From Gammaproteobacteria bacterium (lineage in GTDB: Bacteria > Pseudomonadota > Gammaproteobacteria > Poriferisulfidales > Poriferisulfidaceae), in NCBI GenBank assembly GCA_026706895.1, contig JAPOXW010000028.1, positions 1-37,591 of the forward strand: a stretch of 37,591 nucleotides of DNA, written 5' to 3'. A program made the position numbers and the translations under genes. Below the pieces are notes generated by a model, which worked only from the letters and a program-made list of their open reading frames with translations, ran no database searches and had not been told where the DNA came from. This document shows, piece by piece, positions 1-37,591 of the stretch (its first letter is position 1; every line of letters begins with the position of its first letter).

Positions 1-458
1 GCGACAGCGCGGGCGTGCCGAGATTGCCGCCGGTCTCGGTCTCGAGGCCCGCCTCCTTGAGCAGGTGCGCCGCCAGCAGCGTGGTGGTGCTCTTGCCGTT
101 GCTGCCGGTGATGCCAAGCACCGGCGCGTTCGCCTCGTGGGCGAACAGTTCGATGTCCCCGTACACCTGGGCGCCCCCTGCCCGCGCGGCGCGCAATGCC
201 GGGTGATCGAGTGAAACGCCGGGGCTCACGATCACGGTGTCCGCGCTCTCGAATTCCCTGAGATCCGGATCGCCGGACACCACCGACGCTTCCGGGCAGT
301 CCTCCCGCAACCGGGCCAGCGCCTGCTCCTTGGGCGCGCTGTCCCAAACCGTGAACGGTTCGTTGCGGCGATGCAGGTAGTGCGCCACCGACAGGCCGGT
401 GACGCCAAGGCCCACGACCAGGGTTCGCATCGTAACGGGGGTCGTCGTCGAATCCATG
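1..458 (-). CDS. murD: UDP-N-acetylmuramoylalanine--D-glutamate ligase MurD (5' part, runs off the window)
   Basis: MurD adds D-glutamate to UDP-MurNAc-L-Ala in the cytoplasm during peptidoglycan precursor synthesis. About 152 N-terminal codons are present. The N-terminus carries a nucleotide-binding-like stretch (LVVGLGVTGLS), and the Mur-ligase P-loop [12 protein letters not shown] lies near residues 115-126. The ATG at 458 is preferred over the in-frame ATG at 431 because GGAGGG precedes it at good spacing. It lies directly downstream of mraY (stop at 470) as the last dcw gene visible here. The C-terminal domain is beyond the left edge. Confidence 0.93.
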
Positions 459-469
459 TCTTCCCTCCT

Positions 470-1546
470 TTACCGAACTTTCAGGGTGGCCAGCCCCAGC
501 AACACCAGGACCACCGTGATGATCCAGAAACGGACCGCGATACGGGGTTCCGGCCAGCCGCGCAACTCGAAGTGGTGGTGCAACGGCGCCATGGCGAAGA
601 TGCGCCGGCCGGTGAGCCGGTAGGAGACCACCTGCAGCACCACCGACAGGGTCTCCATCATCATCACGCCGGCCATCAGGATCAAAACGATCTCCTGGCG
701 CAGCATGACCGCCACCGCGCCGAGCGCGGCACCGATCGCGAGCGCGCCGACGTCACCCATGAAGACCTGCGCCGGGTAGGTGTTGAACCACAGGAATCCA
801 AGCCCCGCCCCTACCAGCGCGGCGCAGTACACGATCATCTCGCCGGCCAGCGGGACGTGCGTGATGCCGAGGTATTCGGCGAATTCCACGTGCCCGGTGG
901 CGTAGGCGTATACGCCAAGCCCGCCGGCGATCAGCACCGACGGCATGATGGCCAGCCCGTCCAGGCCGTCGGTCAGGTTGACCGCATTGCTCATCAGGAC
1001 CAGCATGAACGCGGCCAGCGGCACGAACGCCCAGCCCAAATCGAACTGCCACTCCTTGATGACCGGAAACACCATGCGGGTCTCCACCGGATCGGTCGCG
1101 CTGGCGTACAGCGCGAGAGCGATGCCGACTCCGGCCAGCACCTGCAGTGAAAATTTCAGGCGCGCGGTGATGCCGCGGCCGTTTCGGAACTTGTAGAAAT
1201 CGTCGAGGATCCCGATCATCGCGTACAGCCCGGTCACGGCCACCAGGACCCACAGGTAACGGTTGCCCCAGGACCCCCACAGCAGCACCGAGCCGAGCAA
1301 GGCCAGGATGATCAGCACCCCGCCCATGGTCGGCGTGCCGCCCTTGGACTGGTGCGAGGCCGGCCCTTCGTCGCGCACCGTCTCGCCGATATCCCGCGCG
1401 CGCAGCCAGCGGATCACCGCCGGACCGATCAACAGCGCGATGCCGAGGGCCGTCAGCAGCGCCAGGATGCCGCGGACCGTCAGGTACTGGAACAGCGCGA
1501 AACCGGGATCGAATTGTTCGAGGGAAGCGAACAGTTCAAGCAGCAT
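470..1546 (-). CDS. mraY: Phospho-N-acetylmuramoyl-pentapeptide-transferase MraY
   Basis: MraY transfers phospho-MurNAc-pentapeptide to undecaprenyl phosphate, forming lipid I at the inner membrane. The 358-residue product has about ten hydrophobic segments and the family signatures: [13 protein letters not shown] near the first cytoplasmic loop, the acidic [21 protein letters not shown], and the LHHHFE loop near the C-terminus. Length matches the family (about 360). The start at 1546 lies inside the end of murF (11-bp overlap), which suggests translational coupling. Upstream in-frame codons are not MraY-like and are shadows of murF. Confidence 0.97.
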
Positions 1547-2891
1547 TGGCTTCTTCCTCCGGCATGAGCCGCGCCACCAGGCACTCCAGTCGCGCCGCGC
1601 GCGAGCCCTTGACCAGCACCGCATGCTGGGAACCGAGTTGCGCCCGCAACTCGCCCGACAGCGCTTCCACGTCCGTGCAAGCCTGCCCACCCGAACCGAA
1701 TGCACGGGCGGCACGCACGGCGTGCGGACCCAGCACGTAGAGCCGGGACACGCCGGCCTTGCGCGCGTAGTCGGCCACCTCCTCATGGCACTCCGCGCTG
1801 TACAGGCCGAGTTCCTTCATCTCTCCCATGACCATCCACGACTCCCTTCCCTGCGCCACCAGCACGTCGATGGCCGCATGGAAAGACCCGGGGTTGGCGT
1901 TGTAGCTGTCGTCGATCAATTGCGCGCCGCCGCAACCCTCGACCAACCGCAGCCGGCCGCCGACTTCAAGCCGGAAACCCGAAAGCGCCCGTGCCGCCCG
2001 CTGGAACGGCACGCCCAGCGCCACCGCCAACGCGGCCGAGCAAGCCGCGTTGCGCGCGTTGTGTATTCCGGCCAGCGTCCATTCGACCTCGACGTTCTCG
2101 CCGCTGTGGCGGAATTCAAGCCGCGACGGGGCGCAGGGATATGCGTAGACGTCCGCCTGCACGTTCAGGTCCGCCGCGAACGTCAGCACCTCGTGCGGGG
2201 CGGCGGCGGTCCGCCATTGGAACGCAAACCCGTCCTCGGCATTGATCACCGCGACGCCCTCTTTCCCCAGGCCTTCGAAGATCTCGGCCTTCGCACGGGC
2301 CACGCCCTGCAGGCTGCCGAAACCTTCCAGGTGCGCCTGCGCGGCACAGGTGATGGTGGCCGCCTGCGGTCGCGCCAGCGCCGTCAACTGCCGAATCTCG
2401 CCCGGATGGTTGGCACCCATTTCGATTACCGCGTAGCGGTGGCTATCGTCCAAGCCCAGCAGGGTCAACGGCACGCCGATATGATTGTTCAGGTTGCCCG
2501 CCGACGCCAGCGTACGGTCCTCGCCGCTCAAAATCGCGGCCGTCATCTCCTTGGTCGTGGTCTTGCCGTTGCTGCCGGTGATGCCCACCACCGCAGCGCG
2601 ATGCTCCGCTCGCCACTTCGCGGCAATCCGCTGCAGCGCCGTGAGCGTGTTCGGGACTACGATCTGCGGGCAGTCCACGGCGAGTTCGCGCGCCACCATC
2701 ACCCCCACCGCACGGTCTTCGCACCGTGCCGCAAAATCGTGCCCGTCGAAGTTCTCTCCCTTCAGGGCCACGAACAGTTCCCCGTCCTTCAGGGTCCGGC
2801 TGTCCGTGCCGACCCCCTCGACGGGCGCATCCGCGCCCTTGAGTTCGCCGTCGGCCCAAGCCGCCAGCTGCGCCAGCTGCATTATCTTCAT
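1536..2891 (-). CDS. murF: UDP-N-acetylmuramoyl-tripeptide--D-alanyl-D-alanine ligase MurF
   Basis: MurF adds the D-Ala-D-Ala dipeptide to the UDP-MurNAc-tripeptide, the last cytoplasmic step of precursor assembly. The 451-residue protein shows the three-domain Mur-ligase layout: an N-terminal UDP-binding part ([15 protein letters not shown]), a P-loop [14 protein letters not shown] near residues 105-118, [14 protein letters not shown] and [12 protein letters not shown] in the central domain, and [11 protein letters not shown] in the C-terminal part. The start overlaps the end of murE by 4 bp, continuing the coupled dcw series. Confidence 0.97.
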
Positions 2892-4354
2892 GCGTCGGCC
2901 TCCAGCGCCGCGCGCACGGCGGCATGATCGGAAAACGGCCGCGTTTTCCCGGCTGCGACCTGTTCGGACTCGTGACCCTTGCCGGCAATCAGCACCGCCT
3001 CGCCGGGGGCCGCTTCCCGAACCGCCCGGCGGATCGCCTCCGCGCGGTCATGTTGCACCGCGACGGACGCGGATTTCGGGATGCCCTTCAGGATGTCCTC
3101 GACGATTCGCTCGGGCGCCTCGCTGCGCGGGTTGTCGTCGGTCAGGGTCACCCGGGCGGCCAGTCGCTGCGCCACTTCGCCCATGCGCGGGCGCTTGCCG
3201 CGGTCGCGGTCGCCGCCGCAACCGAACACGCAGTGGATGTCCGCCCCGAAATGTTCGCGCAACGCGCCAAGCGCCGCCTCCAGCGCATCGGGCGTATGCG
3301 CGTAATCGATGAACACCGGGCCCGGCGCCCGGGCCACGCGCTCCAGCCGGCCCGGCACCGGCGACAGGCCTTCCATCGCCGCCGCCACCTTCTCCATCGA
3401 CACGCCCCGCGCCTGCACGGCGGTCGCCGACAGCAGCAGGTTCATCACGTTGAAACGACCGTACAGGCCCGGCACCTGCACGGCATGGGTTTCGCCGCCT
3501 GCCGTCCACTCGAACGACAAGCCCTCCGCCGTCAGCCCGGTCACGCGCGCGGTCGACTCCGCCGGCGCGTCCATCGCGCAGGTATGGACCCGCGCCTTCG
3601 ATTCCATCTGCTCGGCGAGTCCGTGCCCGAACGGATCGTCAATATTGATGACGGCGCGTTCCGGCTCGAGTTCCGTGAACAGGCGCCGCTTGGCCGCGGC
3701 ATACCGTTCCGGGGTCTGGTGGTAGTCGAGATGATCGCGCCCCAGCGTGGTGAACACCGCCGTCTCGAAGCGCACCGCATCGCAGCGGTGCTGGTCCAAG
3801 GCATGCGACGAGACCTCCAGTACGGCAACCGTGTCGCCGCGCTGCGCCATGTCGAAGAGTTCCGCCTGCAGCCGCACGGCATCCGGCGTGGTGTGGCCGG
3901 TCGCGTGCAGGGCGCTCAACCGGCCGGCGCCCAAGGTCCCGATGACGCCGCAGGATTGTTCCAGTGCGCCCAGGATCTGTGCGATCAGGTGGCTGGTGGA
4001 TGTCTTGCCATCGGTGCCGGTGATGCCGATGACCGGCAATTGCGCCGAAGGGTCGCGGTAGAAGCGCCCGGCGATCGCGCTGAGCGAGCGGGACAGGTCC
4101 GGCACCGCCACGCACGGGACGTCCGCCCAAGGCTGCGCCTGATCCGGATCCGGTTCGTAGATCACCGCCGCCGCGCCCTTCCCGAGCGCCTCGGGCAGCC
4201 CCTCGAGGCCATGCCGCCGGGTTCCCCGGCAGGCCGCAAAAAGATCCCCGGGACGGATCGCCGCGCTACGGCACTGAATGCCGGCGATCGCGCAGTCCCG
4301 GGGAACGGGGGCAAACCCTTCAAGTAAATCCGACAGCGACGCCTGCAGGCTCAT
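2888..4354 (-). CDS. murE: UDP-N-acetylmuramoyl-L-alanyl-D-glutamate--2,6-diaminopimelate ligase MurE
   Basis: MurE adds the third stem-peptide residue. The 488-residue product contains the P-loop GITGTDGKTSTSHL, the HTTPDA segment, and the DNPR motif (TDDNPRSEAPERI) that in characterised MurE proteins selects meso-diaminopimelate over lysine, so a Gram-negative type wall is inferred. The ATG at 4354 forms an ATGA overlap with the ftsI stop. A longer open frame upstream exists only as a shadow of ftsI. Length agrees with the family (about 490). Confidence 0.97.
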   Translation of the reverse strand: MSLQASLSDLLEGFAPVPRDCAIAGIQCRSAAIRPGDLFAACRGTRRHGLEGLPEALGKGAAAVIYEPDPDQAQPWADVPCVAVPDLSRSLSAIAGRFYRDPSAQLPVIGITGTDGKTSTSHLIAQILGALEQSCGVIGTLGAGRLSALHATGHTTPDAVRLQAELFDMAQRGDTVAVLEVSSHALDQHRCDAVRFETAVFTTLGRDHLDYHQTPERYAAAKRRLFTELEPERAVINIDDPFGHGLAEQMESKARVHTCAMDAPAESTARVTGLTAEGLSFEWTAGGETHAVQVPGLYGRFNVMNLLLSATAVQARGVSMEKVAAAMEGLSPVPGRLERVARAPGPVFIDYAHTPDALEAALGALREHFGADIHCVFGCGGDRDRGKRPRMGEVAQRLAARVTLTDDNPRSEAPERIVEDILKGIPKSASVAVQHDRAEAIRRAVREAAPGEAVLIAGKGHESEQVAAGKTRPFSDHAAVRAALEADA

Positions 4355-6051
4355 CCGGTCCCTCCCGGCGAAGCCTGGATCATCAATTCCTGGTTGTCCG
4401 GCGGCACGTTCAGCAGGCGCAGCGCCTCGCGCGCCACTTCCCGGAACACCGGTCCGGCCACCTCGCCGCCGAAATACCTGCCACTGCGGGGGGTGTCCAC
4501 CAGCACCAGGATCGCCAAGCGAGGATGCCGCGCCGGCACGACCCCGGCGATCATCGCGACGTGGTGCCGGTCCGAGTAGACGCCGTCGACCATCTTGCGC
4601 ACCGTGCCGGTCTTGGCCGCCACGGTGTAGCCCGGCAGTCGCACCCGCCGGGCGGTTCCTTCGGGCCCGGTCACCCCCTGCAGCATGCGCAACACCGCAT
4701 CGCAGTACTCGCGCGGGAGCATGCGCTCGCCGTCGGCCTGCGGGTGGGCCAGGAAACTGATCGGGTGGCGCACGCCGCGGTTGCCGAGCACCATGTACGC
4801 CTGCGCGATGTGCAGCGGCGTCGCGGACAGGCCGTAGCCGTAGCCGAGGCTGGCCTGGTCGGTGCGCACCCACTGGTCCGGTTCGCGCAGAATGCCGACC
4901 GCCTCGCCGGGGTAACCGATCCGAAGCGGCTGTCCGAAGCCGATCCGGTCGAGCGTCTCCCACAGGGTGTCGCCGGGCAAATCCAGTGCGATGCGGGCCG
5001 CCGCCACGTTGCTGGACTTGACCAGGACGCCGTGGAGATCGAGTTCTCCGAAATTCCGGATGTCGCTGATCCGGTGCCCGCCGATGCGCCAGTGACCGGG
5101 CGTGGTGTCAATCCGGTCGTTCGGGCCATAGATCCCGCTCGCCAGTGCGACCAGGACGGTGAACGGCTTCATCACCGAGCCCGGCTCGTAGAGGTCGGTG
5201 ACGGCACGGTTGCGGCGCCGGTCGGGGTCGGCGGACCGATCCCCGTTGGGGTTGTACGAAGGTGCCTGAACCATGGCCAGCACCTCGCCGGTGACCACGT
5301 CCAGGACCACCACGGTGCCGCTCTGCGCGCGGTGCTTGAGCACGGCCCGTTGCAGTTCCTGGTAGGCGTGGTATTGCAGCCAGAGGTCGATCCCGAGACG
5401 CAGGTTCTCGCCGTGCTTCGGCGGACGCAGCTGAGCCAGGTCGTCGATGATCCGGCCATGGCGGTCCTGCCGCACCTGGCGCGCGCCCGGCTGTGCACGC
5501 AGGCGCGAGTCGAACGCGAGCTCGAGTCCCTCTTGTCCCTTGTCGTCGATGTCGGTCCCGCCGAGCAGCTGCGCCGCGACCGCGCCTGCCGGGTAGTAAC
5601 GGCGGTATTCCGTGACCAGGCCGACACCCGGGATCTGCAGCGCAGTCACCTTTTCCGCCTGGCCCGGCGTGATCTGCCGGCGCAGGTAGACGAACTTCCG
5701 ATCTTGCCGGTCGAGCACCAGCCGCTTCAGCTTCGGCCGGGACAGGTTCAGCAGTTTGGACAGTTCGAGCCACCGGCCCTCCACCTTGAGCAGCGACTTG
5801 GGCTCGGCCCAGACCGACTGCACCGGGGTGCTGATTGCGAGCGGTTCGCCGTGCCGGTCGAGCAGCATGCCGCGGGACGCCGGGATCGGCACCGTCCGCA
5901 ACTGCCGGCTTTCGCCCTGCGCGGTCAGGAATTCCTGTTCGGCGTACTGCAACTGGACGGCACGGCCGACCAGGCCGATTCCGATCAGCAGGAACAGGCT
6001 CAGCACCAGGCGGCGGCGCCAGTTGTAGGAGACGCGGCGGGCAACCTTCAT
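4351..6051 (-). CDS. ftsI: Peptidoglycan D,D-transpeptidase FtsI (PBP3)
   Basis: FtsI is the septum-specific transpeptidase of the divisome. The 566-residue protein has a short basic cytoplasmic N-terminus, one membrane anchor (about residues 16-32, LSLFLLIGIGLVG), a PBP dimerisation domain with SRGMLLDRHGEPLA, and a penicillin-binding domain. The catalytic motifs are visible: SVMK (active-site serine tetrad, in EPGSVMKPF), SSN (in VKSSNVAA) and KTGT (in AAKTGTVRK). It overlaps ftsL and murE by ATGA junctions. Confidence 0.97.
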   Translation of the reverse strand: MKVARRVSYNWRRRLVLSLFLLIGIGLVGRAVQLQYAEQEFLTAQGESRQLRTVPIPASRGMLLDRHGEPLAISTPVQSVWAEPKSLLKVEGRWLELSKLLNLSRPKLKRLVLDRQDRKFVYLRRQITPGQAEKVTALQIPGVGLVTEYRRYYPAGAVAAQLLGGTDIDDKGQEGLELAFDSRLRAQPGARQVRQDRHGRIIDDLAQLRPPKHGENLRLGIDLWLQYHAYQELQRAVLKHRAQSGTVVVLDVVTGEVLAMVQAPSYNPNGDRSADPDRRRNRAVTDLYEPGSVMKPFTVLVALASGIYGPNDRIDTTPGHWRIGGHRISDIRNFGELDLHGVLVKSSNVAAARIALDLPGDTLWETLDRIGFGQPLRIGYPGEAVGILREPDQWVRTDQASLGYGYGLSATPLHIAQAYMVLGNRGVRHPISFLAHPQADGERMLPREYCDAVLRMLQGVTGPEGTARRVRLPGYTVAAKTGTVRKMVDGVYSDRHHVAMIAGVVPARHPRLAILVLVDTPRSGRYFGGEVAGPVFREVAREALRLLNVPPDNQELMIQASPGGTG

Positions 6052-6314
6052 GGGCTCAGCAGGTTGACCTTCGACGGGTCGGGCCGGCGCATGCGCAGGC
6101 GTTTCGTCGCTTCCTTTTCCACGCGCGCGTAGGCGGCCAGGGTGCCCTGTTCAAGCAGCAGCCGCCCCCAGTCGGTCTGCAGGCGGTGGTAAGTCTCGCG
6201 CTGTTCCTGGATCTGCTTGAACGCGGTCTGGTTCGAGTGCTTGACGTAGACCACGCCGATCGCCACCGTGAGGTTGGCGAACAGGAGCAGGCCCCACAGG
6301 ATCATGCCGCGCAT
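6048..6314 (-). CDS. ftsL: Cell division protein FtsL
   Basis: FtsL is a small bitopic divisome protein that forms a complex with FtsB and FtsQ. The 88-residue product has one membrane segment at about residues 4-22 (MILWGLLLFANLTVAIGVV) followed by a periplasmic helical part rich in Gln, Glu, Arg and Leu (KQIQEQRETYHRLQTDW), typical of its coiled coil. The assignment rests on size, topology and its fixed position between rsmH and ftsI. An alternative start three codons later (6305) is possible. Confidence 0.9.
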   Translation of the reverse strand: MRGMILWGLLLFANLTVAIGVVYVKHSNQTAFKQIQEQRETYHRLQTDWGRLLLEQGTLAAYARVEKEATKRLRMRRPDPSKVNLLSP

Positions 6315-7234
6315 GGCAACCTCCGGGCGGTACGCAGCCGGGCCGAGCGGGCGCGCGGGTTGCGGTCGATTTCGTCGGAGGCCGGGCGAACCAGATCGAA
6401 TACTTCCAGCACGGGCTCGAACGGCGGGGCCGGCCGATGCCGGCCGACCGGCGGCGGCTGGCTGGCCGCGCGCAGGAAGCGCTTGACGATGCGATCCTCC
6501 AATGAATGGAAACTGATCACCGCAAGCCGCCCTTCGTCCGCCAGCAGCGCGACGACCTGCCCGAGCAGGGTTTCCAATTGCTCGAGCTCGCGGTTGATGA
6601 AGATGCGGATCGCCTGGAAGCTGCGGGTGGCCGGGTGCAGGCGCGCCTCGGCCCTCGGCACCGTGCGTTCGATCAGTTGCGCCAACGGGCGGGTGTGGGC
6701 CAGGGGAGTGTGTTCGCGGGTCTCGACGATGGCGCGGGCGATGCGCCGGGCGTAGCGCTCCTCGCCGAATTCGGACAAGACGCTTGAGATCTCGTCTTCC
6801 GCGGCCTGTGCGAGCCACTGCGCGGCGGTGCGCCCGTCGCCGCTCATGCGCATGTCGAGCGGACCGTCCTCGCGGAAGCTGAAGCCGCGTTCCGGAGAAT
6901 CAAGTTGTGCCGAGGAGACGCCGAGGTCCAGCAGCAACCCGTCGACTTGCCGCTGCAGGCCAGCCTGGGCGAGGCGCTCGGGCAGGGTCGCGAACGCATC
7001 CTGCACCACGGTCACTCTCGGGTCGCCTCCGAACGTGCGGTGGGCGTGGGCGCAGGCTCCGGGGTCTCGGTCCACAAGCCATAACCGGCCACCATGGCCG
7101 AGTCGCGAGAAGATTTCGCGCGCATGTCCGCCGCGGCCATAAGTGGCGTCGACGTATAGGCCGTCGGGACGGAGGGCGAGTCTGACCAGGGTTTCGCGCA
7201 GAAGGACCGGTTCATGCGTCTGCCCCGCCGCCAT
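6302..7234 (-). CDS. rsmH: 16S rRNA (cytosine1402-N4)-methyltransferase RsmH (MraW)
   Basis: RsmH methylates N4 of C1402 in the decoding centre of 16S rRNA using S-adenosylmethionine. The 310-residue product begins HEPVLLRETL and has the SAM-binding region DATYGRGGHAREI, followed by LDLGVSSAQLDSPERGFSF and ISFHSLEDRIVKRF, all RsmH signatures. The ATG at 7234 overlaps the mraZ stop by one base (TGATG), and the gene runs 13 bp into ftsL. RsmI, which methylates the 2'-O of the same nucleotide, is encoded nearby at 8322-9164. Confidence 0.97.
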   Translation of the reverse strand: MAAGQTHEPVLLRETLVRLALRPDGLYVDATYGRGGHAREIFSRLGHGGRLWLVDRDPGACAHAHRTFGGDPRVTVVQDAFATLPERLAQAGLQRQVDGLLLDLGVSSAQLDSPERGFSFREDGPLDMRMSGDGRTAAQWLAQAAEDEISSVLSEFGEERYARRIARAIVETREHTPLAHTRPLAQLIERTVPRAEARLHPATRSFQAIRIFINRELEQLETLLGQVVALLADEGRLAVISFHSLEDRIVKRFLRAASQPPPVGRHRPAPPFEPVLEVFDLVRPASDEIDRNPRARSARLRTARRLPCAA

Positions 7235-7683
7235 CAGAGTTTGAGGTTGGTCACGGTCTGGGCGAGTTCGGGGTCGTTCAGGACCCGCGCCCAGTTTTCG
7301 TAGCGCTGCTCGTCGGTCTGCGCCGACCACAGCACCAGCTTGTGGCTCTGGCCGATCAGTTCCGCGTCGCGCTCAAGCCCGGCGTAGCGGCGCAGGCTCG
7401 GCGCCAGCAGCAACCGGCCCTGACCGTCGAGCTGCCGTTCGTCGGCATGCCCGAGGATCATCTCCTGCAATACGCGATTGGCGGGGCTTCCGCTCGGCAG
7501 GTCCTGCAGGCGCTGCTCCAGTTCCTGCCATACCGGCCACGGGTAGATTGCGAGGCTGCGGTCGTGGTACATGGTCGCGACCACGTGGCCGTCGCATTGT
7601 TCGATGAGAGGTTCTCGAAAACGGCCGGGGACCGCGATGCGGCCCTTCTCGTCGACGGTCAATAAACACGACCCCCTGAACAT
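7234..7683 (-). CDS. mraZ: Transcriptional regulator MraZ
   Basis: MraZ is a DNA-binding protein of the AbrB-like double-SpoVT fold that autoregulates the dcw cluster. The 149-residue product starts MFRGSCLLTVDEKGRIAVP and carries a second copy of the half-domain (RQLDGQGRLLLAPSLRRYAG) around residues 75-95, which is the diagnostic tandem arrangement. The ATG at 7683 is chosen because homologous sequence starts there. It lies 27 bp downstream of four phased TGGAA repeats that look like its own operator. Confidence 0.96.
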   Translation of the reverse strand: MFRGSCLLTVDEKGRIAVPGRFREPLIEQCDGHVVATMYHDRSLAIYPWPVWQELEQRLQDLPSGSPANRVLQEMILGHADERQLDGQGRLLLAPSLRRYAGLERDAELIGQSHKLVLWSAQTDEQRYENWARVLNDPELAQTVTNLKL

Positions 7684-7709
7684 AGCCCCGGCCCCCCGTA
7701 AGTGGATGA

Positions 7710-7744
7710 TTCCACTTATTTCTAATAATTTCCATTTTATTCCA
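7710..7744 (-). promoter_or_regulatory. Putative MraZ operator: four 10-bp-phased TGGAA-like repeats
   Basis: On the minus strand the pentamer TGGAA occurs at 7744-7740, 7734-7730 and 7714-7710, with TAGAA at 7724-7720, so all units are exactly 10 bp apart (5-bp motif, 5-bp spacer). MraZ is known in E. coli to bind direct GTGGG-type repeats with 5-bp spacers upstream of its own gene. The phasing and position match, though the pentamer differs slightly. Repression by overlap with the -10 element is inferred. Confidence 0.75.
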
Positions 7745-7761
7745 TTAGAAAGATAAAGCAA
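7734..7761 (-). promoter_or_regulatory. Candidate dcw (mraZ) promoter
   Basis: On the minus strand TTGCTT (7761-7756) and TAAAAT (7739-7734) are separated by 16 bp, an acceptable sigma-70 arrangement. The -10 hexamer falls inside the TGGAA repeat array, which would let MraZ block polymerase. The surrounding 7690-7830 stretch is strikingly AT-rich compared with the flanking genes, so other promoter readings are possible. Confidence 0.5.
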
Positions 7762-7963
7762 CCATATCTTGAAATAATTAAGATTTGTGGCACAAGTCTA
7801 TGTAATATTTATATTTTATATAGATATTCTCCGTCAATTCCCTGAAATATCAGCAGCGGGCCGGGCTGGATTCCGGGCGGAAATTCCCACTTTCCTTCCA
7901 CCGGGGCGGCATGGAAAAACTTTCTCGGTTGATGGCCCAACTGCATGAAAAGCCGGGAGATGG

Positions 7964-8299
7964 GGGAAGCGGGCCTGTAAGCCGGGTTCTGTCGAGGGCA
8001 GCCATTCATCTGGGCGGGACGTCGCCGCCCCGCTCTAGCGACCTACCCGGGAGCCATGCAGGACATCATGATCGCCCCCCTATTGGGTCTTGCTCCGGAT
8101 GGGGTTTACCCTGCCGCGTCTGTTGCCAGCCGCGCGGTGCGCTCTTACCGCACCTTTTCACCCTTACCGGACGAGTCCGGCGGTATCTTTTCTGTGGCAC
8201 TGGCCGTGGGCTTGCGCCCCCCAGGCGTTACCTGGCATCCCGTCCTGTGGAGCCCGGACTTTCCTCCGCACAAGGCAGCGGCTGCCCGGCCCGCTTCCT
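7964..8299 (-). ncRNA. rnpB: RNase P RNA (M1 RNA, bacterial type A)
   Basis: RNase P RNA is the catalytic RNA that trims the 5' ends of tRNA precursors. Read on the minus strand, the segment starts near GAAGCGGGCCGGGCAGCC and contains the conserved GAGGAAAGTCCGGGCTCC. It continues through CCAGGTAACGCCTGGGGGG and GGTAAACCCCATCCGGAGC and ends CCGGCTTACAGGCCCGCTTC. The outermost 5' and 3' bases pair (GAAGCGGGCC with GGCCCGCTTC). Length of about 336 nt and these landmarks fit type A. Ends are good to a few bases. Open frames across it on the plus strand are spurious. Confidence 0.96.
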
Positions 8300-8321
8300 T
8301 GCCCATCATACTCCCTGCCGG

Positions 8322-9164
8322 TCAGCGCTTCAGCGCCAGTGCGCGAGCGTACGCCGCCTTGTGCGTCGCACCCAGGCAGTCCCGCGCCAGGGCGGCTGCC
8401 GTGCGCACCCCGATGCCCACCTCAAGCAGCGGCCCGAGGAACGCGTCCAAGGTTTCGTCCGGAACGCCCGCCTCTTCTCTCGCACCCTCGACCACCACCA
8501 CGAACTCGCCGAGTTCGGGGATGCGTTCCGGGCCCAGTTCTTCTACCGGCCCGCGCCAGACCTGTTCGTGCTGCTTGGACAATTCCCGCACCCAGACCAC
8601 TTGCCGGCCCGCTTCCAACTCCGCTTGAAGATCCTGCGCCAGTGCCCGGATCCGGTGCGGTGCCTCGTACACCGCCCAGGTGCGCGTCTCGTCGGCCAGC
8701 TCCGCGAGCCGCCGGCGTCGCGCCGGTGCGCGTGCCGGCAAGAATCCCTCGAACACGAACCGCGCGGCATCCAGCCCGGCGACCGACAGGGCCGCCACCA
8801 CCGCGCACGGCCCCGGCAGCGGCACTACCGCGACCTCCTCCCGGAGCGCGGCCTCCACCAACCACCGGCCGGGATCGCTGACCAGCGGCGTGCCCGCGTC
8901 CGATACCAGCGCACCCGATGCACCCGAACGCAGGGACCGGACCAGTGAGGAAGTCATCCGCGCCTCGTTGCCGCGATGCAGGCTGCGCAGGTTCGCCGCC
9001 GACCCCAGGTGCGCCATCAGCTTGCGGGTATGCCGGGTATCCTCCGCCGCGACCCAGGTCACCGAGCACAGCACGTCGCGGGCCCGGGCGCTCAGGTCGG
9101 CCAGGTTGCCGATCGGCGTCGCCACCACGTACAGGGTCGAAGGCTCGGCGGTCCAGTCTGGCAT
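8322..9164 (-). CDS. rsmI: 16S rRNA (cytidine1402-2'-O)-methyltransferase RsmI
   Basis: RsmI methylates the ribose of C1402 in 16S rRNA. The 280-residue protein belongs to the tetrapyrrole-methylase fold, seen in VVATPIGNLADLSARA near the N-terminus, VAAEDTRHTRKLMAHLG, VSDAGTPLVSDPG and VPLPGPCAVVAALSVAGL. The start at 9164 (MPDWTAEPSTLYVV) has GGAGG about 10 bases upstream. It is transcribed towards rnpB and divergently from lpoA. The rsmI/lpoA pairing resembles the yraL-yraM pair of enterics, but with opposite orientation. Confidence 0.96.
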   Translation of the reverse strand: MPDWTAEPSTLYVVATPIGNLADLSARARDVLCSVTWVAAEDTRHTRKLMAHLGSAANLRSLHRGNEARMTSSLVRSLRSGASGALVSDAGTPLVSDPGRWLVEAALREEVAVVPLPGPCAVVAALSVAGLDAARFVFEGFLPARAPARRRRLAELADETRTWAVYEAPHRIRALAQDLQAELEAGRQVVWVRELSKQHEQVWRGPVEELGPERIPELGEFVVVVEGAREEAGVPDETLDAFLGPLLEVGIGVRTAAALARDCLGATHKAAYARALALKR

Positions 9165-9268
9165 CGGGGCTTGTCCTCCGGCGCCGGGCGCGGCGCCGCA
9201 CCCATCATACCGGCTCCCCCGCCAGGCGGGAAACCCAGCCTTTACAATAAGGTCTTTCCTGCAAGGCC

Positions 9269-11080
9269 ATGTCTTCGCGCTTTCTCCCGATCCTCCTGGC
9301 CGCCGTCTGGCTGGCCGGCTGCCCGGTCGCCCCGCCGCCGGACGAGGCGCCCTCCTGGGGCGAAGTCCTGGCCCTGCCGCCGGACCAGGCCTGGGAACGC
9401 ACGCGCGAGTGGCCCGAGGAGGAACGCGCACTGAAGCAGTTCGAACTGCTTCGCCAGTGGGCCGACCTCGAACGGTGGATCGCGGTCTCGGCATGGCTGC
9501 CCGAATTCGACGCCTCCGCCCTCGACCCCGCCCAGCGGGGCCAGTTGCGGCTGATCCAGGCGCAGGCCCTGCTGCACGGCGGCGAAGAGCTCGCCGCGCT
9601 GACCGCGCTGTCGACCCTGCCCGACAACGATCCCGTGCTCAAGTTGCGCGCCCGGATCTACGACCAGCTGGGCGATCCCGAGAACGCCCTGCGGGTCCGG
9701 CTGGGCCTCGCGGCGCGACCCGGCGACGCCGGCGAGCGCGACGCACAGCACCGGCAGGCCTGGGGCAAGTTGCTCGCGATGTCCCGCACCAACCTGCAGG
9801 CCTGGCGGGACCGCACCGGCGACGCGACCTGGCAGGGCTGGCTGGAACTGGCGTTGCTCGCGCGCCCCGACGCGCCCCGCAGCATCTCGCCGAAGACGAA
9901 ACTCGAGGAATGGAAACAGCGCCACGAAGGACACCCGGCGTTCCGCTGGCTGCCGGCCCTCGCCGCAGCGTTCGAGCGGCTGGAGCCGGACCTGCGCAAG
10001 CTGGCCGCGCTGATTCCGGTCAGCGGGGATTTCGCGCCGATCGGCCGCGCCATCCGCGCCGGCATCGAGACCGGCATGCGGCAGCACAGCGGCAACGTGC
10101 CCGAGTTGCGCATCTACGACACCGGGGACCCGTCGCAGACCCCGACCGATCTGTACCGGCAGGCCGTCGCGGACGGCGCCCAGCGAATCATCGGCCCGTT
10201 CGACAAGGACGCGGTCACGCGGCTGGTGCGGACCGGGGAGCTGCCGGTCGACACGATCAGCCTCAACTACCTGGACACCTACTCCAAGGCGCCCGGCACG
10301 CTTTACCAGTTCGGCCTGCTACCGGAGGACGAAGCGGCCCAGGCCGCCGAGCGAGCGCTGGCCGAAGGCCGCCGTGCCGCTGTCGTGTTCGCGCCTGCCG
10401 GTACCTGGGGGCAGCGCCTTGACCGGGCATTCACCGAACGCTTCGAGGCCGGCGGCGGGACCGTCCGCGGGCACGGCTTCTACTTTGCGAACGCCTCCGA
10501 CCACGCGGCCAAGATCAAGGACATCCTGAAGCTTTCCGAAGGCGAAATACGCAGGCAGAAGCTGGAGGAAGTGCTGGGCCGGGAGGTGATCTCCCGCCCG
10601 ACCCGCCGGCAGGACATCGACATGGTGTTCCTGGCCTCCTCGCCGCACAACGCGCGCCTGTTCAAGCCGCAGCTCGACTTCTACTACGCCGGCGACCTGC
10701 CGCTGTACGCCACCTCGCACATCTATACCGGCACCCCGAGCCCGCTGCAGGACCAGGACCTCGAAGGCACCCTGTTCTGCGACATTCCGCTGGTGCTGGA
10801 CGACCAGTTGCGGGCGAAGCTGGGTCAGACCCTGGACGTGCGGCGACTGCCCCGCTTCGCCGCGCTCGGCGCCGACGCCTACCTGCTGGCGATGAACCTG
10901 GACTATCTCAAGGCCTATCCGGAGGCCGCGCTCGACGGCTGGACCGGCGGGTTGTCGCTTCGCGGGGACCGCCGGGTGTTTCGTGCTCTCGACTGGGCCC
11001 GCTTCACCGGCGGCCGCCCCCTGCCCGCTCCGGAACCGGAACGCGGCGCCGTCGCGCCACGCTACCGCACCCAGGACTGA
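9269..11080 (+). CDS. lpoA: Penicillin-binding protein activator LpoA (LppC family lipoprotein)
   Basis: LpoA is an outer-membrane lipoprotein that reaches through the periplasm to stimulate the class A synthase PBP1A. The 603-residue product begins with a lipoprotein signal peptide with lipobox LAGC (Cys18). It continues with a helical, TPR-like N-terminal half, and from about residue 245 has a periplasmic-binding-protein-like C-terminal domain (ALIPVSGDFAPIGRAIRAG, IIGPFDKDAVTRLV, DIDMVFLASSPHNARLFKPQ). It is somewhat shorter than the E. coli protein. No yraN or dolP homologue follows; a GPP34 gene does. Confidence 0.9.
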   Translation: MSSRFLPILLAAVWLAGCPVAPPPDEAPSWGEVLALPPDQAWERTREWPEEERALKQFELLRQWADLERWIAVSAWLPEFDASALDPAQRGQLRLIQAQALLHGGEELAALTALSTLPDNDPVLKLRARIYDQLGDPENALRVRLGLAARPGDAGERDAQHRQAWGKLLAMSRTNLQAWRDRTGDATWQGWLELALLARPDAPRSISPKTKLEEWKQRHEGHPAFRWLPALAAAFERLEPDLRKLAALIPVSGDFAPIGRAIRAGIETGMRQHSGNVPELRIYDTGDPSQTPTDLYRQAVADGAQRIIGPFDKDAVTRLVRTGELPVDTISLNYLDTYSKAPGTLYQFGLLPEDEAAQAAERALAEGRRAAVVFAPAGTWGQRLDRAFTERFEAGGGTVRGHGFYFANASDHAAKIKDILKLSEGEIRRQKLEEVLGREVISRPTRRQDIDMVFLASSPHNARLFKPQLDFYYAGDLPLYATSHIYTGTPSPLQDQDLEGTLFCDIPLVLDDQLRAKLGQTLDVRRLPRFAALGADAYLLAMNLDYLKAYPEAALDGWTGGLSLRGDRRVFRALDWARFTGGRPLPAPEPERGAVAPRYRTQD

Positions 11081-11103
11081 GCCGCAGCCGGGCCGCACGG
11101 CTC
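11079..11103 (+). terminator. GC hairpin after lpoA
   Basis: GAGCCG (11079-11084) and CGGCTC (11098-11103) form a 6-bp GC stem starting at the lpoA stop codon. No T-run follows, so this is at best a weak or factor-assisted terminator. Confidence 0.3.
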
Positions 11104-11141
11104 TGCACTAGAATAAACAGTCCGAACCCGGACTGCCGCCC

Positions 11142-11768
11142 ATGTTGACCGTCACCGAAGACCTGCTGCTGCTCGTGTTGCAAAAGTACGGCGGGCGGTT
11201 CCGGAAGCACAGCGCGGAGATCCTGCGCCACACCCTGGTCGGCTCCGCCCTGCTCGACCTGGAATTGACCGACCGCATCGACACCGACCTCGAACACCTG
11301 GAGGTGGTCGACCCAACGCCCACGGGCAAGGCTTTTCTCGACCCCTTGCTCGAAGAGATCGCAAGCAGCGAAAAGTCCCGGGATCTTTGGGACTGGCTTC
11401 AGACGCTGTCGCCCACGATGGGGGACGCGATCCGGGATGGCGCCGTCGAAAGCCTGGTCGCGCAAGGCATCCTGGAACGCCAAGGGTCATCCAAGTCCCC
11501 GCGCTATCGGTTAACCGGCGACGCCGGCCCGACCGACGCCCGGGAGCGCATCGAAAAGGTCCTGTTCTCCGAGGACGAGATCCCCACCCCCCAGGAAGTC
11601 GCGCTGATCTGCCTCGCCGACGCCTGCGACCTCCTGCGCTCCCTGTTCAGGAAGAAGCGGATCAAGGCCGCCCTGCCCCGTCTGCAGCAGATCCGCAAGA
11701 TGGAATTGGTGGGAGGCGGGACGGTTGCACACCTGGCGCTGTTGAGCCTCGAACGCTCCGCGCTGTAG
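11142..11768 (+). CDS. GPP34 (Golgi phosphoprotein 3-like) family protein
   Basis: The 208-residue product starts MLTVTEDLLLLVLQKYGGRF and shows the pattern of the GPP34 fold. It has an N-terminal LxxxEdLLLL helix, a stretch with LVGSALLDLELTDRID, a central helix-rich part, and a C-terminal RYRLT...ERIEKVLFSEDEIPTPQEVALICLADACDLL segment. Eukaryotic GOLPH3/Vps74 members bind phosphatidylinositol-4-phosphate and sort Golgi enzymes; the bacterial role is not established. There is no signal peptide, so it is probably cytoplasmic or peripheral on the membrane. It lies 61 bp after lpoA and 68 bp before the TonB cluster. Recognition is by residue pattern only. Confidence 0.72.
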   Translation: MLTVTEDLLLLVLQKYGGRFRKHSAEILRHTLVGSALLDLELTDRIDTDLEHLEVVDPTPTGKAFLDPLLEEIASSEKSRDLWDWLQTLSPTMGDAIRDGAVESLVAQGILERQGSSKSPRYRLTGDAGPTDARERIEKVLFSEDEIPTPQEVALICLADACDLLRSLFRKKRIKAALPRLQQIRKMELVGGGTVAHLALLSLERSAL

Positions 11769-11836
11769 GCCGTTTTGGGAGAGGGGAATTCGTGCTAGAG
11801 TACGAAATCAAATTTCATGACAAGGCAGGGAGGAAC

Positions 11837-12625
11837 ATGGCCCACCCCGTTCATTGCCGCCGCTCTCGGTTGCGCTTGATTCTCACCTGCAGCATCCTGG
11901 CCGTCTCCGCCGGAGGGCTGGCGATGGCGGCGGACCTGTCGACACTCACCCGCCTCGCCGCGAATTCGACCGTCCAGCAAGCGAGCGCCCAGGAAAAGAT
12001 CGACCAGCTCGACGAGGCCGCGCAAGACGCCTACGCCGATTACCGGGCGAAGCTGATCGAGCTGGAAAGCCTGCGCACCTACACCCGCCAGCTGCAGGCC
12101 CTGCTGGACACGCAGCAGGCGCTGCTCGACAACCTGGACGCGCAGATCCAGAAGACCGGCTCGATGGACCGCGAGTTGATCCCCCTGATGGAGCGCATGT
12201 ACGACGCGCTCGGCACCCTGATCGAGCAGGACATGCCGTTTTTGGCGACCGAGCGGGAGGAACGCCGCGAGCGCCTGCGCGGGATCCTGGACAACCCGGA
12301 ACTGTCGCTCGCCACCAAGTACCGGAGCCTGTACGAGGCCTACCAGATCGAACTGGACTACGGGCGCACCCTCGAGACCTACTCCGACACCCTGGAGGTT
12401 GACGGCAAGAGCCTGATGGTCACGATCCTGCGGGTCGGCCGGGTCGCGCTGTACGCGATGTCCGCCGACCGCAACATCATCTACGAGTGGAACAACGAGT
12501 CCCGGGAGTGGCAACTGACCGAGGGACTGCGGCACGGCATCGAGAAAGCGGTCCGCATGGCGAAGAAACAGGTCGCGCCGGACCTCCTGGTGCTGTCGGT
12601 GCCGGCTCCGGAGGACGCGCCATGA
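11837..12625 (+). CDS. DUF3450 family periplasmic protein of a TonB energy-transduction operon
   Basis: The 262-residue product has a cleavable signal peptide (basic start, hydrophobic ILTCSILAVSAGGLAMA, cleavage near residue 31). A long predicted coiled coil follows (about residues 45-110, rich in Gln, Leu and Asp), then a conserved globular part (RVGRVALYAMSADRNIIYEWN). This is the DUF3450 pattern, found beside ExbB/ExbD/TonB genes in marine and other gammaproteobacteria. Function is unknown; a periplasmic scaffold for the motor is inferred from context. AGGGAGGA precedes the ATG. Its stop overlaps the next gene (ATGA). Confidence 0.85.
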   Translation: MAHPVHCRRSRLRLILTCSILAVSAGGLAMAADLSTLTRLAANSTVQQASAQEKIDQLDEAAQDAYADYRAKLIELESLRTYTRQLQALLDTQQALLDNLDAQIQKTGSMDRELIPLMERMYDALGTLIEQDMPFLATEREERRERLRGILDNPELSLATKYRSLYEAYQIELDYGRTLETYSDTLEVDGKSLMVTILRVGRVALYAMSADRNIIYEWNNESREWQLTEGLRHGIEKAVRMAKKQVAPDLLVLSVPAPEDAP

Positions 12626-13947
12626 TCCGGGTTTCAGTACTGGCACTGGCCGCCCTCGTCGCCCATACGGCGCAGGCGGCGCCGCTCGACGACCTGCTCA
12701 AGCGCATGCGCGCCGACCAGGTGCAGGAAACCAACGAAATCCAGGAACGGCTTTCGAAGTTCCGCGCCGCGGCCAAAGAGCGCGAGGCGATGCTCAAGGA
12801 GGCCACGGGCCTGATCCGCCAGGAAGAGAAGCGCAGCCGCAACATGGAGAAGCGTTTCGCCCAGGGCGAGAAGGACCTGATCAGCAAGCGCGACAAGCTG
12901 GACGCCCTCACCGTGCACTACAAGGAGGTGCTGGCCACCGCCAAGCTGTGGGCGGGCGAACTCAAGGGGCACTTCCTGCAGTCCCTGGTCAGTACGCAGA
13001 TTCCCGACCGCATCGCGCCGCTTGATGCGATCGCGGACGACGACCACACGGCCACGATCGCGGACATGAACCACCTGCTGTACGCCGCCCTGGAAGAGGC
13101 GAGCCAACAGGGGCGGATCGTCCGGTTCGACACCCGGGTCACCCAACCCGACGGCACGCTCATCGACGCGTCGGTGATCCGGGTCGGCATCTTTACCGCC
13201 ACGACGGAAGGTCAATTCCTGAGCTTTACCGAGGATGCCCGGGACATGGTCATCCTCCCCCGCCAGCCACCGGCTTCGCTGATCGGCGTCGCAACCGACA
13301 TGGGAGAAGCGGCCGAAGGCCACGCGCGGGCCGTCGTCGACCCGTCGCGCGGCGCCATCCTTTCGCTGCTGGTGGACGCGCCGGACCTGATGGAACGGAT
13401 TCAGCAAGGCGGCATGATCGGCTACCTGATCATCGTGATCGGGGTGTTCGGCGTGCTGTTCGCAATCGGCCGCAGCGTCGCGCTGGTCATCCACATGCAA
13501 CGGGTTCGGAGCCAGCAGCACGACGTCGATAATCCGAACGAGAACAATGCGCTCGGCCGCATCGCCCAGGTCTACCAGGAGCATGCGGACATGGATCCGG
13601 AGGCGCGCGAGGACCGGGTGCACGAAGCGATCAGCGAGGAGTTGCCGAAGCTCAACTGGGGCTTGAACATGCTGCGGGTGCTGGCCGCCGTCGCGCCGCT
13701 GCTCGGCCTGCTCGGCACCGTGACCGGCATGATCCAGACCTTCCAGGCCATTACCCTGTTCGGCACCGGCGATCCGCGCATGATGGCCGGCGGCATCAGC
13801 CAGGCCCTGGTCACCACCGCCCTCGGCCTCAGTGCCGCAGTTCCGATCCTGCTGCTGCTCACCGTGGCCCGCTCCTACAGCACGCGGATCCGCCAGATCA
13901 TCGAGGAACAGAGCCTCGGGCTGCTGGTCCGCGCGAAGAACCTATGA
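12622..13947 (+). CDS. MotA/TolQ/ExbB proton-channel protein with long periplasmic N-terminus (TtpC-like)
   Basis: The 441-residue product has a signal-like N-terminus (VSVLALAALVAHTAQA) and a coiled coil at about residues 25-110. A periplasmic domain follows, then a C-terminal ExbB/TolQ unit beginning with the membrane helix GMIGYLIIVIGVFGVLFAIG (about residues 268-287). The family signature is LRVLAAVAPLLGLLGTVTGMIQTF. This extended architecture matches the TtpC-type component of TonB2 systems in Vibrio. It would help convert the proton motive force to TonB movement together with the second, short ExbB encoded next. ATGA overlaps link it to both neighbours. Confidence 0.88.
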   Translation: MIRVSVLALAALVAHTAQAAPLDDLLKRMRADQVQETNEIQERLSKFRAAAKEREAMLKEATGLIRQEEKRSRNMEKRFAQGEKDLISKRDKLDALTVHYKEVLATAKLWAGELKGHFLQSLVSTQIPDRIAPLDAIADDDHTATIADMNHLLYAALEEASQQGRIVRFDTRVTQPDGTLIDASVIRVGIFTATTEGQFLSFTEDARDMVILPRQPPASLIGVATDMGEAAEGHARAVVDPSRGAILSLLVDAPDLMERIQQGGMIGYLIIVIGVFGVLFAIGRSVALVIHMQRVRSQQHDVDNPNENNALGRIAQVYQEHADMDPEAREDRVHEAISEELPKLNWGLNMLRVLAAVAPLLGLLGTVTGMIQTFQAITLFGTGDPRMMAGGISQALVTTALGLSAAVPILLLLTVARSYSTRIRQIIEEQSLGLLVRAKNL

Positions 13948-14507
13948 TCCAGGCCTGGCTTTACGAGCACTACTCAAACGTCGAAGCCTTGCTTTACACC
14001 GGCGGCGACGTGCTGCTGATCCTGTTCGGCGTCGCCTTCCTGCTGTGGTGGTTCATCATCGAACGGCTGTGGTTCTTCTTCGGTCCGAGCCGCCACCGCC
14101 GGGACGCGCGGAACCTGTCGGACAAGCTGGAACTGGTGCTCGCCTGGGAGGCGCGCTGGAGCGCGCACCGGGCCCTCTGGGTGCGCCAGCGATGGGTGTC
14201 CGAATCGCGCATCCGGGCCAACCACAGCATGCTGGCCATCAAGGGGCTGGTGCAGATCTGCCCGCTGCTCGGCCTGCTCGGCACCATCACCGGCATGGTC
14301 GAAGTGTTCTCGACCATGTCCATCACCGGCAACAATAGCGCGCGCCTGCTGAGCGACGGCATCTCCCGCGCCACCTACCCGACCTTCGCCGGCCTGGTCA
14401 TCGCCCTGTCCGGCTATTACTTCATCACGCTGTTCGAGCACCGTTCGCGGCGCGAGCTCGCGGCCCTGCGCGAACACCTGCTGCTGCCGGCCCACATGCG
14501 CAAGTAA
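13944..14507 (+). CDS. exbB: ExbB-like biopolymer transport proton channel subunit
   Basis: The 187-residue inner-membrane protein has a first helix (VLLILFGVAFLLWWFIIERLWFFF, about residues 23-46), a cytoplasmic loop, and the ExbB/TolQ signature KGLVQICPLLGLLGTITGMVEVFSTM. The last membrane segment is TYPTFAGLVIALSGYYFITLF. It is the minimal ExbB of the cluster, in contrast to the long paralogue just upstream. It would form the pentameric stator with ExbD. Confidence 0.93.
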   Translation: MIQAWLYEHYSNVEALLYTGGDVLLILFGVAFLLWWFIIERLWFFFGPSRHRRDARNLSDKLELVLAWEARWSAHRALWVRQRWVSESRIRANHSMLAIKGLVQICPLLGLLGTITGMVEVFSTMSITGNNSARLLSDGISRATYPTFAGLVIALSGYYFITLFEHRSRRELAALREHLLLPAHMRK

Positions 14508-14534
14508 TCCGGCGCCGCACACCTCGGGATCACC

Positions 14535-14945
14535 ATGAGAATCATCCGCCGACGCGAAGCCGAAGAAGACCAGGGCGTGGACATCACCCCGCTGATCGAC
14601 ATCGTCTTCATCATGCTGATCTTCTTCATCGTGACCGCCTCTTTCGTGAAGGAGTCCGGCGTGGAGATCGATCGCCCGAAAGCGGACACGGCGGTCATGC
14701 AGAGCCAGGGGACGATCCTGATCGGCATCACCGCCGGGGACGAGGTCTGGATCAACCACCAGCCGGTAGACGTGCGATCCGTGCACGCGCACGTCATGCG
14801 ACTGCAGGCCGAAAACCCGCAGGGCGGCGTCGTCATCCAGGCTGACCGCGATTCCCGCAACGACATGCTGGTGCAGGTCATGGATCAGATCCGGCAAGCC
14901 GGGGTGGAGAAAATCGCCCTTGCGGCGAGCCCGGATCAGCAATGA
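14535..14945 (+). CDS. exbD: ExbD/TolR family biopolymer transport protein
   Basis: The 136-residue product has a short cytoplasmic start, then DITPLIDIVFIMLIFFIVTASF (about residues 16-37), the single ExbD membrane helix. The protonatable aspartate is in the PLIDIVF motif. A periplasmic domain follows. ExbD dimerises inside the ExbB ring and transmits proton flux to TonB. It follows exbB after 27 bp, and its stop overlaps the tonB start by ATGA. Confidence 0.95.
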   Translation: MRIIRRREAEEDQGVDITPLIDIVFIMLIFFIVTASFVKESGVEIDRPKADTAVMQSQGTILIGITAGDEVWINHQPVDVRSVHAHVMRLQAENPQGGVVIQADRDSRNDMLVQVMDQIRQAGVEKIALAASPDQQ

Positions 14946-15568
14946 TTCTCCGCGACTTCCTGCGGATTCCCCTGATCACGGCGGCGGCCGTCGCCACGGT
15001 CTTCGCCCTGTTCACCCTGATGTATTCGCTGGTGGGGACGGACCTGGCCGGCCTCAGGGACGCCTCGGACTCGGTGCGCTTCGACTTCGTGCGCCTGCAG
15101 AAGAGGGAGCTCACCCCGACCCAGCGCAAGCTTCCGGACAAGCCGCAGAAGCCGAAGAAACCGAAGATGCCGGAGACCCGGAGCGAGTCCGAATCCCTCA
15201 ATCCGGACAGCATGAAGTTCGCCGCCAGTTCGGCCAACCCGTACAAGCTCGACCTGATGACCGGCGGCGACCTATCGAAGGGCTGGGCCGGGACCCGCGA
15301 CCCCCTGCCGATCATGCGCGTCACCCCGGTCTACCCGTCGCGGGCAAGCCGGCGCGGCATCGAGGGCTGGGTCGAGCTCGCATTCACGATCACCACCACC
15401 GGCGCCACCGAGAATGTCCGGGTGGTTTCCGAAGAGCCGCCCGGCGTGTTCAGCCGCGCGGCAATGAAGGCGGTGCGCAAATGGAAGTACAAGCCGCAGG
15501 TGATCGACGGCAAGGTGCAGCCCCGCCCCGACGTGCGCGTGATGCTCAAGTTCGAGCTTGAGAAATGA
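14942..15568 (+). CDS. tonB: TonB family energy transducer
   Basis: The 208-residue product has an N-terminal membrane anchor (about residues 10-31), a short Pro/Lys linker (DKPQKPKKPKMPE) and a TonB C-terminal domain (TPVYPSRASRRGIEGWVELAF, ending in AMKAVRKWKYKPQ). The linker is much shorter than in classical TonB, as in TonB2-type proteins, so reach across the periplasm may depend on the partner proteins of this operon. It is coupled by ATGA to exbD and to the TPR gene. Confidence 0.93.
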   Translation: MILRDFLRIPLITAAAVATVFALFTLMYSLVGTDLAGLRDASDSVRFDFVRLQKRELTPTQRKLPDKPQKPKKPKMPETRSESESLNPDSMKFAASSANPYKLDLMTGGDLSKGWAGTRDPLPIMRVTPVYPSRASRRGIEGWVELAFTITTTGATENVRVVSEEPPGVFSRAAMKAVRKWKYKPQVIDGKVQPRPDVRVMLKFELEK

Positions 15569-16749
15569 ACTGCCGCCTCGCCCTCGTCGCCGTGCTCGCC
15601 GCCGCCGTGCTGGCCAGCCCGCCGCTGCCCGCCGCGACGCTTTCCGAAAAGGTCTTCCGCGTACTGACCGAAATCTACGAACTGCGCGAAGCGGACAAGA
15701 TCACCGAAGCGCTGCGCAGAACCGAAAGCCTGCTGAACCGCAAGCTCAGCGACCACGAACGGGCGCAGACCCTGCTGCTCAAGTCCGACCTCCTGCTGAG
15801 CCTGGAACGCTATCGCGAGGCCATCGCACCGATGGAGCAAGCGCTCGCGACCGGCGCGGTCCCGGAGCAGCGTCTCGACCAGATCCGCTACAACCTGGGC
15901 CAGCTGTACAGTCAGATCGGCCGCTACCGCGACGCGATCCGGGTGCTGGAGCCCTGGATCCGCGAGGCGAAGAGCATCCCGACCAATGCTTATTTCGTGC
16001 TGGCCGCCTGTCATCTCGAACTGAACGCGCTGAGGCAGGCTCGGCGCTGGGCGGACAAGGGCCGCGACGAATCGGACAAGTTGACCTACACGCAGTACCA
16101 GTTCATCGGCTCCATCTACGTGCAGCAGTCCGACTGGACGGCCCTGCAGAAGCTGCTGGAGGAGGCCATCCAGTCGTTCCCCGACAAGGTCGAGTTCTGG
16201 CGGCAACTCGCGCAGGTGCACATGGAACGGGACCGCGAGGCGCAGGCACTGGCGGTGATGCGCGTGGCTTATGCGAACGGGCTGTTGAAGCGCGGCGAAG
16301 ACCTGGTGCGCCTGGCGCAGCTGATGCGCCTGCGCAACGCGCCCTGGCTGGCCGCGAACGTGATGGAAGACGGGATGAAGCGCAAACTGATCGAGCCGAC
16401 TTCGCGCAACTGGCTGCTGCTCGGCAACTCCTGGATGGCGGCGCGCGAGTACGACCGCGCCTACCCGCCCCTGGAGAAAGCCGCCGAAATAACCAAGAAG
16501 CCGCGTGACTGGCTGCGCCTGGCGCGCCTGTACGCGCAGAACGCGGGCTGGAGCGGCTGCATCAAGAGCGCCGACGCCGGCCTGCGCGCGGGTCCGCCCG
16601 ACCCGGGCCCGTTCCAGATACTGCGCGGCGTCTGCTCCTACGAGGAAGGCGACTTCGAGAAGGCCCTGGACGCATTCGCGAAAGCCCGCAAGAGCAAGAA
16701 ATCCGCGCCCGAAGCGAGGGGCTGGATCCAGTTCATCGAGAACTTGTGA
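15565..16749 (+). CDS. TPR-repeat periplasmic protein of the TonB cluster
   Basis: The 394-residue product has a signal peptide (LALVAVLAAAVLASPPLPA). Most of the rest is alpha-helical repeats of TPR type, for example RTESLLNRKLSDHERAQTLL and YNLGQLYSQIGRYRDAIRVL. TPR proteins at the end of DUF3450-ExbB-ExbB-ExbD-TonB clusters are a recurrent feature; TtpB-like partners are known to assist TonB2. Protein-protein scaffolding is inferred. It overlaps tonB (ATGA) and ubiG (GTGA). Confidence 0.85.
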   Translation: MNCRLALVAVLAAAVLASPPLPAATLSEKVFRVLTEIYELREADKITEALRRTESLLNRKLSDHERAQTLLLKSDLLLSLERYREAIAPMEQALATGAVPEQRLDQIRYNLGQLYSQIGRYRDAIRVLEPWIREAKSIPTNAYFVLAACHLELNALRQARRWADKGRDESDKLTYTQYQFIGSIYVQQSDWTALQKLLEEAIQSFPDKVEFWRQLAQVHMERDREAQALAVMRVAYANGLLKRGEDLVRLAQLMRLRNAPWLAANVMEDGMKRKLIEPTSRNWLLLGNSWMAAREYDRAYPPLEKAAEITKKPRDWLRLARLYAQNAGWSGCIKSADAGLRAGPPDPGPFQILRGVCSYEEGDFEKALDAFAKARKSKKSAPEARGWIQFIENL

Positions 16750-17465
16750 CTGCCGAACTCAACCAGGACCCGGCCGAACTCGCGCAATTCGACCGCCCGG
16801 ACCTCGACTGGTGGGACCCGCAGGGCCCGATGCAGGCCCTGCACGCGATCAACCCGGCCCGTCTCCAGTACGTCGAAGAGCGTTGCGAACTGGCCGGACG
16901 GGCCGTACTCGACATCGGCTGCGGCGGCGGCCTGCTGACCGAATCCCTGGCCCGCGCGGGCGCGAACGCCACCGGCCTTGACCTGTCCGGCACCGCGCTG
17001 GAGCAGGCCCGGGCGCATGCCCAGGAGCAGGCGCTCGACATCGAATACCTGGAGCAGGACGCGAACGCGCTCGCCGGGCAGCGCCCCGAAGCGTTCGACG
17101 TCGTGACCTGCATGGAACTGCTGGAGCACGTCCCGGACTTCGCGGCCCTGCTCGGCGACTGCGAGCAACTGCTGCGCCCGGGCGGCTCCCTGTTCGTGTC
17201 CACGCTCAACCGCACCGTCTCCGCTTTTATGCTGGCGATCGTCGGTGCCGAGCACCTCGCCGGGATCCTGCCGGTCGGCACGCACCGCTACGACCGCTTC
17301 ATCCGCCCTTCCGAACTGGCGCAGACCGCGCGGGATCTGCGGCTCGTGGTGGAAGACATCCGCGGCATCGCCTACAACCCGCTGACCCGCACCGCCCGGC
17401 TCGGCGGCAGCCCTCGGGTCAACTACCTGATGCACCTGCGCAAGGCGATGGGAGCAGATACCTAA
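16746..17465 (+). CDS. ubiG: Ubiquinone biosynthesis O-methyltransferase UbiG
   Basis: UbiG catalyses both O-methylations of ubiquinone synthesis using SAM. The 239-residue product matches the family length. It has the FDRPDLDWWDPQGPMQALHAINPAR entry region (quoted in part: WWDPQGPMQALHAINPAR), the SAM-binding motif DIGCGGGLLTESLA, MELLEHVPD and FVSTLNRT. The start is a GTG overlapping the TPR stop. In many gammaproteobacteria ubiG is followed by mupP/gph and yciK; here those genes are found about 2.8 kb further on, after an AT-rich insertion. Confidence 0.96.
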   Translation: MTAELNQDPAELAQFDRPDLDWWDPQGPMQALHAINPARLQYVEERCELAGRAVLDIGCGGGLLTESLARAGANATGLDLSGTALEQARAHAQEQALDIEYLEQDANALAGQRPEAFDVVTCMELLEHVPDFAALLGDCEQLLRPGGSLFVSTLNRTVSAFMLAIVGAEHLAGILPVGTHRYDRFIRPSELAQTARDLRLVVEDIRGIAYNPLTRTARLGGSPRVNYLMHLRKAMGADT

Positions 17466-17571
17466 AGCGCAGGATAAGTACGGGAAATTTTAAATAGCCC
17501 GTGATTAGCAAGTTTTTAGAATTGGTTTGAAATTACATTTGATTGATCATCCTTAAAAGAATCTGGTGCCC

Positions 17572-18465
17572 ATGGATTGGATAACTAAACAAAGAATTCG
17601 GCGAAGTTTGTGGACTACTGCAGCACTTGTTTTGTTCGGTTGGAGTGTTATCTACTTCACTCCTTGGAGCGAAATTGGGTGTTGGTTGCAGAAAGTAGAA
17701 GAGAATAGGGAATCTAACTCAACGACTATCCGTAATGTTGGTTTAATTCCTATCGCCATATTCGCCCTGCTAGTTGCATTTTGGCGTAGTAAAGTGGCTC
17801 ACTTGAGCCTTTTAAACGAGCGGCATCAAAAAAGTTCTGAAATGCTTGGTAGTGAAGTACTCGCGGCCCGCCTCGGTGGCATATATGCTCTTGATGCCCT
17901 TGCGAAAGAGTATCCTAAAAAATACCACGTTCAAGCTATTCGCTTATTTTGTGCATTCGTTCGGCGTCCAACTGTGGATGAAAGAGCCAAACAAGACCAG
18001 CCGGTACAAATCAAAACCGCAGGGGAAAATTATGTGCCCAAATTTCGGATACGTGAAGATATCCAAGCCATCATGGACATAATCAGCACCCGCAATGAAG
18101 CACACATAAATCACGAGAAAAAAGCTGGCCTTTTTTGGGTAGATCTACAACACAGTGACTTGAAGTGCGTGAACCTTGCAGGTAAGAAATTGCCCTACTC
18201 CATATTCTACGGTGCAGATTTATCGTTTGCAGTACTTGTGGGAGCAGATTTAACTGAAGCACAATTGTTGGATGCTGATTTGACTGGAACTCAATTTTCC
18301 GACACTGCCGGTAGTGGGTTTTTTGGTGGTGCTATTGGCCTCACCCAAGACCAACTTGATATAGCTCGTGCTGACCCTGAGCGCCCACCCAAACTTGATG
18401 GCGTAACTGACGCACAAACAGGCAAACAACTAGTGTGGCGAGGGAAACCGCTTCATGATGCGTGA
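17572..18465 (+). CDS. Membrane-anchored pentapeptide-repeat protein
   Basis: The 297-residue product has two hydrophobic helices near the N-terminus (about residues 15-30 and 55-72), then a helical region (LGSEVLAARLGGIYALDALAKEYPKKYH). A short run of pentapeptide A(D/N)LxX repeats follows around residues 185-235 (ADLSFAVLVGADLTEAQLL, ADLTGTQF). This layout resembles small accessory membrane proteins with pentapeptide repeats; the function is unknown. Base composition is far more AT-rich than ubiG, implying acquisition. A GTG two codons upstream (17566) is an alternative start; neither has a strong Shine-Dalgarno. Confidence 0.8.
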   Translation: MDWITKQRIRRSLWTTAALVLFGWSVIYFTPWSEIGCWLQKVEENRESNSTTIRNVGLIPIAIFALLVAFWRSKVAHLSLLNERHQKSSEMLGSEVLAARLGGIYALDALAKEYPKKYHVQAIRLFCAFVRRPTVDERAKQDQPVQIKTAGENYVPKFRIREDIQAIMDIISTRNEAHINHEKKAGLFWVDLQHSDLKCVNLAGKKLPYSIFYGADLSFAVLVGADLTEAQLLDADLTGTQFSDTAGSGFFGGAIGLTQDQLDIARADPERPPKLDGVTDAQTGKQLVWRGKPLHDA

Positions 18466-18488
18466 TGCATATAAAAACATTTGAATTG

Positions 18489-18511
18489 AGCCTTTGAGAA
18501 AACTCAAGGCT
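18489..18511. terminator. Hairpin between convergent genes
   Basis: AGCC-T-TTGAG / AAAA loop / CTCAAGGCT forms a 9-bp stem with one bulged T between the convergent pentapeptide-repeat and AAA ATPase genes. No clear T-run follows on either strand. A shared terminator is plausible from position. Confidence 0.4.
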
Positions 18512-18554
18512 TACTGCTCTCATGCCCTCAACTCTGTTTCTGGAACTATTGCAT

Positions 18555-19781
18555 CTATGATTGGTCTCTGTTGGTTTCGCTTATCTGCCTACGAATAAAC
18601 CGGCCCAACAACGGTACGGCAAAAGAATATTTTCCGTAGCGATTCTTGTACACCAAGCCCTGGGCCGCGAGCGTGACGAGCATCTGGTGGATGTGGCTGT
18701 TGCCGAATGGCTTGGATAGCAGTTGTTCGGAAGTTTCGACCACTTCTTGGACGGTGAACTCACCGTCACCATCTCCGATCCACGCAATCACGGTGAGCAG
18801 TTCCCTTTGGCGGTCGGTGGCACGAGCCCATCGTCCCGCAAAAAAATCCGAATCCAGCTTCTGCTCGATCTCCTCAGCTGGGACTGACGCCTGTTCCCCC
18901 TTGTCGTACCTTTGAATGAACGCGTCGTAGACCTCCCGGCAGATAAACTGGATGAAATAGGGGTAACCTCCCGACATCTCGATGATCATCTTCACGGATT
19001 GGTCGCTCAGGCGCACCGGGCAATCGGCATCCTCGATCGGCTTACGGATGGCTTCTTCGCTCTCGGCTTTGTTCAGACGATGCAGGAACCTGACCCGGAA
19101 CATCCTTTCCGAGAACGTCCTAGCCTCCACTAGTTTGGGAAACAGGGTCGGCAGTCCGGTCAGGACTAGCATCAGGGGAAAGCCCTTTCTCTGCAGCGAT
19201 TGGAAAGAATCCAACAGCAGAGACAGAGGGTATTGCTCCTTGTCCTGACGGTCGGCCAGATTCTGGGCCTCGTCATAGGCGAAGATGACTCCGCGCAACT
19301 TCGGGGCCGCCTTTGACAAGGCATGCCAAGTCATTTCCAGAACGCCCTTGGTCTTGTCCAGGCTCAGCCCCGGAATTTGTCGATAAGCCTCCGCCAAGGT
19401 CTGAAAATCTAAGGTGTGCTGAATTTCCTCGGTGTCTGCCATAAATCCGGCATTACGAGCTTCTTCCGTCCGGATCACCACCTGCGAAGTCACAGGAGAC
19501 AGGTCTGTACACAGGCGGATGGCCAGATTTTCCTCGCTCATGCTCGCGGATTCCGAAAGGTCTGTTCCCACCCAGATCCAGCCGCGCTTCATCGCCAAGG
19601 GTTTGAGCGAGTCGAGAAGAACTGTCTTCCCGACTCCACGAAGCCCAGTTAAAACTAGGTTGTCCAGAATTTCCACCTGCTCAAGCAGGCGCAGGAATTC
19701 TTCACGTTCTGCCCGCCTTCCAGCAAGCCATGGAGGCTTGTGCCCGGCGCCCGGGCGAAAGGGATTGGAAAAATCTGCCAT
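18555..19781 (-). CDS. AAA-type ATPase, Orc/STAND-like accessory ATP-binding protein
   Basis: The 408-residue product has Walker A TGLRGVGKT (residues 45-53) and Walker B GVIFAYDEAQ with D170/E171. A GGYPYFIQFICREV segment follows, typical of the lid of archaeal-type/Orc1-Cdc6-like ATPases. A C-terminal winged-helix-like part (QRELLTVIAWIG, then HIHQMLVTLAAQGLVYKN) would bind DNA or a partner. The start at 19781 has CGGAG 7 bases upstream. Such lone ATPases occur in mobile or defence-associated regions; the role here is unknown. Confidence 0.82.
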   Translation of the reverse strand: MADFSNPFRPGAGHKPPWLAGRRAEREEFLRLLEQVEILDNLVLTGLRGVGKTVLLDSLKPLAMKRGWIWVGTDLSESASMSEENLAIRLCTDLSPVTSQVVIRTEEARNAGFMADTEEIQHTLDFQTLAEAYRQIPGLSLDKTKGVLEMTWHALSKAAPKLRGVIFAYDEAQNLADRQDKEQYPLSLLLDSFQSLQRKGFPLMLVLTGLPTLFPKLVEARTFSERMFRVRFLHRLNKAESEEAIRKPIEDADCPVRLSDQSVKMIIEMSGGYPYFIQFICREVYDAFIQRYDKGEQASVPAEEIEQKLDSDFFAGRWARATDRQRELLTVIAWIGDGDGEFTVQEVVETSEQLLSKPFGNSHIHQMLVTLAAQGLVYKNRYGKYSFAVPLLGRFIRRQISETNRDQS

Positions 19782-19799
19782 ATTTATACTCCGTTAGTT

Positions 19800-19821
19800 A
19801 TAAAACTAAATTTAGTTTTAT
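19800..19821. promoter_or_regulatory. 22-bp perfect palindrome upstream of the AAA ATPase gene
   Basis: Positions 19800-19821 are a perfect inverted repeat (core AAAACTAAATTTAGTTTT) centred between 19810 and 19811, ending 18 bp before the ATPase start. A second AAATTTAG at 19826-19833 repeats half of it 18 bp away. Size, symmetry and place suggest an operator for a dimeric regulator, perhaps the winged-helix ATPase itself (inference). Confidence 0.55.
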
Positions 19822-20061
19822 TTATAAATTTAGATAAATAAAGTATATCAACTTAATCTTCAAGGTCAACCCACCAGATTGTCAAACCAAAGCTGAAATT
19901 CTCCCTTTTGCGGTTGGGTTGGCGGGCGGCAGCCCCTGATCGACTATTTGACGACCTGCGCAAATCATCGAAAGCGTAAGCCAAAAAGCCAGACATTCGG
20001 GGAACGCCTACTAGAGCGAGCCCGATGGGGCTATTGTTGAGAATTCTTAAACTTTTCCCGC

Positions 20062-20088
20062 AGGTGGGTACGCACTCCGTACCTACTT
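20062..20088 (+). repeat. 11-bp-stem hairpin upstream of the phosphatase gene
   Basis: AGGTGGGTACG (20062-20072) pairs with CGTACCTACTT (20078-20088) around the loop CACTC, including two G-T pairs. No T-run follows. It may be a decayed terminator or the end of an inserted element; the function is unknown. Confidence 0.4.
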
Positions 20089-20172
20089 GCCACGACAGTC
20101 CTAAGCCGTCATCATACGGCCAACCGATGTCTGTGGTGTATCATTGCGCCCAATGTCTCTGTCCCCGGTAGG

Positions 20173-20216
20173 GGGAGTCCCTAAACCCTCCTCTTCCGAG
20201 CCGGAAAAAAGCCCCC
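20173..20216. repeat. Motif GGGAGTCCCTAAACC ... CGGAAA ... AGCCCCC, copy 1
   Basis: GGGAGTCCCTAAACC at 20173-20187, CGGAAA at 20202-20207 and AGCCCCC at 20210-20216 recur in the same order at 30153-30185 downstream of the TonB-dependent receptor. The first nine bases form a palindrome around one base. Shared order with different spacing suggests a dispersed intergenic element or binding site. Confidence 0.45.
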
Positions 20217-20246
20217 GAAAACACTGAACGACTCTCTATCCTCCCC

Positions 20247-20915
20247 GTGCCTCCCCCCATCCAAGGCGTACTCATGGACCTGGACGGAACTCTGGCCGAC
20301 ACCGCGCGCGACATCATCCCCATCTTGAACGCGCTCTGCCGGGAGGAGAACCATCCGCCCATCGACTACGACACCGCCCGCAACTGCGTCTCGCAGGGTG
20401 CCCGGGCAATGGTCCGGCTCGCGTTCGGCGAGACCCTCAGCGATGAACGGGAAGATCACCTGGTGGCGCGGCTGCTGGAGCTGTACGCCGAGGCTCCCTG
20501 CCGTGAAACGGTGCTGTTCGACGGCATGATGGACCTGCTTGAATTCCTCGCCCGCAACGGCACGCCCTGGGGCGTGGTGACCAACAAGGCCGGATACCTG
20601 GCGGAAGCCATCCTCGAGGCGATGGACTTCCCCGCCCCGCCTTCCTGCGTGATCGGCGGCGACACCCTGCCGCACCGAAAGCCCCGCCCGGAACCCCTGT
20701 TGGAGGCAGCCCGCCGCATCGAGGTGGACGCCCAACACTGCCTGTTCCTGGGCGACGACCCCCGCGACATGCAGGCGGCCCGCGCCGCGGGCATGACCGG
20801 CGTGATCGCCGCGTTCGGCTACATCCGCCCGGAGACCGATCTCTCGAGCTGGGAGGGCGACGCGACCATCCAGCATCCCGCTGAACTGAAGTCGTTCCTC
20901 AATTCCTCCTCATGA
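20247..20915 (+). CDS. HAD phosphatase, Gph/MupP type
   Basis: The 222-residue HAD-superfamily phosphatase has motif I DLDGTLADTA with both catalytic aspartates and a C1 helical cap. Motif II is VVTNKAG, motif III is around HRKPRPEPLL, and motif IV is GDDPRDMQAA. Family members hydrolyse phosphoglycolate (Gph) or MurNAc-6-phosphate (MupP). The ubiG...yciK neighbourhood is that of MupP, which feeds the AnmK-MupP-AmgK-MurU wall-recycling route, so MupP is favoured by context only. The start is GTG 20247; an in-frame ATG at 20274 would cut into the fold. The stop overlaps rmuC by 4 bp. Confidence 0.85.
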   Translation: MPPPIQGVLMDLDGTLADTARDIIPILNALCREENHPPIDYDTARNCVSQGARAMVRLAFGETLSDEREDHLVARLLELYAEAPCRETVLFDGMMDLLEFLARNGTPWGVVTNKAGYLAEAILEAMDFPAPPSCVIGGDTLPHRKPRPEPLLEAARRIEVDAQHCLFLGDDPRDMQAARAAGMTGVIAAFGYIRPETDLSSWEGDATIQHPAELKSFLNSSS

Positions 20916-22045
20916 CCACCTGGATCTGGGCCCTGATGTTCGTATGCGGCCTGTCGGTCGGCATCATCGTCGGCCTGTGGGTATCGCAACGCCGCGACCA
21001 GCAGCATCTCGGACAGCTCAACCAGACGTTGCGGGAGAGCTTCTCCGCGCTTTCGGTCGAAGCCCTGGAGCGCAACGCCGAGCGCCAGCGCGACTCGCTC
21101 GAGAATACGCTCAAGCCGCTGCAGGAGACGCTGGAACGCGCGCGCAAGCAGATCGACGAAATCGAAAAGGAACGGCATACCCACTACGGGCGTCTGACGC
21201 AGCAGTTGCAGGACGCGGTCACCTCGCAGGAGCAGTTGCGCCGCGAGACCCAGACCCTGTCGCAGGCATTGGCCCGCCCGCAGGTGCGCGGCTCCTACGG
21301 CGAAGTCACGCTGCGGCGGATCATCGAACTGGCCGGCATGACCGCGCACGTCGACTTCGTGGAACAGGCGCAGCAGGACAGCGGCCGGCGCCCGGACGTG
21401 GTGGTGCGCCTGCCGGAGAACCGGGTGCTCCCGATCGACGCCAAGGCGCCCCTGCAGAAGTACTCCGACGCCTATCGCGAGTCCGATCCGGAACGCCAGA
21501 AGGCACTGCTGCGGGAATTTGCGGGGTCGGTGCGCGCCATGGTCACGGACCTGTCGCGCAAGGAGTACTGGGCCGGGTTTGCGAGCGAGAACTCGCTGGA
21601 CTTCGTGGTGATGTTCGTGCCCGGCGACCAGTTCCTCAACGCTGCGCTGGAACAGGACCCGGAACTGATGGATTACGCCCTGCAGAAGAAGGTGCTGCTG
21701 GCCACGCCGAGCAGCCTGATGGCAATCCTGCGCGCGGTGGCGTACGGATGGAACCAGCAGAAGGTTGCGGAGAATGCCGAGCGGATTCGCAAGCTCGGCT
21801 ACGAATTGTGCGAGCGCGTCGCCGTCTTCTCGGAGCACATGGCGGCGCTCGGGAAATCTCTGGGTGGCAGCGTCGGCCGCTTCAACCAGATGGTCGGTTC
21901 CTGGGAGTCGCGTGTCCTGCCGACTGCGGGCAAGTTCCGCGAACTCGGCGTTGACTCACCCAAGAAAAATGCCGATGTCCAAGAACTGGTCCAGACTCCC
22001 CGCCAAACGACGGATTCAAAGGGTACCCCCGACGATGCCAACTGA
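20912..22045 (+). CDS. rmuC: DNA recombination protein RmuC
   Basis: RmuC is a predicted membrane-anchored nuclease that limits inversions at short inverted repeats. The 377-residue product has an N-terminal membrane helix (residues 5-24, WALMFVCGLSVGIIVGLW) and a coiled coil to about residue 125. The RmuC nuclease domain follows, with GSYGEVTLRRIIELAGM, LPENRVLPIDAKAPL (restriction-like D-x-K core) and FVVMFVPGDQFLNAAL. It overlaps the phosphatase gene upstream and the SDR gene downstream (11 bp), so the three are probably co-transcribed. Confidence 0.92.
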   Translation: MTTWIWALMFVCGLSVGIIVGLWVSQRRDQQHLGQLNQTLRESFSALSVEALERNAERQRDSLENTLKPLQETLERARKQIDEIEKERHTHYGRLTQQLQDAVTSQEQLRRETQTLSQALARPQVRGSYGEVTLRRIIELAGMTAHVDFVEQAQQDSGRRPDVVVRLPENRVLPIDAKAPLQKYSDAYRESDPERQKALLREFAGSVRAMVTDLSRKEYWAGFASENSLDFVVMFVPGDQFLNAALEQDPELMDYALQKKVLLATPSSLMAILRAVAYGWNQQKVAENAERIRKLGYELCERVAVFSEHMAALGKSLGGSVGRFNQMVGSWESRVLPTAGKFRELGVDSPKKNADVQELVQTPRQTTDSKGTPDDAN

Positions 22046-22793
22046 AACGGTCCCGGAGCAGGCTGAATACACGCCTTCTCCCGACGCCCTCGCCAACCGC
22101 GTGGTGATGGTCACCGGCGCGAGTTCCGGTATCGGCCGGGCCTGCGCCTGCGCCTGCGCCAAGGCCGGCGCCACGGTGATCCTGCTGGCCCGCGACGTCC
22201 CCCGGCTGGAGCAGACCTACGACCAGATCGTCGAGGCGGGCGGGCCGGAGCCCGTCATCCTCCCGCTCGACCTCAACGGCGCGACGACCGACGATTATGC
22301 GCAGGTGGCCGAACAGATCGGTCAGGATTTCGGGCGCCTGGACGGGCTGTTGAACAATGCCGGGCTGGTCGGCGGATTGCGCCCGATGCGCCTGCTCGAG
22401 CCGAGCGACTGGACCCGGCTCGCACGCGTCAACCTGCTGGGGCCCTGGCTGCTGACCCAGGCCTGCCTGCCCCTGCTGGACCGGGCGGAGGATCCCGCGA
22501 TCGCGTTCACGCTCGACAAGCGATCGCGGCGCGCCTATTGGGGCGCCTACGGCGTCGCCAAAGCAGGAGTTGCGAGGCTGGTCGACATCCTGTCGCAGGA
22601 ACTGAACGGCGACCACCCGATCCGGGTCAACGGCATCGACCCGGGACCGGTGGAGACGCGGCTGCGCCGGCAGAACTACCCGGGAGAGCCCGGCAACTCG
22701 CACTCTGCCCCGGAGCAGGTCGCGCCGGCGTTCGTCTACTTCCTGGGTTCGGACAGCCGCGGCATCACCGGCCGCGCCGTCCACCTCAAATAG
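22035..22793 (+). CDS. YciK-like short-chain dehydrogenase/reductase
   Basis: The 252-residue SDR protein has the cofactor motif TGASSGIG (residues 27-34), NNAG (107-110) and the catalytic YGVAK (172-176), followed by RVNGIDPGPVETRLR. WGAYGVAK and the ubiG-mupP-yciK neighbourhood point to the YciK subgroup. The usual catalytic serine before the Tyr is not evident (FTLDKRS in that place). Substrate unknown. The start at ATG 22035 lies inside the rmuC end. Its stop overlaps the convergent glycosylase gene by 8 bp. Confidence 0.88.
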   Translation: MPTETVPEQAEYTPSPDALANRVVMVTGASSGIGRACACACAKAGATVILLARDVPRLEQTYDQIVEAGGPEPVILPLDLNGATTDDYAQVAEQIGQDFGRLDGLLNNAGLVGGLRPMRLLEPSDWTRLARVNLLGPWLLTQACLPLLDRAEDPAIAFTLDKRSRRAYWGAYGVAKAGVARLVDILSQELNGDHPIRVNGIDPGPVETRLRRQNYPGEPGNSHSAPEQVAPAFVYFLGSDSRGITGRAVHLK

Positions 22794-23460
22794 GTTCCAC
22801 CGCCTGCCCGTAGACGCAGCGGGTCCGCAGGCGGCACTCCCCGCAATGCGGGCGACGGGCCAGGCAGACCCGCTTGCCGTGCAGCACGATGCGTGCATGG
22901 AATTCGTTGTAGAGCGCCGCGTCGCGCGGCAGTTCACGCTCGAACAACTGGCGCAGTTCCTCGTAGCCGACCCGCGACGACACCAGCCCGAGCCTTGAGA
23001 AGACCCGCCGGGTGTAGGCATCCACCACGAACACCGGCCGACCCAGGGCGTACAGCAGAATGTCGTCCGCCGTCTCCGGGCCGACGCCGTGGACCGCCAG
23101 CAGCTCCTCGCGCAGGTCTTCGGTGTCCCGGCGCTTCAGCCGGCGCAACGGTCCCCGCTCCCGGTACCATTCGCACAGGGCGCGCAGGCGTTTCTGCTTG
23201 ATGTTGTAGTAGCCGGACGGGCGGATCAGGTCGGCCAGTTGCGCGGGCGACAGGGCCAGGATCGCCTCGACGTCAAGACGGCCGGCCTCGCGCAGGCGGG
23301 CGATGGATTTCTCGACATTGACCCAGGCGGTGTTCTGCGTGAGAACCGCGCCGACCATGATCTCGAAAGCGCTGCGCGCCGGCCACCAGCCAAAGCGGCC
23401 GTTTCGAAGCGGAGCGGAGTGCTGCCGACGCAGCAGGTCGAGAATGTCGCGCAGGCTCAA
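22786..23460 (-). CDS. Endonuclease III-related HhH-GPD glycosylase (MagIII/COG2231-like)
   Basis: The 224-residue protein has the helix-hairpin-helix (VHGVGPETADDIL, residues 123-135), catalytic Asp147 (VFVVDAYTRR), and a C-terminal 4Fe-4S loop with Cys199, 206, 209 and 215 in the Cx6Cx2Cx5C spacing of endonuclease III. The lysine that makes endonuclease III a lyase is replaced (GPE where GRK is expected, Glu129). That fits a monofunctional alkyl-base glycosylase such as Helicobacter MagIII rather than Nth. It follows pntB immediately on the same strand (no gap) and may be read through from it. Confidence 0.85.
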   Translation of the reverse strand: MSLRDILDLLRRQHSAPLRNGRFGWWPARSAFEIMVGAVLTQNTAWVNVEKSIARLREAGRLDVEAILALSPAQLADLIRPSGYYNIKQKRLRALCEWYRERGPLRRLKRRDTEDLREELLAVHGVGPETADDILLYALGRPVFVVDAYTRRVFSRLGLVSSRVGYEELRQLFERELPRDAALYNEFHARIVLHGKRVCLARRPHCGECRLRTRCVYGQAVEPI

Positions 23461-24852
23461 CTAGTTGAGGGCCTGAACGATTTCCTCAGCCATCTTCTTG
23501 GCGTCCCCGAACAGCATCATGGTCTTGTCGCGGAAGAACAACTCGTTGTCCACGCCGGCGTAGCCGGAACCCAGGGAGCGTTTCAGGAACAGCGTCGTGC
23601 CCGCCTTCTCGACATCCAGGATCGGCATGCCGTAGATCGGGCTGGACGGATCCGTCTTCGCCAGCGGATTGGTGACGTCGTTGGCGCCGATCACGAACGC
23701 CACGTCGGCGGTCGAAAACTCGTGGTTGATTTCCTCAAGTTCGAACACCTCGTCGTACGGCACCGAGGCCTCCGCCAGAAGCACGTTCATGTGCCCCGGC
23801 ATGCGTCCGGCCACCGGGTGGATCGCGTACTTGACGTCAACGCCCTTCTCTTTCAGCAGATCCGCCATCTCGCGCAGTGCGTGCTGTGCCTGAGCCACCG
23901 CCATGCCATAGCCCGGCACCACGATCACCTGGTTGGCGTTACTCATGATGAAGGCGGCATCGTCTGCGCTGCCCTGCTTGACCGAGCGGCTCCCAGCTGC
24001 CTGTTGCGCCGCGGCGACCGTCTCGCCGCCGAAGCCGCCCAGCAGCACGTTGAAGATAGAGCGGTTCATGCCCTTGCACATGATGTAGCTCAGGATCGCG
24101 CCAGCCGAACCGACCAATGCGCCGGTGATGATCAGTGCCGTGTTGGTCAGCGTGAAGCCAATGCCGCAAGCGGCCCAACCGGAGTAGGAATTCAGCATGG
24201 ACACCACCACCGGCATGTCCGCACCACCGATCGGGATGATGATCAGGAAGCCGATCAAGAACGACAGGATCACGATGGCCCAGAACGAGGTCGGGTCCTG
24301 CCCGAAGACCAGCGCGACGGTCAGGGCGACGATAGCGATGCCGATGACGGCATTCAGCGGGTGCTGCAGGGGAAACACCACCGGGTTGCCGCTGACCAGG
24401 CCCTGCAGCTTGGCGAATGCCACCACGGAGCCGGAGAAGGTGATGGCGCCGACCGCGGCGCCGATACTCATCTCGATCAGCGAGGCCGTGCCGATGTTGC
24501 CAAAGGTCCCGATGCCGTAGGCTTCCGGATGGTAGAACGCGGCAACCGCCACCAGCACTGCGGCCATACCGACCAAGGAGTGGAACGCGGCCACCAACTG
24601 CGGCAGCGCCGTCATGTTGATGCGGAACGCGACCAGCGTTCCGATCGTACCGCCGACGAGAATGCCGGCGAAGATGATTTCGTAACTGATGACCTCCGGG
24701 TCCAGCAACGTGGTGGTCACGGCGATGATCATGCCGATGATGCCCATCACGTTGCCCTGGCGCGCCGAAGTCGGGGACGACAGCCCGCGCAGCGCCATGA
24801 TGAAGCACACGGCGGCGACGAGGTACGCGAATCCGGTCCAGTCTGCACTCAT
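23461..24852 (-). CDS. pntB: NAD(P) transhydrogenase subunit beta PntB
   Basis: PntB carries most of the proton channel and the NADP(H)-binding domain III of the proton-translocating transhydrogenase. The 463-residue product has about nine hydrophobic helices in residues 1-270. Domain III follows, with the fingerprint VIVVPGYGMAVAQAQ, HPVAGRMPGHMNVLLAEA, ANDVTNPLAK and LFLKRSLGSGYAGVDNELF. It lies 18 bp after pntA2. The complex reduces NADP+ with NADH at the expense of the proton gradient. Confidence 0.97.
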   Translation of the reverse strand: MSADWTGFAYLVAAVCFIMALRGLSSPTSARQGNVMGIIGMIIAVTTTLLDPEVISYEIIFAGILVGGTIGTLVAFRINMTALPQLVAAFHSLVGMAAVLVAVAAFYHPEAYGIGTFGNIGTASLIEMSIGAAVGAITFSGSVVAFAKLQGLVSGNPVVFPLQHPLNAVIGIAIVALTVALVFGQDPTSFWAIVILSFLIGFLIIIPIGGADMPVVVSMLNSYSGWAACGIGFTLTNTALIITGALVGSAGAILSYIMCKGMNRSIFNVLLGGFGGETVAAAQQAAGSRSVKQGSADDAAFIMSNANQVIVVPGYGMAVAQAQHALREMADLLKEKGVDVKYAIHPVAGRMPGHMNVLLAEASVPYDEVFELEEINHEFSTADVAFVIGANDVTNPLAKTDPSSPIYGMPILDVEKAGTTLFLKRSLGSGYAGVDNELFFRDKTMMLFGDAKKMAEEIVQALN

Positions 24853-24870
24853 GTCTCTACCCTCGCCCGC

Positions 24871-25265
24871 TTACTTCTTCTTCTTGAACATGGCCAGCAT
24901 CCGCTGGGTCACCAGGAACCCGCCGAAGATGTTGACCGAGGCCAGCGTGACGGCAAGGAAGCCCATCAGGCTGGAGAGGTCCACGTCCGCCAATTCAGCC
25001 GCCGGGCCCGCGGCCAGCAGGCCGCCGACGATGATGACCGAAGAGATGGCGTTGGTGACCGACAGCAGCGGCGAATGCAGCGCCGGAGTCACGCTCCAGA
25101 CCACGTAGAAGCCGACAAAGCAGGCCAGCACGAAAACGGTGAACAGGTGCAGGAACGAGGGTCCCCCCGTCACGGCGGTTTCCACACCGCCGGCTGCGGA
25201 CATCGCGAGGTTCGCGACTTCCGAGACCTGGACCAGACCCTGGGTGAAAACGGTGGCGTCGAGCA

Positions 25266-25269
<4 letters not shown>
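24871..25269 (-). CDS. pntA2: NAD(P) transhydrogenase subunit alpha, membrane part (PntAB/PntA2)
   Basis: The 132-residue protein has four hydrophobic helices (such as [20 protein letters not shown] and [13 protein letters not shown]) and the [16 protein letters not shown] end typical of the membrane piece of the alpha subunit. In E. coli this piece is fused to the NAD-binding part; here alpha is split, as in Rhodospirillum and many proteobacteria. It overlaps pntA1 by 4 bp (ATGA). Confidence 0.95.
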
Positions 25270-26420
<1,151 letters not shown>

Positions 26421-26449
26421 GCTGGGAAATCTGCTGGTTGTCCAGTTTT

Positions 26450-26492
26450 CTCAATCAAAAAATACGCACTCCGAATGCGGGAAGTGCGTATT
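26450..26492 (-). terminator. Intrinsic-terminator-like hairpin in front of pntA1
   Basis: On the minus strand AATACGCACT (26492-26483) and AGTGCGTATT (26470-26461) form a perfect 10-bp stem around 12 bases, followed directly by a T-run (TTTTTTGATTGAG). It may end the transcript of the broken methyltransferase. It also lies downstream of the only evident pntA1 promoter, so it could act as an attenuator. Confidence 0.65.
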
Positions 26493-26500
26493 AGGAAATC

Positions 26501-26506
26501 ATTATA
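26501..26506 (-). promoter_or_regulatory. Candidate -10 element TATAAT upstream of pntA1
   Basis: The minus strand reads TATAAT at 26506-26501. No good -35 is seen at 16-18 bp. Transcription from here would start near 26494, at the very base of the hairpin at 26461-26492, about 75 nt before the pntA1 ATG. Confidence 0.4.
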
Positions 26507-26522
26507 CATCACCCGGATTTTT

Positions 26523-26539
26523 GGTTCGCCCTGCGAACC
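26523..26539. repeat. Perfect 7-bp inverted repeat
   Basis: GGTTCGC and GCGAACC flank a 3-base loop just past the stop codon of the broken methyltransferase. On the plus strand a T-run precedes rather than follows it, so it is not a clean terminator. Confidence 0.4.
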
Positions 26540-26545
26540 GGGAAG

Positions 26546-27192
26546 TCAGGGCCTGCCGGGCGCCTCCAGTTCACCCCGTCCAGAAGGGCACTTCGGCGGC
26601 TTTCGCGAAGAGGCCTGTTTCATGCCATGCAGGACCGGTTTTGCGGATGCAAGCCGTTTTTCCATAATCCGGATTGCGTCGGGATGACTGTCGATGAGCA
26701 TCGCGCTGCGGCCCGCCCGCACCGCGGCCTCCCCGGTCGTCCCGCTGCCCGCGAAAAAGTCGAGCACCCGGTCCCCGGGATTGGTGTGAACCTTCACGAT
26801 CCGCTCCAGAATCGCCAGCGGCTTCTGGGTCGGGTAGCCCGTCTTCTCCTTCCCGGTAGTCGACGTGAAAGAACAGAGAGCCGGTACGCTTCCTGCAACC
26901 TCGGCCCGAGGAAGTCGAGATAGTCGGAGAAGGCGTCCGGGAACTCCAGGCTGCCGGGCCGGGTGGTCCTGTATCTCTGCCCCTGAAAGCCGATGCGGTC
27001 GCCGTCGGCGTCCCGGGTTGTCTTCAGGCGTGAGCGCGACTGGGTCTTTCCCGTGTTGAACGGCGGGTCGATGTAGATCAGGTGGAATGACTCTTCTGCG
27101 AGCCCGCACAGGATGGGGAGGTTGTCCCCAAAGTGGATATCCAGCGACGGCAGAGGCAGGGCTTTGGGGTTCGAGACGGAACGTCGATTCAT
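26546..27192 (-). pseudogene. DNA methyltransferase (beta-class, DPPF motif), broken by two internal deletions
   Basis: From the ATG at 27192 the frame gives LDIHFGDNLPILCGL, LIYIDPPFNTGKTQ (catalytic motif IV) and FPDAFSDYLDFLGPRLQEAYR. The sequence then continues in a second frame with GSLFFHVDYRE for 11 codons and in a third with TGKEKTGYPTQKPLAILERIV and LDFFAGSGTTGEAAVRAG (SAM-binding motif I) to the stop at 26546. Intact relatives of this N4/N6-methyltransferase type have roughly 80-100 residues between the last two blocks, including the target region. Both losses shift the frame, so no functional enzyme is expected. No restriction partner lies nearby. Confidence 0.85.
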
Positions 27193-27303
27193 CAAAACTC
27201 TCCAGCATGGGTGTCCGCTTTGACTTCGAGCCATTGCAGGAAACCGCGCAATGCGTCGTCATTACGGCATCGCCGCGACCACGGGAACTTCCAGCACTTT
27301 CCG

Positions 27304-27324
27304 GAGGGAGTCCCGATCTCCCTC
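27304..27324. repeat. Inverted repeat GAGGGAG/CTCCCTC upstream of the receptor gene
   Basis: GAGGGAG (27304-27310) and CTCCCTC (27318-27324) can form a 7-bp stem. It contains GGGAGTCCC (27306-27314), the same nonamer found at 20173 and, with one change, at 30153. It lies just upstream of the Fur boxes. Confidence 0.4.
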
Positions 27325-27331
27325 TATCCTA

Positions 27332-27367
27332 AATGAGAACCACTTTACAAATGAGAATCATTCTTAT
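27332..27367 (+). promoter_or_regulatory. Tandem Fur boxes before the TonB-dependent receptor
   Basis: AATGAGAATCATT at 27350-27362 matches the core of the Fur consensus (AATGATAATCATT) at 12 of 13 positions, and AATGAGAACCACT at 27332-27344 at 10 of 13. They are 18 bp apart, a spacing seen for tandem Fur dimers. Iron-dependent repression of the receptor gene is inferred. Confidence 0.85.
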
Positions 27368-27402
27368 ATACTGTGGCCACCCAGAACCGGAGCCATTCAA
27401 TC

Positions 27403-30123
27403 ATGGAGAGAAATGAAAACGAAATCACCAGAAAATCAGGGAGAATGCCCTGCTTTCGTCGCGCAGGTCACCTGTGTGGGAGCCTCGCGCTGCTCCTCTC
27501 CGCTGCCGTGTCCGCGGAAGAACCCCCCTCAGCAATCGACCGTGAAGTTATCATTGTCGGCGGTTACCAAGAAGCTTACGAGACTGCCGGATCAGCCCAC
27601 TTCATCGGACCCGAGGAGTTGCTGAAGTTCAACTACTCCGACATTCAGGACATCGTCCGCGAAGTCCCAGGCGTTTCGGTGCAGCTTGAGGACGGCTACG
27701 GGTTGCGCCCCAACCTCAGCATCCGCGGCACCCCGACCGAGCGCAGCAGTCGCGTCACACTGATGGAAGACGGTGTGCTGATCGCGCCGGCGCCCTACTC
27801 CGCACCGTCCGCCTACTACTTCCCGACCGCCGGGCGCATGCACGCCTTCGAAGTGCTGAAAGGCCCGGCCGCGATCACCCAGGGGCCGTACACCATCGGC
27901 GGCGCCCTGAACATGATCTCCACACCGATCCCGCGCGACACGGGCGGCGGCCTGCTGATGGAGGGCGGCGGCTACTCCGACCACCGTCTGCACGCATACG
28001 CGGGCTTCACCTCGGACAATGGCGTCGGCATCCTTGCCGAAACCCACGACTGGGCCTCGGACGGCTTCCAGAAGATCGACCGCGACGGCGGCAACACCGG
28101 TCTCGACGTCCAGGACCACACGTTCAAAATCCGCTACACGACCCCGGACTCGCGCCACCAGTTGGACTTCAAGTACCAGTACGCGGACCAGTCATCCGAC
28201 CAGAGCTATCTCGGCCTGACCGATGCGGACTTCCGGGCCAGCCCCTATCGCCGCTACGGCCTGTCGCAGCTGGACAACATCAAGACCCAGCATGACCAAC
28301 ACATTCTCCGCTACCGGTTCAAGGCCAGCGATTCGCTGGCGATCTCCGTCACCGCCTACAACAACGAACATGTGCGGAACTGGTTCAAGACCGAGGGTCT
28401 GGACCTTGACGGGACCGACGACGGAAACTCGTTCAGCAAGGACAGCTGGTCTTCCGTCATCAACACCATTAACAAGGAACAGGGCCGATGCCTGTCCCGC
28501 GCCTTGAATTTGGACGAACTGGGCGTGGGGGATTTCCGCGAGGCACCGGAAGAAGGGGAGTTGAGCCCCCTGGAGACCTTCAAGGGTGACACCTCAATGG
28601 CCTTTGATCAGGTTACCGCGACGGACAACTTCAAGGCGGACAACGTCGGCTACCGCGGCATTGCGAAAAGCACCGTGGCCGGCGCGGACGAGACCGCCTG
28701 CTCCGGCAAACTCGAAACCGAGGACACTGTCGAAGCCCGGATCCGGAGCGAACTGATGGGGCTGGTGGCGTTCGAGGAAGACGACCAGGCCGATGAAGCC
28801 ACCAACCTGGCAGCCAAAATGGCCTATGACACGGCCCTGAATACCAAGACGGACGAATTCCTGGCCGCATTCAAGAAACAGGTCTTCGACAACAAGGAAG
28901 CCAACCAGCAGTTCCACGACTACTTCTCCACGGAGCGGCTGGCCGGCATCTTGCAGGGCACGGAAGACACCGCCGAGGGCGGCATCCAGTTGAAGCACAA
29001 CTCCCGGGAATACTTCTCCCGAGGGGTGCAGGTCCGCCTCGACTGGGAAGGCGAACTGGGCGGAGCCCACCACGAGGTGGAGGTCGGCCTGCGCTACCAC
29101 GAAGACGAGGAAGACCGCATCCAGCGCATCGACGCCTACACGCAGAAGGACGGAAGACTCACCCTGCACGACGCAGGCGACTGGGGTCACCAGAGCGCCG
29201 GCAACCGGCTGCAGGAAGCCGAGGCAGTCTCAGTCTATGTTCACGACCGCATCGAATGGGGCTCTTGGGTGATCACCCCGGGCTTCCGCTACGAGGATAT
29301 CGAGCAGAAGCGGACCCGCTGGAAGGATCCGGAACCGGGCAACGTCCGCGCAAATGTCCGCTCCACCCGGAAGAACGACACTTCGGTGTTCCTGCCGGGC
29401 ATGGGCGTCCTGTTCAACATCAACCACCATTGGGCCGTGCTGGGCGGCTACCACAAGGGCTTCAGCGCGCCGAGCAACTCGCCCGGCGTTGAAGAGGAGA
29501 AGGCCGACAATTATGAACTGGGGGTCCGCTACGCCGGCACTCACCTGCGCGGCGAAGTGATTGCGTTCTACAGCGACTACGAGAACCTGCTCGGCGAGTG
29601 CACCGCCTCGTCCGGCGCCAACTGCGAGGTCGGCGATGCCTTCAACGGCGACGCCGCGACCGTCGAGGGCGTGGAGACGATGTTCGTGGCCGACGTGCCT
29701 CTCAACGAGACGATGAGCCTGCCGCTATCGCTGTCGTATACCTACATCGATACCGAGTTCGACACCAGTTTCGAATCGGAATTCTTCGGCGACGTCGAGA
29801 AAGGCGACCCGATTCCCTACATCCCGGAGCACCAGCTGCGGGTGTCGATGGGACTGGAGAGCACGGACTGGTCGGTCAACCTCAGCGGCAAGTACGTCGA
29901 CGAGGTCTGCGTGCAGGCGTCCTGCGGAGCCTTCGAGGAGACTGATTCGTCCTTCACCTTGGACCTGGCCGGCAGCTATCGCCTGAACAAGAACATTCTT
30001 CTGGTCACACGCGTGGAAAACGTGACCGACCAGGAAGACCTGGTCGCCCGTCAGCCCTACGGGGCCCGGCCCAACAAACCGCGCACCGCCCTGCTCGGGC
30101 TGCGCGTCGAGAACTTTTTCTGA
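27403..30123 (+). CDS. Fur-regulated TonB-dependent outer-membrane receptor (FecA/COG4772-like)
   Basis: The 906-residue product has a signal peptide (GSLALLLSAAVSA, cleavage before EEPPS). A TonB-box-like REVIIVGG is followed by a plug domain (IQDIVREVPGVSVQ, RPNLSIRGTPTERSSRVTL, ILKGPA-like VLKGPAAITQGPYTIGGALN) and a 22-strand-type barrel ending in the terminal aromatic (RVENFF). It probably imports a ferric chelate. About 160 residues around 355-525, rich in acidic residues and with two Cys, are an insertion within the barrel. A GTG at 27373 is an alternative start; the ATG at 27403 has GGAG upstream. Fur boxes precede it. Confidence 0.92.
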   Translation: MERNENEITRKSGRMPCFRRAGHLCGSLALLLSAAVSAEEPPSAIDREVIIVGGYQEAYETAGSAHFIGPEELLKFNYSDIQDIVREVPGVSVQLEDGYGLRPNLSIRGTPTERSSRVTLMEDGVLIAPAPYSAPSAYYFPTAGRMHAFEVLKGPAAITQGPYTIGGALNMISTPIPRDTGGGLLMEGGGYSDHRLHAYAGFTSDNGVGILAETHDWASDGFQKIDRDGGNTGLDVQDHTFKIRYTTPDSRHQLDFKYQYADQSSDQSYLGLTDADFRASPYRRYGLSQLDNIKTQHDQHILRYRFKASDSLAISVTAYNNEHVRNWFKTEGLDLDGTDDGNSFSKDSWSSVINTINKEQGRCLSRALNLDELGVGDFREAPEEGELSPLETFKGDTSMAFDQVTATDNFKADNVGYRGIAKSTVAGADETACSGKLETEDTVEARIRSELMGLVAFEEDDQADEATNLAAKMAYDTALNTKTDEFLAAFKKQVFDNKEANQQFHDYFSTERLAGILQGTEDTAEGGIQLKHNSREYFSRGVQVRLDWEGELGGAHHEVEVGLRYHEDEEDRIQRIDAYTQKDGRLTLHDAGDWGHQSAGNRLQEAEAVSVYVHDRIEWGSWVITPGFRYEDIEQKRTRWKDPEPGNVRANVRSTRKNDTSVFLPGMGVLFNINHHWAVLGGYHKGFSAPSNSPGVEEEKADNYELGVRYAGTHLRGEVIAFYSDYENLLGECTASSGANCEVGDAFNGDAATVEGVETMFVADVPLNETMSLPLSLSYTYIDTEFDTSFESEFFGDVEKGDPIPYIPEHQLRVSMGLESTDWSVNLSGKYVDEVCVQASCGAFEETDSSFTLDLAGSYRLNKNILLVTRVENVTDQEDLVARQPYGARPNKPRTALLGLRVENFF

Positions 30124-30152
30124 CCGGCAGGGGAAGGGAGCCTGTCATCCCA

Positions 30153-30185
30153 GGGACTCCCTAAACCGTCGGAAAGGTAGCCCCC
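30153..30185. repeat. Motif GGGACTCCCTAAACC ... CGGAAA ... AGCCCCC, copy 2
   Basis: GGGACTCCCTAAACC (30153-30167) differs by one base from 20173-20187. CGGAAA (30170-30175) and AGCCCCC (30179-30185) follow in the same order but with tighter spacing. In this copy the 3' part merges into a terminator-like hairpin. Confidence 0.45.
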
Positions 30186-30216
30186 CGCTTCTCCTGCGAT
30201 ATTTTGGGGGGCTGCC
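30176..30216 (+). terminator. Hairpin after the receptor gene
   Basis: GGTAGCCCCCC (30176-30186) pairs with GGGGGGCTGCC (30206-30216), 11 bp with one G-T pair, across a 19-base loop, followed by GCCTTTAATGG. The T-run is weak. It separates the receptor gene from the convergent coaX gene and may serve both. Confidence 0.55.
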
Positions 30217-30252
30217 GCCTTTAATGGTACCTGATTTGCGACACCCATACGC

Positions 30253-30987
30253 TTATTCGTGGGCGCAGAGAGCCAATCCTTCCAGCACCAGATCCGGTGC
30301 CGCGATCATCGGCGTATGGCACCAGACCTGAAGTTTCTCGGCATCACCGCCCGTCAGCATCACCAGGGCATGTCTGCCCAGTACGTCCTCGCGCAGTCGC
30401 GAGCACATGGAATCGATGCCGCCGGACAGGAGCTTCCAGACTCCCGACTCGACCGCCTCGGCCGTGCCGGCATGGGCAGTACTGCGCGGACTGACCGGCG
30501 GCGCTTGAGTGGCCGCGTGCAGCATCGCCAGACCGTCTTTCTGCCGAAGGTAGCCCGGCACGATCCAGCCGCCGCAGTGCTCGTTATCCTCGGTCAGTCC
30601 GTCCACGGCGATTGCGGACCCGGCATCCACGACGATCAAAGATGAATGAGTCCGGTGACGCGACGCCCGCATCGCCAGCAACCGGTCCGCCCCGAAAGTT
30701 TCCGGCTGCGCATAGTGCAAGCTGATATCCCCGCGCACTTTCTCAGGGTCGGCCCACGACACCGGCCCGCCCCACGCTTCCTCGACCCCTGCCCGCAATT
30801 CGTCTCCGGCGTTGCCCTGCATGGTCGAGACCGCGTACAGGGTTTCTTCATGGTCCTGGCGTTCGCGCAGCGTCTGATGCAGCCGGCTGATGCCGGATAT
30901 GGGCGCCACCCCGAGCCGGAAGATCTGCCCTTCCCGCTCCTCGCCCAGCTTGGCGCGAGTATGGCCGAGGTCCAGCAATAAGGTCAT
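30253..30987 (-). CDS. coaX: Type III pantothenate kinase CoaX
   Basis: CoaX phosphorylates pantothenate, the first step of coenzyme A synthesis. The 244-residue protein shows the ASKHA-fold landmarks of type III enzymes: an N-terminal phosphate motif DLGHTRAK (usually DxGNTxxK), FGADRLLAM, VDAGSAIAVD (usually DxGTAxTxD) and GGWIVPG. It overlaps birA by ATGA, the usual birA-coaX pairing. The two motif substitutions are conservative and do not argue against function. Confidence 0.92.
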   Translation of the reverse strand: MTLLLDLGHTRAKLGEEREGQIFRLGVAPISGISRLHQTLRERQDHEETLYAVSTMQGNAGDELRAGVEEAWGGPVSWADPEKVRGDISLHYAQPETFGADRLLAMRASRHRTHSSLIVVDAGSAIAVDGLTEDNEHCGGWIVPGYLRQKDGLAMLHAATQAPPVSPRSTAHAGTAEAVESGVWKLLSGGIDSMCSRLREDVLGRHALVMLTGGDAEKLQVWCHTPMIAAPDLVLEGLALCAHE

Positions 30988-31769
30988 AAACGGCGCAGGC
31001 GCACGTCGGCACTGTCGAACCGCCGCATGCCTTCTTCTCCTTCGACTTGCAGGTATCCACGGTCGTCCACGCCCTGCGCGCGACCCGCGTATGTCTGGCT
31101 TGGTCCGGTCACATGCACCTCGCTATCCCTGAGACCGTCGTACGGCTCAAAGTATGCCTTAAGTTTGCCCGGAGCGCCACTGTCCAACCGAATGAGGCAA
31201 GCGACGACCGACTCGATCAGGCCGGCAGCCAAGTGGTTCGGGTCGGGAGACTGCCCGCAGGCACGGGCGATCGAGGTGGTCTGGCGATCCAGTTCCGGTG
31301 CGTCTTCCACGTTGACGCCCACCCCGACCACGCAACGGGTCTGGCCACTGCGGGCACGGCATTCGGTGAGGATCCCGCCGAATTTCGCGGAACCGTGCAT
31401 GAGGTCGTTCGGCCAGTTCAGGCAGGGCTGGCCCAACCCCATCTCGCGCAGGCGCTCGATGAGGGCGATGCCGGCCCACAGGGCCAGAGCCGGCGGCGCC
31501 TCCGCCGGGAAGGCGTGCAACACCGAAAAGCACAGGGCTCCGTCGGCCGTCTCCCAACTCCGGCCCTGCCGTCCCCGCCCTCCGGTCTGACGCCGTGCGA
31601 TCTGTACCCGGTCGCGGACGATCGCATCGTCATCAAGGATGTCGTTGGTGGAGGCAACTTCGTCGGCCACTTCGGCCTGGCCAATCCGGGCACGGGTCTC
31701 CTCGGACAAGGCCTCGGTGATCCGTTCAGCGTCTAATGGCAGAGGAGCAGGAAATGCAGTCATGGGCAT
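30984..31769 (-). CDS. birA: Biotin--[acetyl-CoA-carboxylase] ligase BirA, without DNA-binding domain
   Basis: BirA attaches biotin to the carboxyl carrier protein. The 261-residue product contains the biotinyl-AMP motif GGRGRQGRSW, LNWPNDLMHGSAKFGGIL and VVGVGVNV, then a C-terminal SH3-like domain (YAGRAQGVDDRGYLQVEG). The start (ATG 31769, or 31763) is placed just before the catalytic domain. The N-terminal winged helix of E. coli BirA is absent, so it should be a monofunctional ligase that does not repress biotin genes. Confidence 0.92.
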   Translation of the reverse strand: MPMTAFPAPLPLDAERITEALSEETRARIGQAEVADEVASTNDILDDDAIVRDRVQIARRQTGGRGRQGRSWETADGALCFSVLHAFPAEAPPALALWAGIALIERLREMGLGQPCLNWPNDLMHGSAKFGGILTECRARSGQTRCVVGVGVNVEDAPELDRQTTSIARACGQSPDPNHLAAGLIESVVACLIRLDSGAPGKLKAYFEPYDGLRDSEVHVTGPSQTYAGRAQGVDDRGYLQVEGEEGMRRFDSADVRLRRL

Positions 31770-31861
31770 TGACTCAACAATGAGCTTTAAGACATTCGTC
31801 AATCCCTGCCCAAATCACTGAATGCTCGTGTCGTGGAATGCGAGAGGCGGTTTTCCGCCCA

Positions 31862-31870
31862 TGTTACAAT
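31862..31870 (+). promoter_or_regulatory. Candidate extended -10 promoter of the moxR operon
   Basis: TGTTACAAT at 31862-31870 fits the extended -10 pattern TGnTAnAAT; no -35 is evident. Initiation near 31877 would place the structured element at 31887-32004 in the 5' leader. A small GGCGG-TTTT-CCGCC hairpin lies just upstream (31846-31859). Confidence 0.45.
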
Positions 31871-31886
31871 GCCACCACAACATCAC

Positions 31887-32019
31887 GAGAAGGGTTGACA
31901 CCCTCACCAACCTGCCTGACCCAGGTAAGGTGGTTTCCGAAAGGAAGATGTGGCCACATCCGGCAATCCGATGGGTCCCCGAGAATATTGTGTCAACCCT
32001 TCTCAAGCCTGAAGGAGGG
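31887..32019 (+). promoter_or_regulatory. Candidate structured leader RNA (riboswitch-like) of the moxR operon
   Basis: Perfect 15-nt arms GAGAAGGGTTGACAC (31887-31901) and GTGTCAACCCTTCTC (31990-32004) can close a multibranch structure. Inside lie CACC-A-ACCTG / CAGGT-AA-GGTG (31905-31932), TTCC-GAAA-GGAA with a GNRA loop (31935-31946), the palindrome GATGTGGCCACATC (31947-31960) and CGG-CAAT-CCG (31961-31970). The 3' arm can instead pair CCTTC (31999-32003) with GAAGG (32011-32015), covering the Shine-Dalgarno GAAGGAGGG. Mutually exclusive helices are the usual layout of a translational switch. It does not match any riboswitch consensus that I know. A mobile element is the main alternative. 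Confidence 0.6.
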
Positions 32020-32026
32020 TTTAGCA

Positions 32027-33463
32027 ATGCCGCATTCTCGGAATTCAAAAACACCGGAAACCGTTTCCAGGAAAAAAGCGCCCCGAAAGGCCCGGGTCAT
32101 CCGGGATCTCGGCATCTTCGGATTCGACCACATCGAGCCGGTCATCCTGGCTGCCCTCATCACGGAGGAGCCAATGCTGCTGATCGGCCAGCATGGCACG
32201 GCGAAAAGCCTCCTGATGACGCGCATCTCCGAGGCGCTCGGCCTGGAGTTCCGCCATTACAACGCGAGCCTGATCAACTTCGACGACCTGATCGGTTTTC
32301 CCGTCCCGTCCGACGACGGACAGCTCAAGTACGTGCAGACGCCGGCCACGATCTGGCAGGCCGAGACGGTGATCTTCGATGAAATCAGCCGCTGCCAGCC
32401 GGAGATGCAGAACAAACTCTTCCCGCTGGTGCACGAACGGAAGGTTCAGGGCCTGGACCTAGCGAACCTGCGCTATCGCTGGGCCGCCATGAATCCGCCG
32501 GCGGACGAGGGCGATGACAGTGGTTATATCGGATCAGAGCCATTGGATTCGGCATTGGCCGACCGTTTCATTTTTGTCGTCAAGGTGCCCACGTGGAAAC
32601 AGCTGGGTAAGGCAAACCAACGTGCCATCATCGCCGGCGAAGGCGAACACTTCCAGAAACAGTCTGCTGACATGCTGCAGGATTGCATCGCCAAGGGCAG
32701 GACCTTTCTGAGCGAATCTACGAATAGGTTGGGCAGATACATCGTGGAGTACGTGCAAGCACTGATTCCGCTCCTTGCCGAAGCGGGACTGGAGTGCAGC
32801 CCACGGCGGGCCCGCATGTTCCACCAGGCGATTCTGGCCACCCATGCGGCAACTATGTCGACAGTTGGAGGATTTGACCCGGCAGAAACGACGCTGCTGG
32901 CTGTTAGCAACGCCCTTCCACAACGAGCCGAAGGCATCTCCGTACCCGAAGGGAAGTTGCTTGCCGCGCATCGGGAAGCTTGGGCGTGCTGCCGCGGCCT
33001 CTCGGACAGTGCCATGGCAGCTATCCTCGGCACGCAAGATCACCGAAAACGGGTCCGGCTGGCATTGGAATCTCCGAATTTGACGAGGGACGAATTCTCG
33101 ACTGTCGTCTCGGATGCTTACGCTGCTCTAGAACCCGGTGCGCGCGAGGCCCTAGTCGTCTGTCTGTTCGACGCTGATGCCGTCGGACGATTGAACGCCC
33201 CGGTCGCCGAGCAGATGGCGGAGGTCTATGCGGGCATCACCGAGTCTCGCTATTATCGCTACCGCGGTAGGCGAATAGAAGAAAACAACTGGGGCACCGT
33301 CGCGAACGTCTTGTCTCGGCCCCGGCAAGACGACAAGTCATTCTCTTTTCTCGAGAATGCCCTCCTCCGGCATTACTTTGCAAAGCGGCGCTCCCCCGAT
33401 ATCGATCAGTTCCCGGATGCGTGGACCTCAACGATTCAGGATTTCTCGGGCACTGTCACATGA
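32027..33463 (+). CDS. MoxR-family AAA ATPase
   Basis: The 478-residue product has a basic N-terminus, then the MoxR ATPase core: Walker A GQHGTAKS (residues 54-61), Walker B VIFDEISR (D118/E119), and the sensor-1 region RWAAMNPP (N156), with the substrate-loop pattern FDDLIGFPVP before it. MoxR ATPases act as chaperones that load or mature proteins, usually with a vWA partner, which is encoded two genes on. The start at 32027 has the strong GAAGGAGGG 8 bases upstream. An open frame extending to 31838 runs through the structured leader and is rejected. GC content is lower than in the dcw genes. Confidence 0.9.
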   Translation: MPHSRNSKTPETVSRKKAPRKARVIRDLGIFGFDHIEPVILAALITEEPMLLIGQHGTAKSLLMTRISEALGLEFRHYNASLINFDDLIGFPVPSDDGQLKYVQTPATIWQAETVIFDEISRCQPEMQNKLFPLVHERKVQGLDLANLRYRWAAMNPPADEGDDSGYIGSEPLDSALADRFIFVVKVPTWKQLGKANQRAIIAGEGEHFQKQSADMLQDCIAKGRTFLSESTNRLGRYIVEYVQALIPLLAEAGLECSPRRARMFHQAILATHAATMSTVGGFDPAETTLLAVSNALPQRAEGISVPEGKLLAAHREAWACCRGLSDSAMAAILGTQDHRKRVRLALESPNLTRDEFSTVVSDAYAALEPGAREALVVCLFDADAVGRLNAPVAEQMAEVYAGITESRYYRYRGRRIEENNWGTVANVLSRPRQDDKSFSFLENALLRHYFAKRRSPDIDQFPDAWTSTIQDFSGTVT

Positions 33464-33535
33464 TCTGGAAGATACACGGCCATTGCGATCAACTTGCCAA
33501 CATCCAGCTGGGACAAAAAGCAAGGTGGATCATTC

Positions 33536-34372
33536 ATGGGGCAGGACAACTGGACAGGCAGATGGATTTTTGATGTCCAACAGATATTCCTGATAATGCC
33601 TACCGACTCTGCTCACATCACAATAAGCTACGATCCTGTAGAACGGAAGTCGCAGCAAAAAAACTATCTGGCCACAATAGCCGCGAACCCGTTGTCGCGG
33701 TCGAATGTACTCAAGCCCCTCGATGCAATTAATTCGGGCCATGAGGAGGGGGTCCGGCACTATGGGCCGGCAGACTGGAAGATCGACTATGCCCGTGATT
33801 TCTGCCTGGGAGACTGCGATGCCGGCCGCTGGGTCGCGGTCAGCCTTCCGGATTGGCTCTTGGCGTGCCTGAAAGACGGTCATCCCCAAGGTGATGCCCG
33901 GTCAGAAACTTCTCCGCAATCTCCCCATCTGCGGGAGATTCTACGCCGGATATCCACCTCTTCACACTCCGACCCCGAGAAAGAACTGCGGAGGAAGATC
34001 GAGAAACGAGCTCGGGAACTTCCATTTCCCGGCGCATGTCTGGTGAAAAAGTTGGATGTCGTACAAGATTTCATGCCCCATGAACGATCTATAGATTCTT
34101 CGCAATGCGCCCAGACGGAATCGACACCTCTCCTCGCTCCGAGGCACCATGCCCTCACCCCGGCGCCTCTATGGTTTTGGGAGGATGATCTCATGGGGCA
34201 GTTAGCCATCATTACTCAGTCTGCAGAGCATGTCTGGCTACGCAACAAGCGGCCTATTCTCAACCGAATCCGCTACACATATGCTCACATGGCGGTCTTG
34301 TTGCCGAAAAACTTCTCTAACCCCCACCTCCGGGCAGTCCGCCCCCCGCACCTCAAGGAGATTCTATTGTGA
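33536..34372 (+). CDS. Unrecognised protein between the moxR and vWA genes
   Basis: The 278-residue product matches no family I recognise. It begins MGQDNWTGRWIFDVQQIFLI and has WKIDYARDFCLGDCDAGRWVAVSLPDWLLACL around residues 85-115 (WVAVSLPDWLL core), a charged helix EKELRRKIEKRAREL and a Trp/Phe-rich APLWFWEDDL. No signal peptide or clear membrane helix is seen. The start at 33536 is chosen because AAGGTGG lies 7 bases upstream; a longer frame from 33494 lacks such a site. Its stop overlaps the vWA start (GTGA), so the three proteins are likely made together. It may be the adaptor or substrate of the MoxR/vWA pair. Confidence 0.75.
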   Translation: MGQDNWTGRWIFDVQQIFLIMPTDSAHITISYDPVERKSQQKNYLATIAANPLSRSNVLKPLDAINSGHEEGVRHYGPADWKIDYARDFCLGDCDAGRWVAVSLPDWLLACLKDGHPQGDARSETSPQSPHLREILRRISTSSHSDPEKELRRKIEKRARELPFPGACLVKKLDVVQDFMPHERSIDSSQCAQTESTPLLAPRHHALTPAPLWFWEDDLMGQLAIITQSAEHVWLRNKRPILNRIRYTYAHMAVLLPKNFSNPHLRAVRPPHLKEILL

Positions 34373-35712
34373 ACATGCTTGAGCGACAGATTCTCGACTG
34401 TTTCCCAAGTGGAAAGTATGCCCTGACGAGCCTGCTTCGTTTGGTGGACATCGTGGAAAGTGATCACGTTGCAACAGCCTCGGTCGAATGTGGAAATCAA
34501 CCACGCCTGCGAATCAATCCCACCTTCGTGAAGCAACACGCAGAGACGCCGGAAAAACTGCTCATGTTGGTCATGCATGAATTGCATCACGTTCTGCTGG
34601 GGCACACCCGGCTGTATGAGAAAATCACCCCGATCGACAACTTCGTCTTCGACTGCGTGATTAACGCCATGCTCTCGCGCATGTTGCCACAACCGGAATA
34701 CCTCCGGCTGCTGACCGACTTCTATTCCGACAAAAAGTTCCCGGAGTGTCTGCTTCGTCCGGCATCCGCCAAGAACCCGGAACGGGCGCAATCCATCCCC
34801 ATGGCCATTCAGGCATTTCCGCAGGACACGCGCAAGTTTTGGGAGGAACTGTACAAGAGCCTGTATTCCGAAACCGGGGTCTCCTACGACGAAATCCGAA
34901 ATGCTTTGGCCTTGAGGCTGTACGAAGACACGGTATCGGCTATTCCGCTTCTTGGCGAGCATTTTGAAGACGGAGAAGATGGACATGCCGATGAAACAGG
35001 CTCATCGCCCTTAATTGACATTCTCATGGAAACGGCGGAAACATGGCCCAAGCCAGGCAGGGGTCAGTCTTGGGCCGAACTAGTGCAACAAGCCAAGGTG
35101 GACTTGCGCCCAGTACCCGGCAACCGCTCCGTTTTGCGGAACCTCTTGGCCCGGCTCGGAAGGCACCGAAGCGACAGGGGGAGCAGTACTGCGTCTGATG
35201 CAAAGTGGTCTCCCCCGACCCCGTTGCCCAGCCTGAACCGGCGGGCTGCCGTATTACGTGCGCTCGGGGTCCAGCCGATGTTTCATCCCGGGGAGGCGAA
35301 ACATCTCCGCAGAACACGCACGAACGACAAGGCCCACGTCTACGTCGATGTGTCTGGCAGCGTAACCGATGTGCTGCCGGCAATCTACGGCGCAGTCAGC
35401 GATTGCCGTTCCTGGATTCATCCGGTGGTGCACATCTTCTCGACCGTGGTCCACGATCTTGCCTTCCAGAAACTTCAGTCCGGGCAGGTTGACACGACTG
35501 GCGGCACGAACATCGCTTGCGTTGCCGAACATATGGCAACCCACAAGGTTTCCCGCGCTTGCATCATTACCGATGGGGTCATGACAGAGCCGGAAAGTTC
35601 CCACCTCGAGACTCTACGCCAAGCCCGACTCGGAATCGCTCTAGTGGGCGATAATTCCCGTGCCTGGATAACCGAAGTCGCCGATCAAATGGCCACACTC
35701 ACATCAATGTAG
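34369..35712 (+). CDS. HExxH metallopeptidase-like plus vWA domain protein (DUF2201/COG3864 type)
   Basis: The 447-residue product has an N-terminal zincin-like domain with HELHH (H70, E71, H74) in LLMLVMHELHHVLLGH and a downstream NFVFDCVINAML, the pattern of the DUF2201 N-terminal domain. A variable linker follows, then a C-terminal vWA-like domain with an intact MIDAS: DVSGS (D327, S329, S331), TTGGTN (376-381) and ITDG (D402). It is predicted to bind both zinc and magnesium and to partner with the MoxR ATPase. GTG 34369 is preferred over ATG 34375 because AAGGAG lies 8 bases upstream. Confidence 0.88.
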   Translation: MNMLERQILDCFPSGKYALTSLLRLVDIVESDHVATASVECGNQPRLRINPTFVKQHAETPEKLLMLVMHELHHVLLGHTRLYEKITPIDNFVFDCVINAMLSRMLPQPEYLRLLTDFYSDKKFPECLLRPASAKNPERAQSIPMAIQAFPQDTRKFWEELYKSLYSETGVSYDEIRNALALRLYEDTVSAIPLLGEHFEDGEDGHADETGSSPLIDILMETAETWPKPGRGQSWAELVQQAKVDLRPVPGNRSVLRNLLARLGRHRSDRGSSTASDAKWSPPTPLPSLNRRAAVLRALGVQPMFHPGEAKHLRRTRTNDKAHVYVDVSGSVTDVLPAIYGAVSDCRSWIHPVVHIFSTVVHDLAFQKLQSGQVDTTGGTNIACVAEHMATHKVSRACIITDGVMTEPESSHLETLRQARLGIALVGDNSRAWITEVADQMATLTSM

Positions 35713-35723
35713 GAAGACTCAGC

Positions 35724-36041
35724 ATGCTGGAAAATTCGCATAAGAACTTGGTCTGCCTGCTGGAAAAAGATCACGGGGGCTCGGAACTGGGAATCGTGTG
35801 GAGGAAGAAGAAAACGCGGTTTGCTTTTGTTGCTGTTTTTGTGAGGCACCGGTTGAATTCTCCTCCCTGTATTTCCTCCTGTCGGCTGTTCGTTGACGAA
35901 GAAACCGGGCAGTATTTCCTCCGGGTAGTCATGTATCCCGAAACTTTCACTGACGTTGAAGAAAAGGTTTATTGGAGGCCCGTGTCAAAAAATGTGGGAG
36001 ACATGATCGCCAAGAAATCGAGAACAGAGAGTTCAGGGTGA
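35724..36041 (+). CDS. Small unknown protein downstream of the vWA gene
   Basis: The 105-residue product has AGGAAG 7 bases before its ATG and begins 11 bp after the vWA stop, so it is probably the fourth gene of the operon. It is basic, with FAFVAVFVRH and CRLFVDEETGQYFLRVVMYPE suggesting a small beta-rich domain. No family is recognised. Confidence 0.65.
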   Translation: MLENSHKNLVCLLEKDHGGSELGIVWRKKKTRFAFVAVFVRHRLNSPPCISSCRLFVDEETGQYFLRVVMYPETFTDVEEKVYWRPVSKNVGDMIAKKSRTESSG

Positions 36042-36111
36042 GGCAATGGCCCTTTGAACTCTTCCTGACGGATAAGGGTGGCGACCTTCTTGACGAGAAA
36101 GGCTTTCCGCC

Positions 36112-36303
36112 TTATTTGCTAGAGGCTTCTTGCCGGGTGTCCGAGACATTGATAAAAGCCTGTTTCATATCCCACCCGAGGCATTCCTCCTCGGAACGGC
36201 CAACATCCTCAGGCAAGGGTTTGCTTCGCGCAAAAACCTCATCAAGCCTATCTGCAGCCGCATGACGGTCCATCTTATCTGAAGGGCGTGATTTTTCGGG
36301 CAC
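36112..36303 (-). pseudogene. C-terminal remnant of an AbrB/VapB-type antitoxin
   Basis: From ATG 36273 (or GTG 36303) the minus strand encodes MDRHAAADRLDEVFARSKPLPEDVGRSEEE and ends at 36112. VDRHAA also occurs in the intact AbrB antitoxin at 36837-37130, and the DNA agrees there over about 15 of 17 bases (TGGACCGyCATGCGGCy). The remnant lacks the DNA-binding beta-fold that should precede this point. It lies 11 bp after the PIN toxin gene. The assignment is tentative. Confidence 0.4.
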
Positions 36304-36314
36304 CGTATTGCCCC

Positions 36315-36758
36315 TTAATCCTCTTTCATAAGGACGGTGAACTCTTCCTGTTCGAAATGATGGTCCGAGGTTAGCACCTTCTGGATAGAGTGGGCTTTCA
36401 TTGTGTTCATCGAGATGCAGTCCGTCAGACTGTAATCCTTGTCGGCTCTGTCTTCATACAACTCCAGCCCTTGGTCGAAAGAGTCGCGAGACTGGGGAAC
36501 GACTTCGATATTCGAGTTGGATCGAATCTCCCGTACAGCGGCTATCGTCGTCCTGCGCAATCGCATGCCTTCTTCGCGACCCAATTGCTTTCCCTTCCCG
36601 GAAAAAGCCGCAAGGACTTCAGCGAGCACTTCATCCGTTGTCACCAAAAGGGGCTGCCGCCCAAGCTGGCTTTTTGCCACTCTTGCCACACCCGCCCATT
36701 GATCTTTCGGATTTATGGCTGCGATCCAATAGACCGTATCGACAAAAATCTTCTCCAC
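36315..36758 (-). CDS. PIN-domain toxin (VapC-like ribonuclease)
   Basis: The 147-residue PIN protein shows the four acidic positions of the metal site: D7 (IFVDTVYW), E43 (TTDEVLAEVL), D113 (SLTDCISM) and D132 (TSDHHF). VapC toxins cleave specific RNAs when freed from their antitoxin. It lies 78 bp after the AbrB-type antitoxin gene on the same strand, a larger gap than in most vapBC pairs. Confidence 0.9.
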   Translation of the reverse strand: MEKIFVDTVYWIAAINPKDQWAGVARVAKSQLGRQPLLVTTDEVLAEVLAAFSGKGKQLGREEGMRLRRTTIAAVREIRSNSNIEVVPQSRDSFDQGLELYEDRADKDYSLTDCISMNTMKAHSIQKVLTSDHHFEQEEFTVLMKED

Positions 36759-36836
36759 CGGACAATCTACCCGTGCGCAACCAACCTCGTCAGTACATTC
36801 ATGGAAACGGCGATCGTGCTCACATCACCTTGCTAT

Positions 36837-37130
36837 TTACAGGTAGTCATCATGCCTGGCGGACAGGTCCGGGGGGATATGATCCCAATCGCTTTCTGGA
36901 ATTTGTTTTGCGATGCGGGCCAAGGCGTCTTCAATCGGTTCTGCCTCTGAATCAGATAAGGATTCCCCAGCCGGGATGGCCGCATGGCGGTCCACCACCT
37001 CTTTTAGGCGAAAGAGAATGCCGTCCCCGACGGCAGAGGCTTCCATCAAGTCGCCCTCATGCAGGTCGACTTGCTCGCGCAACTTCGCAGGGATGGTGAC
37101 CTGGAATTTCGGCTTTACGGCAACCAGCAT
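36837..37130 (-). CDS. AbrB/SpoVT-fold antitoxin (VapB-like)
   Basis: The 97-residue product begins MLVAVKPKFQVTIPAKLREQVDLHEGDLMEA (KFQVTIPAKLRE core), the swapped-hairpin AbrB DNA-binding pattern. An acidic C-terminal tail (SEAEPIEDALARI, SDWDHIPPDL) would wrap the PIN toxin. GGAGGAAAT directly precedes the ATG. A TATAAT at 37174-37169 and a GGAAA/TTTCC inverted repeat (37149-37165) upstream could be an autoregulated promoter. Confidence 0.88.
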   Translation of the reverse strand: MLVAVKPKFQVTIPAKLREQVDLHEGDLMEASAVGDGILFRLKEVVDRHAAIPAGESLSDSEAEPIEDALARIAKQIPESDWDHIPPDLSARHDDYL

Positions 37131-37168
37131 ATTTCCTCCAAAAAAGTTGGAAATTCTTACTTTCCTAG

Positions 37169-37174
37169 ATTATA
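37169..37174 (-). promoter_or_regulatory. Candidate -10 element of the antitoxin-toxin operon
   Basis: The minus strand reads TATAAT here, about 38 bp before the antitoxin ATG, with TTTGTT 16 bp upstream as a poor -35 that overlaps the rRNA terminator T-run. Confidence 0.45.
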
Positions 37175-37191
37175 CATGTGCCATTCCTTAA

Positions 37192-37214
37192 ACAAAAACG
37201 GCCCCGCACGGGGC
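37192..37214 (-). terminator. Intrinsic terminator of the rRNA operon
   Basis: On the minus strand GCCCC-GTGC-GGGGC (37214-37201) forms a GC hairpin followed by CGTTTTTGTTT. It stands 17 bp past the end of 5S rRNA and should end the rrn transcript before the antitoxin gene. Confidence 0.8.
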
Positions 37215-37230
37215 GAGGCCGGATGTAAGG

Positions 37231-37348
37231 TGCCTGGCGATGTCCTACTTTCACATGGGGAGACCCCACACTATCATCGGCGATGAACCGTTTCACGGTC
37301 GAGTTCGGAATGGGATCGGGTGGTTCCAGCTCTCTATGGTCACCAGGC
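37231..37348 (-). rRNA. rrf: 5S ribosomal RNA
   Basis: The minus strand starts GCCTGGTGACCATAGAG and contains CCGATCCCATTCCGAACTC and TGATAGTGTGGGGTCTCCCC (19-20-base landmarks of bacterial 5S), and ends ATCGCCAGGCA. The two ends pair to form helix I. Length is about 118 nt. Confidence 0.97.
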
Positions 37349-37402
37349 GAAAAAAGGTTGGATGATTCACAGCGTTCAATCAAGCAGAAGGTCTGAAGTA
37401 GC

Positions 37403-37591
<189 letters not shown>

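What the first reader, a model, noticed from the sequence alone, without database searches (positions are those of the whole stretch)
31887..32019. Riboswitch-like structured leader before a MoxR/vWA operon
A perfect 15-bp helix closes a region holding four further hairpins (one with a GAAA loop, one a 14-base palindrome). The 3' strand of the closing helix can alternatively pair with the Shine-Dalgarno of moxR (CCTTC 31999-32003 with GAAGG 32011-32015). Closing helix and sequestering helix cannot coexist, which is the logic of a ligand- or temperature-controlled translational switch. I know of no described RNA class with this consensus or of one linked to DUF2201-type MoxR operons.
Basis: partly seen in the sequence, partly recalled or inferred. 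Interest (0 to 1): 0.82.

Follow-up and report, generated by a model that had tools for sequence, protein, structure and literature searches.

The report
SAM riboswitch controlling a MoxR/vWA operon
The RNA leader is a SAM-I/IV riboswitch, a known sensor of S-adenosylmethionine, and here and in dozens of unrelated bacteria SAM riboswitches sit in front of an undescribed mobile MoxR/vWA operon that usually also carries an altered SAM-synthetase gene, which points to a new function in SAM metabolism.

Summary
The structured leader is real and is a switch, but its RNA class is known. Rfam's SAM-I/IV aptamer (RF01725) matches 31875-31980 at 65 bits (cut-off 41.1). When the aptamer forms, the same 3' strand pairs with the Shine-Dalgarno instead. 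Both folds are predicted equally stable; SD and AUG accessibility rise from 0.08/0.20 to 0.44/0.82 in the anti-aptamer fold. This predicts a translational OFF switch for SAM.

The unexpected part is the regulon. Of 80 homologous moxR loci from many phyla, 59 have a SAM riboswitch upstream (about 44 by strict criteria), of three architectures (SAM-I, SAM-I/IV, SAM-II), often in tandem. Most operons end in a divergent SAM synthetase that keeps the catalytic residues but has lost the methionine-binding Glu and, mostly, Gln. The window copy lacks that gene and lies on a 5.4-kb island between birA and 5S rRNA, absent from congeners.

I found no paper linking MoxR/vWA genes to SAM. Function is inferred: a MoxR/zincin-vWA machine induced by SAM shortage.

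The parts
31767..37187 (.). 5.4-kb island between birA and the 5S rRNA gene; site empty in congeners G001 and G004
   Evidence: blastn of window against congener loci: flanks 80-97% identical and adjacent (gap of 4 nt) in L127 and L129; G+C 56% in 31822-36050 against 65% in 1-31800
31875..31980 (+). SAM-I/IV riboswitch aptamer
   Evidence: RF01725, 65.0 bits, gathering 41.1, E 9e-11, model 1-99/99
31880..31951 (+). P1 of the aptamer (31880-31884 with 31947-31951)
   Evidence: cmscan alignment; all 5 pairs standard
31889..31905 (+). P2 (31889, 31891-31895 with 31900-31905), no internal loop, 4-nt loop
31906..31934 (+). P3, with CCAACC and AAGGTGG core segments
31918..31922 (+). PK-2 pseudoknot 5' strand GACCC (pairs with 31973-31977)
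   Evidence: Covarying in 10 relatives: 95.6% paired, 4 of 5 pairs changed on both sides, covariation score reached in 0/500 shuffles
31935..31946 (+). P4 with GAAA loop
31953..31964 (+). P5 (31953-31955 with 31962-31964)
31973..31977 (+). PK-2 pseudoknot 3' strand GGGTC
31887..31901 (+). Anti-aptamer helix 5' strand (J1/2, P2 5' strand and loop)
   Evidence: 15 of 15 pairs with 31990-32004; excludes P2
31990..32004 (+). Switching strand: pairs with the aptamer 5' half (ON) or with the SD (OFF)
   Evidence: Pairs with both partners better than any of 200 shuffles; the same dual complementarity recurs in L060, L097, L058
31979..32041 (+). SD- and AUG-sequestering hairpin of the SAM-bound state
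   Evidence: With the aptamer enforced: SD unpaired 0.08, AUG 0.20, against 0.44 and 0.82 with the anti-aptamer helix
32013..32018 (+). Shine-Dalgarno AGGAGG of moxR
   Evidence: 8 nt before ATG 32027
32027..33463 (+). moxR, MoxR-type AAA+ ATPase (P0001), Walker A GQHGTAKS and Walker B DEIS
   Evidence: PF07728 9e-11, PF20030 bpMoxR 1e-6
33494..34372 (+). Middle gene (P0003), no known family; TTG start listed, ATG at 33536 possible
   Evidence: No Pfam, NCBIfam or PADLOC hit; lies where relatives carry the small middle protein, without significant sequence similarity to it
34369..35712 (+). DUF2201/vWA protein (P0002) with HELHHVLLGH zincin motif and DVSGS MIDAS
   Evidence: DUF2201_N and VWA_CoxE weak hits, below the curated cut-offs; HExxH in 65 of 65 family members
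35724..36041 (+). Small ORF following the vWA gene, no relative found

Best explanation
31875-32029 is a SAM-I/IV riboswitch with a translational OFF expression platform. Shown from sequence: the aptamer match, the PK-2 pseudoknot with covariation, and a 3' strand (31990-32004) complementary both to the aptamer's J1/2-P2 5' strand and to the SD region. Inferred: with SAM bound the aptamer holds P1/P2, the 3' strand is released and folds onto the SD and AUG, and moxR is not translated; without SAM the 15-bp anti-aptamer helix forms, the SD is freed, and the MoxR - middle protein - zincin/vWA operon is expressed. The operon is a horizontally acquired, SAM-repressed MoxR/vWA machine. Inferred function: an AAA+/vWA remodelling or metal-insertion pair, like NorQ/NorD, that supports SAM synthesis or a SAM-linked enzyme when SAM runs short; in most relatives the likely client or partner is the divergent SAM synthetase encoded at the end of the operon. 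The confidence given is for the riboswitch identity and OFF logic; for the function of the operon I would say 0.4.
For: RF01725 at 65 bits, cut-off 41.1, full-length. PK-2 covariation, 0/500 shuffles. Two equal-energy folds (-68.6 and -68.7 kcal/mol for 31875-32080) with opposite SD/AUG accessibility. Dual-complement switching strand significant in the window, L060, L097 and L058. 59 of 80 homologous moxR loci have a SAM-I-clan or SAM-II hit upstream; at E <= 0.5, 83 of 88 hits lie on the same strand within 2 kb upstream of moxR; Rfam confirms SAM-I in L054 and L068 and SAM-II in L050, L073, L102. In 52 loci the riboswitch lies within 700 nt of the moxR match. Loci of other MoxR families give no convincing hit. 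A SAM-synthetase homologue clusters with the operon in 53 loci; 47 divergent sequences aligned.
Against: No binding, expression or transcript-end data. The thermodynamic model ignores the pseudoknot and the energy of SAM binding. The dual-complement test is not significant in L088, L063 and L081. The window operon itself has no SAM-synthetase gene, and its genome has a single ordinary metK elsewhere, so the functional link rests on relatives. About ten of the 59 hits reach no Rfam cut-off, though most show the conserved core.
Confidence: 0.9

Rival explanations
1. The leader is a new riboswitch or thermosensor class, with the 15-bp helix as its closing stem.
For: The 15-bp helix is real and is the MFE of the short transcript to 32025.
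Against: Full-length RF01725 match well over cut-off with the conserved core segments; PK-2 covaries; the 15-bp helix destroys P2.
Confidence: 0.03
2. The SAM riboswitch came with the mobile operon but served a metK-like gene now lost; in this genome the MoxR/vWA genes are a remnant and SAM control is a relic.
For: No metK-like gene in the island, and only one canonical metK in the genome; operon absent in congeners.
Against: Aptamer, pseudoknot, switching strand, SD and open reading frames are all intact; L027 also keeps a SAM riboswitch before moxR-vWA without a metK-like gene, and L071 has none in the 6 kb after vWA.
Confidence: 0.2
3. The operon is a biological-conflict (anti-phage) system that is switched on when SAM is depleted, for instance by a phage SAM-degrading enzyme.
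For: Patchy, mobile distribution; island hotspot with a PIN/MazE pair; MoxR and vWA occur together in papers on described conflict systems (PMC8195603, PMC10907252, listed).
Against: No PADLOC hit for any component; no recognised effector domain; the consistent partner is a SAM synthetase homologue, which fits supply of SAM better.
Confidence: 0.12
4. The divergent SAM-synthetase gene is a true SAM synthetase, the riboswitch exists for it, and MoxR/vWA are incidental co-passengers.
For: SAM riboswitches commonly precede metK (general knowledge); all catalytic residues are kept.
Against: moxR is the first gene after the riboswitch in most loci and the metK-like gene the last; the gene order is conserved across phyla; the window copy and L027 keep riboswitch and moxR-vWA without it.
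Confidence: 0.15

Closest known systems
SAM-I/IV riboswitch (Rfam RF01725; Weinberg et al. 2010, PMC2864571)
   Same: Aptamer architecture P1-P5, PK-2, P2 without internal loop, conserved core; score above curated cut-off
   Different: Controls a MoxR/vWA operon; that paper's main text does not mention MoxR
NorQ/NorD, RavA/ViaA and other MoxR AAA+ / VWA pairs (PMC9976466, PMC13036017, PMC10585395)
   Same: MoxR ATPase with a vWA partner in one operon
   Different: The vWA partner here carries an HExxHxxxxH zincin motif, there is a third small protein and usually a metK-like gene, and the operon is under SAM control
S-adenosylmethionine synthetase MetK/MAT (PF00438)
   Same: Divergent operon member of the relatives aligns over 313 residues to MAT structures (118.7 bits) and keeps H14, D16, E42, D118, K165, D238, K245, D271 (E. 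coli numbering)
   Different: Methionine-contacting Glu70 (human numbering) lost in 47 of 47 and Gln113 in 42 of 47; Lys269 is His in 32. Not present in the window.
MoxR-vWA-beta-propeller ternary systems (bpMoxR, PF20030)
   Same: MoxR domain matches PF20030 just over cut-off (28.1 against 27 bits)
   Different: No beta-propeller component seen in the operon

Membership tests
SAM-I/IV riboswitch (RF01725) | Covariance-model score above gathering cut-off over the full model | tested here: met
   65.0 against 41.1 bits, positions 1-99/99
SAM-I/IV riboswitch (RF01725) | P2 not split by an internal loop, no PK-1 (as described in PMC2864571 and PMC6890682) | tested here: met
   P2 has a single bulged base and a 4-nt loop
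SAM-I/IV riboswitch (RF01725) | PK-2 between the P3 loop and the segment 3' of P5 | tested here: met
   GACCC 31918-31922 with GGGTC 31973-31977; covaries in relatives; strands of the ten aptamers were picked by eye
SAM-I/IV riboswitch (RF01725) | P4 helix present | tested here: met
   31935-31946
SAM-I/IV riboswitch (RF01725) | Binds SAM, discriminates against SAH | not testable with these tools
   Needs in-line probing or calorimetry
Translational OFF riboswitch | Ligand-bound fold sequesters SD; ligand-free fold exposes it | tested here: inconclusive
   Energy model supports it; no experiment
MoxR AAA+/VWA system | MoxR ATPase with Walker motifs beside a vWA protein with MIDAS | tested here: met
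   Walker A in 77 of 80, Walker B in 80 of 80, DxSxS in 62 of 65 family members; both present in the window proteins
Known anti-phage system | Match to a PADLOC model | tested here: not met
   No hit at E 0.01
MetK (divergent operon member in relatives) | Catalytic residues | tested here: met
   H14, D16, E42, D118, K165 in 47 of 47; D238, K245 in 46 of 47; K265, D271 in 44 of 47 with gaps in the rest
MetK (divergent operon member in relatives) | Methionine-binding Glu and Gln | tested here: not met
   Glu in 0 of 47, Gln in 5 of 47

The most novel reading that the evidence does not exclude
A widespread, mobile, SAM-repressed enzyme system: a MoxR AAA+ motor with a zincin/vWA partner assembles, activates or processes a neofunctionalised SAM synthetase whose amino-acid pocket has changed, so that it makes SAM by another route or makes a different adenosyl product when SAM is low.
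Probability: 0.35. Interest if true: 0.85.

Novelty: new variant of a known kind. Interest (0 to 1): 0.72.

Why it matters
MoxR/vWA pairs are a large class whose clients are mostly unknown. Three riboswitch architectures placed in front of one family, interleaved on its tree, say independently that this family belongs to SAM metabolism, and they hand the experimenter the inducing signal. The attached SAM-synthetase homologue with an altered methionine site is a testable candidate for a new activity in one of the most central cofactor pathways.

Tried and rejected
Conservation in congeners: neither riboswitch nor vWA is in five congeners, and a search of 274 genomes of the class gave only two close moxR relatives, one of 398 in the phylum only the window itself. 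Plasmids gave one weak hit and viral contigs none. A remnant metK-like gene in the island: not found. Other SAM riboswitches in the same genome: only this SAM-I/IV; no SAM-I. Defence-system membership: no PADLOC hit. The middle protein's predicted fold (pLDDT 83.5) matched nothing solved. My first duplex test of the platform was badly posed and replaced.

Full report
WHAT IS THERE. It folds better than all of 200 dinucleotide shuffles, z = -4.14. The stated coordinates of the CCTTC/GAAGG pairing are one base off.

WHAT THE RNA IS. Rfam finds a SAM-I/IV riboswitch aptamer (RF01725) at 31875-31980, 65.0 bits against a cut-off of 41.1, over the whole model. Anatomy: P1 31880-31884/31947-31951; P2 31889-31905; P3 31906-31934; P4 31935-31946; P5 31953-31964; PK-2 31918-31922/31973-31977, all made of standard pairs. 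PK-2, which SAM-I lacks (PMC6890682), covaries across ten aptamers found in front of homologous moxR genes: 95.6% of cells paired, four of five pairs changed on both sides, covariation score reached in 0 of 500 shuffles. The strands for that test were picked by eye from the aptamer sequences, which favours pairing; the double changes at fixed register are the stronger part.

HOW IT WORKS. The 15-bp helix is not the aptamer's closing stem. Its 5' strand is J1/2 plus the 5' strand and loop of P2, so it cannot coexist with the aptamer. Its 3' strand is also complementary to the SD region. Folding 31875-32080 gives -68.6 kcal/mol with the aptamer enforced and -68.7 with the anti-aptamer helix; in the first the SD and AUG are 8% and 20% unpaired, in the second 44% and 82%. 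A transcript that stops between 32004 and 32025 prefers the anti-aptamer helix; one that runs to 32045 prefers aptamer plus sequestered SD. SAM binding should tip this balance towards OFF. The same design, one strand able to pair with the aptamer's 5' half or with the SD, is significant in the window (0/200 shuffles), L060 (1/200), L097 (0/200) and L058 (0/200), with different sequences; it is not significant in L088, L063 and L081. Shown: the match and the complementarities. Inferred: SAM binding and the direction of control.

THE OPERON IS AN IMMIGRANT. The riboswitch occurs once in this genome and in none of 54 related genomes including five congeners. vWA is missing from the same 54 relatives, and moxR has only two close relatives among 274 genomes of the class. 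In congeners G001 and G004 birA is followed within a few bases by the 5S rRNA gene; the window carries 5.4 kb (31767-37187) between the same two points, at 56% G+C in 31822-36050 against 65%. G002 and G003 hold other insertions there, so the site is a hotspot.

THE REGULON. A scan of 84,980 species genomes with a MoxR alignment gave 80 loci in many phyla. RF01725 hits in those genomes fall overwhelmingly just upstream of moxR. Two covariance models built from the upstream SAM-I/IV and SAM-II copies were run over all 1.0 Mb of loci: at E <= 0.5, 83 of 88 hits are on the moxR strand within 2 kb upstream, in 59 of 80 loci; at E <= 1e-4, 57 of 62 hits in 37 loci. Rfam confirms or adds L054 and L068 (SAM-I, RF00162, 73.8-78.3 bits), L073, L050 and L102 (SAM-II, RF00521) and L078, L071, L082, L095 (RF01725 above cut-off), so about 44 loci are secure by strict criteria; most of the remaining weak hits carry the SAM-I core CAUC..GAG - CAACC - GGUG - GAUG. 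The models were built partly from these loci, so the E-values of the training members are circular; the positions of the other hits are not. Tandem copies are common: SAM-II twice in L033, L048, L062; SAM-I/IV three times in L096; SAM-I/IV with SAM-II in L044, L088, L098, L100, L103 and others. Seventeen loci of other MoxR families gave nothing convincing, while L003, the first relative found, served as positive control. A branch of eight Anaerolineae loci has a different middle gene, no metK-like gene found and no riboswitch. Some other loci without a hit are cut off close to moxR (L086, L091, L083).

On the MoxR tree the four riboswitch labels together need 21 changes, and starred branches alone force at least 13 for the SAM-I-clan label. 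SAM control has thus been gained, lost or exchanged repeatedly while the target stayed the same; missed hits would inflate this number.

THE OTHER GENES. In 53 loci a S-adenosylmethionine-synthetase homologue lies in the cluster (PF00438); 47 aligned members are divergent. One aligns to solved MATs with 118.7 bits over 313 residues. All 47 keep the residues equivalent to His14, Asp16, Glu42, Asp118 and Lys165, and nearly all Asp238, Lys245, Lys265 and Asp271; none keeps Glu55 and only 5 keep Gln98. The human equivalents Glu70 and Gln113 contact the amino nitrogen and carboxyl oxygen of methionine (PMC6850014; the correspondence of E. coli and human numbering is from my own knowledge). Q113A alone keeps 75% activity there, so the Glu loss weighs more. 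In L040, L053, L055, L061, L080, L082 and L091 a canonical-type metK is found near the operon. The vWA protein has an HExxH zincin motif in 65 of 65 and a MIDAS in 62 of 65. The middle protein of most relatives is a small family with an N-terminal GGPxSR motif; its predicted fold matched nothing solved. The window's own middle gene, P0003, shows no significant similarity to it.

The window copy and L027 keep riboswitch, moxR and vWA without a metK-like gene, which suggests that the MoxR/vWA pair is itself a meaningful SAM-regulated target.

FUNCTION. MoxR/vWA pairs such as NorQ/NorD remodel a client and insert metal (PMC13036017, PMC9976466). By analogy the pair here would mature or remodel the SAM synthetase, or another SAM-linked enzyme, when SAM is short. 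This step is inference. I found no paper joining MoxR or vWA genes to SAM riboswitches or SAM synthetase; the library lacks most subscription journals, so prior description cannot be excluded.

VERDICT. The RNA is a new member of a known class; the operon it controls is an apparently undescribed SAM-regulated variant of MoxR/vWA systems.

Noticed in passing
window 36315-36758 (-) and 36837-37130 (-): PIN-domain protein and MazE-type antitoxin on the same island; a 74% identical stretch (36184-36944) lies at the same site in congener G002.
   Followed up: partly
window 31767-37187: Region between birA and the rRNA operon is an insertion hotspot: empty in G001 and G004, other DNA in G002 and G003.
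   Followed up: partly
L100 7588-7812; also L044, L103, L088, L098: SAM-I/IV and SAM-II riboswitches in tandem before one gene: two unrelated aptamers for one ligand.
   Followed up: partly
L033 7756-7870 and L062: SAM-II aptamer followed by a terminator-like hairpin with a T run, then a second SAM-II near the start codon: possibly transcriptional plus translational control.
   Followed up: no
L069 4892 and 5061; L074 3864 and 4041; L055 5341: SAM-II riboswitches 2.6-4 kb upstream of moxR; the L055 copy is just before a canonical-type metK (5472-6635), the genes after the others were not examined.
   Followed up: no
L041 11164-12356: In the isolate Cnuella takakiae the metK-like gene is split over two overlapping frames, a frameshift or sequencing error.
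   Followed up: no
L042, L045, L051-L053, L061, L066, L078, L082, L083: Small ORF (about 87 aa) between riboswitch and metK or moxR, mostly in Verrucomicrobia, with only weak DUF6538/HEPN_AbiU2 similarity.
   Followed up: no
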